Source: Acidimicrobiia bacterium (GTDB lineage: Bacteria > Acidobacteriota > Vicinamibacteria > Vicinamibacterales > UBA2999). From it: 64,000 nt of DNA. Positions 1 through 64,000 of this stretch are shown here, in pieces. The stretch spans positions 62,001-126,000 of the forward strand of contig VFZG01000006.1 in assembly GCA_016871275.1 (NCBI GenBank). Reading direction: 5' to 3'. The position numbers and the translations under genes were made by a program. The notes below the pieces were generated by a model that saw nothing but the letters and a program-made list of their open reading frames with translations, was not told where the DNA came from and searched no databases. Each line of letters begins with the position of its first letter. The stretch's first letter is position 1.

Positions 1-911
1 CTGGCGAGCGCCGATCCGGTCGCACCCGCGAGGTGACTGATCGCGGTCGCTGCCACGACGTTGCTCAGCATGTGCCGGCCCGGTAGTTGCACCGCCGCCA
101 GCGGCAGCAGCGGGATGTCGCCTTCCGACGTGCGCTGCCACACGAAGCCGTTGCCGACATGGACGTCGGCGGCGCTGTGATCCACGCCGTAGCTCACGAC
201 GCGGGCTCGAACGTTGGTTGCCATGCCAGTGGCCTCCGCGCTGTCTGCGTTGACGACCGCCCAGTCGTCAGCGCGCTGGTTGGCGAAAATGCGCCGTTTC
301 GCCGCCGCGTACGGCGCTTCGTCCGGATAACGGTCCAGGTGATCGGGTGAGAAGTTGAGCAGCGCCGCAATCCACGGACGGAACGTGTCGGTGGTCTCCA
401 GCTGGAAGCTGCTGGCCTCGATGACGTGCACGGTGTCGCTGGTCGAGTCGTCGACCTGCGCGCTCACCGGGTAGCCGATGTTCCCGCCGACCATGACGCG
501 GCGGCCTGACGCCTCGAGCATCCGGCCCACCAGCGTGGTGGTGGTGGACTTGCCCTTGGTGCCGGTGATCGCGACAATCGGCCCCTGCAGCCATCGGGAC
601 GCCAATTCCAGCTCACCGATGATCGGCACGCCGCTCGCCTTGGCGCGCAGCACCTCCGGCAAATCGAGCGGCACGCCCGGACTCATCACGATCAGGTGCG
701 CGGACTCGAACGTCCTGGCGTTGTGTCCGCCCAGTTCCAGCGACACTGCGGCCGCTCGCAATGCCGCTGCGCCGGGAATGTGCGCCTTGCGATCGGTCAG
801 CGTCACGGCCGCGCCGCGGCGCGCAAGCAGATGCGCGGCGGCGACACCGCTTCTGGCCGCTCCCACCACGAGCACCGCTTGACCCGACACGGAGAAGGTG
901 GCCGCCGTCAT
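1..911 (-). CDS. murD: MurD, UDP-MurNAc-L-Ala:D-Glu ligase (3' end beyond the window)
   Basis: Adds D-glutamate to UDP-MurNAc-L-alanine in the cytoplasm. About 303 codons of the usual ~450 are present; the C-terminal domain lies past the left edge. The N-terminus shows a nucleotide-fold stretch (VVGAARSGVAAA), and the ATP-binding loop GTKGKSTT lies at residues 117-124. The central domain contains an NFSPDHLDRY motif and AAKRRIF, which holds the lysine carbamylated in Mur ligases. The ATG at 911-909 overlaps the mraY stop as ATGA, implying translational coupling. It is the last dcw gene visible here; ftsW and murG, usual next genes, are not seen. Confidence 0.93.
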   Translation of the reverse strand, partial: MTAATFSVSGQAVLVVGAARSGVAAAHLLARRGAAVTLTDRKAHIPGAAALRAAAVSLELGGHNARTFESAHLIVMSPGVPLDLPEVLRAKASGVPIIGELELASRWLQGPIVAITGTKGKSTTTTLVGRMLEASGRRVMVGGNIGYPVSAQVDDSTSDTVHVIEASSFQLETTDTFRPWIAALLNFSPDHLDRYPDEAPYAAAKRRIFANQRADDWAVVNADSAEATGMATNVRARVVSYGVDHSAADVHVGNGFVWQRTSEGDIPLLPLAAVQLPGRHMLSNVVAATAISHLAGATGSALA

Positions 912-1993
912 CGCAGCTTCAATGTCGTCAGGCTGAACAGCGCGAACAGGATCGCAATGATCAGGAAACGGGTAATGACCTTGGGCTCTTCCCAGCCGCT
1001 CAACTCGAAGTGGTGGTGCAGCGGCGCCATCTTGAAGACGCGCTTGCCGCGCATCTTGAACGACGTCACCTGAATGACGACCGAGGCGGCCTCGAGCACG
1101 AAGACACCGCCGACGATCACCAGCAGCAGTTCCTGCTTGATCAACAGCGCCACCGTGGCCAGCGCGCCGCCCAGTGCCAGCGAACCGACGTCGCCCATGA
1201 AGATCTCGGCGGGGTGCGCGTTGTACCAGAGGAAGCCGAGGCTGGCGCCGACCAGCGCGCCGCAGAAGATCGTCAGCTCGGCCGCCGGCTCGAAGCGCAC
1301 CAGCAGCAGGTATTCGGCGAACACGCGGTGGCCGGTGACGTAGGCCAGCGCGGTGAACGCCGCGGCCGCCACCGCGAAGGTGCTGATCGCCAGGCCGTCG
1401 AGCCCGTCGGTCAGGTTGACGGCGTTGCTCCACGCCACCAGGAAGAACACCGCGAACGGCGCGTAGAGCCAGCCGAGATCGGGAATCAGCTGCTTGAAGA
1501 ACGGGAAGATCAGCCGGGTGTTGTACAGGTTCTCGGCGGCGAGCCACATCAGCACCAGGCTGACCAGCAGGCTGGCGAGGATCTGCAGGCCCATCTTGTA
1601 GCGCGGCCGCAAGCCACCCGAAGAGCGGCGCGTGATCTTCAGGTAGTCGTCGAGGAAGCCAATGCCGCCGAACGCGGCGGTCGACACGACCGCGATCCAC
1701 ACGAACGGGTTCGTCAGGTCGGCCCACAGCAGCGTCGGCACGAGTGCCGCCACGAGGATCAGCAGTCCGCCCATCGTCGGCGTGCCCGCCTTGGCGCGAT
1801 GTGATTCGGGCCCTTCCTGCCGGATCACCTGGCCGATCTGGAAATCGCGCAGCCGGCGAATCAGCCACGGCCCCATCACCAGGCCGATGACCAGCGCGGT
1901 CATGCTGGCGACCGCGGTCCGGAACGTGATGTAGCGCGTCACGTTGAGGACCGAAATCTCCGGGTAGAACGAGATCAGCAGGTGATACAGCAT
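908..1993 (-). CDS. mraY: MraY, phospho-MurNAc-pentapeptide translocase
   Basis: Integral membrane enzyme that transfers phospho-MurNAc-pentapeptide to undecaprenyl phosphate, making lipid I. It has 361 aa, normal for the family, with about ten hydrophobic helices. Family signatures are visible: the DD pair in GFLDDYLK, the NAVNLTDGLDGLA loop and the histidine cluster HHHFELSGW near the C-terminus. I chose ATG 1993 because the protein then begins MLYHLLISF, as in homologues. The same frame is open for 84 codons upstream, but that stretch overlaps murF and is Arg/Gly-rich shadow sequence. The start overlaps the murF stop as ATGA. Confidence 0.95.
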   Translation of the reverse strand: MLYHLLISFYPEISVLNVTRYITFRTAVASMTALVIGLVMGPWLIRRLRDFQIGQVIRQEGPESHRAKAGTPTMGGLLILVAALVPTLLWADLTNPFVWIAVVSTAAFGGIGFLDDYLKITRRSSGGLRPRYKMGLQILASLLVSLVLMWLAAENLYNTRLIFPFFKQLIPDLGWLYAPFAVFFLVAWSNAVNLTDGLDGLAISTFAVAAAAFTALAYVTGHRVFAEYLLLVRFEPAAELTIFCGALVGASLGFLWYNAHPAEIFMGDVGSLALGGALATVALLIKQELLLVIVGGVFVLEAASVVIQVTSFKMRGKRVFKMAPLHHHFELSGWEEPKVITRFLIIAILFALFSLTTLKLR

Positions 1994-3390
1994 CAGCCGA
2001 ACACCGCCGTGAGGTGCTCCACCACCAGATCGGTGCGTGAGCCCCGTGAACCCTTGACCAGCACGACGTCGCCCGGCGCGGTCTGGCTGCCGATGATCGG
2101 CGCCGCGTCGGCGCTGGTGTCGAAATGGGTGACTGCCGCGTGCGGCATCCCGGCGTCGATGGCCGCCTCGCCCATCGCACGCGCCGGCGCTCCGCCGATG
2201 GTGAACAGTTTCGCGAGCCGGCTGGCGGCAGCCGCCCGTCCGCATTCGCGATGCAGGGCCTCCGACAGATCGCCCAGCTCGAGCATCTCGCCGAGCACCG
2301 CGATGCGTCTCGCCGCCCAGGCCCGCGACACCACGTCGAGCGACTTGAGCAGCGCCGACGGGCTCGAGTTGTAGGAGTCGTCTATGACGATGACGCCGTT
2401 GGGCAGGCGCAGCACCGCGCCCCGGCGCGACGACGGCTTCAGCTGAGACGCCTTCTCGATGATGGTGTCGAGATCGATCCCCGTCTCGAGAGCCACGGCC
2501 GCGCTGGCGAGCACGTTCATCAGGTGACCGCGTCCGAGCAGCGGCACCTGCAGATCGCGGCGGCCGGCCTTGGTCTGCAGCGACGCGCGCGTGCCATCGA
2601 GGCCGAGATCCTCCACGTCGACAGCGCGAACGTCGGCGGACGGGGAGATGCCGAACGTCACGGTGCGGCCCGCAAACGCCGGCACCCGGGCCATGACGCG
2701 CGGATCATCGGCATTGGCCACCAGCAGCGTGTCGGCGGCCGCGCCTTCCAGGATTTCGCCCTTCGCGTCCGCGATCGCGTCCGCCGATCCGAAGTTGCCG
2801 ATGTGCGCCTCGCCGACGTTCGTCCACACGCGGACCTCGGGCGTCGCGACGCCGACCAGTGTCCGGATTTCTCCCGCGTGGTTCATGCCCAGTTCCATCA
2901 CCGCCACGTCGGCCCCGTGCCGCAGTTCCAGCATCGACAGTGGCAGCCCGAGGTGGTTGTTCAAGTTCCCTGCGTTCTTCACGACGCGGTATCGCGTGCC
3001 CACCAGCTCCGCGATGGTGTCTTTCGTGGTGGTCTTGCCGGCGCTGCCGGTGATCGCCACGACCTTCGCTCCCGACTCACGGCGCACGTAACGCGCCAGG
3101 TCCTGCAGCGCCCGCGTGGTGTCGGCCACCTCGATCACGAACGCGTCGTTGTTCTCACCCAGCGCAACCGCCCGGCTGACCACGATGCCCGCGGCGCGAC
3201 GCTTCGAGGCCGCGCCCACAAAGTCGTGACCGTCACGCCGCGCGACGATCGCGAAGAACAGGTCGCCCGACGCCATGGTCCTCGTGTCGATCGAGAACCC
3301 GGTCACGTACCGATCGCCATCGCCGGTCGCCAGCCGGCCGTTCACAGCCGCCGCAATCGTTCCCGCCGCCAGCGGTATTGGCGCACTCAC
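1993..3390 (-). CDS. murF: MurF, UDP-MurNAc-tripeptide:D-Ala-D-Ala ligase
   Basis: Completes the cytoplasmic UDP-MurNAc-pentapeptide by adding D-Ala-D-Ala. It has 465 aa, the usual size. The N-terminal substrate domain is followed by the ATP loop ITGSAGKTTTKD (around residue 115), the NAGNLNNHLGLPLS segment and VMELGMNHAGEI, all typical of MurF. A C-terminal Mur-ligase domain with YNSSPSALL follows. The start codon is GTG. A 49-bp gap separates it from murE, the longest spacing between the mur genes here, and nothing promoter-like stands out in it. Confidence 0.94.
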   Translation of the reverse strand: MSAPIPLAAGTIAAAVNGRLATGDGDRYVTGFSIDTRTMASGDLFFAIVARRDGHDFVGAASKRRAAGIVVSRAVALGENNDAFVIEVADTTRALQDLARYVRRESGAKVVAITGSAGKTTTKDTIAELVGTRYRVVKNAGNLNNHLGLPLSMLELRHGADVAVMELGMNHAGEIRTLVGVATPEVRVWTNVGEAHIGNFGSADAIADAKGEILEGAAADTLLVANADDPRVMARVPAFAGRTVTFGISPSADVRAVDVEDLGLDGTRASLQTKAGRRDLQVPLLGRGHLMNVLASAAVALETGIDLDTIIEKASQLKPSSRRGAVLRLPNGVIVIDDSYNSSPSALLKSLDVVSRAWAARRIAVLGEMLELGDLSEALHRECGRAAAASRLAKLFTIGGAPARAMGEAAIDAGMPHAAVTHFDTSADAAPIIGSQTAPGDVVLVKGSRGSRTDLVVEHLTAVFG

Positions 3391-3439
3391 GGTCGTTCCC
3401 GTCGCTGAGCCCTCAGTGCCTGTTCTGGCCCCATCTCCG

Positions 3440-4933
3440 CTACGTGTGCCTCCTGTGGCGCAGCGCCGCTCTCGCCACCTCGCCGTCGTCGAACGGCAGC
3501 ACTCGATCGCCGATCTGCTGGTACTTCTCGTGCCCCTTGCCGGCGATCAGCACGACGTCACCGGGCGCGGCGATCGCCACCGCGCGCTCGATGGCCGCCG
3601 CGCGATCGACCACCGACTCCATCGCCGGCGTTCGCGACGACGCCTGGCTGCCGGCGGGAATGCCGCGTTCGATCTCCTCGATGATGCGGGCCGGCTCTTC
3701 GGAGCGCGGGTTATCGGAGGTGATCACCACCACGTCGCTGAGCCGGGCGGCGACCATGCCCATCAGCGGCCGTTTCGATCGATCGCGGTCGCCGCCGCAG
3801 CCGAACACCGTGATCAGCCGTTTCGCCGACAGTGGCCTCGCCGTCTCGAGCAGGTTGCGGAGTGCATCGTCGGTGTGCGCGTAGTCGACCACCACGGTGA
3901 CGTCGTCGCTCACTTGCGACACCACTTCGAAACGGCCGGGGACCCCGGACAGTCCGGCGATGCCATGCTCGATCGCGTCGATCGGCAGGCCGAGCGCCGC
4001 GGCGGTCGCGGCGGCGGCGAGGATGTTGTAGACGTTCGGCTTGCCGACGAGCCGCGACGAGATCTGGATGGACGCGTTCGGGGTCTTCACCGCGAACCGC
4101 AGGCCGGAGAGCGTCATCTCGATCGGACCAGGCATGAAATCGGCCGGGGCGGTGATGCCGTAGGTGACCGGCGCCGTGGCGGTTTCCACCAGCGCCACGC
4201 CGCGCGGATCGTCGACGTTGATCACCCCGGGAGCGCCGTCGGGCAGCATTTCGAACAACCGGCGCTTGGCGGCGAAGTACGCCTCCATGTCTTCGTGGAA
4301 GTCGAGGTGGTCGCGCGTCAGGTTGCTGAACACGCCGGCGGCGAATCGCATGCCGTCGACGCGCTTCAGCGCCAGCGCGTGCGACGACACTTCCATGACC
4401 ACAGACCGGCATCCGTGCTGCAGCATCTCGCTCAACAACTGCTGCACGTCCGGCGACTCGGGCGTGGTGTGCGAGGCCTCGCGATCCTCACCGCCAATCC
4501 GGTAGGTCACGGTGCCCAGCATTCCGGCACGACGGCCCGCGGCGTCGAGGATGGCGGCCAGCAGATACGATGTCGTGGTCTTGCCGTTCGTTCCGGTGAC
4601 GCCGATGACCGGCATGCGCCGGCTTGGATGATCGAACAGGCGATCCGCGAGCAGGGCCAGCGCCAGCCGCGCATCGCGAACGGTGATCCACGGAATGGCC
4701 ACGGCGTCGGGGCGGGGCGATTCAGATACGACCGCCGCCGCACCCCGCGATGCCGCCTGCTGGACGAACGCACCGCCGTCGGCGCGTTGGCCTTTGAGCG
4801 CCACGAAGATGGCGCCGGCCACGACGTGGCGGGAGTCATAGGCGATGGCCGTAACCGGGACATCACCCGTGACCCCGGCCGGCGGGCTGGTCGCCAGGTG
4901 GCGCAGAGTGTCGATCGCGTCGCCGAGGATCAC
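3440..4933 (-). CDS. murE: MurE, UDP-MurNAc-L-Ala-D-Glu:meso-diaminopimelate ligase
   Basis: Adds the third stem-peptide residue. It has 497 aa. The ATP loop GVTGTNGKTTTS lies near residue 115, and the domain also has NLTRDHLDFH and AAKRRLF. The C-terminal domain carries SDNPRSEEPA; the DNPR motif is the established marker of meso-diaminopimelate rather than lysine specificity, so the cell wall is predicted to be DAP-type, as in most didermal bacteria. Translation begins at GTG 4933 and overlaps the ftsI stop as GTGA. Confidence 0.95.
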   Translation of the reverse strand: MILGDAIDTLRHLATSPPAGVTGDVPVTAIAYDSRHVVAGAIFVALKGQRADGGAFVQQAASRGAAAVVSESPRPDAVAIPWITVRDARLALALLADRLFDHPSRRMPVIGVTGTNGKTTTSYLLAAILDAAGRRAGMLGTVTYRIGGEDREASHTTPESPDVQQLLSEMLQHGCRSVVMEVSSHALALKRVDGMRFAAGVFSNLTRDHLDFHEDMEAYFAAKRRLFEMLPDGAPGVINVDDPRGVALVETATAPVTYGITAPADFMPGPIEMTLSGLRFAVKTPNASIQISSRLVGKPNVYNILAAAATAAALGLPIDAIEHGIAGLSGVPGRFEVVSQVSDDVTVVVDYAHTDDALRNLLETARPLSAKRLITVFGCGGDRDRSKRPLMGMVAARLSDVVVITSDNPRSEEPARIIEEIERGIPAGSQASSRTPAMESVVDRAAAIERAVAIAAPGDVVLIAGKGHEKYQQIGDRVLPFDDGEVARAALRHRRHT

Positions 4934-6990
4934 CGCTCCACTCCATTGCGCAGGGTGCGCGCCACGGTGGCCTGGTCTCCAAGGGCTCCAGTCGGACGCA
5001 GCTTGAAACGGCGATCGAGCACGAGCGTGGCGGTGGCGCCGGCGTCGTACGGCGATCCCGCCGGCGGATCCTGATCGACGACAACGCCGACGCCGTGCAT
5101 GCGGGCCATGAGTCCGAGCCGCGCGAGCTCGCGCAGCGCTTCGCGCGCGCTCATGCCGCGCAGATCGGGCAGGCCGCCGTCGGCCATGCTGGCGGGCATC
5201 GCCACGATGGCTGGAGTATTGACGACGGCGGCGGGCGCCACCGGCGCCTCCTGGTGGCGCGCCACCAGCACCGGCGGAGCGGGATTGATGGTCGGCGTGG
5301 TGCCGAGATGGCGCAGGCTGGCATCCGCGATCCGCTTGAAGATCGGGGCGGCAATGACGCCGCCCGTGTCACCGCCGACGCGCGGCGAATCCACCATCAC
5401 GATGATGGTCAGCGTCGGGTTGCGCGAGGGCACGAACCCGACGAACGAGACGTTCTGCTGGGCCTGCGAGTAGCGCCCGTTCACGAGTTTGTCGGCGGTG
5501 CCGGTTTTGCCGGCCACCGCATGGCTGACCAGCTGTGACCTCTTGCCCGTGCCGTCGGTGACGACCCGTTCCATGATGTCGGTGAGCGTGGCCGCCGTCT
5601 CGGGCAGGATGGCGCGCCGCACGGCCTTGGGCGGCACCACGGTGCGCTGCGATCCCTTGATGATCGCGCGCACGATGCGTGGCTCGTACAACGTTCCGCC
5701 GTTGGCAATCACGCTGGCGGCCGCGGCCATTTGCAGCGGCGTCACGCCGACCTGGTAGCCCATCGACACCGACGCCAGCGCGCTGTCATCGAGCCGCGAC
5801 GGATCCCACACGATGCCAGCGCTCTCGCCGGGAAAGTCGGGGGATGACGGTCGGCCAAAGCCGAAACGGCGGATGTACAGGCCCATCCGCTCCGCGCCGA
5901 GCTTCAAGCCGACCTTGATCGCGCCGACGTTGCTCGACTTGACGATCACATCGGTGAACGACAGCGGCCCATAGTCGTGGCCCATGTCGGTGATCGGCTT
6001 GCGGCCGGGGAAGGTGATCACGCCGCCCTGGGTGTCGACGATTTCGTCGGTGGTGATGACACGCTCCTGCAGGGCGGCCGATGCCGTCACGAGCTTGAAC
6101 GTCGAGCCCGGCTCATAAAGGTCCTGCACCGCGCGGTTCCGCCGAGCGCTCTCCGGCGCGTCGGCGTAGTCGTTCGGGTTGAACGTCGGATAGCTCGCCA
6201 GCGCGAGAATCTCGCCGGTCAGCGGATCCATCACCACCGCGCTACCGCCGTCGGCGCGCGCCGCCTCCACGCCGGCGCGCACTTCGCGCTCGGCGATGTA
6301 CTGCAGGTGTTCGTCAATGGTCAGTTCGAGCGAGCCACCGGCGGTGGGCGATCGCTCCAGCCGGCTGAACACGTGACGGCGCGCGTCGGTCTGCACCAAC
6401 AGCTTGCCCTCACGACCACGGACGGCCTTGTCGTAGGTGGCTTCGAGGCCGGCCAGGCCGACGTTGTCAAGGCCGACGTAGCCGAGTACGTGCGCGGCCA
6501 GCTCGCGGTTCGGATAGTAGCGCTTGCTTTCCTTGCGGAAGGCCACGCCATCGAGCTGCAGCGCGGCAACGCGCGTGGCCTGCAGCGGTGTGGCGCGGCG
6601 TCGCACGTAGGCAAACGAGCGCTTCGGCGACAGGCGTTCGATCAGCTCCTCGCGGTTCTTGCTGGTGCAGTCGTCGAGGGCGTCGCACAACGCGGTGGCG
6701 GTCTTGACCGGATCGGCGATCTCGGTCGGCACCGCGTAGATGGTGTCGGCATCGACGCTGTAGGCGAGCAGGCGGCCGCCGCGATCGAAGATCTCGCCTC
6801 GCTTGGCCGGCGCATCGATGGTGCTCAGCTGCTGCCGCTCGGCGCGCGCCACCAGCTCGGCATGCTGGATCACCTGCAGCACCACGAGGCGGGCGACAAT
6901 CGCCAGCGCCCACAGGCCCAGCACCACCGTCGCCACCATCAGGCGGCGCCTCAGCATCGGGCGCCACGAAGGATCTGATTGCACCGCCAC
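4930..6990 (-). CDS. ftsI: FtsI-type class B penicillin-binding protein with one PASTA domain
   Basis: Septal peptidoglycan transpeptidase, membrane-anchored with a periplasmic catalytic part. It has 686 aa. There is one N-terminal membrane helix (about residues 15-38), a dimerisation domain, then the transpeptidase domain. The acyl-enzyme motif is STFK (Ser296), followed by SSN and KTGT. A single C-terminal PASTA-like repeat begins at GLPDLRGMSAREAL; this makes it longer than E. coli FtsI and more like the Spo VD/PBP2x style of FtsI. The start codon is GTG, 21 nt after ftsL. Confidence 0.93.
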   Translation of the reverse strand: MAVQSDPSWRPMLRRRLMVATVVLGLWALAIVARLVVLQVIQHAELVARAERQQLSTIDAPAKRGEIFDRGGRLLAYSVDADTIYAVPTEIADPVKTATALCDALDDCTSKNREELIERLSPKRSFAYVRRRATPLQATRVAALQLDGVAFRKESKRYYPNRELAAHVLGYVGLDNVGLAGLEATYDKAVRGREGKLLVQTDARRHVFSRLERSPTAGGSLELTIDEHLQYIAEREVRAGVEAARADGGSAVVMDPLTGEILALASYPTFNPNDYADAPESARRNRAVQDLYEPGSTFKLVTASAALQERVITTDEIVDTQGGVITFPGRKPITDMGHDYGPLSFTDVIVKSSNVGAIKVGLKLGAERMGLYIRRFGFGRPSSPDFPGESAGIVWDPSRLDDSALASVSMGYQVGVTPLQMAAAASVIANGGTLYEPRIVRAIIKGSQRTVVPPKAVRRAILPETAATLTDIMERVVTDGTGKRSQLVSHAVAGKTGTADKLVNGRYSQAQQNVSFVGFVPSRNPTLTIIVMVDSPRVGGDTGGVIAAPIFKRIADASLRHLGTTPTINPAPPVLVARHQEAPVAPAAVVNTPAIVAMPASMADGGLPDLRGMSAREALRELARLGLMARMHGVGVVVDQDPPAGSPYDAGATATLVLDRRFKLRPTGALGDQATVARTLRNGVER

Positions 6991-7011
6991 CGGTTGCTCG
7001 ACGCGTTCGGA

Positions 7012-7407
7012 TTACCGCGATGCGACGACGGACGTGGCCGGCGGCGCCGGCGGCGTCACCCGCTCGAGAATCACCGTCTCGCCGTCGCCGGGCGTGACCA
7101 TGCCGAGCCGCTCGGTGGCGAGCTTCTCGATGCGCTGCGGCGAGCGCAGCGTTTCCATCTCCAGGCGCAGGTGGCGGTTGATGTCGCTCTCGGCAGCGCG
7201 ATCGCGCTGCATCTGCTCCAGCCGGTAACCGTGCCGCAACAGCTCGAAGTGCTGCCACGCGGAGAACAGCAACGCCAGCACCAGCACCACACCAACGCCG
7301 AGCGACTGCCACAGGCCCCGCAACCGGCGCTCATCGACTTCGCGGACGATCTGGTTGTTGCGGAAGTCCCTGCGAATCTCGTATTCGAAGGTTCCTGCCT
7401 TGTTCAT
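7012..7407 (-). CDS. ftsL: FtsL-like division protein
   Basis: Small bitopic membrane protein of 131 aa. It has a charged cytoplasmic N-terminus, one transmembrane helix (about residues 34-54), then a heptad-rich coiled-coil segment (LRHGYRLEQMQRDRAAE onward) ending in a Pro-rich tail. Sequence conservation of FtsL is low. The call rests on this topology and on its fixed place between rsmH and ftsI in dcw clusters. In other bacteria FtsL partners FtsB/FtsQ and activates FtsWI. A strong purine-rich ribosome site (AAGGGGGG) lies just before ATG 7407. Confidence 0.8.
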   Translation of the reverse strand: MNKAGTFEYEIRRDFRNNQIVREVDERRLRGLWQSLGVGVVLVLALLFSAWQHFELLRHGYRLEQMQRDRAAESDINRHLRLEMETLRSPQRIEKLATERLGMVTPGDGETVILERVTPPAPPATSVVASR

Positions 7408-7455
7408 ATGCCCCCCCTTGCCTGCCCGCCGAAGCTCACTCGAGCGACGGCGGAT

Positions 7456-8385
7456 TCACACTCGAACGGCAGCGCGCAGCTTGGCGCTGCGCGCCCGCGG
7501 ATTGGCGGCCGCCTCGGCGTCCGAGGCGATCACCGGGTGCTTGGTCAGCACCGTCAACTGCGCGTCGTCACCCTTCGACAACGCGCGGAACGTGTGTTTC
7601 ACCACCCGGTCTTCAAGTGAGTGAAACGCGATCACGGCGATCCGCCCCCGGCCCTCCACCCCTTTGCGCACAGTCCGCGCGGCGGGCCCCTCCCCCTGCA
7701 GGCTCGCGACCGCCGAACCGATAAACGAATCGAGCCCGTCCAGCTCGCGGTTGACCCAGATGCGAAGCGCCTGGAAGGTGCGCGTCGCGGGATCGATCCG
7801 CTGCCGCGTCCGCGCGGCCACCGCTCGCCGCACGATCTCGCCCAGGCGTCCGGTCGTCTCGATGCGCCCGTGCTGCCGCGCCGCCACGATGGCCCGCGCC
7901 ACCTGCCGCGATCGCCGCTCTTCGCCGAACCGGTAAATCACGTCGGCGAGCTCCCGCTCGTCGACGCGACCGATCCACTCGGCCGCGGTCTCGCCCCTGC
8001 TGCGGTCCATCCGCATATCGAGGGGCTCGTCGCGGCGAAAGCTGAAGCCGCGGCCCTCGGCGTCGAGTTGCAGAGACGAGACGCCAAGATCCGCCAGCAG
8101 CCCGGCCACCTCTCCGACACCCTGCGCCGCGAGCACCGCCGCGATCTCGCGATAGTCGGCGTGGACCAGCGCGACGCGATCGCCGAATGGCGCCAGCGTG
8201 TCGCGCGCCAGCGCCAGCGCGTCGGTGTCGCGATCGATCCCGATGAGCCGCGACGCGCCGTGTTCGAGCAACATGCGCGCGTGACCGCCGAGACCGACCG
8301 TGCAATCGACGAACACGCCGCCACGCTCCGGCTGCAGGAGCGCGCGCACTTCGTCGACCAACACCGGAACATGCAGTTCCGACAA
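7456..8385 (-). CDS. rsmH: RsmH, 16S rRNA (cytosine1402-N4)-methyltransferase
   Basis: SAM-dependent methyltransferase (MraW) acting on the decoding centre of 16S rRNA. It has 309 aa, normal length. The N-terminal HVPVLVDEV and the SAM-binding DCTVGLGGHA are diagnostic; DLGVSSLQLD and a C-terminal AFHSLEDRVVKHTF also match the family. The start is TTG 8385, only 3 nt after the mraZ stop. No better ATG or GTG places HVPVL at the N-terminus. Confidence 0.95.
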   Translation of the reverse strand: MSELHVPVLVDEVRALLQPERGGVFVDCTVGLGGHARMLLEHGASRLIGIDRDTDALALARDTLAPFGDRVALVHADYREIAAVLAAQGVGEVAGLLADLGVSSLQLDAEGRGFSFRRDEPLDMRMDRSRGETAAEWIGRVDERELADVIYRFGEERRSRQVARAIVAARQHGRIETTGRLGEIVRRAVAARTRQRIDPATRTFQALRIWVNRELDGLDSFIGSAVASLQGEGPAARTVRKGVEGRGRIAVIAFHSLEDRVVKHTFRALSKGDDAQLTVLTKHPVIASDAEAAANPRARSAKLRAAVRV

Positions 8386-8388
8386 CGC

Positions 8389-8829
8389 TCAGATCCCGAA
8401 GTCGGACAGCGCCCGGGCGTCGTCGTCCGTGAACGGCTCGGAGAGCAGCTTGGCGACGAGACGCTCGTGGTTCCAGACCTCGAGAAAACTCACCTGGCCC
8501 AGGACGTCGACCTCGCCCGTGATCTGGGCGCTGTCACGCACGCGCGCGTGGATCACCACGCGGCCCTGCGTATCGAGCTCGCCTTCCTGGCCGTAAAAGT
8601 TCACGCGGTCCAAATAGCGCTGCCGCGAGGGGTTTGTGGAGGGCACCTGGTGCAGTCGACGCTCGAGGTCGAGCCACACCGGCATGGGGTAGATGCGTAC
8701 GGACAGCCCCGAGAGGCTCGTCACGAACAGCTTCGTGCCGTGATCTTTCTCAATGACGGCGCGAAAGGCGTTCGGAACCTTCAGACGGCCCTTATCATCG
8801 ATTTTTGCCGGCGAATTGCCTCTGAGCAC
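8389..8829 (-). CDS. mraZ: MraZ, transcriptional regulator of the dcw cluster
   Basis: DNA-binding SpoVT/AbrB-like protein that in E. coli represses its own operon. I place the start at GTG 8829 (146 aa, VLRGNSPAKIDDKGRLKVP). An in-frame GTG at 8853 would add eight residues, but that codon lies inside the operator repeats and almost at the predicted transcription start. With GTG 8829 a GGTGGA sits about 9 nt upstream. Two MraZ repeats are visible: DDKGRLKVPNAFR near the N-terminus and LDTQGRVVIHARVR in the second half. Confidence 0.93.
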   Translation of the reverse strand: MLRGNSPAKIDDKGRLKVPNAFRAVIEKDHGTKLFVTSLSGLSVRIYPMPVWLDLERRLHQVPSTNPSRQRYLDRVNFYGQEGELDTQGRVVIHARVRDSAQITGEVDVLGQVSFLEVWNHERLVAKLLSEPFTDDDARALSDFGI

Positions 8830-8838
8830 GCCGACACT

Positions 8839-8863
8839 TCCACCAAGCTCCACAAATTTCCAC
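8839..8863 (-). promoter_or_regulatory. Three MraZ boxes (GTGGA, 10-bp spacing)
   Basis: On the minus strand GTGGA occurs at 8863-8859, 8853-8849 and 8843-8839, each separated by 5 nt. MraZ is known to bind direct GTGGG/TGGG-type repeats at 10-bp spacing upstream of mraZ. The array covers the predicted +1 and the 5' untranslated leader, as expected for autorepression. The three pentamers are identical; the specific protein-DNA contact is inference. Confidence 0.8.
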
Positions 8864-8867
8864 GGAA

Positions 8868-8896
8868 ATAGTAGAGTGAGGCTATGCCAAAGTCAA
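8868..8896 (-). promoter_or_regulatory. Promoter of the dcw operon
   Basis: Minus-strand -35 TTGACT (8896-8891), a 17-nt spacer, then -10 TACTAT (8873-8868). This is close to the sigma70 consensus, and the predicted start near 8861 gives a ~32-nt leader to GTG 8829. It is the best -35/-10 pair seen in the window. Confidence 0.75.
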
Positions 8897-9038
8897 CGCT
8901 CAAATTGACCATAAACGATTGACTGGATGGGCGTTACGCTATTTGTTCGCCCTCTCCGCAACGCCTAGTGAGCGTCAAAATTTTGGCTACTAGCCACCGT
9001 GCTACGATTGCCGTTTTGAGTCCGAGGACTTTTTCCGC

Positions 9039-10124
9039 ATGCTGCACGCCGCCCTGATCGGGTTCCCGTCGACCGGCAAATCCACGCTGTTTCAGCTGAT
9101 GACGAGCGCGAAAGACGCGCCGCGCGGCAAGGGCGACACCGCGATCGGAATTTCGAAAGTACCAGACCTGCGCCTCGATCAGCTGACCGCGATCTTCAAT
9201 CCGAAAAAGCGCGTGCCCGCGACGATCGAGTTCACCGACATCGTCGCACCGGGCCGCACCGGCGCCGCCGCGCTGGTTGACGTTGCCGGCTACAAGAATG
9301 CTGATGCGCTGGTGCACGTCGTGCGCGCGTTTCGCGATCCGGCCGTGCCGCATCCGTCGGGATCGGTCGATCCGGCGCGCGACGCGCAGGCGATGGACGA
9401 CGAACTGATCCTCGCCGATCTCGGTGTCGTCGAGCGGCGCCTCGAGCGCATGGAGAAGGACCTCAAGCGCGGCAAGTCTCCGGAGCTCGAGAAGGAGAAC
9501 GGTCTGCTCGGCACGTGCAGGACGGCGCTCGAGAACGGGCAGCCGCTGCGCGCGATGGGCCTGGCGGGCGACGATCTCCGGCGCCTGCGCGGTTTCCAGT
9601 TGCTGTCGGCCAAGCCGCTGCTGGTGGTGATCAACCTCGACGAGGGCAATGCCGACGCGGCGGGGAGCGTGGACGCGGCCGCCGAGCGCACCGGCATGAA
9701 GGCGTTCCTGGCGCGCGAAGGCATGCGCGCCGTGGCGCTGTGCGCGAAGATCGAGCTCGAGATTGCGGCGCTCGAACCCGCCGACGCCGAGGCGTTCCTG
9801 AGGGACATGGGACTCAGTGAGTCGGGCCTCGATCGCGTGATCGCCGCCAGCTATGACCTGCTCGGCTACATGTCGTTCCTCACCGTCGGCGAAGACGAGT
9901 GCCGTGCCTGGTCGATCCGCCGCGGCACCTCGGCGCTGGATGCCGCCGGCGAGATTCACAGCGACATTCAGCGCGGCTTCATTCGCGCCGAGGTCGTCGG
10001 CTACGACGCCTTCATGGCGCGCGGCTCGATGGCCGCCTGCCGCGACAGCGGCGAGCTGCGTCTCGAAGGCAAGGACTACCTCGTGCAGGACGGGGACATC
10101 ATCAACTTCCGTCACGCCACGTGA
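9039..10124 (+). CDS. ychF: YchF/OLA1-family ATPase
   Basis: Translation-factor-related GTPase-fold protein; the family prefers ATP and associates with ribosomes and stress responses. It has 361 aa. The P-loop GFPSTGKST is at residues 8-16, IEFTDIVAP gives the G3 region, and a C-terminal TGS/ubiquitin-like domain ends in LVQDGDIINFRH. The NKxD-type G4 motif is altered to VINLDEGN, in keeping with the changed base specificity of the family. It is transcribed divergently from mraZ and overlaps the next gene as GTGA. Confidence 0.9.
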   Translation: MLHAALIGFPSTGKSTLFQLMTSAKDAPRGKGDTAIGISKVPDLRLDQLTAIFNPKKRVPATIEFTDIVAPGRTGAAALVDVAGYKNADALVHVVRAFRDPAVPHPSGSVDPARDAQAMDDELILADLGVVERRLERMEKDLKRGKSPELEKENGLLGTCRTALENGQPLRAMGLAGDDLRRLRGFQLLSAKPLLVVINLDEGNADAAGSVDAAAERTGMKAFLAREGMRAVALCAKIELEIAALEPADAEAFLRDMGLSESGLDRVIAASYDLLGYMSFLTVGEDECRAWSIRRGTSALDAAGEIHSDIQRGFIRAEVVGYDAFMARGSMAACRDSGELRLEGKDYLVQDGDIINFRHAT

Positions 10125-10981
10125 TCGATCCCGGCTCGGTCACCGTCGTGTTGCCGGCCTTCAACGAAGGTGCGAGCATCGGCCCCGCCGTGACCGCGCT
10201 GCGTTCGAGCGCGCGCTGGCACGAGGTGCTGGTCATCGACGATGGATCGACGGACGCGACCGGCGCCGAGGCGGAGCGGGCGGGCGCACGGGTCGTGCGC
10301 CATCCCTACAACAAGGGCAACGGCGCCGCCGTGAAAACCGGCATCCGCTCCGCCACCAGTGACTGGCTCATCATCGTGGACGCCGACGGCCAGCACCGCG
10401 CCGCCGACGCGCTGCGGCTGGTCGAGCGCCTCGGCGATTTCGACCTGGTGATCGGCGCCCGCGATCCAGGAACACAGGCCGGGCTGGTGCGGCGTGCCGG
10501 CAACGCGGTGCTCAACTGGCTGGCGTCCTACCTGACCGAACGCCACATTCCCGACCTCACGTCCGGCATGCGCGCGGCGCGCCGCGCCTGCCTCCAGGAG
10601 TTCATTCATCTGCTGCCGAACGGGTTCTCGACGCCGACCACGACGACGCTGGCGTTCATCAAGGCGGGATACAATGTCGCGTTCGAGCCAATCGGCGCTC
10701 TGCCGCGAGTCGGTCACTCGAAGGTCCGGGTGGCCAGTGACGGCGCCAGGTTTTTTCTGATCTTGCTGAAAGTCATCACCATCTTCAGCCCGTTGCGAAT
10801 CTTCGCGCCGCTCAGCGCCGTGGCGCTGTCGATCGGCGCGGCCTACGGCGCCTGGAACTTCGTGTCCCACGCCCGGATTCCAAACGGCGCGGTGGTGCTG
10901 CTGATGTTCGGCGTGATCGTGTTCCTGGTCGGACTGGTCTCCGAGCAGATCTCGAGTCTGCGCTTCGAGGGCCGCCGTTGA
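10121..10981 (+). CDS. GT2 glycosyltransferase with C-terminal membrane anchor
   Basis: Family 2 glycosyltransferase of 286 aa. The nucleotide-sugar fold runs from VTVVLPAFNEG to about residue 160, with VIDDGST and the DXD-like VDADGQH. Two C-terminal membrane helices (about 225-245 and 254-275) resemble undecaprenyl- or dolichyl-phosphate sugar synthases. The GTG at 10121 overlaps the ychF stop. An in-frame extension further upstream lies inside ychF and is not supported. It starts a tightly packed run of glycan genes, so a role in lipid-linked sugar or exopolysaccharide synthesis is likely; the sugar is unknown. Confidence 0.85.
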   Translation: MIDPGSVTVVLPAFNEGASIGPAVTALRSSARWHEVLVIDDGSTDATGAEAERAGARVVRHPYNKGNGAAVKTGIRSATSDWLIIVDADGQHRAADALRLVERLGDFDLVIGARDPGTQAGLVRRAGNAVLNWLASYLTERHIPDLTSGMRAARRACLQEFIHLLPNGFSTPTTTTLAFIKAGYNVAFEPIGALPRVGHSKVRVASDGARFFLILLKVITIFSPLRIFAPLSAVALSIGAAYGAWNFVSHARIPNGAVVLLMFGVIVFLVGLVSEQISSLRFEGRR

Positions 10982-11697
10982 AGACCCTGGCCCTGATCCC
11001 GACCTACAACGAGAGGGAGAACATCCCGATCCTGATCAGGGAGCTGATGCAGCTGTCCGGCGTGCACGTGATGGTGCTCGACGATCAGTCACCTGACGGC
11101 ACCGGCGCGATCGCCGACGCGCTGGCGGTGGAGTATCCCGGGCGCGTGCAGGCGCTGCATCGTCGCGGGCCGCGCGGCCTGGGGGTCTCGTATCTCGACG
11201 GCTTCCGTCGGGCCATCGCCACCGACTTCGATTTCGTGGTGCAGATGGATGCCGACCTGTCGCACGATCCGCGCTACCTGCCGGCGATGATCGCGGCGGC
11301 GGCGAAGGGCGCCGACCTGGTGATTGGCTCACGCTACCTGAACGGCATCAGCGTCGTGAACTGGCCGCTGCGGCGAATCATCCTCAGCCAATGTGCCAAC
11401 TTCTACATCCGCACGGTGACCGGCCTGGGATTGCGCGACATCACCACCGGCTACCGCTGCTGGCGGCGCGCGTCGCTGGCGAGACTGCCGCTCGATCGCA
11501 TCGTGTCCGATGGTTATGCGTTCCTGCTCGACGTCACGTTCATGGCCGCGGATACGGGGCTGCGCATTGAGGAGTCGCCGATCATCTTCATCGAGCGGCG
11601 GCAAGGCGCATCGAAACTGTCGAGCGGCGTCCTGCTCGAGTCGCTGATCGCGCCGTGGAAGCTGATCCTGCGGCACGGCCGTATCAAATCGCAGTAA
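10978..11697 (+). CDS. Polyprenol-phosphate mannosyltransferase-like GT2
   Basis: 239-aa soluble GT2 enzyme resembling DPM1/Ppm1-type synthases that load mannose (or glucose) from a nucleotide sugar onto polyprenyl phosphate. Visible motifs are ALIPTYNEREN at the start, LDDQSPDGTG, the catalytic MDADLSHDP, IGSRYLNG and DITTGYRCW. The start is TTG 10978, overlapping the previous stop as TTGA. The product could feed a periplasmic glycan pathway together with the two flanking GT2 proteins. The actual donor is not deducible. Confidence 0.85.
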   Translation: MKTLALIPTYNERENIPILIRELMQLSGVHVMVLDDQSPDGTGAIADALAVEYPGRVQALHRRGPRGLGVSYLDGFRRAIATDFDFVVQMDADLSHDPRYLPAMIAAAAKGADLVIGSRYLNGISVVNWPLRRIILSQCANFYIRTVTGLGLRDITTGYRCWRRASLARLPLDRIVSDGYAFLLDVTFMAADTGLRIEESPIIFIERRQGASKLSSGVLLESLIAPWKLILRHGRIKSQ

Positions 11698-11698
11698 A

Positions 11699-12457
11699 GT
11701 GCCGACCATGCCAGGCCTGAGCGTGTTCTTCCCCGCCTACAACGACGCCGGCACCATCGCCAGCCTGGTGATCACGGCCGTCAAGACGGCGTCGACGTTG
11801 ACGGACGACTACGAAGTCATTGTCGTCAACGACGGCAGCAAGGACGACACGCCGCAGATTCTCGCGGAGCTGGTCCGCCTCTATCCCCATCACGTGCGCG
11901 CCGTGCATCACCCGGTGAACCGCGGCTACGGCGGCGTGCTGCGCACCGGGTTCTCGTCCGCCACCAAGGACCTGATTTTCTACACCGACGGCGACGGCCA
12001 GTACAATCCGGAGGAGATGACGGTGCTCTGGGAGCAGATGACGGACGACGTCGACTGGGTGAACGGCTGGAAGATCAGCCGCGCCGATCCGCTGCACCGC
12101 ATCATCATCGGCCGCGTCTATCACCACATGGTGAAGCTGCTGTTCGGATTGAAGGTGCGCGACGTTGACTGCGACTTCCGGCTGATGCGCCGGCGCATCT
12201 TCGACGTGGTGCGCCTCGAAAAGGACAGCGGCGTGATTTGCCTGGAGATGATGAAGAAGTTCCAGGACGCCGGCTTCCGCGTCGCCGAGACGCCGGTTCA
12301 CCACTTTCACCGCGCCCACGGCCACTCGCAGTTCTTCAATTTCCGCCGCGTGTTCCGGACGGCGATCGACGTCCTCAAGCTGTGGTGGGCGCTGGTGGTG
12401 CGGCGCACGCACCGGAAGAACGCCGCGGCGGCGGCCCCCGCCGGGAAACGCCGATGA
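11699..12457 (+). CDS. GT2 glycosyltransferase
   Basis: Third GT2 protein of the cluster, 252 aa from GTG 11699; ATG 11708 (MPGLSVFFPAYND) is an equally good start. Motifs are VVNDGSKDDT, YTDGDGQYNPEE (DXD) and VRDVDCDFRLMRR. It lacks clear C-terminal membrane helices, although a basic amphipathic tail (VVRRTHRKN) may contact the membrane. It overlaps the following SDR gene as ATGA, so the genes are probably co-translated. Confidence 0.84.
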   Translation: MPTMPGLSVFFPAYNDAGTIASLVITAVKTASTLTDDYEVIVVNDGSKDDTPQILAELVRLYPHHVRAVHHPVNRGYGGVLRTGFSSATKDLIFYTDGDGQYNPEEMTVLWEQMTDDVDWVNGWKISRADPLHRIIIGRVYHHMVKLLFGLKVRDVDCDFRLMRRRIFDVVRLEKDSGVICLEMMKKFQDAGFRVAETPVHHFHRAHGHSQFFNFRRVFRTAIDVLKLWWALVVRRTHRKNAAAAAPAGKRR

Positions 12458-13461
12458 CCGACGCCGCGTTCTACCACCGGCGCCGCGTGATGATCACCGG
12501 CGGACTCGGCTTCATTGGCAGCAACCTCGCGCACCGCCTGGTCGCGCTGGGCGCCGACGTGCTGCTGGTCGACTCGCTGATTCAAGACTACGGCGGCAAC
12601 CTGTTCAACATCGCCGGCATCGAGGACCGCGTGACGGTGAACGTCGCCGACGTGCGTCAGGCCAGCACCATGAATCACCTGGTGCAGGGCCGCGACGTGA
12701 TTTTCAACCTCGCCGGCCAGGTCAGCCACATCGACAGCATGCGGGATCCCCATACCGACCTCGAGATCAACTGCCGCAGCCAGCTGACGCTGCTCGAGGC
12801 GTGCCGGCATCACAATCCCGCCGCCAAGGTGATCTACGCCAGCACGCGCCAGATCTACGGCAAACCCGACGCGCTGCCCGTGACCGAGCGGCACCTGGTG
12901 CGGCCGACGGACGTGAACGGCATCAACAAGGCGGCCGGCGAGTACTACCACCTGGTCTACAACAACGTGTTCGGCGTGCGCGCGTGCGCATTGCGGCTCA
13001 CCAACGTGTACGGCCCGCGCCAGCTGCTGCGGCACGACCGGCAGGGCTTCATCGGCTGGTTCATCCGGCTCGCGCTGGAGGACAAGGAAATCCAGGTGTT
13101 CGGCGACGGGTCACAAGTGCGTGACTTCGTGTTCGTCGATGACGCCGTCGAGGCGTTCCTGGCGGCCGGGGCCACCGACACCGTCAACGGCGAGGCGTTC
13201 AACATCTGCGGGGAAGAACATCTCTCGCACCGCGATCTCGTGCAGATGCTGGTCGCGATCGCCGGCCGCGGCCGCTACCGGTTCGTCGAGTGGCCGGCCG
13301 ACAAGAAGGCGATCGACATCGGCAGTTTCTATGCCGACTCGTCGCTGTTCCGAGCGCGCACCGGGTGGATACCGTCGGTCAACCTGCGCGACGGCTTCAG
13401 CCGCACCTTCGACTACTACCGCCAGCACCTCAAAGAGTATGTCGGTGAAGGTTCCGTTTAA
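12454..13461 (+). CDS. NAD-dependent sugar epimerase/dehydratase (extended SDR) with atypical active site
   Basis: 335 aa. The Rossmann motif TGGLGFIGSN is at residues 12-21, with the FNLAGQVSH and LRLTNVYGPR segments of nucleotide-sugar epimerases. The catalytic YxxxK is replaced by NGINK (VNGINKAAGEYY), so the general-base tyrosine is missing at its usual place. I believe a subfamily with this exact feature exists, so it may be natural rather than damage. The ATG at 12454 gives the canonical N-terminus. It probably prepares a nucleotide sugar for the neighbouring aminotransferase or glycosyltransferases. Confidence 0.83.
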   Translation: MTDAAFYHRRRVMITGGLGFIGSNLAHRLVALGADVLLVDSLIQDYGGNLFNIAGIEDRVTVNVADVRQASTMNHLVQGRDVIFNLAGQVSHIDSMRDPHTDLEINCRSQLTLLEACRHHNPAAKVIYASTRQIYGKPDALPVTERHLVRPTDVNGINKAAGEYYHLVYNNVFGVRACALRLTNVYGPRQLLRHDRQGFIGWFIRLALEDKEIQVFGDGSQVRDFVFVDDAVEAFLAAGATDTVNGEAFNICGEEHLSHRDLVQMLVAIAGRGRYRFVEWPADKKAIDIGSFYADSSLFRARTGWIPSVNLRDGFSRTFDYYRQHLKEYVGEGSV

Positions 13462-14530
13462 CGCGCTCACGCTCGGTGAGGACGCCGCTGACATCACCGC
13501 TGCGATCGATCGCGTCGTCGCCAGCGGGTGGTTCGTGCTCGGCCCTGAGGTCGAGGCCTTCGAGCGCGAATTCGCGGCGGCGAGCCGCGTGCCGCACGTG
13601 GTGGGCGTCGGCAACGGGACCGACGCGATCTTCCTGATCCTCCGCGCCCTCGGCATTGGTATTGGCGATGAAGTGATCACGCCGCCGCTGTCGGCGGCGT
13701 TTTCCGCGCTCGGCATCCTGATGGCCGGCGCGCGGCCAGTGTTCGCGGATGTCGATCCCGAGCGCCTGACACTCGATCCGCGCGCGGCCGAAGCCGCGAT
13801 CACGCCGCGCACCAGGGCAATCATGCCGGTGCACCTCTACGGCCAGGCGGCGGACATGCCGGCGTTCGAGGCGATGGCGGCGCGGCACAACCTCGCGCTG
13901 GTTGAGGATGCCGCGCAATCGCAGCTGGCAACCGCGAACGGCCGCGCGATTGGCACGTTCGGCGTGGCCGCGGCGACCAGCTTCTATCCGACCAAGAACC
14001 TCGGCGCGCTCGGCGATGGCGGCGCGGTGTTGACGACGGACGCCAACCTCGCGGTGCGCGTCGCGCGGCTGCGCAACGGCGGGCAAAGCACGCGCTTTCA
14101 CCACGACGACGCCGGCGTGAACACACGCCTCGATGAGCTACAGGCCGCGATCCTGCGCGCGCGACTGCGGTATCTGCCGGCCTGGACCAGGCGCCGGCGC
14201 GCGATTGGCGCGCGCTATCGCGCCGCGCTGGCCAACGCCGCGGTCCGCGTGCCGAAGGAACTCGACGCGGGCCACGTCTACCACCTGTTCCCGGTGCTCA
14301 CCGGGCAACGGGACCGCTTCCAGTCGCACATGAGGGCAGCCGGCGTGGAGACGCTGATTCACTACCCGATCCCGATTCCGCGCCAGCCCGCGCTGCAGGC
14401 ATCCAGCCCGGCCGTCTGCCCGGTTGCCGACCGGGTGTGCACGGAAGTCGTTTCGTTGCCGATGTATCCGGGCCTGTCCGACGAGGCTGCCGGCACCGTC
14501 GCGGCAGCGGCGGCGACTTTCCGGCCCTGA
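13439..14530 (+). CDS. DegT/DnrJ/EryC1/StrS-family sugar aminotransferase
   Basis: PLP enzyme of 363 aa that typically converts a keto sugar nucleotide to an amino sugar. The lysine of FYPTKNLGALGDGG (Lys186) is the expected Schiff-base residue. VGNGTDAIFL, PVHLYGQ and EDAAQS are family motifs, and NTRLDELQAAIL precedes the C-terminal domain. ATG 13439 overlaps the SDR gene by 23 bp; longer starts would lie deep inside that gene. With the SDR it could form a keto sugar to amino sugar pair. Confidence 0.88.
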   Translation: MSVKVPFNALTLGEDAADITAAIDRVVASGWFVLGPEVEAFEREFAAASRVPHVVGVGNGTDAIFLILRALGIGIGDEVITPPLSAAFSALGILMAGARPVFADVDPERLTLDPRAAEAAITPRTRAIMPVHLYGQAADMPAFEAMAARHNLALVEDAAQSQLATANGRAIGTFGVAAATSFYPTKNLGALGDGGAVLTTDANLAVRVARLRNGGQSTRFHHDDAGVNTRLDELQAAILRARLRYLPAWTRRRRAIGARYRAALANAAVRVPKELDAGHVYHLFPVLTGQRDRFQSHMRAAGVETLIHYPIPIPRQPALQASSPAVCPVADRVCTEVVSLPMYPGLSDEAAGTVAAAAATFRP

Positions 14531-14540
14531 ACGTCGTCTG

Positions 14541-14546
14541 TATACT
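14541..14546 (+). promoter_or_regulatory. -10-like hexamer TATACT
   Basis: TATACT lies 16 nt before ATG 14563. At 17-nt spacing the upstream hexamer is TTTCCG, a poor -35. This is a possible internal promoter for the secreted protein. Confidence 0.35.
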
Positions 14547-14562
14547 GAGGCCGGCAACCGGT

Positions 14563-15309
14563 ATGCGCACCACCCTTCTCACCGTGGCACTGACCGTCAG
14601 CCTTGCTGCGCCCGCCTTCGCGCGCCAGCTGAAGATCGATTTCCACGATGGCCTGGTCACCGTTGAGGCCACGGCGGTGCCAATTCGAACGATCCTCGCT
14701 GAGTGGGAGCGGATCGGCGGCACGAAGGTGGTCGGCGCTGAGCGTATTTCAGGCGCGCCGCTGACATTGAAGCTGGTGGACGTCTCCGAAGCCAGGGCGC
14801 TCGAGACCATTCTTCGTAGCGTGGCGGGCTACATGGCAGCCCCGCGCCAGGCCGACAACGCCGGGCCGTCAATGTACGACCGCATCCTGGTGATGGCCAC
14901 CTCGTCTGCGCCCGCACCGCCAGCCGCGGCGCGTCCGGCACCGGGCAACAACAATGCGATAAACAGCCCGCAGCAATTCATGCCGCCGCGTCCGCCGCAA
15001 CTCGACGAAGCCGACGACCAGGAGCCGGATGAAGAACCCGACCAGAACCCGCCGAACGCGCCGGTGTTCACGTTCCCGCAGCCGGGCGCGCCGGCCAACC
15101 AGCCGGGTCAGTTCATCGGCAACGGCGTGAACCAGCCGGGCCAGAACGTGCCGAACCAGAACCAGGGCAACATCACCATCGCTCCGTCGACACCTGGTCG
15201 TCCAATCGGCGTTTCGACGCCAGGCATGATGGTGAACCCGCCGCAACCGCAACCGCCGCAGAATCAACCCGGCTCGATGATCAGGCCGCCGGGAGGTGGC
15301 CGCCAGTAG
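14563..15309 (+). CDS. Secreted STN-domain-like protein with Pro/Asn/Gln-rich tail
   Basis: 248 aa. A signal peptide (residues 1-20, cleavage after AFA) leads into about 75 residues resembling the STN/secretin short N-terminal domain (VEATAVPIRTILAEWERIGG, then ALETILRSVAGYM). Such domains occur at the entrance of secretins and TonB receptors. The rest is low-complexity Pro-, Asn- and Gln-rich sequence with a short acidic patch (DEADDQEPDEEPD). It has no pore or barrel region and may be a periplasmic linker protein. It follows the glycan genes directly and its stop codon lies in the repeat element that follows. Confidence 0.65.
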   Translation: MRTTLLTVALTVSLAAPAFARQLKIDFHDGLVTVEATAVPIRTILAEWERIGGTKVVGAERISGAPLTLKLVDVSEARALETILRSVAGYMAAPRQADNAGPSMYDRILVMATSSAPAPPAAARPAPGNNNAINSPQQFMPPRPPQLDEADDQEPDEEPDQNPPNAPVFTFPQPGAPANQPGQFIGNGVNQPGQNVPNQNQGNITIAPSTPGRPIGVSTPGMMVNPPQPQPPQNQPGSMIRPPGGGRQ

Positions 15310-15408
15310 CCGGTAAGCCCGTAGCCCGCAGCCCGTAGCCCGCAACCCGTAGCCCGTAACCAGGAGAAATTTCGTTCTGAATACTGGATACTGGCTACTG
15401 GCTACTTC
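15303..15408. repeat. Heptanucleotide repeat element: AGCCCGT array inside inverted arms
   Basis: Six consecutive 7-nt units AGCCCGT/AGCCCGC/AACCCGT run from 15316 to 15357. They are bracketed by CCAGTAGCC (15303-15311) and its exact reverse complement GGCTACTGG (15393-15401). The right arm is itself a run of ATACTGG/CTACTGG units (15381-15408). The preceding gene's TAG stop is inside the left arm. Confidence 0.85.
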
Positions 15409-15412
15409 TTCG

Positions 15413-16450
15413 ATGGCGGAAATCGAACGATTCACACCCGACGATCGCAAAGGCGTCGAACAGCTCCATCGTCGTACGCTCGGCAACGAAGCGGCCGAGC
15501 GACTGCGCCTGCATTGGGACTGGGCGCGCCGCAATCCCGTCAACGGTGTTGAGCCGCCCTATTGGGTGGTGCGTGAAGGCCCGACGCTGATTGCCGCCAC
15601 ACCGCTGACTCCCGTCCGGGTGATGGTGGCCGGGCAGGAAGTGGGCGGGACGTGGAGCTCGGATCCGCTGGTCGTCGCCGAGCGGCAGCGGCAGGGGCTG
15701 GGCGGCTCGTTGCTGCGCGCGTGGGATCGCGGTACCGGCGTGGCGCTTGGCGCCGCGCTGTCGGGCGCGACGCGCAGCAAGCTCGATGAACTGCGCTGGC
15801 CGAAGTCGCAACCCTTGCCGTGTCTCGTCAAGCCAATCAGCCGGCGCGCCTTCCGGATTCCGATCTGGCCGGTGGCGATCAACCGGCTGGTCTCGGCGAT
15901 TACCCTGCCGGTCGTGCGGGTCGTCTCGCGGACCCAGCCGCTCAGGGAAGAGGTCGAGGTCGTGCGCCGCTTCGATACCAGCGCGGATCGCCTGTGGGAG
16001 AAGCTGGCGGGCCGCTTCGCCCTGTCGGTGCGGCGCGATGCGCGCTATCTCAACTGGAAGTACGTCGAGCCGCCTCACGTGCGGTATGCCATCGCCGTGC
16101 TGCGCCGCAACGACAGCGTGGAAGGCTACGTGGTCTACCGGCACTTGCGAGAACCGCAGGGACGCGTCACGCAAATCGTCGACCTGATTGCCGATCCCGC
16201 TGACGAGCGCGGCATCAAGACGCTGGCGCGCTGGGTGGACCGCGAGGCGCGCATGGCCGACTCGGACAAGATCCGCTGTCATGTCACCCACGCGGCGTTC
16301 CGGCGCATCCTGCGGCGCTCCGGCTATTTTGTCGTGAAGTCCGGCATCGACCTGACCGTGAAGGTCAACGCGGTGCCGGTGACGAGTGGTTTCTACGCGT
16401 CCGCCGACGACTGGCACTTCACGCTTGGCGATGGAGAACTGGATCACTGA
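15413..16450 (+). CDS. GNAT-family N-acetyltransferase (two-domain, polysaccharide-type)
   Basis: 345 aa. The N-terminal GNAT domain has the acetyl-CoA loop RQRQGLGGSLL (about residues 84-94). The C-terminal part contains RRDARYLNWKYVEPP, a motif seen in acetyltransferase-like proteins of exopolysaccharide clusters, and ends in a second GNAT-like fold. Its position after sugar aminotransferase and glycosyltransferase genes suggests N-acylation of an amino sugar, but no substrate residue can be named. ATG 15413 lies only 5 nt beyond the repeat element. Confidence 0.72.
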   Translation: MAEIERFTPDDRKGVEQLHRRTLGNEAAERLRLHWDWARRNPVNGVEPPYWVVREGPTLIAATPLTPVRVMVAGQEVGGTWSSDPLVVAERQRQGLGGSLLRAWDRGTGVALGAALSGATRSKLDELRWPKSQPLPCLVKPISRRAFRIPIWPVAINRLVSAITLPVVRVVSRTQPLREEVEVVRRFDTSADRLWEKLAGRFALSVRRDARYLNWKYVEPPHVRYAIAVLRRNDSVEGYVVYRHLREPQGRVTQIVDLIADPADERGIKTLARWVDREARMADSDKIRCHVTHAAFRRILRRSGYFVVKSGIDLTVKVNAVPVTSGFYASADDWHFTLGDGELDH

Positions 16451-16451
16451 C

Positions 16452-16898
16452 ATGTCTCTCGAACACACGCTCGGAGCCGACATCGTCACGGCGATGAAGG
16501 CCAAGGATCAGAACCGGCTGACGGCGCTGCGCCTGTTGAAGACCGCGCTCACCAACAGGAGCATCGAGAAGGGCCGCGCGCTGGAGAGCGCCGAGGAGCT
16601 GCAGGTCGTGTCGATGCTGGTGAAGCAGCGTCGCGATTCGATCGAGCAGTTCACGAAAGGCGGCCGCCAGGATCTGGCCGACAAGGAACAGGCGGAGATC
16701 GTGATCCTCAGCGGCTACCTGCCGGCGTCGGCGTCGGATGAAGAGATTGCCGCTGCGGTGGCGGCAGCCGTGGCTGAAACCGGCGCCACCAGCGCCAGGG
16801 ACATGGGCAAGGTGATCAAGGCGGTGATGGCCGGCCTGGCCGGCAAGACGGTCGACGGCAAGAAGGTCAGCGAAGCCGTCAAGTCGAAGCTTGCATAG
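16452..16898 (+). CDS. yqeY: GatB/YqeY-domain protein
   Basis: 148-aa helical protein of the YqeY family, related to the tRNA-binding tail of GatB; its cellular role is not settled. Sequence marks are DIVTAMKAKDQNRLTALRLL at the start, VVSMLVKQRRDSIEQF and the C-terminal DMGKVIKAVMAGLAGKTVDGKKVSEAVK. It begins at ATG 16452, one base after the GNAT stop. An in-frame ATG upstream overlaps the GNAT gene and is less likely. Confidence 0.9.
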   Translation: MSLEHTLGADIVTAMKAKDQNRLTALRLLKTALTNRSIEKGRALESAEELQVVSMLVKQRRDSIEQFTKGGRQDLADKEQAEIVILSGYLPASASDEEIAAAVAAAVAETGATSARDMGKVIKAVMAGLAGKTVDGKKVSEAVKSKLA

Positions 16899-16953
16899 CA
16901 GTAATGAAGGTCCAGCCGGGGTGTGGCGAAGCCGCCCGCCCGGAGGGTGGGCC

Positions 16954-16990
16954 AAAAAACTGGGGCTCCTGCTGTTCAGTAAGAGCCCCA
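16954..16990 (-). terminator. Intrinsic terminator facing the minus strand
   Basis: Perfect 8-bp stem TGGGGCTC/GAGCCCCA (16961-16968 with 16983-16990), a 14-nt loop, then, read on the minus strand, G followed by six T (16959-16954). It is a canonical Rho-independent terminator, yet no minus-strand gene precedes it; the nearest genes on both sides run on the plus strand. Confidence 0.55.
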
Positions 16991-17072
16991 AGGAGGATGG
17001 TGAGAGGCTGACTGGGCCTTGCAAACGTATAGACGGTTCGTCCTGAAAAAATGTTTGGCGTTCACCTGTCAA
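16991..17072 (-). ncRNA. Possible small RNA ending at the minus-strand terminator
   Basis: The only visible purpose of the terminator at 16954-16990 would be to end a minus-strand transcript from this gap. A TTGACA (17072-17067) could be a -35, but I see no good -10 at 16-18 nt. The segment contains a C-rich CATCCTCCTT that could pair with Shine-Dalgarno sequences. Evidence is thin, and the start is unknown. Confidence 0.2.
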
Positions 17073-17193
17073 GATTGTGAAAAGCCGTGGGACGAGCAGC
17101 CTGCAGCGCCGCAGCCTCGGCGAAGGCGTGTCCGGCTGCGGGACAGCTGTGCACGGGCGGACACAGGGTCGCATGCTACGCTTCTGTTGACTG

Positions 17194-18798
17194 ATGGCCG
17201 ATTCCGATAGTCCTGGACACCCACGGCTGGCCCGCTCGGCCGGGGTATTCGGGCTGGCGACCATCACGAGCCGCGTGCTCGGCCTGGTTCGCGACCAGGT
17301 GCTGGCCTTCTACTTCGGCGCCGGAGATGCCAACGACGCCTTCCGCATCGCCAGCCGCATTCCCAGCCTCGTCCGGGACTTGTTCGCCGAAGGTGCCCTG
17401 AGCGCGGCGTTTGTGCCGACGTTCGCAAGGACGCTGACCTTGCACGGCCGGGAGCGCTCGTGGGAGCTGGCCAGCTCGGTGATCAATGCCCTGTTGATCG
17501 TGACGGGACTGCTGGTGGTGGGCGGCATGGTGTTCGCCGAGCCCCTGGTGCGCCTGTTTGCATCCGAGTTCACGGCCGTGCCAGGCAAGTTCGAGCTCAC
17601 GGTGTCCCTGACGCGGATCGTGTTCCCGTTCCTGACACTCGTCGCGGTCGCGGCGGTGTTGATGGGGATGCTGAACTCGCTCGGCCACTTCTTCGTGCCG
17701 GCGTTGTCGCCGGCGATGTTCAACGTCGCGGTGATCGTGATGTCGCTGGCGCTGATTCCGCTCGCGCCGTCGATTGGCCTGGAGCCCATCACCATCGTCG
17801 CGCTGGCGACCGTGGTCGGCGGCATCGGCCAGCTGGTCATTCAGTGGCCGCCGCTCGTCAAGGAAGGTTTTCGGTACCGGCCGGTGCTGAACCTGCGGGA
17901 CGAGGCGCTGCACAAGGTGCTGCTGCTGATGGGGCCGGGCACGATCGGCCTGGCGGCAACGCAGATCAATGTGCTGGTCAACAGCGTCCTGGCCACCGGC
18001 CAGGGTACCGGCGCGGTGTCGTGGCTCGATTTCGCGTTCCGGCTGATGTACCTGCCGATCGGACTGTTCGGCGTGTCGATTGCGGCCGCCGCGACGCCGG
18101 CGATCTCGCGCATGGTGGCCGAGCAGGACTTCGGCCGCATCCGAGCGACGCTGGCCAACGCGCTGGGGTTGATGATGTTTCTCAACCTGCCGGCCACCGT
18201 GGGACTGATCCTGCTGGCGCAGCCGATCGTCGCCGTGATCTTCGAGCACGGCGAATTCACGGCCGCCGACACGCAGGCCACCGCCGCCGCACTGCAGCTC
18301 TACGCCCTGGGGCTGGTCGGCTACTCGATCGTCCGCATCATCTCGCCGGCCTTCTACGCGCTCGGCCGCAGCCGCATTCCGGTCGCGGTGTCGGCGGGAT
18401 CGGTCATTGTCAACGTGGCGCTCAACGTGGCGCTGGTGAACACCATGGGCTATCGGGGCCTGGCGCTCGGCACCTCCATCACGGCCATCCTCAACGCCTC
18501 GATCCAGTTGCTGCTGTTGCGCCGCGAGGTCCAGGGATTGAATGGGGCCCGGCTCGCCGCGTCGTTCGCGCGCATCCTCGTCGCAACAGCCGCGATGGGA
18601 TTGGTCACGGCCGCCGGCCACTGGCAGCTGCTGAGCATCATGCCGGGCGATGCCCTGACGACCCAGATGCTCCGGCTCGCCATCACCATCTTCATGGCGC
18701 TGATGACGCTCGCGGCGATGGCGCAGATCCTGCGCATTCGCGAGTACGGTGAGGCCCGGGACCTGGTGATCGGCCGCTTCAAGAGGTTGGCACGGTGA
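17194..18798 (+). CDS. murJ: MurJ (MviN), lipid II flippase
   Basis: Multi-helix inner-membrane protein (534 aa, about 14 hydrophobic segments) of the MOP superfamily that moves lipid II to the periplasmic face. The start LARSAGVFGLATITSRVLGLVRDQVLAFYFG and the helix-2 region with DAFRIASRIPSLVRDLFAEGALSAAFVP are characteristic, with the arginines and acidic residues needed for transport. It stands apart from the dcw cluster but serves the same pathway. The MFS gene downstream overlaps it as GTGA. Confidence 0.93.
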   Translation: MADSDSPGHPRLARSAGVFGLATITSRVLGLVRDQVLAFYFGAGDANDAFRIASRIPSLVRDLFAEGALSAAFVPTFARTLTLHGRERSWELASSVINALLIVTGLLVVGGMVFAEPLVRLFASEFTAVPGKFELTVSLTRIVFPFLTLVAVAAVLMGMLNSLGHFFVPALSPAMFNVAVIVMSLALIPLAPSIGLEPITIVALATVVGGIGQLVIQWPPLVKEGFRYRPVLNLRDEALHKVLLLMGPGTIGLAATQINVLVNSVLATGQGTGAVSWLDFAFRLMYLPIGLFGVSIAAAATPAISRMVAEQDFGRIRATLANALGLMMFLNLPATVGLILLAQPIVAVIFEHGEFTAADTQATAAALQLYALGLVGYSIVRIISPAFYALGRSRIPVAVSAGSVIVNVALNVALVNTMGYRGLALGTSITAILNASIQLLLLRREVQGLNGARLAASFARILVATAAMGLVTAAGHWQLLSIMPGDALTTQMLRLAITIFMALMTLAAMAQILRIREYGEARDLVIGRFKRLAR

Positions 18799-19991
18799 AT
18801 GACCGCGACTCCGGCTGGCTCGGACTGAACCCTTCGATCTGGAAAGTCGCGTCCACGCACGTCGTCGTGGATATGTACAACAACATCTATGCGCCGATGT
18901 TGCCGCTGCTCATCCCGGCGCTCAATCTGAAACTGGCGACGGCCGGCGTACTCGCAATGTGTTTTCAGATGGCGGGCTCGGTGTCGCAACTCGGCTTCGG
19001 CGCCATGGCGGACCGCTGGAAGCCGCGCGTGCTGCTGGTTGCCGGCCCGGTGGTGACGGTGGTGGCGTTGAGCTTGATTGGACTGGCGCAATCGCCGTTC
19101 TGGCTCGGCGTGGTGCTGGTCATTGGCGGTCTCGGCGGAGCGGCATTCCATCCGCCGGCGGCCGCGCTCGTCTATAAGCTGGCCGATCACCGCAAGGGCC
19201 TGGCCATGTCGGCGCACCTGTCTGGAGGATCGTTGGGGTTCGCGGCGGCGCCGGTCTTCGCGCCGTTCATGGCCTACGTCGGCCTGGGCTATTCGCCGAT
19301 CATCATGATTCCCGGCCTGCTCGCGCTGGCGTGGACGCTGCAGCACATGCCGCGGATGGACGCGCCGCACCAGCACGAGCGGTCGACCTGGGCATCGCTG
19401 CGCCCGGCCGCGGTACCGCTGGCGCTGCTCTACTTCACGATCGTGCTGCGCACCGCGACCACGTATGGCTTCATGACGTTCACACCGACACTGCTCACGC
19501 AGCAGGGGTTCACGATCGGCCAGGCCAGTGGCGCAGTCGGGTTGTATCTCTTCACGAGCGGCATCGGGGGATTCCTTGGCGGCCCGCTCGCCGATCGGAT
19601 GGGATCGAAGAAGGTCATCCTCTGGTCGTTGATCATTGCCGTGCCGTTCATGGCGATGGCGCCGCGGCTGTCGCCCGTCGGCTTCACGGTCATGCTGGCC
19701 ATCGGCGGCCTGCTCCTGCAGTCAACCCTGCCGATCAGCGTCACCTTCGCGCAGAGTTTCGTGAGGGGCGGCGCGGCAACGGTGTCGTCGCTGATGATGG
19801 GATTTGCGTGGGGCATGGGCAGCCTGACGGTCCCGTTGGTGGGCATGGGCGCCGATCGCTTTGGCATCGAACCCACCCTTGGCGTGGTGGCGCTCGTCCC
19901 GCTGCTGGCGGCCGCGCTGGCGTGGCGGCTGCCCGAGCGCGGCATGTATCACGTGGACTCCGGGCCGGCCGAAAAACGTATTACGATCTGA
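18795..19991 (+). CDS. MFS transporter, fosmidomycin-resistance (Fsr)-like
   Basis: 398 aa with about twelve helices. The N-terminus (STHVVVDMYNNIYAPMLPLLIPAL), GFGAMADRWKPRVLL and GGAAFHPPAAALV match the Fsr-like MFS group, which exports small toxic molecules. GGPLADRMGSKKVIL is the repeat of the loop motif in the second half. It is translationally coupled to murJ (GTG start). What it exports is unknown. Confidence 0.82.
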   Translation: MNDRDSGWLGLNPSIWKVASTHVVVDMYNNIYAPMLPLLIPALNLKLATAGVLAMCFQMAGSVSQLGFGAMADRWKPRVLLVAGPVVTVVALSLIGLAQSPFWLGVVLVIGGLGGAAFHPPAAALVYKLADHRKGLAMSAHLSGGSLGFAAAPVFAPFMAYVGLGYSPIIMIPGLLALAWTLQHMPRMDAPHQHERSTWASLRPAAVPLALLYFTIVLRTATTYGFMTFTPTLLTQQGFTIGQASGAVGLYLFTSGIGGFLGGPLADRMGSKKVILWSLIIAVPFMAMAPRLSPVGFTVMLAIGGLLLQSTLPISVTFAQSFVRGGAATVSSLMMGFAWGMGSLTVPLVGMGADRFGIEPTLGVVALVPLLAAALAWRLPERGMYHVDSGPAEKRITI

Positions 19992-19994
19992 CAC

Positions 19995-20753
19995 GTGGCC
20001 CCGTATCCCTCCGGCGTCAGCTACGCGTTCGGGCCCGGTGGCATCACGCCGGCCGTCAAGGTCCTGATCATCACGAACGTCGTCGCGTTCCTGCTGAACA
20101 TGATTGTCGGCGATCCGATGACCATGCGGCTCGGCCTGTCGCCGCAGGCGGTGTTCGAACAGGCGGCGCTGTGGCAGCCGTTCACCTACCTGTTCCTCCA
20201 CAGCACCGGCGGCTTCGGCCACATCCTGATCAACATGCTGTCGCTGTGGATGTTCGGCACCGAGCTGGAACGCATGTGGGGCACGCGGTTCTTCACGAAG
20301 TACTACCTGATCACCGGCATCGGCGCCGCCGCCACCACGCTGGCGCTGGCGATGTTCGTGGACGACATCTACTACCCGGTGACGGTGGGCGCGTCAGGCG
20401 TCATCTACGGATTGCTGCTGGCCTACGGCATGTACTTCCCGAACCGGCCGATCTACCTGTACTTCATCTTCCCGATTCCGGCCCGCATCTTCGTGATGAT
20501 CGTCGGCGCCATCGCGTTCATTTCGGCGATGAGCGGACCTGGCAGCGGCGTCGCGCACTCCGCGCACCTCGGCGGACTGGTGGTCGGCTACCTCTACCTG
20601 AAGACGCTGCGCTCGCGGCCGATGGACGAGCTCAAGTACCGCTACCTGCGCTGGAAGATGGGCCGCGCCCGCAACCGCTTCGACGTCTACTCAGGCGGCC
20701 GATCGCCGGATGATGACGAGTGGAAGCGCGAATGGAAGAAGCACATCCATTGA
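19995..20753 (+). CDS. Rhomboid-family intramembrane serine protease
   Basis: 252 aa with six to seven membrane segments. The catalytic serine is in GASGVIYG and the partner histidine in HSAHLGG, both in the correct helices. The conserved loop-1 WxR-like element is MWGTRFF, and HILINMLSLWMFGTELE carries the HxxxN motif. The cytoplasmic tail is basic and hydrophilic. GTG start, 3 nt after the MFS stop. The substrate is unknown. Confidence 0.88.
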   Translation: MAPYPSGVSYAFGPGGITPAVKVLIITNVVAFLLNMIVGDPMTMRLGLSPQAVFEQAALWQPFTYLFLHSTGGFGHILINMLSLWMFGTELERMWGTRFFTKYYLITGIGAAATTLALAMFVDDIYYPVTVGASGVIYGLLLAYGMYFPNRPIYLYFIFPIPARIFVMIVGAIAFISAMSGPGSGVAHSAHLGGLVVGYLYLKTLRSRPMDELKYRYLRWKMGRARNRFDVYSGGRSPDDDEWKREWKKHIH

Positions 20754-20832
20754 GAAGTGAGACGTAGGAAGTGGGAAGCAGGAGGCAACAGAGACCAGCC
20801 TCTCACTTGTCACTTCTCACTTCCTGCTTCTC
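20750..20832. repeat. Heptanucleotide repeat hairpin between convergent genes
   Basis: The left arm (about 20752-20784) repeats GAAGTGA-like 7-mers; the right arm (about 20800-20832) repeats the complement, TCACTTC-like. The arms face each other and can fold. The left arm starts at the rhomboid stop codon, and the right arm encodes the last residues of the cupin (EKQEVRSDK). It may serve as a bidirectional terminator. Confidence 0.8.
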
Positions 20833-21201
20833 CGTCGGCTTGTCGTGGAAGTAGCCGTCGGTCCTGTCCAGCCAGTCCTGCCGGATCGGGCTGAAGACAT
20901 CCATCTCGAACGTGTCGTCGATCGCTTCGGCCTGGTGCGGCACCCACGACGGGATGTGCAGCACTTCCCCTTCGCGAACCGTGATCTCCTCACCGTTGAT
21001 CAGGAACCGCAGGCCGCCCTGCAGCACGTAGGTCATCTGCTCGCTTTCGTGCGAGTGCATCGGCACGATCGCGCCGCGCTTCAGATAAATCTGCGTCACC
21101 ATTTCGCGTTCGCCGGTGATGATCTTTCGCGAGATCATCTCGGTCACTTTCTCGAGCGCGATTTCATCCCAGCGATGGAGGCGTACGGGTCGATGGCTCA
21201 T
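20803..21201 (-). CDS. Small cupin-domain protein
   Basis: 132-aa single-domain cupin. Metal ligands are visible in PMHSHESEQMTYVLQG (HxH...E) and in HIPSWVPHQAEA (second-motif His), so a metal-binding beta barrel is expected. Function is open: it could be a sugar isomerase, dioxygenase or sensor-type cupin. I chose ATG 21201; an in-frame start at 21285 would run across the divergent promoter pair. The C-terminal tail is encoded by the adjacent repeat and is unlikely to be structured. Confidence 0.8.
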   Translation of the reverse strand: MSHRPVRLHRWDEIALEKVTEMISRKIITGEREMVTQIYLKRGAIVPMHSHESEQMTYVLQGGLRFLINGEEITVREGEVLHIPSWVPHQAEAIDDTFEMDVFSPIRQDWLDRTDGYFHDKPTEKQEVRSDK

Positions 21202-21238
21202 GTCGGTAAGTGTCTCACGGCGTGTGAATTCGGGGCGG

Positions 21239-21266
21239 ATTATAGCACCCGCCCGGATGATATAAT
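21239..21266. promoter_or_regulatory. Interleaved divergent extended -10 promoters
   Basis: Two perfect TATAAT boxes face away from the shared gap, each with a TGN extension. The minus box is TGCTATAAT with its hexamer at 21244-21239; the plus box is TGATATAAT with its hexamer at 21261-21266. At 17-bp spacing each promoter's -35 position falls on the other's -10. The plus start would be near 21273, 2-3 nt before ATG 21276; the minus start near 21232. Confidence 0.65.
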
Positions 21267-21275
21267 TTTCCCCGC

Positions 21276-23417
21276 ATGAAGGCATCGACGCTCGCCTCCG
21301 GGACCGACGCGCGCCCCGTCACCAGCGCACGTTGGGAAGGCCTCTCATCCGACGATTTGCGGCGGGCGTATCGCACGATGCTCCTGTCGCGGCGGCTCGA
21401 CGACAAGGAGATCCAGCTCAAGAATCAGAGCTTGATCTTCTTCCAGATCAGCGGTGCCGGGCACGAAGCGGTGCTCTCGGCCGCGGGCCATCACCTGCGT
21501 CCCGGCTACGACTGGTTCTATCCCTACTATCGCGATCGCGCGCTCTGCCTCACGCTCGGCGTGACCTCGACCGAAATGCTGCTCGCCTCGGCGGGCGCGA
21601 AGGACGATCCAAGTTCCGGCGGCCGCCAGATGCCGTCGCACTGGGGACATCGCGCGCTGAACATCCCGTCGCAGGGCAGCACCACCGGCACGCAGTGCCT
21701 GCATGCGGTCGGCGCCGGCGAAGCCGGCATGATCTACCAGCGCGTCACCACCATCCCGGATCGCGCCGAGCGGTTCCACGCCGACGAAATCACCTATCTG
21801 TCGATCGGTGAAGGCGCCACCAGCGAAGGCGAATTCTGGGAGTCGCTCAACACCGCCTGCACGCGACCGGTGCCGGTGCTCTATCTCGTCGAGGACAACG
21901 GCTACGCGATCTCCGTCCCGGTCGAAGTGCAGACCGCCGGCGGCGACGTGTCGCGACTGGTCGAATCGTTCCCGAACCTGAAGCTGTGGCGCTGCGACGG
22001 CACCGATTTCCTCGACAGCTACCGCACCCTCGGTGAGGCCGTCGCCTACGTGCGCCGCGAGCGCAAGCCGGCGTTCGTCCACGCCAAGGTGATTCGCCCA
22101 TACTCACATTCGTTGTCGGACGATGAGCGGCTCTACAAGACGCCGGAGGAGCGCAAGGCCGAGGCGTTGCGGGATCCGCTGACGAAGATGCGCGCCTTCC
22201 TGATCAAGGAACAGATCGCGGCTGAAGCGGACCTCGACGCGATCCTGGCATCGGTCGATCGCGAGATCGCCGAAGCCACCGACGTCGCGCTGAAGGCGCC
22301 CAAGCCGACCGTCGACACCGCCGACTGGTTCGTGTTCTCGCCGACGGTGGACCCGACGTCGAGCGCGTTCGAGTCCGCCGCGCAGCCCGAAGGCAAGCCC
22401 GACACCATGGTCGCGGCCATCAATCGCACGATGAAGGACGAAATGGCGCGCAACCCGCGCATCGTCGTGTTCGGCGAGGACGTGGCGGATGCGAGCAAGC
22501 CGTCAGCGCTGGGGCACGTGCCCGGCAAGGGCGGCGTGTTCAAAGTGACGCACGGCTTGCAGAAGGCCTATGGCGGCGATCGGGTGTTCAACTCGCCGCT
22601 CGCCGAAGCCAACATTGTCGGCCGCGCCGTCGGCATGGCCACCCGCGGACTCAAGCCGGTCGTCGAGATCCAGTTCTTCGACTACATCTGGCCGGCGATG
22701 ATGCAGCTGAAGGACGAAATGTCGATGCTGCGCTACCGCTCGGGCAACAACTGGTCCTGCCCGATGGTGGTGCGCGTGCCGATTGGCGGCTACCTGCGCG
22801 GCGGCGCGCCCTACCATAGTCAGTCTGGCGTCAGCATCTTCGCGCACTGCCCAGGCGTGCGGATTGTGTTCCCGAGCAACGCCATCGACGCGGCCGGCCT
22901 GCTGCGCACCTCGATTCGATGCGACGATCCGGTGCTGTATCTCGAGCACAAGCATTTGTATCGCCAGACCTACAACAAGGGCGCCTATCCCGGCGCCCAC
23001 TACATGATTCCGTTCGGCAAGGGCGCGCTGCGCCGCGACGGCACCGACATGGTGGTGCTGACGTGGGGCGCGCTGGTGCAGCGCTCGCTGCTGGCCGCCC
23101 AGCAGGCCGAGAAGGACGGCATCAGCGTGGCGGTGTTCGACCTGCGCACCATCATGCCGTACGACTGGGACGGCATTGCGGAACTCGTCCGGAGGACCAG
23201 CAAGGCAATCGTCGCGCACGAGGACACTTTGACCTGCGGCTTCGGCGCCGAGATTGCCGCGCGAATTGGCGAAGAGCTGTTCGAGGACCTCGACGCGCCG
23301 GTCCGACGGGTCGCCGCGCTCGATTGCCCGGTGGCGTACTGCCCCGAACTCGAGGAGAGAATCCTGCCGCAGTCCTCGGACGTGCTCGCCGCCATCAAGA
23401 CGCTCGCCGCATACTGA
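21276..23417 (+). CDS. Fused E1 alpha-beta 2-oxoacid dehydrogenase (branched-chain type)
   Basis: Thiamine-diphosphate decarboxylase/dehydrogenase of 713 aa in which the E1 alpha (about residues 28-365) and E1 beta (about 378-713) subunits are joined. The ThDP motif is [13 protein letters not shown]...EDNGYAIS. The beta half has [25 protein letters not shown] and the transketolase C-terminal domain. The best match is 2-oxoisovalerate/branched-chain dehydrogenase, but acetoin or pyruvate cannot be excluded. E2 and E3 partners are not nearby. The start is ATG 21276, directly behind a strong extended -10. Confidence 0.85.
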
Positions 23418-23513
23418 CCAGTGAGAAGCGAGAAGTAGGCAGTGAGAATCGCGTTCCTTCTCACCGCTCACGTCTCACTTCTCACGTCTCACTTCTGTCT
23501 TCTCACTGCGACC
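23418..23513. repeat. Heptanucleotide repeat hairpin that enters a coding region
   Basis: Left arm (23420-23448) has GTGAGAA/GCGAGAA 7-mers; right arm (23456-23509) has six CACTTCT/CACGTCT-type units in register. From GTG 23442 the right arm is read as protein, and because 7 nt x 3 is 21 nt it yields a 7-residue peptide repeat (LLTAHVS, LLTSHFC, LLTATAE). Confidence 0.82.
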
Positions 23514-24485
23514 GCCGAGCGCCCGTCCCCAGGCACTGTCGAAGTCCTCAGCGCCGTCAACGCTCTCGCGCCCCATGTCGTGGGGCTGTTCCGCGATCCA
23601 GTCGGTTTCAAGCAAACCGCCAACGGCGAGTTCTACGTGTTCGATCGACGCGGCCACACGGTGTTCGCGGTCGGCGAGGCCGGGCAGTCGGCGCAACGCC
23701 TCGTGCAGATTGGCGCGGAAGACGGGCGGCTGATCGAGCCGAGCGCGTTCGATGTGGCGCTCAACGGCAGCTTCGCGGTGTCGGATGCGCCCAACGGCCG
23801 CGAGCGCGTGCAGCTGTTCGACGCCGGCGGCGTGCGCACCGGCGGTTTCATTTTGCCGGGGCGCGGTTCCTCGCGAGTGGTGTTTGGCACGCTGGCGCTC
23901 AACGGCGTCGGCACGTTGTCGTTCAACGGGCGCACGGTGTTGATGAGCCATCCGGAAAGCGGCTGGCTGATGTCGGAGTATGCGCTGGACGGCACGCCGC
24001 TGCGGTCAATCGGTCAACTCCGCAAGACCGGACACGAAAGCGACCGTGATCTCCACCTGGCGCTGAACGCCGGTGTGCCGATCGCGGATCCGAACGGCGG
24101 GTTCTATTTCGTGTTCATGGCGGGCCAGCCGGCGTTCAGGAAGTACGACGACACGGGTGAGCTGGTTTATGAGCGGATCGTCCAGGGCCGGGAGGTAGAC
24201 CCCTTGGTGCGCGCTTTGCCCGATCGGTGGCCGCGACGCAGGGTTGGTGAACTGCCGCTGGTCGCTCCCACGGTCAGGACCGCAGCGGTGGATCGATCCG
24301 GCCGGCTGTGGATCTCGTTCGTGATTCCGTTTTCGTACGTCTACGACGTCTCCGGCGAGAAGACCCGCACGGTTCAGTTCCGCGGCGCGGGGATCATCGC
24401 GCCATCGAGCTTGTCGTTCAACGATCGCGGCCGGGTGCTGGTCACACCCGGGTGTTATGAGTTTTCCGTCGATCGGCAGCTATAA
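23442..24485 (+). CDS. Secreted beta-propeller-like protein
   Basis: 347 aa from GTG 23442. The N-terminal ~26 residues form a hydrophobic signal peptide encoded by the heptamer repeat. The mature part shows repeated short beta motifs such as GEFYVFDRRGHTVFAVGE, NGSFAVSDAPNGRERVQLFD and NGGFYFVFMAG, resembling NHL/6-bladed propeller proteins. No catalytic residue is recognised. If the repeat were excluded from the gene no exported start would remain, so the repeat seems to be used as the export signal. The next gene starts after a 16-nt gap. Confidence 0.6.
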   Translation: MRIAFLLTAHVSLLTSHFCLLTATAERPSPGTVEVLSAVNALAPHVVGLFRDPVGFKQTANGEFYVFDRRGHTVFAVGEAGQSAQRLVQIGAEDGRLIEPSAFDVALNGSFAVSDAPNGRERVQLFDAGGVRTGGFILPGRGSSRVVFGTLALNGVGTLSFNGRTVLMSHPESGWLMSEYALDGTPLRSIGQLRKTGHESDRDLHLALNAGVPIADPNGGFYFVFMAGQPAFRKYDDTGELVYERIVQGREVDPLVRALPDRWPRRRVGELPLVAPTVRTAAVDRSGRLWISFVIPFSYVYDVSGEKTRTVQFRGAGIIAPSSLSFNDRGRVLVTPGCYEFSVDRQL

Positions 24486-24486
24486 T
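24481..24486 (+). promoter_or_regulatory. -10 TATAAT before the SGNH lipoprotein
   Basis: Perfect TATAAT 15 nt before ATG 24502, overlapping the end of the upstream gene. No convincing -35 at 16-18 nt. The predicted leader is about 9 nt. Confidence 0.45.
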
Positions 24487-24501
24487 CACCAGTTCCTGTC
24501 C

Positions 24502-25530
24502 ATGGGAAACGTCCTGTCTGGCGCGCTGCGCGCGGCACAGCTGTGCCTGCTCACTCTTGCTCTTGGCGCTGGTTGCGGCTCGCCGACCGCGCCAACCCCA
24601 CCGGAGCCACCGCCGCCGCCGTCCCCGCCACCGGTCGCCGAGGCGCCGACGCTGTCGTGCGCCGAGGGCGTGTCGCGATCCACCGTCAATGCCACGGGCC
24701 TGGAGATCAACTTCGATACGCCGACCGCGGCCAACGGCGAGGGATCCGTGACGGTCAGCTGCTCGCCGGCATCGGGGGCCACGTTTCCGATCGGCGTGAC
24801 GCAGGTCAACTGCACCGCGACCGATTCGCTGAGCCGGACCGGCACGTGCTCCTTCAACGTCACGGTATCCAGGCTGTCGACGATTTCGCGAACGACCTAC
24901 CTGGCGTTCGGCGACAGCATCACGGCTGGCGAAGTCACGGTGCCGGTCGGCACCATCGTGATCGGCCCGGGCTCGGTCACCAGGCAGGTGGTCGTGCCGC
25001 AGGCGGCGTGGCCGGCCGTGGTGTTGCGAACGCTTCAGGGCCGCTACTCCTCGCAATCGAACAGCTTCACGGTTGCCAACCACGGGCTGAGCGGCGAACA
25101 GGCCATTTACGCGCGAAGCCGGTTCATCTCGTCGCTGAACACGGTCCGTCCCGAGGTGGTAATGTTCCTACACGGTCACAACGACATTAGCGGCGGACGG
25201 GATGGGGCTGCCAGCGGAGCCGCATCTGAAATCGAGGCGATGGCGGCGGAAGCACGGGGGCGCGGCATCCGGATGTTCATCGGCACCGTGCTGCCGGCGC
25301 GAACCAGCGGCAACAAGCACATCCTGCCGGCCTTCATCGACGACTTCAACCGCCGCCTGGAGATTGTCGCCTCGCGGCAAAGCGCCACCATTGTCGACAC
25401 CTATGCCGCGCTCGTCACCGACGTCAACCGCTACATCGGCATCGACGGCCTGCACCCGACGGAAGCCGGCTACGCGAAGATTGCCGATGCCTTCTTCCAG
25501 GCGATCCAGAACGCCTACGAAGTGCAATAG
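24502..25530 (+). CDS. Lipoprotein with HYR domain and SGNH/GDSL hydrolase domain
   Basis: 342 aa from ATG 24502. The signal sequence ends in LALGAGC; the lipobox is imperfect (Gly at -3). A Pro-rich linker (TPPEPPPPPSPPP) follows, then a hyalin-repeat-like Ig fold (about residues 45-120; NCTATDSLSRTGTC), then the SGNH esterase domain. Its blocks are AFGDSIT (nucleophile Ser), NHGLSGEQ, LHGHND and DGLHPTEAGY (Asp/His). It is predicted to be a surface-anchored esterase acting on a carbohydrate or lipid ester. An in-frame ATG at 24457 would overlap the previous gene. Confidence 0.8.
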   Translation: MGNVLSGALRAAQLCLLTLALGAGCGSPTAPTPPEPPPPPSPPPVAEAPTLSCAEGVSRSTVNATGLEINFDTPTAANGEGSVTVSCSPASGATFPIGVTQVNCTATDSLSRTGTCSFNVTVSRLSTISRTTYLAFGDSITAGEVTVPVGTIVIGPGSVTRQVVVPQAAWPAVVLRTLQGRYSSQSNSFTVANHGLSGEQAIYARSRFISSLNTVRPEVVMFLHGHNDISGGRDGAASGAASEIEAMAAEARGRGIRMFIGTVLPARTSGNKHILPAFIDDFNRRLEIVASRQSATIVDTYAALVTDVNRYIGIDGLHPTEAGYAKIADAFFQAIQNAYEVQ

Positions 25531-25563
25531 TCTTCCTGCTTCGCCACGGCGCCAAGACACGCT

Positions 25564-26412
25564 ATGGTCACTGCGGAGCACCTGACTCGCGTCTTCGACC
25601 AGCGCGTGGCGGTGCGTGACCTGTCGCTGTCGGTGCGCGCCGGCGAGATTGTCGCGCTGCTGGGCCCCAATGGCGCCGGCAAGACCACCACCATGCGGAT
25701 GCTGGCGGGACTGATTCTCCCCACCGCCGGCCGTATCACCATCAACAACGTCGAGCTGTCGGAGTCCACGGCCGGGAAGGCGCGCAGTTCCGTCGGCCTG
25801 CTGACTGAAGCGCCAGGACTCTGGGAACGATTGCCGGTCCGGCTCAACCTGCTGACCTACGCGCGGCTGCAGGGCGTGGAACGCCCGGAGGGGCGCGTCG
25901 ACGAGGCGCTGGCGCAGGTGGACCTCGCCGGTCGCGCGGACGATTCCGCCGGCAGGCTGTCGAAGGGCTTGAAGCAGCGGGTCGCGATCGCGCGGGCGCT
26001 GTTGCACCGGCCGCCGGTGCTGCTGCTCGATGAACCAACCTCGGGACTGGATCCTGCGAGCGCCCGTCAGATCCGCGACCTCATCCTCGAGCTGCGTTCG
26101 CAGGGACGCGCGATCCTCGTCACGACGCACAACCTCGCCGAGGCGGAGGAGCTGTCGGATCGGATTGCCGTCCTCCAGACCAGCCTGCTGGCGCTGGACA
26201 CACCCGCCGCGCTTCGCAAGGCCAAGGCCGGCACGCACGTGGTCATCGAGTTCGAGGGAGGAGAGCTTATCGAACGACCGATTGGCAACGGCCTCGCCAT
26301 ACCTGACATTGTCGCCGCGCTGGTGTCGGAGGGCCGGCGGATCGTCCGGGTCACGCCCGAGCAACGTTCGCTCGAGCAGGTGTATCTCGACCTGGTGCAA
26401 GGGGGCCCATGA
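25564..26412 (+). CDS. ABC transporter ATP-binding subunit (ABC-2 type)
   Basis: 282 aa. Walker A GPNGAGKTTT, Q-loop region, signature LSKGLKQRVAIARAL and Walker B LLLLDEPTSGLDP are all intact, followed by an H-loop (TTHNLAEAEEL). The C-terminal extension resembles the DrrA/NatA group. It forms a two-gene exporter with the permease, whose ATG overlaps its stop as ATGA. The substrate is unknown. Confidence 0.9.
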   Translation: MVTAEHLTRVFDQRVAVRDLSLSVRAGEIVALLGPNGAGKTTTMRMLAGLILPTAGRITINNVELSESTAGKARSSVGLLTEAPGLWERLPVRLNLLTYARLQGVERPEGRVDEALAQVDLAGRADDSAGRLSKGLKQRVAIARALLHRPPVLLLDEPTSGLDPASARQIRDLILELRSQGRAILVTTHNLAEAEELSDRIAVLQTSLLALDTPAALRKAKAGTHVVIEFEGGELIERPIGNGLAIPDIVAALVSEGRRIVRVTPEQRSLEQVYLDLVQGGP

Positions 26413-27221
26413 AGCTCACCCGGGTGATGGCGCTCGCGCGCAAGGACGCGTTCGAACTGCTGCGCAACCCCGGCGCGATTGTGCCAGCCGCGCTGATGGT
26501 GCTGGCCTCGCTGTTCCCTGCGTTCCTCGTCATCATCATCACCCCGCGCCTGATGGGCGAGACGCTGGAGGAGTCAGGGTCGTTCGCTGAGGAGGCGGCC
26601 GCTGCCGTCGGAGTGATTCCCGGCCTGGCGGGCCTGCAAGGCAACGCGCTCGTGCAGGCGTTCGTGTTCTACCAGTTTTCGCTGCTGTTGCTGCTGGTGC
26701 CGATCGTCGGCGCGATGTCGCTGGCCACGCATGCCGTAATCGGCGAGAAACAGTCGAAGGCGCTGGAGCCGATCCTGGCGACGCCCATCACGACGCTCGA
26801 ACTGCTGATCGCGAAGACGCTGAGTCCTTTCACACTTGCGCTGACGTTGAGCTGGACGGCGGCCGCGCTGTATCTCGCCGGCGCCGTCGCGTTCGGCGAA
26901 CCGGGCGTCTGGCAGGCGGTGGCCGGCGCTCGGTTCTTCATCATGTTCGGGCTACTCGGGCCACTGGCCGAGATGGCGACGCTGCTGGTCTCGGTGATCG
27001 TCTCGTCGCGCTCGAACGATCCGCGGTCGGCACAGCAGATCGCATCCCTGTGCATCCTTCCCGTCACGGCCCTGTTTGTCGCGCAGCTGATGGGGGTGGT
27101 GATGATCGGCACCCCGGCAATGCTGCTGGCGGCGGTGGCGCTGGCCCTGGTCGACGGCCTTCTGCTGTGGGTGGGCGTCCGGGTCTTCCAGCGGGAGTCG
27201 ATACTGACGCGGTGGAAGTAG
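26409..27221 (+). CDS. ABC-2 type permease
   Basis: 270 aa with six hydrophobic segments (first at about residues 25-47; others around 85-105, 135-160, 175-205, 215-235 and 235-255). The cytoplasmic GEKQSKALEPILATPITTLELL between helices 2 and 3 is the usual ABC-2/NatB-like coupling segment. It pairs with the upstream ATPase. Sequence alone does not show whether it is a homodimer. Confidence 0.83.
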   Translation: MKLTRVMALARKDAFELLRNPGAIVPAALMVLASLFPAFLVIIITPRLMGETLEESGSFAEEAAAAVGVIPGLAGLQGNALVQAFVFYQFSLLLLLVPIVGAMSLATHAVIGEKQSKALEPILATPITTLELLIAKTLSPFTLALTLSWTAAALYLAGAVAFGEPGVWQAVAGARFFIMFGLLGPLAEMATLLVSVIVSSRSNDPRSAQQIASLCILPVTALFVAQLMGVVMIGTPAMLLAAVALALVDGLLLWVGVRVFQRESILTRWK

Positions 27222-27223
27222 GT

Positions 27224-27296
27224 AAGACGCCACGGAGACACGGTGGCACGGAGCCGTGGGTCAATGGTGCTCCGCGGCTTGGCGTCTCCGTGGCGC
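27224..27296. repeat. Heptamer-type inverted repeat (GACGCCACGGAGAC arms)
   Basis: Left arm GACGCCACGGAGAC followed by degenerate CGGTGGC/CACGGAG units; right arm GCTCCGCGGCTT then GTCTCCGTGGCGC, the reverse complement of the left arm's start. It lies between the ABC permease and the fadR promoter. Confidence 0.65.
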
Positions 27297-27308
27297 ATTC
27301 CCAGCAGG

Positions 27309-27337
27309 TTGACACGCCGCGGCGAATGAATGACGAT
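27309..27337 (+). promoter_or_regulatory. Promoter of the fadR-fad operon
   Basis: Perfect -35 TTGACA (27309-27314), 17-nt spacer, -10 GACGAT (27332-27337; keeps A at position 2 and T at position 6). The -10 lies within the FadR palindrome. The predicted start near 27344 leaves ATG 27356 or 27380 as start codon. Confidence 0.6.
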
Positions 27338-27344
27338 TCATTCA
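27327..27344. promoter_or_regulatory. FadR-type operator, TGAATGA-N4-TCATTCA
   Basis: Perfect 18-bp palindrome TGAATGACGATTCATTCA. The Bacillus subtilis FadR (YsiA) site consensus, as I know it, is TGAATGA-N4-TCATTCA. It covers the -10 of the promoter, as expected of a repressor site relieved by long-chain acyl-CoA. Confidence 0.8.
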
Positions 27345-27355
27345 GCCGCCCGGCG

Positions 27356-28002
27356 ATGGCCGGCGTCAGCACATCCGCGATGCGCGCTACCTCATCTGCC
27401 CGGCGGTTATCGGTCGTTCGCCAACCGGCCGGGGTCGGCGACAAACGCGACCTGATCCTGAAGGCCGCGACCAAGGTGTTCGCGCGCCACGGGTTCTTCC
27501 AGTCGCAGGTCGCCGACGTGGCCAGCGTTGCCGGCGTGGCCGCGGGAACGGTCTATCTGTACTTCAAGGGCAAGGACGACCTGCTGGTGTCGATCTTCGA
27601 GCGATCGATGCGTGACGTGCTGGCCGAGGGCCGCGCCGCCATGGCGGGCGTGGACGGTCCCGCCGAGCGGCTGCGCCGGATTGCCCGGCTGCATCTGGAA
27701 CGGCTCGGCCGCGACAAGGATCTCGCCGTCGTGTTCCAGGTCGAGCTCCGCCACACCGTCAAGTTCATGGAGCGGTTCTCGGAGACCTTCCTGCAGGACT
27801 ACTTCGCGCTGATCCGCGCGGCAATCGTCGACGCGCAGCAGCAGGGCGTGTTCCGCAAGGACGTGAGCGCCACCACCGCGACGAAGATTTTCTTCGGTGC
27901 CCTCGACGAAATGGCGACCAACTTCGTGCTCAGCCGGCGCCGGCATGACCTGCGCGCCGAGGCGGATGCGGTCGTGGACCTGTTCATCAACGGAGTGAAA
28001 CG

Positions 28003-28006
<4 letters not shown>
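27356..28006 (+). CDS. fadR: TetR-family regulator, FadR-like
   Basis: 216 aa from ATG 27356 (ATG 27380 also possible; ATG 27326 is inside the operator and upstream of the predicted transcript). The N-terminal helix-turn-helix has DLILKAATKVFARHGFFQSQVADVA...GVAAGTVYLYFKGKDDLLVSIF, and the ligand domain has DLAVVFQVELRH and KIFFGALDEMATNFV. Both stretches recall B. subtilis FadR. It precedes fadN, overlapping it as TTGA, so it is probably an autoregulated repressor of the beta-oxidation operon. Confidence 0.82.
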
Positions 28007-30309
<2,303 letters not shown>

Positions 30310-30315
<6 letters not shown>

Positions 30316-30331
30316 GAACTAGGAACTAGAT
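30310..30331. repeat. Short heptamer run GGAACTA
   Basis: Two GGAACTA units and a GATCAGG unit follow in 7-nt register from the fadN stop (TAG 30313-30315). No inverted partner is seen. The start of the next gene is 10 nt beyond. Confidence 0.65.
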
Positions 30332-30340
30332 CAGGGACCA

Positions 30341-31135
30341 GTGAGCAAAGGTATCGTCGACAAGGGACACGGGACGCCGATCGTGCTCATTCCCGGCCTG
30401 CAGGGGCGCTGGGAGTGGATTCGTCCGGCCGTGGACGCCCTGGCGAAGCACTATCGCGTGATCACCTTCTCGTTGTGCGACGAGCGAACCAGCCCGTTCC
30501 CGTGCGATCCGAACAAGGCGTTCGACAACTATGTCGAACAGGTGGACATGGCGCTCGATCGGGCGCACCTCGAGAGGGCGGTGATTGCGGGGGTGTCGTA
30601 CGGCGGCCTGATCGCCGCCGAGTATGCCGCGCGCCGGCCGGCGCGCGTGCAGGGTCTGGTGCTCGCCAACGCGCTGCACAAGACGTGGCATCCCGACCGC
30701 ATGCAGCGCCGCTTTCTGAAGGCGCCGCGGCTGATGTCGCCGCTGTTCGTGGCCACCGCCCCGCGGCGGCTGCGGCCGGAAATGGTCGCCGCGTTTCCGC
30801 GCCGGATGACACGCCTGACATTCGAGATCACCTTCGGCCTGAGCGTGATGTCGGCGCTGGCATCGCCGTCGAAGATGGCGCGCCGGATTGAATGGTCGTC
30901 GCGACACCACTTTGCCGATGCCGGCCGCATTGGCGCACCGGCACTGATTGTCACCGGCGAGCCTGACCTCGACCGGGTCGTTCCGGTTGAGGTGACGCGG
31001 CGATACCTTGATGAACTGCCCTCGGCCAGGCACGTCGTGCTGCCGCGCACCGGCCACAACGGCCTGGTGACAAGGCCCGACGCGTTTGCCGAGGTGCTGG
31101 GAAGGTTTGTGGATGACGGCCGGCTTTCTGCGTGA
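30341..31135 (+). CDS. Alpha/beta hydrolase inside the fad operon
   Basis: 264 aa, GTG start. Nucleophile elbow GVSYGG (Ser about residue 87), acid in VTGEPDLDRVVP and histidine in LPRTGHNGLV form a complete catalytic triad; the oxyanion strand is VLIPGLQG. The place between fadN and fadA suggests a thioesterase or lipid esterase feeding beta-oxidation, but that is inference. No signal peptide, so cytoplasmic. Confidence 0.78.
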   Translation: MSKGIVDKGHGTPIVLIPGLQGRWEWIRPAVDALAKHYRVITFSLCDERTSPFPCDPNKAFDNYVEQVDMALDRAHLERAVIAGVSYGGLIAAEYAARRPARVQGLVLANALHKTWHPDRMQRRFLKAPRLMSPLFVATAPRRLRPEMVAAFPRRMTRLTFEITFGLSVMSALASPSKMARRIEWSSRHHFADAGRIGAPALIVTGEPDLDRVVPVEVTRRYLDELPSARHVVLPRTGHNGLVTRPDAFAEVLGRFVDDGRLSA

Positions 31136-31754
31136 GATTCCGGGCCCGGCCGGCCCGCTCGAAGCGCTGCTCGACACGCCCGACGGCGACGCGCGCGCGG
31201 TGGCGGTGTTCGGCCATCCGCATCCGCTGCACGGCGGCACCATGCACACCAAGGCGCTCTACCAGGCCGCCAAGGCGATGCCGCGCATCGGCGTCGCGGC
31301 GTTGCGATTCAACTTCCGCGGCGTCGGCCGCAGCGCCGGCACCATCGATGCCGGTCCCGGCGAGCAGGACGATTTTCGCGCCGCCATCACGTTTGCCGCG
31401 GAGCGGTTTCCCGACCTGCCGATCTGGGCCGGCGGGATGTCGTTCGGATCATGGATCGCGATGACCATTGGCGCGCTCGACACGCGCGTCTCGCTGCTGC
31501 TCGGCATTGCGCCGCCGGTCGATCGCTACGACTTCGAATCGCTCAAGACGTGCACCCTGCCCAAATTCATCATTCACGGCGAGACGGACGAACTGATCTC
31601 GCTCAAGGACGTGCGCAGGTTCTACGCGCAGATCCCGGAACCGAAGGAGCTGGTCACGATCGAGGACGCCAACCATTTGTTCGAAGGCAAGACGTCGCTG
31701 GTCGGCGAGGCGGTCGAGGACTTGCTCGCGGATTTTCACACCGTCAGGACGTAA
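31113..31754 (+). CDS. Alpha/beta hydrolase, COG2945-like
   Basis: 213 aa from ATG 31113, overlapping the previous gene by 23 bp. The N-terminal [16 protein letters not shown] is the hallmark of a widespread predicted hydrolase family; the nucleophile is in GGMSFGSW, the acid in HGETDELI and the histidine in DANHLFEG. Family substrates are not established. It is embedded in the fad operon and followed by fadA after 11 nt. Confidence 0.82.
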
Positions 31755-31765
31755 GGACGATACCC

Positions 31766-32941
<1,176 letters not shown>

Positions 32942-32943
32942 CG

Positions 32944-34728
32944 ATGGCGACGGCAACGAAGGAAGCAGCGGTCAGGGGCGGCGCGTGGCTGATCGAGCCG
33001 ACCGATCCGTCAACGGTAATGACGCCCGAGAAGCTCACCGACGAGCACAAGCTGATTCACCAGACCGCCACCGAGTTCATCAACGGCGAGGTGATCCCGG
33101 CCACCGGGCGGCTCGAGCAGAAGGACTGGGCGCTGCAGCGCGAGTTAATCAAGAAGTGCGGCAGCCTGGGTCTGTTCGGCACCAATATCCCGGAGGAATA
33201 CGGCGGCGTCGATCTCGACAAGATCTCGACGCTGATTGTCTCCGAGGTGATTTCCGGCCACGCATCGTTCGCCACCACCTTCGGCGCGCAGGCCAATCTC
33301 ACCGTCCTGCCGATCTACATGTTCGGCACCGAGGCGCAGAAGCAGCACTACCTGCCCGGCCTGGTGTCGGGCGAGCTGGCCGGCGCCTACGGCCTCAGCG
33401 AATCCGGATCGGGTTCCGATGCGCTGGGAGCCAAGACCAAGGCGATGAAGCAGCCTGATGGCAGTTACGTGCTGTCGGGCGAGAAGATGTGGATCAGCAA
33501 CGGCGGCTTTGCCGACGTCTTCATCATCTTCGCCAAGGTCGACGGCGAGCACTTCTCCGCCTTCATCGTCGAGCGAAAATGGCCCGGCGTGTCGAGCGGC
33601 AAGGAAGAACACAAGCTCGGGCTGCACGGATCGTCGACGACGCCGATCATCCTGCAGGATGTGAGAGTGCCGGCCGATGCGCTGCTGGGCGAAGTCGGCA
33701 AGGGCCACAAGATCGCGTTCAACGTGCTGAACTTCGGCCGCTTCAAGCTGGGCGCCATGTGCTCGGGCGGCACCAAGATCAACATCCGTGAAGCGGCCAA
33801 GTACGCGGCGTCACGCAAGCAGTTCAACACGCCGATCGCCAGCTTCGGCGCCATCAAGCACAAGCTTGGCGAGATGACGGCGCGGGCCTACGCGCTCGAC
33901 AGCATGCTGTACCGTACGGCCGGCCTGATCGAGCGGCGCATTGCCGCCAGCCCTAAGCAGGCCAACGACGGTACGCCGACGCTGCAGGCGCTCGAAGAGT
34001 TCGCGGTGGAGGCCTCGATCGCCAAGGTGCTGGGCAGCGAGACCCTGGACTTCGCCATCGACGAGAACCTGCAGATCCACGGCGGCAACGGCTTCGTGCA
34101 CGACTACCCGCCCGAGGGCCACTACCGCGATGCGCGCGTCAATCGCATTTTCGAAGGCACCAACGAGATCAATCGCCTGCTGATCCCCGGCATGCTGATG
34201 AAGAAGGCCGTCAAGGGCGAGCTGCCGCTGCTGGCCGCCGCCAAGGCGCTCCAGGACGAAATCATGAGCCCGTCAATGGGCGTCCCGGACGACGGCGATG
34301 GCGTGCTGGCGGCTGAGGCGCGCGCGGTCGCGGCCTGCAAGAAGGTGGTGTTGATGGTCGCCGGAACGGCCATGCAGCGCTACGGCCAGAAGCTGGAGCA
34401 GGAACAGGAAGTCCTCAGCTTCCTCGCCGACATTCTGATCGACGCCTATTCAGCGGACAGCGCGGTGCTGCGGGCCCAGGATGCCGCGGGACGGCAGCTC
34501 TCCAACGCCAGCCTGCACGAAGATGCCGCGCGCGTGGCGGTGAACGAAGCGGCCGGCCGCATCGAGCTGGCGGCGCGGAGCGCCCTGGCCGCAATGGCGG
34601 ACGGTGACGTGCTGAGGACGCAGCTGGCGGCCTTGCGCCGCCTGCTCAAGGTCACGCCGGTCAACACGGTTGCACTGCGCCGACGCCTGGCTGACGCGAC
34701 GGTCGCAAAGGGGGGATACGTGTTCTGA
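32944..34728 (+). CDS. fadE: FadE, acyl-CoA dehydrogenase
   Basis: 594 aa from ATG 32944, matching Bacillus FadE in length as I recall; ATG 32938 is too close to the AAAGGA ribosome site. FAD-dependent first step of beta-oxidation. The core has YGLSESGSGSDALGAKTKA (FAD/substrate), WISNGGFADVFIIFAKV, and the catalytic glutamate in RIFEGTNEINR. A C-terminal helical extension of about 200 residues characterises this larger ACAD class. Electron-transfer flavoprotein genes are not in the window. Confidence 0.92.
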   Translation: MATATKEAAVRGGAWLIEPTDPSTVMTPEKLTDEHKLIHQTATEFINGEVIPATGRLEQKDWALQRELIKKCGSLGLFGTNIPEEYGGVDLDKISTLIVSEVISGHASFATTFGAQANLTVLPIYMFGTEAQKQHYLPGLVSGELAGAYGLSESGSGSDALGAKTKAMKQPDGSYVLSGEKMWISNGGFADVFIIFAKVDGEHFSAFIVERKWPGVSSGKEEHKLGLHGSSTTPIILQDVRVPADALLGEVGKGHKIAFNVLNFGRFKLGAMCSGGTKINIREAAKYAASRKQFNTPIASFGAIKHKLGEMTARAYALDSMLYRTAGLIERRIAASPKQANDGTPTLQALEEFAVEASIAKVLGSETLDFAIDENLQIHGGNGFVHDYPPEGHYRDARVNRIFEGTNEINRLLIPGMLMKKAVKGELPLLAAAKALQDEIMSPSMGVPDDGDGVLAAEARAVAACKKVVLMVAGTAMQRYGQKLEQEQEVLSFLADILIDAYSADSAVLRAQDAAGRQLSNASLHEDAARVAVNEAAGRIELAARSALAAMADGDVLRTQLAALRRLLKVTPVNTVALRRRLADATVAKGGYVF

Positions 34729-34773
34729 GTTGGCGGTTGGCAGTTTCCCGACATTCAACTGCCGGTTACTGGC
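34726..34773. repeat. Heptamer-type inverted repeat between convergent genes
   Basis: Left GTTGGCGGTTGGCAGTT (from the fadE stop) faces right CAACTGCCGGTTACTGGCC; the arms are imperfect complements with about 7-nt spacing of TTGGCAG/TTGGCGG units. The right arm covers the start of the next gene's 3' end. Confidence 0.6.
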
Positions 34774-36124
34774 CGCTTGCTCGAATGGCCGCGGGAACGG
34801 CGTCTCGGACGGTCTCGACGATGCGGTCGATTTCGGCGTCGGTGATCACTAGTGGTGGCGCCAGGCAGATGCTATCGAGCGCCACTCTCGTATAGAGCCC
34901 GCGATCGAGTAGTGCGTCAGTGAGCTTCTGCGTCATGCCCGCCTCGGGCGGGAACGATTGCCTGGTCGCCTTATCGGCGACCACTTCTACCGCCGCCATC
35001 AGGCCGAGCCCGCGGACGTTGCCAATCCCGTCCATCGATTCGAGCGCGCGCAGCCCGTCCATCAACCGCTGGCCAGCGGTCGCCGCTCGGAGGATGAGGT
35101 TCTCCTGCTCGAGGATATCGATGTTGCGCAGCGCGACGGCGCAGCACGTCGGATGCCCCGAGTAGGTGAAGGCGTGCATCCATCGTTTCGATGCCGGCAC
35201 GCTGTTGATGGCGTCGCGCAATCTGTCTGACACGCCAATGCCGCCGAGCGGCACGTAGCCGCTGGTAATGCCCTTGGCAAACTGCATGATGTCGGGCTCG
35301 ACACCGAAGTGCTCGAGCCCGAACCACGTGCCGGTCCGGCCGAAACCCGTGATGACGTCATCGGCAATCAACAGCACGTCGTACTGGTCGCAGATCTCAC
35401 GTATGCGCGTGAAGTAGTCGCGCGGCGGGACGATCACGCCGCCGGCCCCCTGCACGGGTTCGGCGATCAACGCCGCCACCGTCTCGGGACCCTCTGACAA
35501 AATCGCGGCTTCGAGCTGATTGGCGGCAGCGACGCCGATGCTGATCGAAGCATCGGTGTTGACGAACCGGTACGGATCGGGCGCGTCGATGTGTGAAAAG
35601 CCCGGCGTGCGCGGCTCGAACATCGGCCAGAACGCCGGCAATCCTGTGGCGCTCATCGCCGCCAGCGTCAGTCCGTGATAGCCGCGGCGGCGGGAGATCA
35701 CCTTGAACTTGTCCGGCTTGCCGGCGGCCTTCCAGTAGAACCGCGCCGTCTTGATCGACGTCTCGGTCGACTCCGCCCCGCCGCTCGTGAAGTAGAAGGT
35801 ATTGATCGACGGGTAGACCAGCCGGCTCAGTCGATCGGCCAGCGCGATGGCGGGTTCGTTGCTGCCGCCGGCATAGGCAGAGTGGAACGCCAGCGTCGAC
35901 ATTTGACGGCTGGCGGCCTCGGCCAGCTCGGTGCGGCCATGGCCGACGTTGACGTTCCACAAGCCCGCCAGACCATCGATGTACTCACGGCCGGTGTGAT
36001 CCTTGATGATCGCGCCCTTGCCCGACACCCACACGCGCGTCGCCGCATAGGCGGATGGGTGATGCAACGGGTGCATCAGGTGCGCGCGATCGCGATCGAT
36101 GGCGGATGGATTCCCCGATGCCAT
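34766..36124 (-). CDS. Class III (omega) aminotransferase
   Basis: 452 aa. PLP-binding lysine in FAKGITSGYVPLGG; LLIADDVITGFGRTG carries the Asp that holds the pyridine nitrogen; SGGAESTETSIKTARFYWKA is the phosphate-binding stretch. The family includes beta-alanine:pyruvate and putrescine aminotransferases; the amino donor cannot be told. A good ribosome site (AGGAAC) precedes ATG 36124. Seven bases separate it from the ADC-like gene, so the two are probably cotranscribed. Confidence 0.88.
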   Translation of the reverse strand: MASGNPSAIDRDRAHLMHPLHHPSAYAATRVWVSGKGAIIKDHTGREYIDGLAGLWNVNVGHGRTELAEAASRQMSTLAFHSAYAGGSNEPAIALADRLSRLVYPSINTFYFTSGGAESTETSIKTARFYWKAAGKPDKFKVISRRRGYHGLTLAAMSATGLPAFWPMFEPRTPGFSHIDAPDPYRFVNTDASISIGVAAANQLEAAILSEGPETVAALIAEPVQGAGGVIVPPRDYFTRIREICDQYDVLLIADDVITGFGRTGTWFGLEHFGVEPDIMQFAKGITSGYVPLGGIGVSDRLRDAINSVPASKRWMHAFTYSGHPTCCAVALRNIDILEQENLILRAATAGQRLMDGLRALESMDGIGNVRGLGLMAAVEVVADKATRQSFPPEAGMTQKLTDALLDRGLYTRVALDSICLAPPLVITDAEIDRIVETVRDAVPAAIRASGQ

Positions 36125-36130
36125 TGGTTC

Positions 36131-37066
36131 CTATCGGATGATCCGCTGGTCGCTGAGATCCTTGCCGCCGACGCTCTTGCTGAGGGTGGCGCCGCGGAAC
36201 TCCACGACGTCGAGTTCGGCAAAGGCGTTGACGATCATGTACTGGGTGGGCATGTCTTCCCACCGCGCGCGGTGGAACTTCACCGATCCGCCCTTGCCGC
36301 GCCACAGTTCGAGCGTACGTTGCGCGGAGCCGCCGGCGGGCGTGATGACGGCGTAGGAGGCATCCGCCTTGCCCCACTCGCCGGTACGAGGCATGTATTT
36401 GTAGTGCATCTGGCCACGCAGCACCGCCGTTCCATTGGTTCCGGTCGTTCCGGCAGCTCCAGCCGCTGGTGCGGCAGCGGCGGGGAGTGACACCTGTGCC
36501 AAGCCGGTCAGCTCCATCTCCAGAAATGGGAACTCAAGCCAGCTGGCGGTAACCCGCGCGCTGTCGCCGAGCATGCGAGCGGGCGGCAGCTCGGCATACA
36601 GCTTCGAGAAGCCGAGCTCTTCGCGGCCGGTGATGATCGGATCGGTGAGGTTCTCCCACAGGATCAGCAGGAACGTGCCGGTGGCCGTGTCCTGCTTGCC
36701 TGTGAACGTCACCGGGAACGACACCCCGAGCGTATTGTAGCCACGACCCGCCAGCCACGGGATCTCCGTGAAGTAGGTCATGTTGACCGTGACGACCGGT
36801 TGTCCGTTGATCGCGAAGCCGGGCGGCAGCAGCTTCTGCATCTGCTCGCGCTTGCTCAGGAAGCTGACCGAGAGCACCGTCGACTTGGGCGCGTTGGTCC
36901 AGTCGAAGGCCTTGCGATCGGGGCCCTTGCGGGGACCGGTGGCGGGACCGAAGTGCGTCGGCATTCGGTACCACTCGCCGGGGATGAAGACGTAGTTTTC
37001 CGATTGCGCAGCGGCCGTTGACGCCGACAGCAGCAACAGAGCCAGGGCGAAGGTGCAGGACCTCAT
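36131..37066 (-). CDS. Exported acetoacetate-decarboxylase-like protein
   Basis: 311 aa. Signal peptide (MRSCTFALALLLLSASTAAAQ). The body matches the ADC fold: PPGFAINGQPVVTVNMTYF, and GREELGFSKLYAEL with Lys155 at the position of the Schiff-base lysine (the usual Pro before it is Ser). An Ala/Gly/Thr-rich insertion (about residues 190-215) interrupts the C-terminal part. Export is unusual for ADC enzymes, so it may act on a periplasmic keto acid or be a non-decarboxylating relative. Confidence 0.7.
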   Translation of the reverse strand: MRSCTFALALLLLSASTAAAQSENYVFIPGEWYRMPTHFGPATGPRKGPDRKAFDWTNAPKSTVLSVSFLSKREQMQKLLPPGFAINGQPVVTVNMTYFTEIPWLAGRGYNTLGVSFPVTFTGKQDTATGTFLLILWENLTDPIITGREELGFSKLYAELPPARMLGDSARVTASWLEFPFLEMELTGLAQVSLPAAAAPAAGAAGTTGTNGTAVLRGQMHYKYMPRTGEWGKADASYAVITPAGGSAQRTLELWRGKGGSVKFHRARWEDMPTQYMIVNAFAELDVVEFRGATLSKSVGGKDLSDQRIIR

Positions 37067-37072
37067 GGGCGA

Positions 37073-37078
37073 AGTGTA
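37073..37078 (-). promoter_or_regulatory. -10-like TACACT six nt before the ADC-like gene
   Basis: Minus-strand TACACT (37078-37073) lies 6 nt from ATG 37066, so a start at or beside the A of ATG is predicted. At 17-nt spacing the upstream hexamer is a weak TTTCAA. Confidence 0.4.
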
Positions 37079-37122
37079 AGGTCTGGCGCGTGAACTTGAA
37101 ACCCTAAACTTCGGGCTGCTCT

Positions 37123-39429
37123 CTAGCGCTGGAGCAGGTAGGTGGCTTTCACGACCAGCTGCCGATCCTTCCTGCCAAAGATGTCGGCGGGCAGGCCGGT
37201 TTGCGACTGGTCGTTGTAGACGACATAGAGGTCGCTGCCGGGGCGGTAGATGAAGTTGAAGCGCACGTTGTTCGAAATCTCGTGGGTCGACGTGTTGTAT
37301 TGCGTCAGGCTGCGGATCGTCATGCGTGGCGAGAACGTGTAGTCGACTCGCAGCGTCGACAGGTTGACCACGAACCTGCCCCACGGCATGTCCACCTCGT
37401 TGCGGTTGTACTGCAGCTCCGTCGAGAACCGGCTGGTGACACGCGCGCCGGCGGCGGCCGACAGGTTCAGGCGCGAGCCGCCATAGAAGTCCGCGGGCGT
37501 CACCGACAGCCGCTGGTAGATGCGGCGGCCCGGGCTGGTGTTGAGCATGAAGTACCACTCGTGCATTGAATAGATGCCCGACGGAATCGTCACGTTGGGC
37601 CGGATGCGGAACGGGACGTCGAGCACGTCGAGCACCTTCTGGTAGAACACGTTGATGAAGGTGTCGTCGCGCAGCGTCGTGCCGAGCATCAGGTGGTGGT
37701 TGCGGTAGACCAGCCGGTTGCTCTGGTCGGTCGTATAGGTCAACACGTACATCGGCTCGTAGAGCTTGACCCGGCCGGTCTTGGGCCGGGGGGTGGGGCC
37801 GAAGTACGCCTTGGTGGTGCGGATGCCGGTGCGCTGCACGAAGCCGGCCTCGGCGTTGAAGTTCTCCTGCACGTCGAGGTAGTTCAGGTACAGGTTCCAC
37901 TTCGGATCGCGGTAGGCGATGCGTCCGAAGTAGGCCATGTCGTTGCCATCCCTGCCCGGAGTCGCGGTCTTGGCGAGATAGCCCTGGACCTGCAGGTTGT
38001 TGCTCGGGATCAGGTTGACGTCCACGCCCATGGTGCGGTTGAAGTGCGAGCTGCCGCTGCCGGTGGCATCCTTGTTGATGAAGATCGCGCCGACGCGCGA
38101 GCGTTTCAGGACGTCGCGGCTGTAGCGGCCGACAAAGAAGTTCGCCCCCTGCACACCCAACGCTTCGTCGGTCTGGATGTCGAGCACGCCGATGTTGTTG
38201 CGCCCCGACTTGCCGGCCACGCGCACGCCGCCGAGGATCGGGAGCGGCGTGCCTGAAGCGGACAGGCCGATGCGGCGGCTGAAGAACAGGTCGGTCTGCA
38301 CCTGCGTCGGGGTGAACGCGGTGCCCGTGCCCATGGTGAAGAAGTTCGAGTTCTCGAGGAAGAAATCGCGCTTCTCGGGATAGAACAATCCGAAACGCGT
38401 CAGGTTGACCTGCTGCTCGTCCACTTCCACCTGCGCGAAGTCGGTGTTCACGGTGACGTCCAGGTTGAGACCGGCCGTCAGCCCGTAGCGAGCGTCGAGT
38501 CCGAGGTCGCGAATCACGTCGGTGGTCTTGTTGGTAGCGCTGGCGTGCACGTTGCGGACGCCGCCGATCATGAACGGCTTCAGACGCAGATCAAGGCCGC
38601 GCGAAATATCGGACAGCCCGTGCAGCTCGCCGGCCAGGCTGACGCGGGTCAGCGAGTAGGACTTCGGAATCGGCGACCACAGCACGGTTTCGTTCTTGCG
38701 CCGGATGTGGCGCTGGAAGTTGACACCCCACACCAGCGACGTGCTCGGCACGAAGCGCACCGTGCTGAACGGGATCTCGATCTCCGCCGTCCAGCCGTCG
38801 CTGACGATCCGTGCCGCCGCATCCCACACGCCGTCCCAGTTGCGGTTGATGTTGGCGGTGCCGCCGCGGCCGCCGCCCTCGCCCTCGTCGAAGATCTGCT
38901 GCTCGAGCTTCGCGCCGAGCGGCGTGGTGACGAACATGTAGCCGTTGCGCGAATCGTGGAACGTATCGAGGATCACCTGGAAGTTGTCCTCGTCGAACAA
39001 CCGGTCGGCATCGCGGCGCATTTCGGTCGCGGTCACCGCCAGCGACGCATACGCGCGCACGCCGATGTAGAGGTGGCCGGCGTCGAACAGCACGCGCACC
39101 TCGGTCCGGTCGGTGGCGGGCTGCCCTTCCTGGGGCTCCTGCTGCACGAACTGATCGACCGCCGGGGCCGCCGCCCATGCCGCCTCATCCAGCACGCCGT
39201 CGATGCGGGGCGACTCGGTGACGCGCTGCGCGGTGATGGTCGGCCGCTCGCGGCCCGCCTGCGATGCGAGTGGCGCGGCCGGCTTCACGGCGGGCGGAGT
39301 GTCGTGCTTGTGTTCGGTGGTCTGAGCGAACGAAATAGCGGGGATGAAGGCGAGCAGTGCGGCGGCCAGGCCGCAACAACATCCCCATCCGCAAAGGATA
39401 GCAAGGACCGAGGCGCGAACGTTCTTCAT
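37123..39429 (-). CDS. DUF5916 outer-membrane protein with CBM9-like domain
   Basis: 768 aa. A long signal peptide (residues 1-35) is followed by a family 9 carbohydrate-binding-like domain (about 60-240: IDGVLDEAAWAAAPAVDQF ... DNFQVILDTFHDSRNGYMF). The rest is a large beta-strand region rich in alternating aromatic and polar residues ending in TYLLQR, typical of an outer-membrane barrel. Such DUF5916 proteins are common in Acidobacteriota and Bacteroidota; ligands are unknown. ATG 39429 gives the signal peptide. Confidence 0.85.
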   Translation of the reverse strand: MKNVRASVLAILCGWGCCCGLAAALLAFIPAISFAQTTEHKHDTPPAVKPAAPLASQAGRERPTITAQRVTESPRIDGVLDEAAWAAAPAVDQFVQQEPQEGQPATDRTEVRVLFDAGHLYIGVRAYASLAVTATEMRRDADRLFDEDNFQVILDTFHDSRNGYMFVTTPLGAKLEQQIFDEGEGGGRGGTANINRNWDGVWDAAARIVSDGWTAEIEIPFSTVRFVPSTSLVWGVNFQRHIRRKNETVLWSPIPKSYSLTRVSLAGELHGLSDISRGLDLRLKPFMIGGVRNVHASATNKTTDVIRDLGLDARYGLTAGLNLDVTVNTDFAQVEVDEQQVNLTRFGLFYPEKRDFFLENSNFFTMGTGTAFTPTQVQTDLFFSRRIGLSASGTPLPILGGVRVAGKSGRNNIGVLDIQTDEALGVQGANFFVGRYSRDVLKRSRVGAIFINKDATGSGSSHFNRTMGVDVNLIPSNNLQVQGYLAKTATPGRDGNDMAYFGRIAYRDPKWNLYLNYLDVQENFNAEAGFVQRTGIRTTKAYFGPTPRPKTGRVKLYEPMYVLTYTTDQSNRLVYRNHHLMLGTTLRDDTFINVFYQKVLDVLDVPFRIRPNVTIPSGIYSMHEWYFMLNTSPGRRIYQRLSVTPADFYGGSRLNLSAAAGARVTSRFSTELQYNRNEVDMPWGRFVVNLSTLRVDYTFSPRMTIRSLTQYNTSTHEISNNVRFNFIYRPGSDLYVVYNDQSQTGLPADIFGRKDRQLVVKATYLLQR

Positions 39430-39444
39430 GATGAATACACCACT

Positions 39445-39450
39445 ATTGTA
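39445..39450 (-). promoter_or_regulatory. -10-like TACAAT before DUF5916
   Basis: Minus-strand TACAAT (39450-39445), 15 nt before ATG 39429. No clear -35. Confidence 0.35.
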
Positions 39451-39479
39451 CTGACGGCCCGGCGGTGGATGGTCGTCAT

Positions 39480-40042
39480 CTACCGACGCGGCCCGGTGAG
39501 GTCCTCGAGCGGAGCGGCGGCCGCGCAGCGCGGACACTCGGAGGGCCGCCACGAATCGAACGCCGCCCGACCGGTCGACTCGATCCGCAGTCCACGCTCG
39601 GTAAAGAAGTTCGCGCCCGTTGAACCACGCACATCGAGCGCTCCGACGACGATCGGAATCGCGCCGTGGGTTTCGACCTCTCGCAGCGTCGCACGCAAGG
39701 AGGAATCAGCACTCAGTACGTCATCGACAATCGCCACCCGCTTGCCGAGCAGCGGTGGCTGGTGCCTGGCGGCAGCAGGGATTTCGGACCGAGCGTGAAG
39801 TAGAACTCGGCCCCAAGCAAGCGAGCCGGTAACTGCGCCAGGAACGCACCGCCAATCGTCGGACCGCACACGGCCGTGATGTCGTAGCGGCGCAGTGACT
39901 GAGCCAGCTGAGTGACGAAGGGATCGAGTGCGGCTTGATCGACGAACGCCGTCTCGGGGTCGTAGCAGGGCGAGCAGTGCAGCCCGGATTCCATCTGGAA
40001 GTGGCCCTTGCCAGCTCGAGCCAACTCCGGAAATGTCGTCAA
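39480..40042 (-). pseudogene. Frameshifted phosphoribosyltransferase
   Basis: One reading frame encodes the N-terminal half from ATG 40042 (TTFPELARAGKGHF to GAEFYFTLG), including CGPTIGGAFLAQ. A second frame continues with RSEIPAAARHQPPLLGKRVAIVDDVLSADSS, which contains the PRPP-binding loop (VDDVLSADSS). The switch is near 39789-39796 and fits loss of one base. The family resembles orotate-type phosphoribosyltransferases. Either a decayed gene or a sequencing error; codon use on both sides looks normal. Confidence 0.7.
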
Positions 40043-40077
40043 CCAAACGATCGTAGCGCAAGCGGCGGGGCCGGGGC

Positions 40078-40113
40078 GCAGGGATCGGGGATCAGGGATC
40101 AGGGATCAGGGGT
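40078..40113. repeat. GATCAGG heptamer array
   Basis: GATCGGG then three perfect GATCAGG units in 7-nt register (40083-40110). Read on the minus strand, it encodes the last residues (LIPDP) and stop of the CMD-like protein. Confidence 0.85.
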
Positions 40114-40595
40114 CTCGGAGTCCGTGAGTTCAGGACCATCGCCAGCAGCGCATAGTAGCCGCAAATCGCCATGGCATCCATCGTGCCCTGCTCACCAATC
40201 ACCTCGTGCGCCCTGGCGCGGAGGGCTGGCGACACGCTCCGGTCTTTGTGGAGGGCGTTGCAGATGTCGTAGACGACCTGCTCAACGTGCTCGAGGTTCG
40301 GCGGCGGCACCTGTGCCCACAGCGCGTCGATCTTCACTTGTGAGAGACCGGCCGCCAGGGCGATCGGCGCGTGAACCTCCCACTCGAACTGCTGACGCCA
40401 ACAGGCGGCCGTGACGAGAATCGCCAGTTCACTGAGCCGGGGCGGCAGCGCGCTGCGGTAACGAAGGTATTCACCGAGCGCGCTGACGCGATTCATCAGC
40501 TCCGGGCTGACCAGCAGATCGAGAAACGGCCCAAACGGCTCCACGCCGCGAACGCGCTTGAACTCTTCGATGGCGCGCAGCCGATCGGCCGTCAT
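40092..40595 (-). CDS. Carboxymuconolactone-decarboxylase-family protein
   Basis: 167-aa all-helical protein. LPPRLSELAILVTAACWRQQFEWEVHAPIAL matches the CMD core, but the CxxC pair of AhpD-type members is absent, so a redox role is unlikely. CMD relatives act on lactone or peroxide substrates; which one cannot be told. It lies 10 nt after the class V aminotransferase and ends in the repeat. The protein end is therefore probably unrelated to its fold. Confidence 0.78.
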   Translation of the reverse strand: MTADRLRAIEEFKRVRGVEPFGPFLDLLVSPELMNRVSALGEYLRYRSALPPRLSELAILVTAACWRQQFEWEVHAPIALAAGLSQVKIDALWAQVPPPNLEHVEQVVYDICNALHKDRSVSPALRARAHEVIGEQGTMDAMAICGYYALLAMVLNSRTPRPLIPDP

Positions 40596-40605
40596 CCCTG
40601 CTCCC

Positions 40606-41895
40606 TCACGCCGTCTTGGGTAGCCCGTTCTGCAGGAGATCTTCCATGGCGGCGACGAAGGTGTCGATCTCCTCGAGCGGCGTGTAGATGTTCGGCGTCA
40701 CGCGGATGCCGTTGTACTCCGGCCGGTTGATCGCCGTGGTGATGATTCGGTACTTGTCCCACATGAAGGCATTGATGCGCGCCGCGGGAATGTCCTTGAT
40801 GCCGACGCATGCCACCCCATAGACCTGGTCGAGCCCGGTGTGAATCAGCACCCGCGGGTTGGCCTTGAGCCTGTTGGCCCAGCGCAGCGTCAGGTAGCGC
40901 AATCGCGCCGCCACGCGTTCGGTGCCAATCGCCTGGTGGAACGCCAGCGCTTCGTTGAGCGCCGCCTTGGTCGCGGCCGGCGAGGTGCCAATCTCCTCGA
41001 ACTTGCGGATGTCGTTGTCGCTGCGCTCGGGCGCCGCCTGCATGGGCCACGTTCTGGCGATGCGATCCTTGCGCACGTACAGGAAGCCGGTGCCGGTCGG
41101 CGCCAGCAGCCACTTGTGAAGGCTGGTGCCGTAGTAGTCCATCTCCAGGTCGCGCAGCTTGAACGGGAAGTGCGCCGCGGCGTGCGCGCCATCGACGATG
41201 GTGATGATGCCGCGCGAGCGGGCCATGCGCGCCAGGTTCTGCACCGGGAAGATTTGTCCCGTCAGGTTGGTGATGTGGCAGAAGTGCAGCACCTTGGTGC
41301 GCGGGGTGATGGCGCCTTCCAGGATGCCGTAGAGGTTCTCACCGGTGGTCGGCACCGGGAAGTTCACCTTCTTGATGGTGATCTTGTTGCGCCGCGCGCG
41401 CTGATCCCAGGTGGTGAGCATGCGGCCGTAGTCCTGCTCGGTCGTCACCACTTCGTCGCCGGGCTCGAGGTCAATGCCGTTCTGCGCGATCTGCAGCGAC
41501 TCGCTCGAGTTGCGGGTGATCGCCATCTCTTCCGCGTCGCAGCCGAAGAAGTCGGCGAGACGGCGGCGCGCCACTTCGATGTTCCGCTCGATCAGTCCGC
41601 GGTGATACACCGGCGCCTGGTTCGAATAATCGAGGTAGCGCTTGTAGGCGTCGTGCACCACCGTCGGGCTGGGGCAGCTGTTGCCGTTGTTGAGGTTGAT
41701 CAACGACCGGTCGAGCGTGAACGCGTTCTGAATGTCGCGCCAGTAGCCCTCGTCCGCCGCGACATCGTCCGGCGAACGGGTGCCGAGGGCGCGCGACGCC
41801 TGGGCCACCGCCTCGATGCTGCTGTCCTTGACGATGAACGCGGCCGCGCCGGCTGCGCCGGCCGCACGAAGAAATGCCCGCCGATTGCTTTTCAT
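40606..41895 (-). CDS. Tat-exported class V aminotransferase-like PLP enzyme
   Basis: 429 aa from ATG 41895, preceded by GGAGG at 6 nt. The N-terminus is a twin-arginine signal (NRRAFLRAAG followed by an Ala-rich h-region), so the folded, cofactor-loaded protein is sent to the periplasm. The PLP lysine is in YYGTSLHKWLLAPTGTG; FVDGAHAAAH-type motif appears as TIVDGAHAAAH. It resembles isopenicillin-N-epimerase/cysteine-desulfurase-like members. The substrate is unknown. Confidence 0.85.
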   Translation of the reverse strand: MKSNRRAFLRAAGAAGAAAFIVKDSSIEAVAQASRALGTRSPDDVAADEGYWRDIQNAFTLDRSLINLNNGNSCPSPTVVHDAYKRYLDYSNQAPVYHRGLIERNIEVARRRLADFFGCDAEEMAITRNSSESLQIAQNGIDLEPGDEVVTTEQDYGRMLTTWDQRARRNKITIKKVNFPVPTTGENLYGILEGAITPRTKVLHFCHITNLTGQIFPVQNLARMARSRGIITIVDGAHAAAHFPFKLRDLEMDYYGTSLHKWLLAPTGTGFLYVRKDRIARTWPMQAAPERSDNDIRKFEEIGTSPAATKAALNEALAFHQAIGTERVAARLRYLTLRWANRLKANPRVLIHTGLDQVYGVACVGIKDIPAARINAFMWDKYRIITTAINRPEYNGIRVTPNIYTPLEEIDTFVAAMEDLLQNGLPKTA

Positions 41896-41942
41896 GGATG
41901 CCTCCAGGACGGCATGATTATATGCCTCCATGCGCGCGTCGA

Positions 41943-41971
41943 TTGGCCGCAGCATACGTCAGGAGTAGAAT
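41943..41971 (+). promoter_or_regulatory. Leaderless-type promoter of the M28 peptidase
   Basis: -35 TTGGCC (41943-41948), 17-nt spacer, -10 TAGAAT (41966-41971); ATG begins at 41979, so the transcript would start at or next to the A of the start codon. Confidence 0.5.
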
Positions 41972-41978
41972 CCGGCCC

Positions 41979-43469
41979 ATGAAGCAGATCTCTCTCGCTC
42001 TGTTCGCTGTGGCTGCGCTCTGTATCGCCCGCGCCGACGCCGCCTCCGGCAGCGAAGGCGGGCAGGATCGCGCCGACTTCGGCATCATCGAGAAGATCAA
42101 GGCGGAGGGGACGGAGCGCTCGAAGATTCTCGAGACGTTCGACTACCTCACCACCGTGATCGGGCCGCGCCTCACCAACTCGCCCGCGCACAAGCGCGCG
42201 GTCGCGTGGACGCAGGACCAGATGAAGGCCATGGGGCTCACCGGCGTCCGAACCGAAAGCTTCGAGTTCGGGCGCGGCTGGACGCTCAACAAGCTCACCA
42301 TCGAAATGGTTGAACCGCGCTACATGCCGCTGATCGGCTACACGCGGGGCTGGGCGCCGTCGACACCCGGCCGCATCGTGGCGACGCCGGTGTGGCTGCC
42401 GGGACTCGAGGAGGCCGCGGTGAAGGCACAGGCGGGCACGCTGAAGGGCGCCCTGCTCTTCACGAGCCCGATCCAGCAGTACGCCATTCGCGCGGATCGG
42501 CCGGCGGCCAGCGGCGACCTGAAGCCGCCGTCGCCGCGGCCGGCCGGCCCGCCGCAGCTGAACGCCGAGCGCATGGCGATCCTGAAGGCCGAGGGCGTTG
42601 CGGTCACGCTCGAACCCAACATCGGCGAGCACGGCACGGTCTTCGTCACCGGGCGCGACATGGGGCCGAACGCGGTAACGTCGATCGTGCTCGCGTCGGA
42701 GCACTACAACCTCGTCGCGCGCATGCTGCAGCAGAAGATCCCGGTGAAGCTCGCCGTCGAGGTGCGGTCGACATTCAATGACGATGACCGGAACACGCAG
42801 AATGTGATCGGCGAGATCGAGGGCACCGACAACGCCGTGAAGGACGAAATCGTCATGGTCGGTGCGCACCTTGATTCGTGGCACACCGCCACCGGCGCCA
42901 CCGACAACGCGGACGGCAGTGCCACGGTGCTCGAGGCGATGCGGATTCTCAAGGCGCTCAACGTCCGGCCGAGGCGGACGATCCGCGCCGCGCTCTGGGC
43001 GGGCGAGGAACAGGGACTGCTCGGGTCCAGGGCCTACGTCGCCCGCCATCTCGCCGGCGACAAGAACAAGGCCGCGCGCGATAAGTTCTCCGTCTACTTC
43101 AACCTCGACAACGGGTTTCCGCCAATCAGCGGCTTCTACATGGAAGGCAACGAGCCGGCGCGCCTGATCATGGCCGAGTGGCTCAAGCCGTTTGCGGCAC
43201 TCGGCGCGATCATGCCGTCGCCCGGACACATTGGCGCCACCGATCACCTGTCGTTCCTCGACGTCGGTGTGCCCGGCTTCCAGGCCGTGCAGGAGTACAT
43301 CACCTACGACGTCCGCACGCATCACACGAACGTCGACTTCGCGGAGCGCATCGAGCCGGCGGCGTTGAAGCAGGCGGCCACGGTGATGGCCGGTGTGCTG
43401 TATCAGGCGGCCATGCGTGAAGCAACCTTTCCGAAGCCGGCGCCGAAACCGGCCAAGCCGGCTCAGTAG
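41979..43469 (+). CDS. Secreted M28-family metallopeptidase
   Basis: 496 aa. Signal peptide (residues 1-22), a helical N-terminal region, a PA-like insertion with TSPIQQ, then the Zn-aminopeptidase domain. Zn ligands and catalytic residues are seen in AHLDSWHTATGATDNADGS (His, Asp) and WAGEEQGLLGS (Glu); YDVRTHHTNVD holds a late His. Exported aminopeptidase or carboxypeptidase of peptide scavenging; related to bacterial glutamate carboxypeptidase/aminopeptidase. It is transcribed divergently from the Tat enzyme. Confidence 0.9.
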   Translation: MKQISLALFAVAALCIARADAASGSEGGQDRADFGIIEKIKAEGTERSKILETFDYLTTVIGPRLTNSPAHKRAVAWTQDQMKAMGLTGVRTESFEFGRGWTLNKLTIEMVEPRYMPLIGYTRGWAPSTPGRIVATPVWLPGLEEAAVKAQAGTLKGALLFTSPIQQYAIRADRPAASGDLKPPSPRPAGPPQLNAERMAILKAEGVAVTLEPNIGEHGTVFVTGRDMGPNAVTSIVLASEHYNLVARMLQQKIPVKLAVEVRSTFNDDDRNTQNVIGEIEGTDNAVKDEIVMVGAHLDSWHTATGATDNADGSATVLEAMRILKALNVRPRRTIRAALWAGEEQGLLGSRAYVARHLAGDKNKAARDKFSVYFNLDNGFPPISGFYMEGNEPARLIMAEWLKPFAALGAIMPSPGHIGATDHLSFLDVGVPGFQAVQEYITYDVRTHHTNVDFAERIEPAALKQAATVMAGVLYQAAMREATFPKPAPKPAKPAQ

Positions 43470-43483
43470 GCGCCGACGAAACG

Positions 43484-43513
43484 CTGACGCAACCGGCGAA
43501 ACTCCCGTAGTAT
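43484..43513 (+). promoter_or_regulatory. Leaderless-type promoter of the esterase
   Basis: -35 CTGACG (43484-43489), 18-nt spacer, -10 TAGTAT (43508-43513), then 8 nt to ATG 43522. Confidence 0.45.
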
Positions 43514-43521
43514 GGGCCGCG

Positions 43522-44253
43522 ATGACGGCCCGATTCCTGACTGCATTGATCGTGGCGGGCGCGCTCGCGCACGGCGCCACGGTTTCAGCCCAGCCGCTGC
43601 CGACCGCCAGAGGCATCCATCCGCTGGAGACCGATGTTCCGGATGTTGGACGGGTGCTGTTCGCCGTGTCGGTCCCCAACGGGTACGATGCCGCGACAGC
43701 GGTCCCACTCGTGCTCGTCCTTCATCCTGGCGGCCAGCGGCCGCGCCATTACGGCCAACAGTTCATGCGCGCGGTGGTCGGGCCGGCGCTGCAATCGATG
43801 CGGGCGATCATGATCGCACCCGATTGCCCGGCACGCGCCTGGTCCGATCCCGAATGCGACAAGGCCGTCGTCAGCCTGATGGATCGGGCGGTGAAGGCCT
43901 ACCACATCGACCGCAAGCGCGTGCTGGTGGTTGGTTTCAGCATGGGCGGTCGCGGCGCGTGGCATATGGCCGCCAGACATGCGGACATCTTTACCGCCGC
44001 CATCCCCATGGCGGCCTCGGCGCGCGGGCTGACCATCGACGAGCTCGGCAGGCAGCCGACCTACGTCATTCACAGCCGCGCGGACGAAGTGGTGCCCTTC
44101 GAGCCGGCCGAAGAGCTCGCCCAGGAGTTGAAGAAGCTGAAACGGAACGTTCACTTCGAAGCGCTCGACGACCTGACGCATTTCGAGATGGCCAGTTACG
44201 TCGAGGCGCTCAGGGACGCTGGACGATGGGTCACCGAGCGGTGGAAGGAATAG
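43522..44253 (+). CDS. Secreted alpha/beta hydrolase (esterase/LpqC-like)
   Basis: 243 aa. Signal peptide ends at VSAQ. The hydrolase fold has VLVLHPGGQRPRHYG (oxyanion loop), nucleophile GFSMGGRGAW (Ser about residue 139), acid in HSRADEVVPF and the histidine in LTHFEM. Resembles periplasmic phospholipase/carboxylesterases and feruloyl-esterase-type proteins. The stop TAG is the first element of the GATCAGG repeat. Confidence 0.8.
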   Translation: MTARFLTALIVAGALAHGATVSAQPLPTARGIHPLETDVPDVGRVLFAVSVPNGYDAATAVPLVLVLHPGGQRPRHYGQQFMRAVVGPALQSMRAIMIAPDCPARAWSDPECDKAVVSLMDRAVKAYHIDRKRVLVVGFSMGGRGAWHMAARHADIFTAAIPMAASARGLTIDELGRQPTYVIHSRADEVVPFEPAEELAQELKKLKRNVHFEALDDLTHFEMASYVEALRDAGRWVTERWKE

Positions 44254-44268
44254 GATCAGGGATCAGGG
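44251..44268. repeat. GATCAGG repeat joining two genes
   Basis: TAG then two GATCAGG units ending directly at the ATG of the next gene; the GGATCAGGG segment may act as a ribosome site though it is very close. Confidence 0.7.
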
Positions 44269-45738
44269 ATGCATACCGGCTCTTATATCAACGGCAAGTG
44301 GTTCCACCCGTCGTCCAATCAAATCAGCCGCAACATCAATCCGGCCGACACCTCCGACGTGATCGCGGAGTTCCCGCTGGCGACGGCTGGCGAGGTCCAA
44401 GCGGCGATTGACGCGGCCATGGCGGCACAGCCGGCGTGGCGGAAGACGCCCGGCCCCGAGCGGGGGCGCGTGCTGTGGATGGCGGCGGACATCGCCAGAA
44501 GGCGCGTGGACGAGATCGCGCACACGCTGACGCGCGAAGAGGGCAAGATTCTCAAGGAAGCCAGGGGCGAAGTGCTGAAAGGCATTTCGCTGCTCGAGTA
44601 CTACGCCGGTGAAGGCTTTCGCATGCACGGCAAGACGCTGCCGTCGGAATCGCGCGACACCTTCACCTACACGCTGCGCCAGCCGCTCGGCTGCGTGGGC
44701 TTGATCGCGCCGTGGAATTTCCCCTGGGCGATTCCGGTGTGGAAGAGCGCGCCGGCGATCGTCTCGGGCAATGCCGTGGTGTTCAAACCCGCTGAATTGA
44801 CGCCCGCGACGTCGGCGCTGCTGACCGAGATCTACGAGGAGGCCGGACTCCCGCCCGGCATTTTCAACATGGTGGTGGGCCGAGGCTCGGTGGTCGGCGA
44901 TGCCATGGTGGCGGCGCCGGAATTGCGCGCGATCTCGTTCACCGGCTCGAACGCGATCGGCAACGCGTTGTACGTGAAGGCGGCACAGCGCGGCGCCAAG
45001 GTCACCTGCGAAATGGGCGGCAAGAACGCGGTCATCGTGATGCCCGACGCGGACCTGGACAAGGCCGCGGTGGCGATTCACGGCGGCGCGTTCGGGTCGA
45101 CCGGTCAGCGTTGCACGGCCACCTCGCGAGTGATTGCACACCCGGATGTCAAATCGAAGCTGGTCGATCGTCTCGTGGCCATGGCCGAACAGATCCGGCT
45201 CGGGCCGGGACTTGATGCCGCCTCCGACATGGGGCCGTCGGTCGACGAGAAGCAGTGGTCGACGGTGATGGACTACGTCGGCGTCGGCAAGTCCGAAGGC
45301 GCGAAGTTGCTGACGGGCGGGGGCCGTCCCGACACGCTCAAGCAGGGCTACTTCGTGCAGCCAACGATTTTCGACGGCGTCACGCCATCGATGCGCATCT
45401 TCAGGGAAGAGATCTTCGGGCCGGTCCTGGCGGTCGCCACCGCGAACACCCTCGAAGAGGCACTCCGCTTGGCCAACGGAGTCGAGTACGGTTTGACGAC
45501 GTCGATCTTCACCGAGAACATTTCGTCGGTGATGACGTTCATCGAGGACGTGGAGACCGGCATGGTGCACGTCAACGAGCCGACGATCGGCGGCGAGGCG
45601 CAACTGCCGTTCGGCGGTACCAAGTCGACCGGCGTCGGCGAGCGCGAGATGGCGGAAGAGGGATTGAACTTCTTTACGGAGATCAAGACCGTCTTCATCA
45701 ACTATTCGGGCAACGCCGAACGATCGATGACGCGGTAG
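44269..45738 (+). CDS. NAD(P)-dependent aldehyde dehydrogenase
   Basis: 489 aa. Catalytic Cys282 in [12 protein letters not shown], Glu248 in [11 protein letters not shown], Rossmann [12 protein letters not shown] and the [12 protein letters not shown] motif place it in the ALDH superfamily, near 2,5-dioxovalerate/succinate-semialdehyde enzymes. Cytoplasmic. Neighbours (peptidase, esterase) suggest a general catabolic role; the true aldehyde is unknown. Confidence 0.9.
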
Positions 45739-45805
45739 GGCTACACGGGCTACGGGCTACGGGGTGCGGGCTAACGGCTATGCGCTGTCCGTAGCCCGTA
45801 GTCCT
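45735..45805. repeat. Heptamer hairpin (GGGCTAC arms) between convergent genes
   Basis: Left arm GGGCTACGGGCTACGG (45747-45762) is the reverse complement of CCGTAGCCCGTAGTCC (45789-45804) in 15 of 16 positions. Further GGGCTAC/CGGCTAT units surround it. The ALDH TAG stop opens the left side and the next minus gene ends 2 bp beyond the right arm. Confidence 0.85.
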
Positions 45806-46792
45806 TCACTTCACCTGAACGACCACGTCCTTGTAGGTGTTGAGGGCGCCGTCCGAGGCCATGCAGCGAATCGTGTACTGCCCGGGATCCTCGAAGGTGA
45901 CGTTCACCTGATACCGGCCGTCTGGCGGCACGGCGGGCGCCATCCAGCGCGGCGCCCAGGGCGAGTTGGCGCCGGCGCGGGTGTCTTCCCACACTTTGGC
46001 CTGGCGCGGCGTGAACGAGACGCGGCCGGCACCTCGATAGACAAAGCACGAATGACGCAGACCGGTCTGGCTGCCGACGGTAATCGCCGACGGCGGACGC
46101 TGCGCCGCCGCATCGAAGGCCATCGTGCCGCGCGGCACGGTCACCGGCGTGCCGTTGGTCGCGCGCGCGCGAGCCGCGGCAATGCGCTCCGACTCACGCG
46201 AGTCCGGACCGAAGCGCGGACGCGGGACGCCGTCGTCTTTCGCGATCGCAACCAGCGTCAACGGCTGCCCGATCTGCGCGCGCCGCTCACCGGTATCGAT
46301 GGTGATCTCCGGCGCGACGTTGGCGCGAATCTGCGGGCTGCTGAAGCCGGCGCCGAGCGCGCCCTGCTCCGACGCCTGGACCATGTTGTCGACCATCGAG
46401 TCTTCCCGCAGGGTCGCATACGCTCGTTCCGTCTTGCCGCGGGTCGTCAGCGTCCAGATCAGCTCCTTGTCGCCCCAGTCCTTGGGCACGCGCACCGTGA
46501 ACACGAAGCGGTTGCGGCGCGGCATGAAGCGCGTCGGCTGCCCCTGGTCGCAGGGACCCGGCGACATGCAGTTGTCCGGGCCAATCGGAACGTTGAGCTC
46601 TTCCTCCCAGTTCCGGTTCATGTAGCCGAACATCATGTTGAACGACCCGTCGTCGTTCTTCTCCCAGCCCTCGAAGGCCGGCGAGGCGTTCTGTCCGGAT
46701 GAGTAGGAGAGGGACTGGGTGCTCGCCGTCTGCACGGCGAGCACCACCAGCGTGAGCCCGAAGACGACCTTGAAGGTGACTGCTCGAAGCAT
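45806..46792 (-). CDS. Secreted protein of unknown function, partner of the copper/cytochrome protein
   Basis: 328 aa with a signal peptide (residues 1-25, AVQTASTQS). The body begins with FEGWEKNDDGSFNMMFGYMNRNWEEELNVP and ends in an Ig-like region (YTIRCMASDGALNTYKDVVV) resembling a PKD or cadherin-type beta sandwich. I recognise no catalytic motif. It is 11 nt behind the cytochrome c/copper gene, so both are probably cotranscribed and exported together. Confidence 0.65.
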   Translation of the reverse strand: MLRAVTFKVVFGLTLVVLAVQTASTQSLSYSSGQNASPAFEGWEKNDDGSFNMMFGYMNRNWEEELNVPIGPDNCMSPGPCDQGQPTRFMPRRNRFVFTVRVPKDWGDKELIWTLTTRGKTERAYATLREDSMVDNMVQASEQGALGAGFSSPQIRANVAPEITIDTGERRAQIGQPLTLVAIAKDDGVPRPRFGPDSRESERIAAARARATNGTPVTVPRGTMAFDAAAQRPPSAITVGSQTGLRHSCFVYRGAGRVSFTPRQAKVWEDTRAGANSPWAPRWMAPAVPPDGRYQVNVTFEDPGQYTIRCMASDGALNTYKDVVVQVK

Positions 46793-46803
46793 CGTTGGTG
46801 AGC

Positions 46804-48276
46804 CTATTGCTGTTGACCCGCGGCGGTCGGCTTGGCCATCGGGGGAATGACGTTGCACAGCGGACAGCCGAGAATCACGTCGGGACGATTCGGGCCGAGA
46901 CGTTCGCGACGCCTGGCCATCTCGTCCTGGAACTCCTGATCGCTCAGCGGCATGATCTGCCCGAGGTCGATGAACATGTTGGCGATCGACCGGTTGCCCG
47001 AGCCCTGCCAGTTGCGCGGATCCGGGATGTTCTTGTTGTTCGGCGTGTTGTCCATGTAGCCGATGATGTGCAGGATGGTGCCGCGCGGCAGGATCGGCGC
47101 GTAATCGTCGTGATACTCGTACTGGCGGACCCAGTTGTGATCGTAGCCGGCACAGGTCAGCGTCTGGATGTTGAAGCCCCAGATCGCCTCAAGGCACATG
47201 CGCTGACCCGGCGCGTGCAGGTGCGGCTCGAAGGTGACGACCTTCGCCGGCTGCTGCAGCACTTCGTAGGCATGGAGCTGCTGGTTGGCTTCGTTCGGCT
47301 TGATGTCGATGTCGAGCGCGTTGGCGAGGTTGTGCAGCGTGGTGCGCTTCTTCGGCTTGTAGCCGACCGGGTGGAACTTGAAGCCGAACAGCAGCTTCGA
47401 TTTCACGTCCTGGCCCCCGGCGTGCAGGTGCGCCGACTGGTAAATGATGCTCGAGCCGGCCTTCAACAGGCGTCCGGCATCGTCATCGAAGATGTCGGCG
47501 TTGCGGCCCACTTCGTGCACCGGCCAGCCGACGGCGCCATCGGTGACTGAGGCTTCGAGCGGCTCGCCCTGCTCATCCACCGGCGCGGTGGCCCAAATCA
47601 GGTGGTGCCACACGTAGCGCTGGCCGACGGTCTGGCGCGCGGCGTCGCCGCCGGCCACGTTGTTGACTTCGCGAATCTCGACCGACTTCACGTAGCGGTC
47701 TTCGGCGGTCGGCAGCCTGGTCGGCGGGAACTCGCCCCACCAGTCGGGCGTGTTTGCCTTGACCAGGACCTCGGGGCTTTCGACGATCAGGTCCGGCTCG
47801 CCGGCGTGCCACGAGGCGCCCGACGGGAACACCAGCGGCTTCGGCATGTCGGCCGGGTTGCCGCGCGGCGCGCCGGTGTCGGCCCACCTGGCGATCTTGG
47901 CGACCTCCTCGTCGCTGAGCGACGGGTCGTTCTTGTAGTGCTGAATGCCGATGTTCTTCTCGATGTACCAGGGCGGCATGGCGCCGGCCTTGTCGCGAAT
48001 CGCGGTCCGCGCCTTCATCGAGCGCGCCCACGGCCGCGCATCCTCGTAGGTGAGGAGCGACATCGGCGCGACCTGCCCCGGCCGATGGCAGTTCTGGCAG
48101 CTGCGCTGCAGAATCGGCGCAATGTCCTTGGTGAAGGTCACCTCCTGCTTGTCCACCGCGGCGCTCTGCGCGGAGGTGGATTGCTCGGCGCTGACCGACG
48201 CCGCGTTGAAAGACGCTGCCCCCACCATGACCGTTCCGGCCAAGAGAAACAGGCCGAAATGCTTTCCAATCGCCAT
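46804..48276 (-). CDS. Exported cytochrome c/type-II-copper monooxygenase-like protein
   Basis: 490 aa from ATG 48276 (AAGGAG at 6 nt); the longer frame runs through a shadow of the MoxR gene. Signal peptide, then one c-type heme motif CQNCH (Cys60, Cys63, His64) in a cytochrome c-like domain. The C-terminal half is rich in histidine pairs (VWHHLIWA, QSAHLHAGGQ, PHLHAPGQ) as in ascorbate-dependent copper type II monooxygenases. A periplasmic redox enzyme is likely; the reaction is unknown. Confidence 0.75.
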   Translation of the reverse strand: MAIGKHFGLFLLAGTVMVGAASFNAASVSAEQSTSAQSAAVDKQEVTFTKDIAPILQRSCQNCHRPGQVAPMSLLTYEDARPWARSMKARTAIRDKAGAMPPWYIEKNIGIQHYKNDPSLSDEEVAKIARWADTGAPRGNPADMPKPLVFPSGASWHAGEPDLIVESPEVLVKANTPDWWGEFPPTRLPTAEDRYVKSVEIREVNNVAGGDAARQTVGQRYVWHHLIWATAPVDEQGEPLEASVTDGAVGWPVHEVGRNADIFDDDAGRLLKAGSSIIYQSAHLHAGGQDVKSKLLFGFKFHPVGYKPKKRTTLHNLANALDIDIKPNEANQQLHAYEVLQQPAKVVTFEPHLHAPGQRMCLEAIWGFNIQTLTCAGYDHNWVRQYEYHDDYAPILPRGTILHIIGYMDNTPNNKNIPDPRNWQGSGNRSIANMFIDLGQIMPLSDQEFQDEMARRRERLGPNRPDVILGCPLCNVIPPMAKPTAAGQQQ

Positions 48277-48528
48277 CGCGATCTCCTTGGGAATCCCGAA
48301 CTTTGGAACCACCAGTTTACCCCTACGGACGCAGTAAGTCTCGCGTTCCCGGATTGAAGCCTCCGTCCCGCCTTGCGTCCCCACGGAAATCGCGACGCTA
48401 TCCTGCGGGATTTTCGCTGGAATTTTGCCGTAGCGCCTCTTTTGCCGCGCGCCGCGCGACGGAGTCGGGATACGATTACCGCTTCTGCCGCGCGGCGCGC
48501 GGCCCAGGGAATCATTCAAGGCGGACAC

Positions 48529-49569
48529 GTGCATCCTGACCTCCAAGAAGCGATAGATTTTCACGAAGCCATTCTCGCGGAAGGCGCCAAGGCGCTCGTC
48601 GGTTACCACCAGCCCAAGATCCTGGCCAACCTCGTGCTGCTGTCGGAAATTCCGACGACCTACGACAAGAAGGAGCAGCGCCAGGTCAACTCCGGCAATC
48701 TCCTGCTGAGGGGCGTGCCCGGCGTCGGCAAGACGTTCTTCGGCGTGATTCTGGCGGCCATCAGCAACGCCAAGTTCGCCCGCATCCAGGGCCGCGCCGA
48801 CCTGCAGCCGACCGAAGTCGTCGGCTTCCAGATGATCAATCCGGCGACCGGCGAGCTGACCACGGAAATCGGCCCGCTCGCCGAAGCGGAAGTGATCCTG
48901 CTCGACGAGATCAACCGCATCCCGCTCAAATCGCAGAGCGCGTTCCTGGAGGGCCTGCAGGACCGCACCGTCACCGTCGGCAAGACCACCTACGAGCTGC
49001 CGGCGTTCAACTTCGCGATTGCGACCATGAACCCGGTCGAGCTCGGCCAGGGCACCTTCCCGCTGTCGGAAGCCGCGACCGATCGCTTCGCGATCATGGT
49101 CAACATCGGCTACCTGCCGCCCGAGGAAGAGCGCAAGCTGGTGAACTTCGACTTCAAGCAGGTGCGCCTCGGCAACCTGATGCAGAAGGAACGCATCATC
49201 CAGCTGCGATCGGCGATCACCGATCACGTGTTCCTGCACGAGCGCCTTGGCGACTACGTGCAGCGCCTGGTCGCCAACACCCGCCCCTACAACCCCGACA
49301 CCGACTGGCTCAAGCACTCGCCGTCGGAGCTGGTCGAGTCCGGCGTCGATCTCGGCGCCTCGCCGCGCGCGATCATCGTCTGGGGCCGTCTCGCCAAGGT
49401 GTGGGCGTTGATCGTCCACCGCCGCGACGAGGTCTACCCGGAAGACATCCAGGAACTCGGGAAGTACGTCCTCAGCCACCGGTTGTGGCTGGGACCGCAT
49501 GCCGCCAGCCATGGGCTCACGCAGGAAGCGGTGATCAAGGACGTCGTCGACAAAACGCCGATTCCATGA
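48529..49569 (+). CDS. MoxR-family AAA+ ATPase
   Basis: 346 aa from GTG 48529 (GGCGGA upstream). Walker A GVPGVGKT, Walker B VILLDEINR, sensor ATMNPVELGQGTFPL and arginine-containing ATDRFAIM are typical. The MoxR/DUF58/vWA operon arrangement is known as a chaperone-like system for assembling or activating periplasmic or membrane complexes; its client here is not evident. It is followed by the DUF58 gene in the same direction. Confidence 0.88.
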   Translation: MHPDLQEAIDFHEAILAEGAKALVGYHQPKILANLVLLSEIPTTYDKKEQRQVNSGNLLLRGVPGVGKTFFGVILAAISNAKFARIQGRADLQPTEVVGFQMINPATGELTTEIGPLAEAEVILLDEINRIPLKSQSAFLEGLQDRTVTVGKTTYELPAFNFAIATMNPVELGQGTFPLSEAATDRFAIMVNIGYLPPEEERKLVNFDFKQVRLGNLMQKERIIQLRSAITDHVFLHERLGDYVQRLVANTRPYNPDTDWLKHSPSELVESGVDLGASPRAIIVWGRLAKVWALIVHRRDEVYPEDIQELGKYVLSHRLWLGPHAASHGLTQEAVIKDVVDKTPIP

Positions 49570-49630
49570 GCACCCTTCGACTCGCGTGCCGCCGGCTGCG
49601 CCGGTCGCTCGCTCGCTCAGGGCTGCTGCC

Positions 49631-50575
49631 GTGAGAACACGGGAGCAGGAAGTCGAGCCGCTGATCAACCTCTCGGAGATCACGGAAGTCGAGCTGCTGA
49701 TCCTCAAGCGGATGCGGGAGTTCACGATCGGCGAGCACGCCAGCATGTTTCACGGCACGGGCTTCGACTACGTCGGCCTGCGCGACTGGCAGGCGGGCGA
49801 CCGGTTCGAGCACATCGACTGGCCGCAGTCGTCGCTCAACAACTTCAGCCCGCTGATCGTGCGCGAGTTCGAGCAGCCGACGACGTCGAGCGTGATCATG
49901 GCGGTCGATCGCTCCGCGTCGACGCGGTGCGGCGCGCACGGCAAGTCGAACGACAGGCAGGGCCTGCAGATTGCCACGCTGATCGCGCGGGCGATCGCCA
50001 CGGTCGGCATGTCGGCGGTGTTCTTCCAGGATTCGATCGGAATGATCGCCTTCGACGACGGCTTCCGGCAACTGGGCGCGGTGCGGCCGCGCATCGGCAA
50101 GGGCCAGGTGATTCACTGCCTCGACGCCTACCAGCACGGCGTCGGGCTGCAGGACATCCGCAACGTCGGCAGCCTGGGCGCCACGCTGGCCGGGTTCTCG
50201 CGCAAGACGGCGATGATCCCGGTGATCTCGGACTTCCTGTTCGACGAGGCGCCGGACATGCTGAAGGAGCTGTCGCAGGCGAACAACGTGCACGACGTAT
50301 TCATCATGATCGTCGATGCGTCGTTCGCGTTCGAGCTGCCGAAGGTCTCGGCCGGCTGGATTGAGGTCTACGACGTGGAGACCGGCCGCACGCGCATGAT
50401 GTCGCGGCGGGAGCTGGCGCGACAGAGCGAGCGCGTCACGGCGTGGCAGGACGACATCGCGCGGCAGGCCAAGGACAACGATCTCGATGTGATCCGGCTG
50501 TCGATCGATCAAGTGAAGGTCGACCTCGCGTTGGTGGAGTGGGTGGCAGAGCGGCGCCTGCGGCGCCGCAAGTAA
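49631..50575 (+). CDS. DUF58 protein (MoxR partner)
   Basis: About 314 aa from GTG 49631; longer forms begin inside a GC-rich leader. DUF58 core: GFDYVGLRDWQAGDRFEHIDWPQS, AVDRSAS near the vWA-like fold and LKELSQANNVHDVFIMIVD. It has no membrane helix. Always co-occurs with MoxR; forms part of the vWA-containing machinery. Function not defined. Confidence 0.85.
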   Translation: MRTREQEVEPLINLSEITEVELLILKRMREFTIGEHASMFHGTGFDYVGLRDWQAGDRFEHIDWPQSSLNNFSPLIVREFEQPTTSSVIMAVDRSASTRCGAHGKSNDRQGLQIATLIARAIATVGMSAVFFQDSIGMIAFDDGFRQLGAVRPRIGKGQVIHCLDAYQHGVGLQDIRNVGSLGATLAGFSRKTAMIPVISDFLFDEAPDMLKELSQANNVHDVFIMIVDASFAFELPKVSAGWIEVYDVETGRTRMMSRRELARQSERVTAWQDDIARQAKDNDLDVIRLSIDQVKVDLALVEWVAERRLRRRK

Positions 50576-50612
50576 GCGGGCAGTTGGCAGTGTGCCGGTT
50601 GCCAGTTGAGCT
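50573..50612. repeat. Heptamer-type inverted repeat GCAGTTG/CAACTGG-like
   Basis: GGCAGTTGGCAGTGTGCCGGTTGCCAGTTGAGC: GGCAGTTGGCAG faces GCCGGTTGCCAG in imperfect symmetry with 7-nt spacing. It lies right after the DUF58 stop. Confidence 0.55.
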
Positions 50613-50633
50613 GACCGTGGCTGATTGACAGTT

Positions 50634-51773
50634 ATGACCAAGCATCTTCTGACGGGCGTTTCGCTGTTGTTCTTCGGGGTCGTGCCGGTAGTGGCGCAGA
50701 CCGGAACCGACATGGTGGAGGTCGAGCCGATCAAGTGCTGGTGGCGCACCTCGGCCAGCGCGGTTCGCACCGGTGAAGCGTTCACGCTGACGCTCACCTG
50801 CGCCGTGGTCGACACCGAGGCCAACAAGGTCGTGGCCGACTTCTCGAAGCTCGATCCGACGGTGGTGACGCTGCCGCCGTTCGAGGTGCTCGGCGGCACG
50901 CACGCCGGCGACCTGGTCGTGCCGGGCCGGCGGTTCTTCCAGTACGACTACCGCCTGCGGCTGATTGCCGAGGACGCATTCGGCAACGACGTCAGCATTC
51001 CGCCGCTCGAGATTTCCTACCGCATCGAGAGCGTGGTGGCGGGCGGCAGCACGGCGCAGGGCATCGAACAGCAGTACTCGCTGCCGCGCGCGTCGGTCCG
51101 GCTGATCTCGCTGGTCCCCGACGACACCTCCGACATTCGCGAGACGCCGGCGGCGCTGTTCGAGACGATCGAGAACCGCGAGTCGCGCGCCAACCTGCTG
51201 CAGACCGTCGGGGGCATCCTGTTTGGCCTGGCCGCGGTGATCGGCGTCGTGATGCTGATCGGCATGCTGCGGCGCAGGGCGCCGAAAACCGCGACCACGG
51301 CCCTGGACCTGCCGCCGCGCACGATTCTCGGCGCGGTCGCCAGGGAACTCGACGAGGTCCGGAGCGCCAGCTGCGGCGGATGGACCCAGGAGCTGGCCGG
51401 CCGCGCGCTGGCCGCCGCCCGCATCGCCGCGGCGTACGCGCTCGGTCGCAACATCGGGCAGCGGCCCGCGGCCGGCACGACGCCGGTCGACGGCATCCTC
51501 GTCGTCCGAGCCTTCGGCAAGGGAGAAGTCTTCGTGTCGGGCGCGGCCACGGCTGCGTCGGCGTCCACCGTACCCGGCCTCGCGGATGCACTCCGCACGC
51601 TGACCGTTGCACGATACGGGCGCGGGGGAGCATTCGACTCGATGGCGGACGAAGCGCTGAACACCGCGATCCGCGTCGCGAAGGAACAACAGGCGGAGCA
51701 CTCGATTGTCAAGGAATGGGGCCGCGCGTTCGTGGCCAACCTGGCCGATCTCCGCAAGAAGGTCTGGGCGTAA
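50634..51773 (+). CDS. BatD-like exported membrane protein
   Basis: 379 aa from ATG 50634. Signal peptide (1-22), a beta-rich periplasmic part with VRTGEAFTLTLTCAV (BatD-type domain), one transmembrane helix at about 190-212, then a cytoplasmic portion. I place it by architecture and operon position rather than clear homology. In Bat systems BatD is a membrane component of the MoxR/vWA complex. Confidence 0.6.
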   Translation: MTKHLLTGVSLLFFGVVPVVAQTGTDMVEVEPIKCWWRTSASAVRTGEAFTLTLTCAVVDTEANKVVADFSKLDPTVVTLPPFEVLGGTHAGDLVVPGRRFFQYDYRLRLIAEDAFGNDVSIPPLEISYRIESVVAGGSTAQGIEQQYSLPRASVRLISLVPDDTSDIRETPAALFETIENRESRANLLQTVGGILFGLAAVIGVVMLIGMLRRRAPKTATTALDLPPRTILGAVARELDEVRSASCGGWTQELAGRALAAARIAAAYALGRNIGQRPAAGTTPVDGILVVRAFGKGEVFVSGAATAASASTVPGLADALRTLTVARYGRGGAFDSMADEALNTAIRVAKEQQAEHSIVKEWGRAFVANLADLRKKVWA

Positions 51774-52877
51774 ATGCAGTTCTTTCGCGACCTGTTCGGC
51801 ATCATCGAGGCCACGTGGGCCGAGTGGGCCGATCTGCGTCTCGAACGGCTGCTGTTCTCGGAAGGGACCACCGCGCGGCAAATCCTGCTGGCGCTGCTGG
51901 GTGGCGCGGCCATCTTCGTGGTGATTCGGTCGTTCGGCAATCGCAACCCAGGGCATTCCCGGATGGCGTTGCCGGCGCTGGTCAAGAGCCCGGGCCTGAC
52001 CCGCATCTCGATGGCGCGCCACGGCGCGTTGTTGCTCGCGCTGGCCGGGCTGCCGTTCTTCATCCTGGCGCTCGCCGATCCGCGCACCGCGCTGACGCGC
52101 TCTGAAACGACGTTCCCCGGGCGCCGCATTGCGCTGCTGATCGATGCATCGTCGAGCATGCTGTCGGCGTTGCCCTCAACCACGCTCGCCAAGGGCGCGC
52201 CGAACAACGCCGCGTTCTTCACCACCGTCGGCGCGGCGCGCTACTTCATCGAGCGGCGCATGGGCGGCAAATATCGCGACCTGATGGGCCTGGTCGAGTT
52301 CGGAGACGATGCCTACGTCATCACGCCGTTCACCACCGACTACGAGAACATCCTGCTCAGCACGACGCTGATCGGCGACTGGAACGAGTTCATGGCGTTC
52401 CCCGATCAGGGCACCGTGGTCGCCCGGGCGGTCGAACAGGCGGTGGGGTTGTTCCAGGCCTTCGACTATCTCGACGCGGCCGGCAACCTGATGGTGATCT
52501 TCACCGACGGCGCCGACGCCGACGTGCTCGAAAACGGCAAGACCGTCGACGATGTGCTCGCCGAAGCGCAGAAGGCGAAGATCCCGGTGTACCTGATCAA
52601 GATCGGCGGCAACATCCAGAACAAGCGGAGCGTGGCCGACGAGTTGTGGATTGGCGCGGTCAGGAAGACCGGCGGCGAGTTCTTCTCCGGCGCCGACGAG
52701 CCGACCATCATCCGGGCGATTCAGGCCATCGATCGTCGCGCCGCCGGCCAGATCCAGATGCGGCAATACAGTACCGAGCGGCCGCGGTACGCGCCGTTTG
52801 CGATGACCGCGGCGCTGCTGTGGTGTGCCGCGCTGGTGTTGCGTTTCACGATTCCGACGTTCCAAACATTCCCGTAG
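51774..52877 (+). CDS. BatA-like vWA membrane protein
   Basis: 367 aa. N-terminal membrane helices (about 38-55, 80-100), a vWA domain with MIDAS LLIDASSSM (DxSxS) and IFTDGADADV (Asp), and a C-terminal helix. Metal-dependent binding domain facing the periplasm or cytoplasm cannot be decided. It has 1-nt spacing to the BatD-like gene. Confidence 0.82.
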   Translation: MQFFRDLFGIIEATWAEWADLRLERLLFSEGTTARQILLALLGGAAIFVVIRSFGNRNPGHSRMALPALVKSPGLTRISMARHGALLLALAGLPFFILALADPRTALTRSETTFPGRRIALLIDASSSMLSALPSTTLAKGAPNNAAFFTTVGAARYFIERRMGGKYRDLMGLVEFGDDAYVITPFTTDYENILLSTTLIGDWNEFMAFPDQGTVVARAVEQAVGLFQAFDYLDAAGNLMVIFTDGADADVLENGKTVDDVLAEAQKAKIPVYLIKIGGNIQNKRSVADELWIGAVRKTGGEFFSGADEPTIIRAIQAIDRRAAGQIQMRQYSTERPRYAPFAMTAALLWCAALVLRFTIPTFQTFP

Positions 52878-52887
52878 GAACCGCACA

Positions 52888-53541
52888 ATGAAATCTTCTT
52901 CGTGGTTAGCACAAGCTCTCATCGCCATCCTGCTGCTCGCCGGCGGCGCCATCCTGTGGCGATCGTCCGAATACGAGCGGCGCATCGCGGCCGCCGAGCG
53001 CGACCTGGTCACGCTCAAATACGACGATGCGCTGGCGGCAGCGGCGCAGGCGGGGGGCCGGCTGGCCAACCTGATGCCGGGCTCGACGGCGGCAGCGGAC
53101 GCCAAGGCGCTCGAGTCCACGGCCGGTTACTGGCGCGGCGACTACGATCGCGCCATCGAGAATCCGGATGCCAAGCTGCTGGCGGCGAATGCGGCGTTCC
53201 GCAAGGTGCGTGAGGCCGGCGGCTCGTGGCAGGCGGTGGTCGGCCGGCTCGACGGCGTGGTGAAACAGTACGCCGAGATCGTCCGCGAGAATCCCGGGAA
53301 CAGCGAAGCGGTGTTCAACTACGAGTACGTCGTTCGCCTGCGCGCGGTGCTGGCGGCGCGCAAGCTGCAGGTGCCGCCGTTCGACGCCAGGGGCGCGGGC
53401 CTGAGCCTGCACGGCTTCGAAGGCGCGCCGCCCGAGCAGACGGACATGAAGAAGTTCAAGATGATCGTGCCGATGCGTCCGGATGAGCGTCTCGAAGCCG
53501 AGAAGGCCGGCAAGGGCACGACGAAGGTGAGAAAGGGATAG
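52888..53541 (+). CDS. Membrane-anchored helical (TPR-like) protein of the Bat operon
   Basis: 217 aa from ATG 52888 (AGGAA upstream). One N-terminal transmembrane helix (8-25) and helical repeats with alternating Ala and Leu (DDALAAAAQAGGRLAN...; IVRENPGNSEAVFNYEYVVRLRAVL). BatC-like TPR proteins occur in these operons. The end is Lys-rich and stops at the repeat. Confidence 0.6.
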   Translation: MKSSSWLAQALIAILLLAGGAILWRSSEYERRIAAAERDLVTLKYDDALAAAAQAGGRLANLMPGSTAAADAKALESTAGYWRGDYDRAIENPDAKLLAANAAFRKVREAGGSWQAVVGRLDGVVKQYAEIVRENPGNSEAVFNYEYVVRLRAVLAARKLQVPPFDARGAGLSLHGFEGAPPEQTDMKKFKMIVPMRPDERLEAEKAGKGTTKVRKG

Positions 53542-53566
53542 GGGCTTAGGGGTTCAGGGCTCAGGA
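53534..53566. repeat. GGGCTTA/GGGTTCA heptamer run
   Basis: GGGATAG, GGGCTTA, GGGGTTC, AGGGCTC in about 7-nt steps from the TAG stop to two nt before ATG 53568; AGGGCTCAGG may serve as a ribosome site. Confidence 0.6.
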
Positions 53567-53567
53567 C

Positions 53568-54656
53568 ATGCGTTTCGGCGCTCCAAGCTTTCTTCCGCTG
53601 CTGGTGCTGCCGGCTGCGCTGATGCTGCTGTGGTCCTGGCAGCTCTGGCGCCGCCGTGCCGACGCGCGCGCGTTCATGCGTCGGCGGCAGGTGCCGGTCA
53701 ACGAGCGCATCCCGTTCTTCGGTGAACTGCTGTTCTGGTTCTTCCTGGTGCTCGCCTCGGGCACGGCCATCCTGGCGCTCGCCAAGCCGCAGGCCGTCAC
53801 CTCGCTGGTCCGCACCGCCGGTGTCGATCTCGTGGTGCTCCAGGACGGGTCGGCGTCGATGCACGTGACCGACGTCAAGGGCAACCGCTGGCAGCGCTCG
53901 ATGCGCCTCCTGCGCACCCTCGGTGAAGCGCTGCGCTGGGACAACGACCGCGTCGCGCTGGCGCTGTTTGCGCACATGGCCACGCCGCAGATCCGGCTGA
54001 CCAAGGATCCGAATACCTACTTCTTCTTCCTCGATCATCTCGAGGACCGCTCGCCGTTCCGTCTGGAAGACGACGGCACGTGGGACACGAACATCGAGCG
54101 CGGCATCTACTGGGGCATGCGGTTGATCGAAAAGGACGAGGAGCTGCGCAAGACGGCGGCCCTCACCGCCAAGCTGCCGGAGGCCAACAACGCGCGCGCG
54201 TTCGTGCTGATCTCCGACGGCCAGTCATGGAGCGGCGAGGTGGCCAAGTCGCTGGCGTTGGCGAACGGCCGCGGCATTCCCGTGACGGTGGTCGGCGTCG
54301 GCACGACGGCGGGCGGGATCATTCCCGATCCCAAGCGCGAGCAGGGCCAGGCCGCGGTGCGATCGGTCTTGAACCGCGCCGAGCTGACCCGCATCGCCAC
54401 CGCAGGTGGCGGCAGGTACTACGAGATGGATCGCGAGACCGATCGCGAGATCGCCAACGCGATCATTGACACGACCCGCCGCCGCGCCGGCACCACCGGC
54501 ATCCAGGAAGGCATGCGCGACTTGTACTGGAACTTCCTGTTCGCCGGCGGCGTGTTCCTGGTGCTCGGCGTGTTGTTCCTCCGCGACCGCACGGCCCTCG
54601 CCCTGCAGCTCGCTGCCGCGTCAGCGGTGCTGATCTTCGTCCAGTCGCTGTTCTAA
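53568..54656 (+). CDS. BatB-like vWA membrane protein
   Basis: 362 aa. N-terminal helix (7-25), another at about 50-68, vWA domain with MIDAS VLQDGSASM and the second Asp in VLISDGQSW, C-terminal hydrophobic helix (LFAGGVFLVLGVLFL). With the preceding vWA protein it would form a two-vWA pair as in Bat systems. Confidence 0.82.
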   Translation: MRFGAPSFLPLLVLPAALMLLWSWQLWRRRADARAFMRRRQVPVNERIPFFGELLFWFFLVLASGTAILALAKPQAVTSLVRTAGVDLVVLQDGSASMHVTDVKGNRWQRSMRLLRTLGEALRWDNDRVALALFAHMATPQIRLTKDPNTYFFFLDHLEDRSPFRLEDDGTWDTNIERGIYWGMRLIEKDEELRKTAALTAKLPEANNARAFVLISDGQSWSGEVAKSLALANGRGIPVTVVGVGTTAGGIIPDPKREQGQAAVRSVLNRAELTRIATAGGGRYYEMDRETDREIANAIIDTTRRRAGTTGIQEGMRDLYWNFLFAGGVFLVLGVLFLRDRTALALQLAAASAVLIFVQSLF

Positions 54657-54761
54657 TACGCCTCGGAGGCGCGGAGACGCGGGGCAATTCTTGGAAAACG
54701 GTGCGCCTGGCGGCACTGGCGTTTCCTGGAATAGCTCCGTGCCTCCGTGTCTCCGTGGCCT
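54657..54761. repeat. Inverted CTCCGTG-type heptamer arms
   Basis: Left arm ACGCCTCGGAGGCGCGGAGA (about 54658-54678) and right arm GCTCCGTGCCTCCGTGTCTC (54734-54754) are opposite in orientation; the right arm has 7-nt CTCCGTG-like steps. They enclose about 55 nt. Confidence 0.65.
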
Positions 54762-54778
54762 GTCTACAGCAGCCGCGC

Positions 54779-54784
54779 TATAGT
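54779..54784 (+). promoter_or_regulatory. -10-like TATAGT six nt before the DUF1684 gene
   Basis: TATAGT ends 6 nt before GTG 54791, predicting a leaderless transcript. Confidence 0.45.
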
Positions 54785-54790
54785 GACATC

Positions 54791-55399
54791 GTGCGAGGTT
54801 GTGTATTTCTTGCGATTCTGGCGCTGAGTGCCTGCGGGTCGCAGCCGGTGGAAGAGGACTATCCCGCCAAGATTGCCGGGATCCGCGCGGCCAAGGACGA
54901 GGCGTTCAAGACCGGTCCCGATTCCCCAATCCCGGCCGACAAGAAGGCCGTGCTGTTGCCGTTGGCGTACTACCCGATCGATGAAAGCTACGCCGTCCCG
55001 GCGACGCTCGAGCCAGCGCCGGATCGCGTGCGCATCCAGGTGCCGACGTCGACCGGCAAGATCCGCGACATCGAGCGCATCGGCACGCTGAAGTTCACCG
55101 TCAAGGGCCAGCCGCTGCGGCTGACTGCCTTCATGGAGGTGACCGAGCCGCGCTCCAGCCGGCTGTTCGTGCCGTTCGCCGATCTCACCAGCGGGAAAGA
55201 AACGTATCCAGCTGGGCGTTACATGGAGCTCGACCCGACGGCGACCGGCATCTACCTGGTCGACTTCAACGTCGCCTATCACCCGTACTGCTACTACAAC
55301 GAGGACTACGACTGCCCGTTCCCGCCGAAGGAAAACCGCCTCGACACCCAGATTCGCGCGGGCGAGAAGCTGCACAAGCCGGAAGCGGCGACGCCTTGA
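54791..55399 (+). CDS. DUF1684 lipoprotein
   Basis: 202 aa from GTG 54791. Lipobox LALSAC gives a lipid-anchored protein. The rest matches DUF1684: VPFADLTSGKETYPAGRYMELD and FNVAYHPYCYYNEDYDCPFPPKENRLD, with conserved cysteines and a PPxEN end. The function of the domain is unknown. ORF extension to 54701 lacks a signal peptide. Overlaps the HAD gene as TTGA. Confidence 0.85.
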   Translation: MRGCVFLAILALSACGSQPVEEDYPAKIAGIRAAKDEAFKTGPDSPIPADKKAVLLPLAYYPIDESYAVPATLEPAPDRVRIQVPTSTGKIRDIERIGTLKFTVKGQPLRLTAFMEVTEPRSSRLFVPFADLTSGKETYPAGRYMELDPTATGIYLVDFNVAYHPYCYYNEDYDCPFPPKENRLDTQIRAGEKLHKPEAATP

Positions 55400-56094
55400 A
55401 TGCGCTGCAGGCCATCGTCTTCGACTTCGACGGCGTCATCGCCGACAGCGAACGGCTGCACCTGCGTTCGTATCAGGAGATCCTGGCGCCCGAGGGCGTG
55501 ACGATCTCCACCGAGGACTATCTCCAGAAGTATCTCGGCTATGACGATGTGGGTGTGTTCAAGGCGGTGGGCAAGGACTTCGGCCTGCCGATGGACGACC
55601 AGCGCGTCACCAATCTCATCGCCCGCAAGGGCGAGCGCTACGAGTCGCTCGCCGCGGCCGGCGAAATGCTGTTCCCCGGCGCCGCCGACTTCATCCGCTC
55701 GGCGGTCAGCGCCGGTGTGCCGATCGCGATCGCCTCAGGCGCGCTGACCCACGAGATCGAGGACGTGCTCGAGCGGGCCGGCATTCGCGCGCTCTTTCCC
55801 GTGATCGTGGGCGCCGATCAAACAGAACGAAGCAAGCCGCATCCCGACCCGTACCGGACTGCGTTCGCGCGTCTGCGCGCGCACTGCCGGCGCGATCTCG
55901 TGGCGTGGCGCTCGGTCGCGATCGAAGACTCGCACTGGGGCCTGGTGTCGGCTCGCGGGGCGGATTTGCGGTGCGTCGCGGTCACGAACACGTATCCCGC
56001 AGCCGAACTGCGCGCCGACGCCGAGCTGGTGGTGGCGGGCCTCCATGCGCTGACGCTCGACGCCCTGGACACGATGGTCGCCAGTAGCCAGTAG
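55396..56094 (+). CDS. HAD-superfamily hydrolase (phosphatase/phosphoglucomutase-like)
   Basis: 232 aa from TTG 55396. Catalytic Asp in FDFDGVIADSE, Ser/Thr in ASGALTHEIE, Lys in RSKPHPDPYR, and Asp in AIEDSHWG complete the HAD active site; the helical cap suggests beta-phosphoglucomutase-like or sugar-phosphatase activity. The last residues SSQ and the stop are encoded by the repeat (CCAGTAGCC). Confidence 0.88.
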   Translation: MNALQAIVFDFDGVIADSERLHLRSYQEILAPEGVTISTEDYLQKYLGYDDVGVFKAVGKDFGLPMDDQRVTNLIARKGERYESLAAAGEMLFPGAADFIRSAVSAGVPIAIASGALTHEIEDVLERAGIRALFPVIVGADQTERSKPHPDPYRTAFARLRAHCRRDLVAWRSVAIEDSHWGLVSARGADLRCVAVTNTYPAAELRADAELVVAGLHALTLDALDTMVASSQ

Positions 56095-56123
56095 CCGGCT
56101 ACTGGATACGGCATACTGGCTGC
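56080..56123. repeat. CCAGTAGCC palindrome element
   Basis: CCAGTAGCC (56088-56096) abuts its exact reverse complement GGCTACTGG (56097-56105), an 18-bp perfect palindrome with a further ATACTGGCTG copy at 56114-56123. The HAD stop is inside. The same 9-mer pair flanks the element at 15303-15401. Confidence 0.85.
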
Positions 56124-56124
56124 T

Positions 56125-57000
56125 GTGCCGAAGACCCTCGCTGAACAGATCGCCGACGCCGCGGATCGGCCCGGTCCGGACCTGGCGGCGCCCGCCTTCC
56201 TGGTGGCGCGCATCGAATACCCGCGCCTCGACCCGGCGCCGTATCTGAACCGGCTGGAGCACATGGGCGATGCGGCGTTCCATTTCGTCGCGAAGGATCC
56301 TGGACATGATGCGCCGCTCGGCGCCCGCATTGATGCCGTCAATCGCTTCTTGTTCGGCGAGCTGGGATTTGCCGGCAACCGCGAGCAGTTCGACGACCCG
56401 CGCAACAGCTGCCTGAACAATGTGATGGATCGGAAGAAGGGCATTCCGATCACCATCGCCCTGATATACATCGAAGTGTCGCGTCGCGCCGGCGTGCGTG
56501 CCCAGGGCATCAATTTCCCTGGACACTTCCTGGTGCGGTGCCTGCAGGATCTCCACACCGACGATCCGAACGACGGCCTGATCGTGGATCCCTTCCACGG
56601 CGGCGCGATCCTGAATGAAGCGGAGTGCCGCCGGCTGCTGCAACCGCACATGAACGAGGCCGCGTTCGAGCCGTCGCTGCTGGCCCGGGCCTCGCGCCGG
56701 CAGATCCTGGTGCGGATGCTGCTCAATCTCAAGAAGCTGTACGTGAAGATGCACTCGTTCCCGCAGGCGCGCGCCACCACCGACGCGTTGCTGGCGCTGC
56801 AGCCGGCCTCACTGGCCGATCTGCGCGACCGCGGCCTGCTCGCCTACCACATGAACGACTTCTCGCACGCCCTCCGCGACCTCGAGGAATACCTGAAGGT
56901 CGCGCGGCTGGCCGAACAAGACGACGACCAGAGGAAAGAGACCGAGCAGGTCTGGGAACACGTCAAGACGCTGCGCCGCCGGGTGGCGCAGCTGAACTGA
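56125..57000 (+). CDS. SirB1-like transglutaminase-fold/TPR protein
   Basis: 291 aa from GTG 56125. Core: NSCLNNVMDRKKGIPITIALIYIEVSRRAGV...GINFPGHFLVRC...IVDPFHGGAIL, the SirB1 family pattern with Cys, His and Asp of a transglutaminase-like fold. The C-terminal 90 residues form TPR-like helices. No enzymatic activity is established for the family. Confidence 0.85.
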   Translation: MPKTLAEQIADAADRPGPDLAAPAFLVARIEYPRLDPAPYLNRLEHMGDAAFHFVAKDPGHDAPLGARIDAVNRFLFGELGFAGNREQFDDPRNSCLNNVMDRKKGIPITIALIYIEVSRRAGVRAQGINFPGHFLVRCLQDLHTDDPNDGLIVDPFHGGAILNEAECRRLLQPHMNEAAFEPSLLARASRRQILVRMLLNLKKLYVKMHSFPQARATTDALLALQPASLADLRDRGLLAYHMNDFSHALRDLEEYLKVARLAEQDDDQRKETEQVWEHVKTLRRRVAQLN

Positions 57001-57003
57001 TCT

Positions 57004-57075
57004 CAGCCGGCGCGCGATGCCGATGGCGATCGTCCTCGCAATCCCGTGCGCAATCTCCGTCGCGATTTCCTGACC
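57004..57075. repeat. 12-nt degenerate tandem repeat
   Basis: On the minus strand five to six units of the GCGNNNGNNATT type (GCGACGGAGATT, GCGCACGGGATT, GCGAGGACGATC, GCCATCGGCATC) follow each other in 12-nt steps. One minus frame reads ATEI-AHGI-ARTI-AIGI-ARRL. It fills the gap between convergent genes. Confidence 0.6.
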
Positions 57076-57092
57076 CATTTGCTCGTTCCTCG

Positions 57093-57344
57093 TCACCGTC
57101 CGTGTCGCGTGTTGAACTCCTGGCAGGGTCGCTGTAGCCGGAACAGATCGACAAGGCGATTGCGCGCGACCTGGAACAGCCAGCCGCTGACGTGATCGAT
57201 CGGCATCAGCTTGCGGTTCGCCTCGACCAGCTCGAAGAAGACCTCCTGGGCAATGTCCTCGACGTCCTCGGCGTGCGGCACCCGCCGGCGCACGAAGTTC
57301 AGCAGGCGCTCGCGCGCACGCTCGACGATCTCGGCGATGTCCAT
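57093..57344 (-). pseudogene. Truncated sigma-70-family (ECF) sigma factor
   Basis: About 84 aa from ATG 57344 (longer start 57443 is possible). It contains a complete region 2: ERLLNFVRRRVPHAEDVEDIAQEVFFELVEANRKL and HVSGWLFQVARNRLVDLFR. It stops 14 residues later, and no region 4 appears in any frame before the convergent gene. Normal ECF factors are 160-200 aa. Hence a region-2-only remnant, or a functional single-domain protein; the former is more likely. Confidence 0.7.
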
Positions 57345-57412
57345 CAGCGCCTGGTGTGGCTCCCATTCCTGAAGAGGATTGACTGGGGCAGAAATTGCAC
57401 CACAACCTGCAA

Positions 57413-57418
57413 TAAGAT
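57413..57418 (+). promoter_or_regulatory. -10-like TAAGAT before the hydrolase
   Basis: TAAGAT, 8 nt before ATG 57427; no -35 at 16-18 nt (a TTGACT at 57379 is too far). Confidence 0.3.
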
Positions 57419-57426
57419 TCCTTGCG

Positions 57427-58446
57427 ATGAGCATGCTCAGCACATTCGCCCTGGCGGCCGGCCTGGTCGGCTTCGTCGCCTCGGCCCTTCACGCCCAGAC
57501 CGCCAAGCCGCAGGCGGCGGCCCCCGATGTCACACCGGGCAGCATTACCTGCGAAGAGTGTCCGTATCCGTATCCGTCAAGCTACCTGCCGCTGACGCTC
57601 TATGGCCAGGACGTGCGCATGGCTTTCATGGACGTCGCGCCGCAGGGCACGGCCAACGGCCACACCGTGATGATCTTCCACGGGCACAACTTCGCCGGTT
57701 TCTACTTCGGGACCATCATCGATGCGCTGCGCAAGGTAGGCTTCCGCGTGGTGGTCGTCGATCAGATTGGCTACGGCCGTTCGTCGAAGCCGATCATCCC
57801 CTACAACCTGAACGACATGGCGCGAAACTCACACGCCATCCTTCAGAGCCTGAAGATCGAGCGCGCGATGATCATCGGCCATTCGATGGGCGGCATGGTG
57901 GCGGCGCGCTTCGCGTCGCTCTATCCCAAGGTCGCTGAGCGGGTGCTGATCTACAACCCGATTGGGTTATCGGATACCCGCCACGGGCGCGCGCCTGGCA
58001 GCGTCGACGCGGCATACAAGACCGCGTTGGGGGCGACCTATCAAAGCGTGAAGGCCGGCCTGATGCGTTACGTGGCGCACGACCCGTCGGCGTGGAACGA
58101 CGAATTCGAGAAGTACGCGCGCATCCGCTATGCGTGGACACTGGGCGCGGACTGGCCGCGGCTGGCGATGGTGCAATCGCTCACCGGCAGCGTGATCCAG
58201 TCGGACCCGGTCGTCTACGACTGGGCGCACATTCAGGCGCCGACGCTGGCGTTTGGCGGCGCGGAAGACATCCTGCCGGGCACGGTCACACTCTTCCAGG
58301 ACCGGATGAAGGTGCTCGCCGACACCGTGCCCAACAAGAACGGCAGGCTGCACCTGATTCCAGGTCTGGGCCACGTGCCGCACCTGGAAGACCCGGCGAA
58401 GACCATTCCGCCGATGGTCGCCTTCTTGAGGGAAGGGCTGAACTAG
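57427..58446 (+). CDS. Secreted alpha/beta hydrolase
   Basis: 339 aa from ATG 57427. Signal peptide (1-23, SALHA). Nucleophile GHSMGGMVAARFA, oxyanion strand IFHGHNFAG, acid in FGGAEDILPG and histidine in PGLGHVPHLED form a classical triad. Epoxide-hydrolase/haloperoxidase-like in overall pattern. Three convergent bases overlap the M20 gene (58443-58446). Confidence 0.83.
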   Translation: MSMLSTFALAAGLVGFVASALHAQTAKPQAAAPDVTPGSITCEECPYPYPSSYLPLTLYGQDVRMAFMDVAPQGTANGHTVMIFHGHNFAGFYFGTIIDALRKVGFRVVVVDQIGYGRSSKPIIPYNLNDMARNSHAILQSLKIERAMIIGHSMGGMVAARFASLYPKVAERVLIYNPIGLSDTRHGRAPGSVDAAYKTALGATYQSVKAGLMRYVAHDPSAWNDEFEKYARIRYAWTLGADWPRLAMVQSLTGSVIQSDPVVYDWAHIQAPTLAFGGAEDILPGTVTLFQDRMKVLADTVPNKNGRLHLIPGLGHVPHLEDPAKTIPPMVAFLREGLN

Positions 58447-59822
58447 CCACCAATCTTCAGCTCGCCGATCTCCTTGTAGAGATACGCCGCGGCGATCACG
58501 CCGTTGTGGAAGTTTCCGAGATCGAGCTTCTCGTCGGGCGCGTGCGCGTTCTCGTCGGGCAAGCCGACGCCGAACAGCACGCACGGTACTCCGAGTTCTT
58601 CCTGGAACGTCGATACGACCGGGATCGATCCGCCCTCGCGGTTGAACACCGGGCGCTGGCCGAAGCCCAGTTCGATGGCGCGGCCGGCGGCCTGCACGTA
58701 GGGGTTGTCGAACGCCGTCATCCACGGCTTGCCGCCGTGCATCCGCGTGATGTGCAGTTCCACGGTCTTCGGCGTCACCTTCTTCACGTACTCCTCGAAC
58801 AGGTCGCCGATCTTCTGCGGATTCTGATTGGGCACCAGGCGCATGCTGACCTTGGCCATCGCCACGGCCGGCAACACCGTCTTGGCGCCTTCCCCGGTGA
58901 ACCCCGACAACAGGCCGTTCACTTCGAAGGTCGGACGGGCCCACACCCGCTCGAGCGTGGTGTAGCCGGTCTCACCGAACAGCTTCGGCGCGCCGAGTTC
59001 CGCCTTGTACTTCTTCTCGTTGAACGGCAGCTTCTCCCACTCGGCGCGCTCCTCCGGACGCAGATCCACCACATCGTCGTAGAAACCATCGATCTTGATG
59101 CGGCCGCTCTTGTCCTTCATCTGCGCCAACACCTGCGCCAGCACCATCGCGGGATTCGCCACGGCGCCGCCGAACGAGCCGGAGTGCAGATCCGACTTGC
59201 TGCCGCGCATGTCGATCTGGAAGTACGTCAGGCCGCGCAGGCCGTAGCAGATCGACGGAATGCCGCGATCGAACATCGGCGAGTCCGAGATCACGACCAC
59301 GTCAGCCGTCAGCAGGTGCTTGTGGCCCTTGATGTAGTTATCCAGATTGGCACTGCCGACTTCCTCTTCACCCTCGATCAGGAACTTCATGTTGACGGGC
59401 AGGCGGCCGTGCTGTGTCAGGTGCGCTTCCACGGCCTTGAAGTGCATGAACACTTGGCCTTTGTCGTCGGCCGAGCCTCGCGCATAGATTTCGCCGTCGC
59501 GAATCGTCGCCTCGAAGGGCGGCGACGTCCACAGGTGGAGAGGATCGACAGGCTGGACGTCGTAGTGCCCGTAAAACAGAATCGTCGGCGCGCCGGCAGC
59601 GCCGAGCCACTCGCCGTAGACCACCGGGTGGCCGGGCGTCTCTTCGAGGCGGCAATTCTGCAGCCCAATCCGCTGCATTTCGTTGCGCGTCCACTCCGCA
59701 CACTTGCGGACGTCGCCCTTGTGTTCGGGGAGCGCGCTGATGCTGGGGATGGCCAGATATCGCTTCATCTCATCGATGTAGCGATCGCGGTTGACGTTGA
59801 TGAAGTCGATGACTTTGTCCAT
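58443..59822 (-). CDS. M20-family dipeptidase/carboxypeptidase
   Basis: 459 aa. Metal ligands and catalysis: FYGHYDVQPVDP (His, Asp), the bridging Asp in RGSADDKG, general base Glu in IEGEEEVGS and Asp in ISDSPMF. Dimerisation domain about residues 190-330. Cytoplasmic by lack of a signal. M20 enzymes of this length hydrolyse dipeptides such as carnosine-like or acylated amino acids. Confidence 0.9.
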   Translation of the reverse strand: MDKVIDFINVNRDRYIDEMKRYLAIPSISALPEHKGDVRKCAEWTRNEMQRIGLQNCRLEETPGHPVVYGEWLGAAGAPTILFYGHYDVQPVDPLHLWTSPPFEATIRDGEIYARGSADDKGQVFMHFKAVEAHLTQHGRLPVNMKFLIEGEEEVGSANLDNYIKGHKHLLTADVVVISDSPMFDRGIPSICYGLRGLTYFQIDMRGSKSDLHSGSFGGAVANPAMVLAQVLAQMKDKSGRIKIDGFYDDVVDLRPEERAEWEKLPFNEKKYKAELGAPKLFGETGYTTLERVWARPTFEVNGLLSGFTGEGAKTVLPAVAMAKVSMRLVPNQNPQKIGDLFEEYVKKVTPKTVELHITRMHGGKPWMTAFDNPYVQAAGRAIELGFGQRPVFNREGGSIPVVSTFQEELGVPCVLFGVGLPDENAHAPDEKLDLGNFHNGVIAAAYLYKEIGELKIGG

Positions 59823-59827
59823 ATGAA

Positions 59828-59856
59828 TCGTGGAGGCCTGGAGGCCCGGAGGCCTG
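59828..59856. repeat. 8-nt tandem repeat TGGAGGCC
   Basis: TGGAGGCC, TGGAGGCC, CGGAGGCC, TG in 8-nt period, between a small frame and the M20 start. Unlike the other elements its period is 8. Confidence 0.55.
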
Positions 59857-59857
59857 T

Positions 59858-59968
59858 TCAGCCAATGGTACTATCTGTCGATCTCGTCACGATCTGCTGG
59901 CCGGTTGCCACCGACAGCACGGCGCAGACCAGCAGGAATGCCGTGGCCGCGATTCCAACCGTGCGCAC
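59858..59968 (-). CDS. Possible small membrane peptide (36 aa)
   Basis: GTG at 59968 followed by VRTVGIAATAFLLVCAVLSV, a single membrane helix, and QQIVTRSTDSTIG. A minus-strand TATACT (59987-59982) lies upstream and AAAGG precedes the start. It stands between the MBL gene and M20 gene in a 247-bp gap that otherwise holds the 8-nt repeat. No homology is recognised, so it might be chance. Confidence 0.25.
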   Translation of the reverse strand: MRTVGIAATAFLLVCAVLSVATGQQIVTRSTDSTIG

Positions 59969-60069
59969 CCTTTGGCGGCTAAGTATAGCTGGCCAGGCTC
60001 CGCCAACCGGCGTCGTCGCTGGCGACGCCTCGCCAGTGCAGCATCGTCTTGCCGCGCGCCGCGCGGCGA

Positions 60070-60852
60070 TTACGGCTTCGACCAGCGATCGGCGTCTCGA
60101 ACCGCCCGTCGTTCCTCTTCCAGCTTCTGCAGGTGCGCCAGCACGCTCTCGCGCGCCATCGGAATCAGCTCCATCGCCAGGCCCGGATACATCGACGACG
60201 CGACTGCCTCGACGGTGGACAGCCCTGTGGCGAGCGCCGCCAGGACCTGCGCCTCGCGCTGGGCCCGATGAGCGATGTAGCGATGGATCAACGCCACGGG
60301 ATCCTCGATCACCGGGCCGTGTGCGGGAAGCGCGCGTGCCGGATTCAGCCGCAGCATCCGGTCGAGCGACTGAAGGTAGGCTGCGAGGCTGCCGCCATGC
60401 GAGGCCAGGATGACGACGGTATTGCCCTGCACCAGCATGTCGCCGACGAACAGGGTTCGCGACTCGGCATGCCACAGCGACACATGATCCGGTGCATGAC
60501 CGGGCGTGTGCAGCACCGTGAGATCGCCCTCGTCGGTCGTCACAATCGCGCCGTCTTCCAGTCCGTACCAGGCCAGGCTCGGATCGCGCTCCGGCCACAA
60601 AAGCTTGGACAACTTCACGGCCGGCCAGCGCTCCTGTATCGCCGGCACGCCGGCCATGTGATCGGCGTGCGCGTGCGTGACGAGAACGTGCGCCAGACCA
60701 TTGGGCGCCGCCGCTGCGATTGAATCGAGGTGGGCCTGATTGCCGACTCCGGCATCGATCAGCAGCGGCCGCTCATTGCCGATCAGGTAGGTCCAGTTCC
60801 CGTCGCCGGTGATCGGACCAGGGTTGCCGGCGTGCAGGAAGACCGGTTTCAT
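60070..60852 (-). CDS. MBL-fold metallo-hydrolase
   Basis: 260 aa from ATG 60852, overlapping the MFS stop as ATGA. Zn motif THAHADHMAG (HxHxDH), LHTPGHAPDHVSL and FVGDMLVQG give the second ligands; LPAHGPVIED near the end holds the last His. C-terminal winged-helix-like region resembles LACTB2-type (beta-lactamase-like 2) proteins. Substrate unknown. Confidence 0.88.
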   Translation of the reverse strand: MKPVFLHAGNPGPITGDGNWTYLIGNERPLLIDAGVGNQAHLDSIAAAAPNGLAHVLVTHAHADHMAGVPAIQERWPAVKLSKLLWPERDPSLAWYGLEDGAIVTTDEGDLTVLHTPGHAPDHVSLWHAESRTLFVGDMLVQGNTVVILASHGGSLAAYLQSLDRMLRLNPARALPAHGPVIEDPVALIHRYIAHRAQREAQVLAALATGLSTVEAVASSMYPGLAMELIPMARESVLAHLQKLEEERRAVRDADRWSKP

Positions 60853-61997
60853 GCCGTCCGGCGAAGCCCCACGACCGAGATCGCGCAGGCGATCAGCATC
60901 AGCATCGCCGCGCTCACGTACGGCATCGACATGCCGTAGGTATCGTAGAGATAACCACCCCATGCCGGGCCAACCACGCGGCCAAGGCTGGAGAGAGACT
61001 GCGCCAGGCCGAGGATGCCGCCCTGGTCGTCGGTGTCGGCCAGCTTCGAGACCATGGCCGTGATCGAGGGGCTGTTGAAGCCCATGCCGGCCGCCAGCAC
61101 ACCCAGGGCGACGAGCAGGGTCGGCACGCTCCACGCGAAGGGCACCAGGCCGAGGCCGATCGCCACCGCGCCAATCGCCAGCGGAATCAGCCGCCGTTCG
61201 CCGACCATCTTCACCGCCTTGTGGACGAGCACGCCCTGGACCAGCGCCAGCACCACGCCGATGAACGCGAACAGAAAGCCGATCGTCGACGCGGTGAAAC
61301 CGAACCTCGCTTCGCTGAAGATCGCGAACGTGGCCTCGAAGCCCGAAAACGCGAGGGTGACGAGGAAGAACAGGCCAAGGCACAGCAGCAGCGTCGGCCT
61401 GCTCATCGCATGCCTGAACGCCTCCATCCGGCCGAGCGACCGCGTCGACGGATTGACCGCGCGCGATTCAGGCAGCAGGAACCAGGCCGCGATGCAGTTG
61501 GCCAAGCACAGCGCAGACGCGAACCACATTGGGGTCTCGGGGCTGACGCGGCTCAGGATGCCGCCGATCGCGGGTCCGAAGATGAACCCGAGGCCAAACG
61601 CCGCGCCGACCATGCCCATGCCGCGGGCACGATTCTCCGGCGTGGTCACGTCGGCAATGTAGGCCTGAGCGGTCGGGATGTTCGCGCCGGCGATGCCGCC
61701 GACAATGCGCGCCGCAAACAGCAGCGGCAACGACGTCGCCAGCGCCATGCCGAGGTACGACAGGCACGATCCCATCAGGCCGACCAGGATGATCGGCTTG
61801 CGCCCAACGCGGTCCGACCAGCGCCCCCAGATCGGCGAGAACAGGAACTGCATCAGCGAAAAGCTGGTGCCGAGCAGGCCGATCATGAACGCGGAGGCGC
61901 CCAACGACTCCGCGTAGAACGGCAGCAACGGAATGATGATGCCGAAGCCGAGCAGGTCGATGAAGACGGTGACGAAAATGACGACTAACGGCGACAT
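60849..61997 (-). CDS. MFS transporter (DHA1/TetA-like)
   Basis: 382 aa, twelve helices. FIDLLGFGIIIPLLPFYAESLG, the loop motif GRWSDRVGRKPIILVG and antiporter motif C-like GAAFGLGFIFGPAIGG point to a drug:H+ antiporter. It lies in a minus-strand run with MBL and Pcs-like genes. Drug is unknown. Confidence 0.87.
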   Translation of the reverse strand: MSPLVVIFVTVFIDLLGFGIIIPLLPFYAESLGASAFMIGLLGTSFSLMQFLFSPIWGRWSDRVGRKPIILVGLMGSCLSYLGMALATSLPLLFAARIVGGIAGANIPTAQAYIADVTTPENRARGMGMVGAAFGLGFIFGPAIGGILSRVSPETPMWFASALCLANCIAAWFLLPESRAVNPSTRSLGRMEAFRHAMSRPTLLLCLGLFFLVTLAFSGFEATFAIFSEARFGFTASTIGFLFAFIGVVLALVQGVLVHKAVKMVGERRLIPLAIGAVAIGLGLVPFAWSVPTLLVALGVLAAGMGFNSPSITAMVSKLADTDDQGGILGLAQSLSSLGRVVGPAWGGYLYDTYGMSMPYVSAAMLMLIACAISVVGLRRTA

Positions 61998-62699
61998 CTA
62001 GTCTTTGCCGGCGCGCCCGCCGGTCTGCAGCCACAACGACAGCGCGCTGTAATAGACCGGGAAGAACAACGAGAGCATCAGCCACGGACCGTCCCTGGCC
62101 GGCAGCCTCCAGATCATCCACGCAAACAGGAGGCTCCACATTGTAGCCAGCGCCAGTGTCGGACGCTGCAGCGTCTTCATCCGCGACGGATACGCGTAAC
62201 GGATGGGCACGAACACCAGCACCACCAGCACGATGAGGACGGCGGCATTCGCCGCCGGGGCCATGCCCGCGATGTAGAGGTAGGCCACGACGATGTTCCA
62301 GTAGGACGGGAAGCCGGTGAAGAAGTGCTCGCCGTGGCGCTCGACCTTGGCATCGGCGTGCGCGAAGCCGTACAGGCTCGATACCAGCATCGCCGCGCAC
62401 ACCGGCAACGCCGACGGCACCAGTTCAGCCTGCCACACGATCAACGCCGGGACGAACGCGTAGGTGAGGTAGTCGATCAGGTTGTCCATCAACGCGCCGT
62501 CAAACTGCGGCAGCCGATCTGTGACGCGCAGGGCGCGCGCCAGCCAGCCATCGGTCGCGTCTACGAATGTCGCGACCACGAGATAGGCGAACGCCGCGCG
62601 GAACTCCTGAGCGAACGTCATCATGGTGGCGAGCAGCGCCAGGACGATGCCGGACGCGGTATAGAGATGCGCGATCCAGGGAAGGATCGGGATCGACAC
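61998..62699 (-). CDS. pcs: CDP-alcohol phosphatidyltransferase, phosphatidylcholine-synthase-like
   Basis: 233 aa with about seven helices. The CDP-alcohol motif is DATDGWLARALRVTDRLPQF then GALMDNLIDY, matching D-x2-DG-x2-AR...G-x3-D-x3-D. TGFPSYWNIVVAYLY is specific to phosphatidylcholine synthase, which condenses choline with CDP-diacylglycerol. If correct, the organism makes phosphatidylcholine by taking up choline. No choline transporter is in the window. Confidence 0.75.
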   Translation of the reverse strand: MSIPILPWIAHLYTASGIVLALLATMMTFAQEFRAAFAYLVVATFVDATDGWLARALRVTDRLPQFDGALMDNLIDYLTYAFVPALIVWQAELVPSALPVCAAMLVSSLYGFAHADAKVERHGEHFFTGFPSYWNIVVAYLYIAGMAPAANAAVLIVLVVLVFVPIRYAYPSRMKTLQRPTLALATMWSLLFAWMIWRLPARDGPWLMLSLFFPVYYSALSLWLQTGGRAGKD

Positions 62700-62701
62700 G
62701 T

Positions 62702-64000
62702 TTAGAGTCGGCGCTCGGCGGCGGGGAAGGAGTTCCAGACCGGCACGCCGCAGAAGTGCGAGCCTTCGGTGCAGCGCGGCGACACGATCTTGTTGCGCAG
62801 CACGCAGGGCGGACCCAGGTAGCGGCCGAGCTGCGGATGAATGGCGCGCACCTGGCTGATCTCATCCATCGATGCCAGATAAATCTCTTCCTGCGCGTTG
62901 AAGCAGGTGCGCAGCGTCCACTTGTGCTGCAGTGCGATGAACGAGCCCGACTCCACCAGCCGCAACGACTTGGCGTTCGGCAGGATGTAGAGCGCGTATT
63001 CGAGCGGCACTCCCAGCGCCAGCAGCTTGTTCTTCGCCGCCCAGGCATCGGCCATGGCCTGTTGGTAGACCGCGCCGGCCTCGGCATTCTGCCGAATCAG
63101 GCGCGGCGTGACGAAATCGGGCGCGCTGGTATCGGCCAGCGTCATCAACGGCCGCGACGCCGGCACCATGCGGTGACGCTGATCCTGCGAATCGGCGGTG
63201 TGGCTCAGGCGCTTTTCGAACACGTAGCTGGCGTGATTGAGCGCCCGCATCATCGGCGAGTGATACGCCACGTCGAGCATGTCGACGCGATACGGATTCC
63301 TGGCGGGATTCATCACGCGATCGATCGCTTCTGCATCGTCCATTTCGGCGGTGGTCAGGCCGAAGGTGGCGCGCAACGCGTCGGAGACGACGCGCTCGGC
63401 GCCCGCGGACCAATCGCGCAGCCGCGACACCCTGCCGCCGAGCCGGCGATCGAACTCCGCGGCAAACGCATCGCCGTTCGACCGCGCGCTCGGAAACGAC
63501 CGCTCGGGCAGCGCCTCGCGCTCGAAGCTGCTGAAGCCGACCTTCTCGAAAAACATCGGATCGACGTCTTTGACGAGATCGACCATCGCGCCGATGACCA
63601 TCGCCGCTTCGTAGGGCACGTCGCCGGCGTTGAGCATCCGGTGCAGGCGATGCAGCACGATGCCCGACACGGTGTGCACCATCGACGTGAACGCGCCAAT
63701 GGGAATCACGTAGCGCGCGGTCTCGATCGCCTTCTTGACTGCTTCGCGTTCGACGGCTTTCAGCCGATCCGGCGTGTTGGTCGGCCGAACGTAGCGCAGC
63801 TCCTTCAGGATCGCCCAGGCGTCGTCTTTCAGGAGATCCGAGAGGCGCGAGTAGGCATCCCACGCGCGCAGCACCGCCTGCTCGTAGACGTCGAGCGCCT
63901 CGCCCTCGATCGGCGGCACGAAGGCGCGCGGCTCGTTCAGCTTGACGTAGCGCTGGCTGGACTGTTCGGAATTGTAGAACGGATACGAGTGCAGGACACT
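62702..64000 (-). CDS. Two-domain ThyX-like flavin-dependent thymidylate synthase (5' end cut)
   Basis: Open to the right edge: the first codons read ...NSEQSSQRYVKLNEPRAF, and GTG 63919 is not a true start. About 432 residues visible. The first half contains QSSQRYV, from the ThyX substrate region, and the second half carries RHRMVPASRP (the RHR-S motif). This suggests an internal duplication with both halves ThyX-like. ThyX methylates dUMP using FAD and folate. The full length is probably above 500 aa. Confidence 0.75.
   Translation of the reverse strand, partial: SVLHSYPFYNSEQSSQRYVKLNEPRAFVPPIEGEALDVYEQAVLRAWDAYSRLSDLLKDDAWAILKELRYVRPTNTPDRLKAVEREAVKKAIETARYVIPIGAFTSMVHTVSGIVLHRLHRMLNAGDVPYEAAMVIGAMVDLVKDVDPMFFEKVGFSSFEREALPERSFPSARSNGDAFAAEFDRRLGGRVSRLRDWSAGAERVVSDALRATFGLTTAEMDDAEAIDRVMNPARNPYRVDMLDVAYHSPMMRALNHASYVFEKRLSHTADSQDQRHRMVPASRPLMTLADTSAPDFVTPRLIRQNAEAGAVYQQAMADAWAAKNKLLALGVPLEYALYILPNAKSLRLVESGSFIALQHKWTLRTCFNAQEEIYLASMDEISQVRAIHPQLGRYLGPPCVLRNKIVSPRCTEGSHFCGVPVWNSFPAAERRL

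Follow-up and report, generated by a model that had tools for sequence, protein, structure and literature searches.

A gene-end heptamer hairpin likely co-opted as the signal peptide of an NHL-repeat protein in Acidobacteriota

Repeat-derived signal peptides and heptamer hairpins are each known in bacteria, separately: the former from RU-2 and the latter from Xanthomonas. RU-2, a small mobile sequence of enterobacteria, forms part of the predicted signal peptide of YPO1552; it is a 168-bp MITE-like unit described at a few loci (PMC2759123). The GGGAATC and GGGGA(C/T)T heptameric repeats of Xanthomonas and Nostoc have been studied as G-quadruplexes (PMC4692102). The Xanthomonas repeats resemble the element described here in being scattered as heptamer arrays (two genomes have 70 and 75 close inverted pairs) and in lying, when downstream of an ORF, mostly less than 50 bp from stop codons and on the coding strand (PMC4692102). 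A third system, the TAACTGA heptamer repeats of Beggiatoaceae and other bacteria, is similar in that one orientation is stopped in every frame and the other is open, and some of its copies fall within ORFs, mostly near their ends; it differs in consisting of direct repeats (169 sets, one indirect) found mostly just upstream of starts (PMC4679880). The term "signal peptide" has no occurrences in the main text of PMC4692102 and none in PMC4679880. Rickettsia palindromic elements are palindromic repeats that are translated as parts of proteins, but they are longer units inserted inside proteins and are not known as recurrent N-terminal export signals. We recognized no description of heptamer repeats acting as signal peptides in the full-text literature searched.

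The element described here lies in a 64,000-nucleotide stretch (the window) of contig VFZG01000006.1, part of a 3.96-Mb acidobacteriotal genome in 124 contigs (GCA_016871275.1; hereafter G000). A gene for a fused E1 dehydrogenase/transketolase-type protein (Pfam; 21276–23417, plus strand) stops 1 nt before a heptamer element, whose purine-rich left arm of GTGAGAA-like units (23419–23448) precedes a pyrimidine-rich right arm of TTCTCAC-like units (23457–23508). TRF detects arrays with periods of 14 and 21 nt within 23457–23507, and a repeat search of the window found 23419–23448 and 23479–23508 to be an inverted pair with 80% complementarity. None of 200 dinucleotide shuffles reached the short-period score of this junction, and none reached its inverted-repeat score. 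Rfam gave only two matches, both far under the gathering score. The gene downstream (23442–24485, plus strand) encodes a 347-residue NHL-repeat protein (Pfam NHL, E 2e-5), a putative beta-propeller that we propose is exported. A scan of genome contigs found three relatives of this protein at 67–73% identity in Acidobacteriota / Acidobacteria MAGs; structure prediction was uninformative (mean pLDDT 39 from a 4-row alignment).

The reading frame of the NHL gene and the forcing of its start into the element are shown. Within the left arm, the in-frame stop TAG 23436–23438 is separated by one codon from GTG 23442–23444, which is followed by AGA (Arg), so that the product would begin Met-Arg; the ORF runs for 347 codons to 24485. 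The next ATG, GTG, or TTG in frame is GTG 23580 (residue 47), which lies within the conserved domain; conservation with relatives begins ahead of it, at about residue 29–30. Because TAG 23436 precedes GTG 23442 and GTG 23580 lies in the conserved domain, the N-terminus is coded by the hairpin (MRIAFLLTAHVSLLTSHFCLLTATA^E). Residues 1 to about 22 come from the hairpin itself (MRIAFLLTAHVSLLTSHFCLLT) and are followed by ATAERPSPG. A first-pass annotation had claimed that the right arm is in frame from GTG 23442, that its 7-nt period yields a 7-residue peptide repeat, and that the units are LLTAHVS, LLTSHFC, and LLTATAE. All of this held: ORF and translation agree, the three units are present in residues 1–25, and the same heptapeptide arises in every frame.

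The proposed signal peptide comprises 25 codons (23442–23516), with Arg at position 2, a hydrophobic segment of LLTxHxS stretches from the right arm, and an AxA-type cleavage site, ATA^E; it was recognized by rules of thumb for hydropathy, charge, and AxA sites and not by SignalP. On a crude scale, the best 10-residue Kyte-Doolittle mean within the first 40 residues, it scores 1.93. All 14 hand-picked conventional signal peptides score higher (1.94–3.14), and two of 17 hand-picked cytosolic-looking N-termini, which range from 0.23 to 2.10, exceed it. Element-coded N-termini from TTCTGCC-like heptamers reach 2.42–3.07; TTCTCAC contributes one His per coded unit. For L017 the best-scoring 10 residues fell after the signal peptide. 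The peptide thus looks weak but holds all the parts of a signal peptide, and by these rules of thumb, without a trained predictor, it meets the sequence criteria for a Sec-type (SPase I) signal. Its position at the true N-terminus of an exported protein is inferred, in the absence of protein data, from the forced start and from the hydrophobic N-terminal segments of most orthologues (see below).

The coding properties of the element follow from its period. Seven is not a multiple of three, and therefore each strand gives one heptapeptide in all frames. TTCTCAC is read as FSLLTSH, TTCTGCC as FCLLPSA, and TTTTGCC as FCLLPFA, while their complements give VRSEK-stop-E, GRRQKAE, and GKRQKAK, respectively. 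The pyrimidine strand is stop-free and codes hydrophobic peptides rich in Leu, Phe, Ser, and Thr; the purine strand is rich in Arg, Lys, and Glu, and the GTGAGAA heptamer adds TGA stops in all frames as well as GTG-AGA (Met-Arg). TTG also occurs within heptamer arrays. Owing to this strand coding, reading into the hairpin tends to stop, whereas reading out of it, starting in the last purine units, gives a positive n-region followed by a hydrophobic h-region. Across heptamer classes, hydropathy climbs with the number of pyrimidines, and every class that has six or seven of them is open; among open classes TTCTCAC stands at the 76th percentile and TTCTGCC at the 93rd. Under a fixed rule (peak of at least 1.9 and charge of at least +1) applied to 82 read-outs from 41 two-armed copies, 12 of the 82 were signal-peptide-like, compared with a mean of 3.5 and a largest value of 7 in 50 shuffle sets and with 2 of 82 when the arms were swapped. 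Arm order therefore matters, yet most read-outs fail the rule.

That the element belongs to a dispersed family is shown by pattern searches. With up to two mismatches, TTCTCACNTCTCAC has 10 matches in the window (100 shuffles: mean 1.16, largest 4), and with up to one mismatch it has 126 in the genome (61 forward, 65 reverse), while a reversed-pattern control gave 0. The exact TTCTCAC pair TTCTCACTTCTCAC occurs 20 times in G000 and 0, 3, and 3 times in three genomes of the same genus (G001, G002, and G007, respectively); the exact TTCTGCC pair TTCTGCCTTCTGCC is absent from G000 and occurs 178, 137, and 65 times in those genomes. Each well-stocked genome in the genus has its own dominant heptamer, and sister species hardly overlap. 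This near non-overlap suggests that the repeat unit has been exchanged throughout a genome, by a process that is unknown. Across the genomes sampled, TTCTCAC was found in 14 of 79 and TTCTGCC in 13 of 79, with one to a few control matches in some; G032, outside the genus, has 66 TTCTCAC matches.

We examined 117 copies, a subset of the matches (53 in G000, 20 in G001, 23 in G002, and 21 in G007). Both arms were recognized in 42 of the 117, and in 42 of 42 the purine arm comes first, in none the pyrimidine arm; the opposite order was seen in one case elsewhere, with another heptamer (L049 in G053). In G000, the 42 copies placed relative to their neighbors lie between codirectional (21), convergent (15), or divergent (2) genes or overlap an ORF (4). 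The neighboring gene stops −20 to +30 nt from the element edge in 24 of the 28 cases with a plus-strand gene on the left and in 17 of the 23 with a minus-strand gene on the right. The purine strand thus adjoins the stop codon of the upstream gene in an inverted heptamer arrangement, and the family-level criterion is met. One further copy in the window, detected by heptamer pattern matches, sits between convergent genes at 20750–20831. There, a cupin-like gene on the minus strand (20803–21285) has its C-terminal EVRSDK-stop coded by the element, and the plus-strand gene on the other side, which we take to be rhomboid-like, stops within the first heptamer. Further period-7 arrays occur at gene ends in the window at 15302–15358 (GCCCGTA) and 40079–40111 (CAGGGAT), the latter coding the C-terminal PLIPDP-stop of a minus-strand gene (40092–40595).

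Such placement raises the alternative that the element is chiefly a transcription terminator or a stabilizer of mRNA 3′ ends, its signal-peptide role being a side effect tolerated because signal peptides are permissive. The gene-end positions in G000 favor this, as does the fold of RNA 23415–23515 (−37.7 kcal/mol, z −3.05; 3 of 200 shuffles fold equally well). However, a consensus scan for intrinsic terminators (GC-rich stem plus U-tract) called no site on the window element, and a terminator or stabilizer would account for the position of the element but not for exported genes that start within it. We lean away from this alternative as the chief explanation; it is in any case compatible with co-option of the hairpin as a signal peptide, which is our preferred reading.

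Comparison of orthologues at the same slot is the first support for co-option beyond the locus itself. NHL matches, some partial or weak, were found in 107 of 198 genomes searched, and full-length orthologues are 44–74% identical. Of 86 orthologue loci fetched, one without upstream DNA (L044) was left out, leaving 85 junctions including that of G000. The E1 gene lies upstream in most; its C-terminus pattern was found in 75 of 86, one of them false (L036). By eye, most of the 86 N-termini have a hydrophobic segment after the start codon. Two members of the genus (G004 and G008) lack the hairpin and have unrelated signal peptides with a possible TTG start overlapping the E1 stop (e.g., MRRISAALLVFLSATTA). 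Four genomes have a hairpin repeat in frame with the NHL gene in this slot: besides the TTCTCAC-like hairpin of G000, there are hairpins built of TTCTGCC in G001 and G002 (LVPSAFCLVPSALCLV and FLPSAFCLLPSALCLLP) and one of TTCCTTT-like units in G007 (MKAALLALTFSFFVFPFDF). That orthologues carry other signal peptides or other heptamers is shown. It bears directly on the first-pass annotation, which had proposed that the repeat is the export signal of a propeller-like protein, that orthologues lacking it should have an unrelated signal peptide, and that the idea would fail if orthologues started downstream without an export signal or shared a conserved non-repeat signal peptide. The predicted repeat-free orthologues were found (G004 and G008), and neither refutation was: most N-termini are hydrophobic, conservation begins at residue 29–30, and no conserved non-repeat signal peptide was found, the G004 and G008 peptides being unrelated and G001, G002, and G007 having other-heptamer hairpins. 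The export-signal claim is thus supported by comparison but not by experiment; translation from GTG 23442, export, and cleavage are inferred.

When junctions were tested for a period of 6–9 nt and for an inverted repeat (each p ≤ 0.005 by 200 shuffles), 13 of 85 had both and 29 of 85 at least one. By eye, the repeat of seven of the 13 lies inside the NHL N-terminus (L031, L032, L033, L036, L062, L073, and L085), that of four lies upstream of the start and not in it (L049, L057, L059, and L066), and the placement of two is ambiguous (L055 and L080). In one pair of close relatives, G036 and G032, identity over the final 300 nt of E1 is 95% and the NHL genes have a common start, GTG AAC AAY CGC, but the signal peptide of G036 contains a 105-nt in-frame block of pyrimidine heptamers, which was either gained there or lost from G032. 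In other genomes, hairpins or arrays of period 8 or 9 code hydrophobic N-termini of orthologues (L062, L073, L160, and L249), of the kinds GGTGCTCCA, CTCTGCGTG, GGTGCTGA, and ACCGAGAC.

The slot could instead have been filled by one ancestral acquisition, with loss in the G004/G008 lineage and later rewriting of heptamers by genome-specific homogenization. In the NHL tree, G000 and G007 are sisters (support 100/99), while G001 plus G002 (87/84) and G004 plus G008 (87/87) are less firmly grouped; the tree forces no more than one change, and it neither requires nor excludes several origins. Also in favor, three gene families have different heptamers in the same slots of the sisters G000 and G007, and G001 and G002 have a similar loop in the gene of L227/L285. 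Against it, hairpins in a TPR family are confined to G000 and G007, with different heptamers, and are absent from seven other members of the genus, and the hairpins of more distant NHL orthologues are unrelated and have a period of 7, 8, or 9. We hold a single acquisition to be possible but not quite as probable as its alternatives. Co-option, the reading we prefer, allows both recruitment in each species and rewriting of an inherited hairpin, and the tree permits one origin.

Element-coded N-termini recur beyond the NHL gene. Among 108 downstream frames, a count that includes shadow frames, 11 fusions were detected automatically. Eight are signal-peptide-like: those of the window, L017, L117, L124, and L277 in G000, L227 in G002, and L285 and L286 in G001. 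Three are not, one lying inside a long membrane-protein ORF (L213) and two inside soluble proteins (L229 and L300). Inspection by eye added L001, L004, L133, and L278 (G000), L202 and L216 (G007), and L231 (G002), as well as, among orthologues, the NHL genes of G001, G002, and G007 together with L182 and L241 (G007) and L244 (G001). The total of 21 element-coded N-termini in 13 gene families (nine in G000, four in G001, three in G002, and five in G007) thus combines the automatic test with judgement by eye, and several starts were picked by eye. In L004 and L133 the element supplies only the start and first residues, and in L202 only the n-region. Examples from G000 are a PQQ dehydrogenase (MRSYASAFLLLPSLFSLLTSTASA^Q), two TPR proteins (MRSRKRSMLLTCYFSLLTSPAFA^Q and MRTIVLTSLFSLLASPAIA^Q), and a TonB receptor (...LFLFTSHFSLLTSADA^A). 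Pfam identified the mature proteins as TonB receptor, PQQ dehydrogenase, BamB-like PQQ_2, glutamine cyclotransferase, TPM domain, and M14 carboxypeptidase, with a BNR match below the cut-off; those of L202 and L231 had no Pfam match. Where named by Pfam, the mature proteins mostly fit export, while the TPR proteins are uninformative.

Other families show the same exchange within a slot. The G007 orthologue of the first TPR protein (L017) begins MRKAKGKMQKAKPIFFCLLPFAFCLSLPVTPASA^Q, coded by G007's own hairpin, and the seven other genus members have unrelated signal peptides. The L004 family has heptamer arrays in G000, G001, G002, and G007, which differ except that TTCTGCC is common to G001 and G002; G005 is conventional-looking, and a palindromic repeat of another kind is present in G004 (the sample lacks G008 and has only a partial G003 sequence). 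For the L124 family, the heptamer is seen in G000, an octamer array in G008, and a different palindrome in both G001 and G004; the G003 N-terminus is conventional. A different palindromic repeat, of GCGATGGCTTCAGCCATCGC / GTCCGGCTTTAGCCGGAC type, was also observed in signal-peptide-like N-terminal DNA of L162 (G001) and of L164 and L247 (G004), and therefore recruitment may not be limited to heptamers. Coding use of a further kind occurs in G000, where two copies (L024 and L025; C41:10232–10304 and 12577–12604) lie in frame inside one gene, which we take to be DNA polymerase III alpha/DnaE2-like, apparently as extra loops; this protein also shows a 7-residue repeat, SRYSVAG SQYLVAG.

The simplest rival explanation is spurious extension, in which the NHL protein is cytosolic and truly starts at GTG 23580, and the element is a non-coding gene-end hairpin whose open frame is a by-product. 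In its favor, an open extension proves nothing alone, because arithmetic alone keeps every frame of a pyrimidine-rich heptamer open, and 97 of the 108 downstream frames are not fused. Against it, conservation covers residues before 47, and element-free orthologues have hydrophobic N-termini of their own at that place. Moreover, cytosolic-looking neighbors of other copies, which from their N-termini we take to be adenylosuccinate synthetase-like, AccD-like, and Lon-like, retain an ATG or GTG beyond the element. We consider spurious extension very improbable. Some exported neighbors (L021, L132, L212, L226, and L228) also retain their own signal peptide after the element.

Taken together, these observations indicate that a gene-end heptamer hairpin has likely been co-opted as a Sec-type signal peptide of the downstream NHL-repeat protein, with translation from GTG 23442, export, cleavage, and selection all inferred. 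As a putative mechanism, gene-end hairpins would spread through genomes by an unknown means; where the next gene is codirectional and its product exported, a fast-evolving, permissive signal peptide may be replaced by the read-out of the hairpin, and an exported protein adopting a hairpin would then need only an AxA-like site. The main strength of this reading is that the pattern recurs over genes and species; it is weak in lacking any protein-level evidence. Counting against it are the many unfused copies, coding use beyond signal peptides, the weak peptide of the window, and the lack of proteomic, transcript, or SignalP support. A bolder reading is that purine-first hairpins form a portable cassette for gene boundaries, combining stops in all frames, a start codon, a charged n-region, and a hydrophobic h-region, that has repeatedly replaced the signal peptides of exported proteins in this Acidobacteriota lineage, the slot being kept while the heptamer is rewritten in each genome. 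We offer it tentatively, as the evidence falls a little short of favoring it.

Relative to the described systems, the family meets the criteria of the Xanthomonas kind in having tandem heptamers in many dispersed, inverted copies, but it shares neither the heptamer nor the G-quadruplex runs: GTGAGAA/TTCTCAC has no runs of three G, and by our own translation the complement of GGGAATC would not be Leu-rich, unlike the pyrimidine arm here. It differs from RU-2 in being a short-period heptamer hairpin with all frames open, found at many genes and with species-specific heptamers. Relative to the literature searched, what is new is that such use recurs, that the same genes carry different heptamers in different species, and that the makeup of the hairpin itself explains why it can work.

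The origin of new signal peptides is rarely traceable, because signal peptides evolve fast and keep little homology. Here the source is visible in the DNA, as a mostly non-coding repeat that, through its strand composition and period, is ready to act as an export signal whichever frame is read. The further claim of the first-pass annotation, that this is a route by which a non-coding repeat becomes a secretion signal, is supported in that the same is seen in further genes and genomes, with selection inferred. Our results suggest that annotators should keep N-termini of this kind instead of cutting them off as errors. Natural series of orthologues that carry or lack the repeat (G036 versus G032, and G000 versus G004 and G008) are at hand, and they make the passage from intergenic repeat to targeting signal a testable route.
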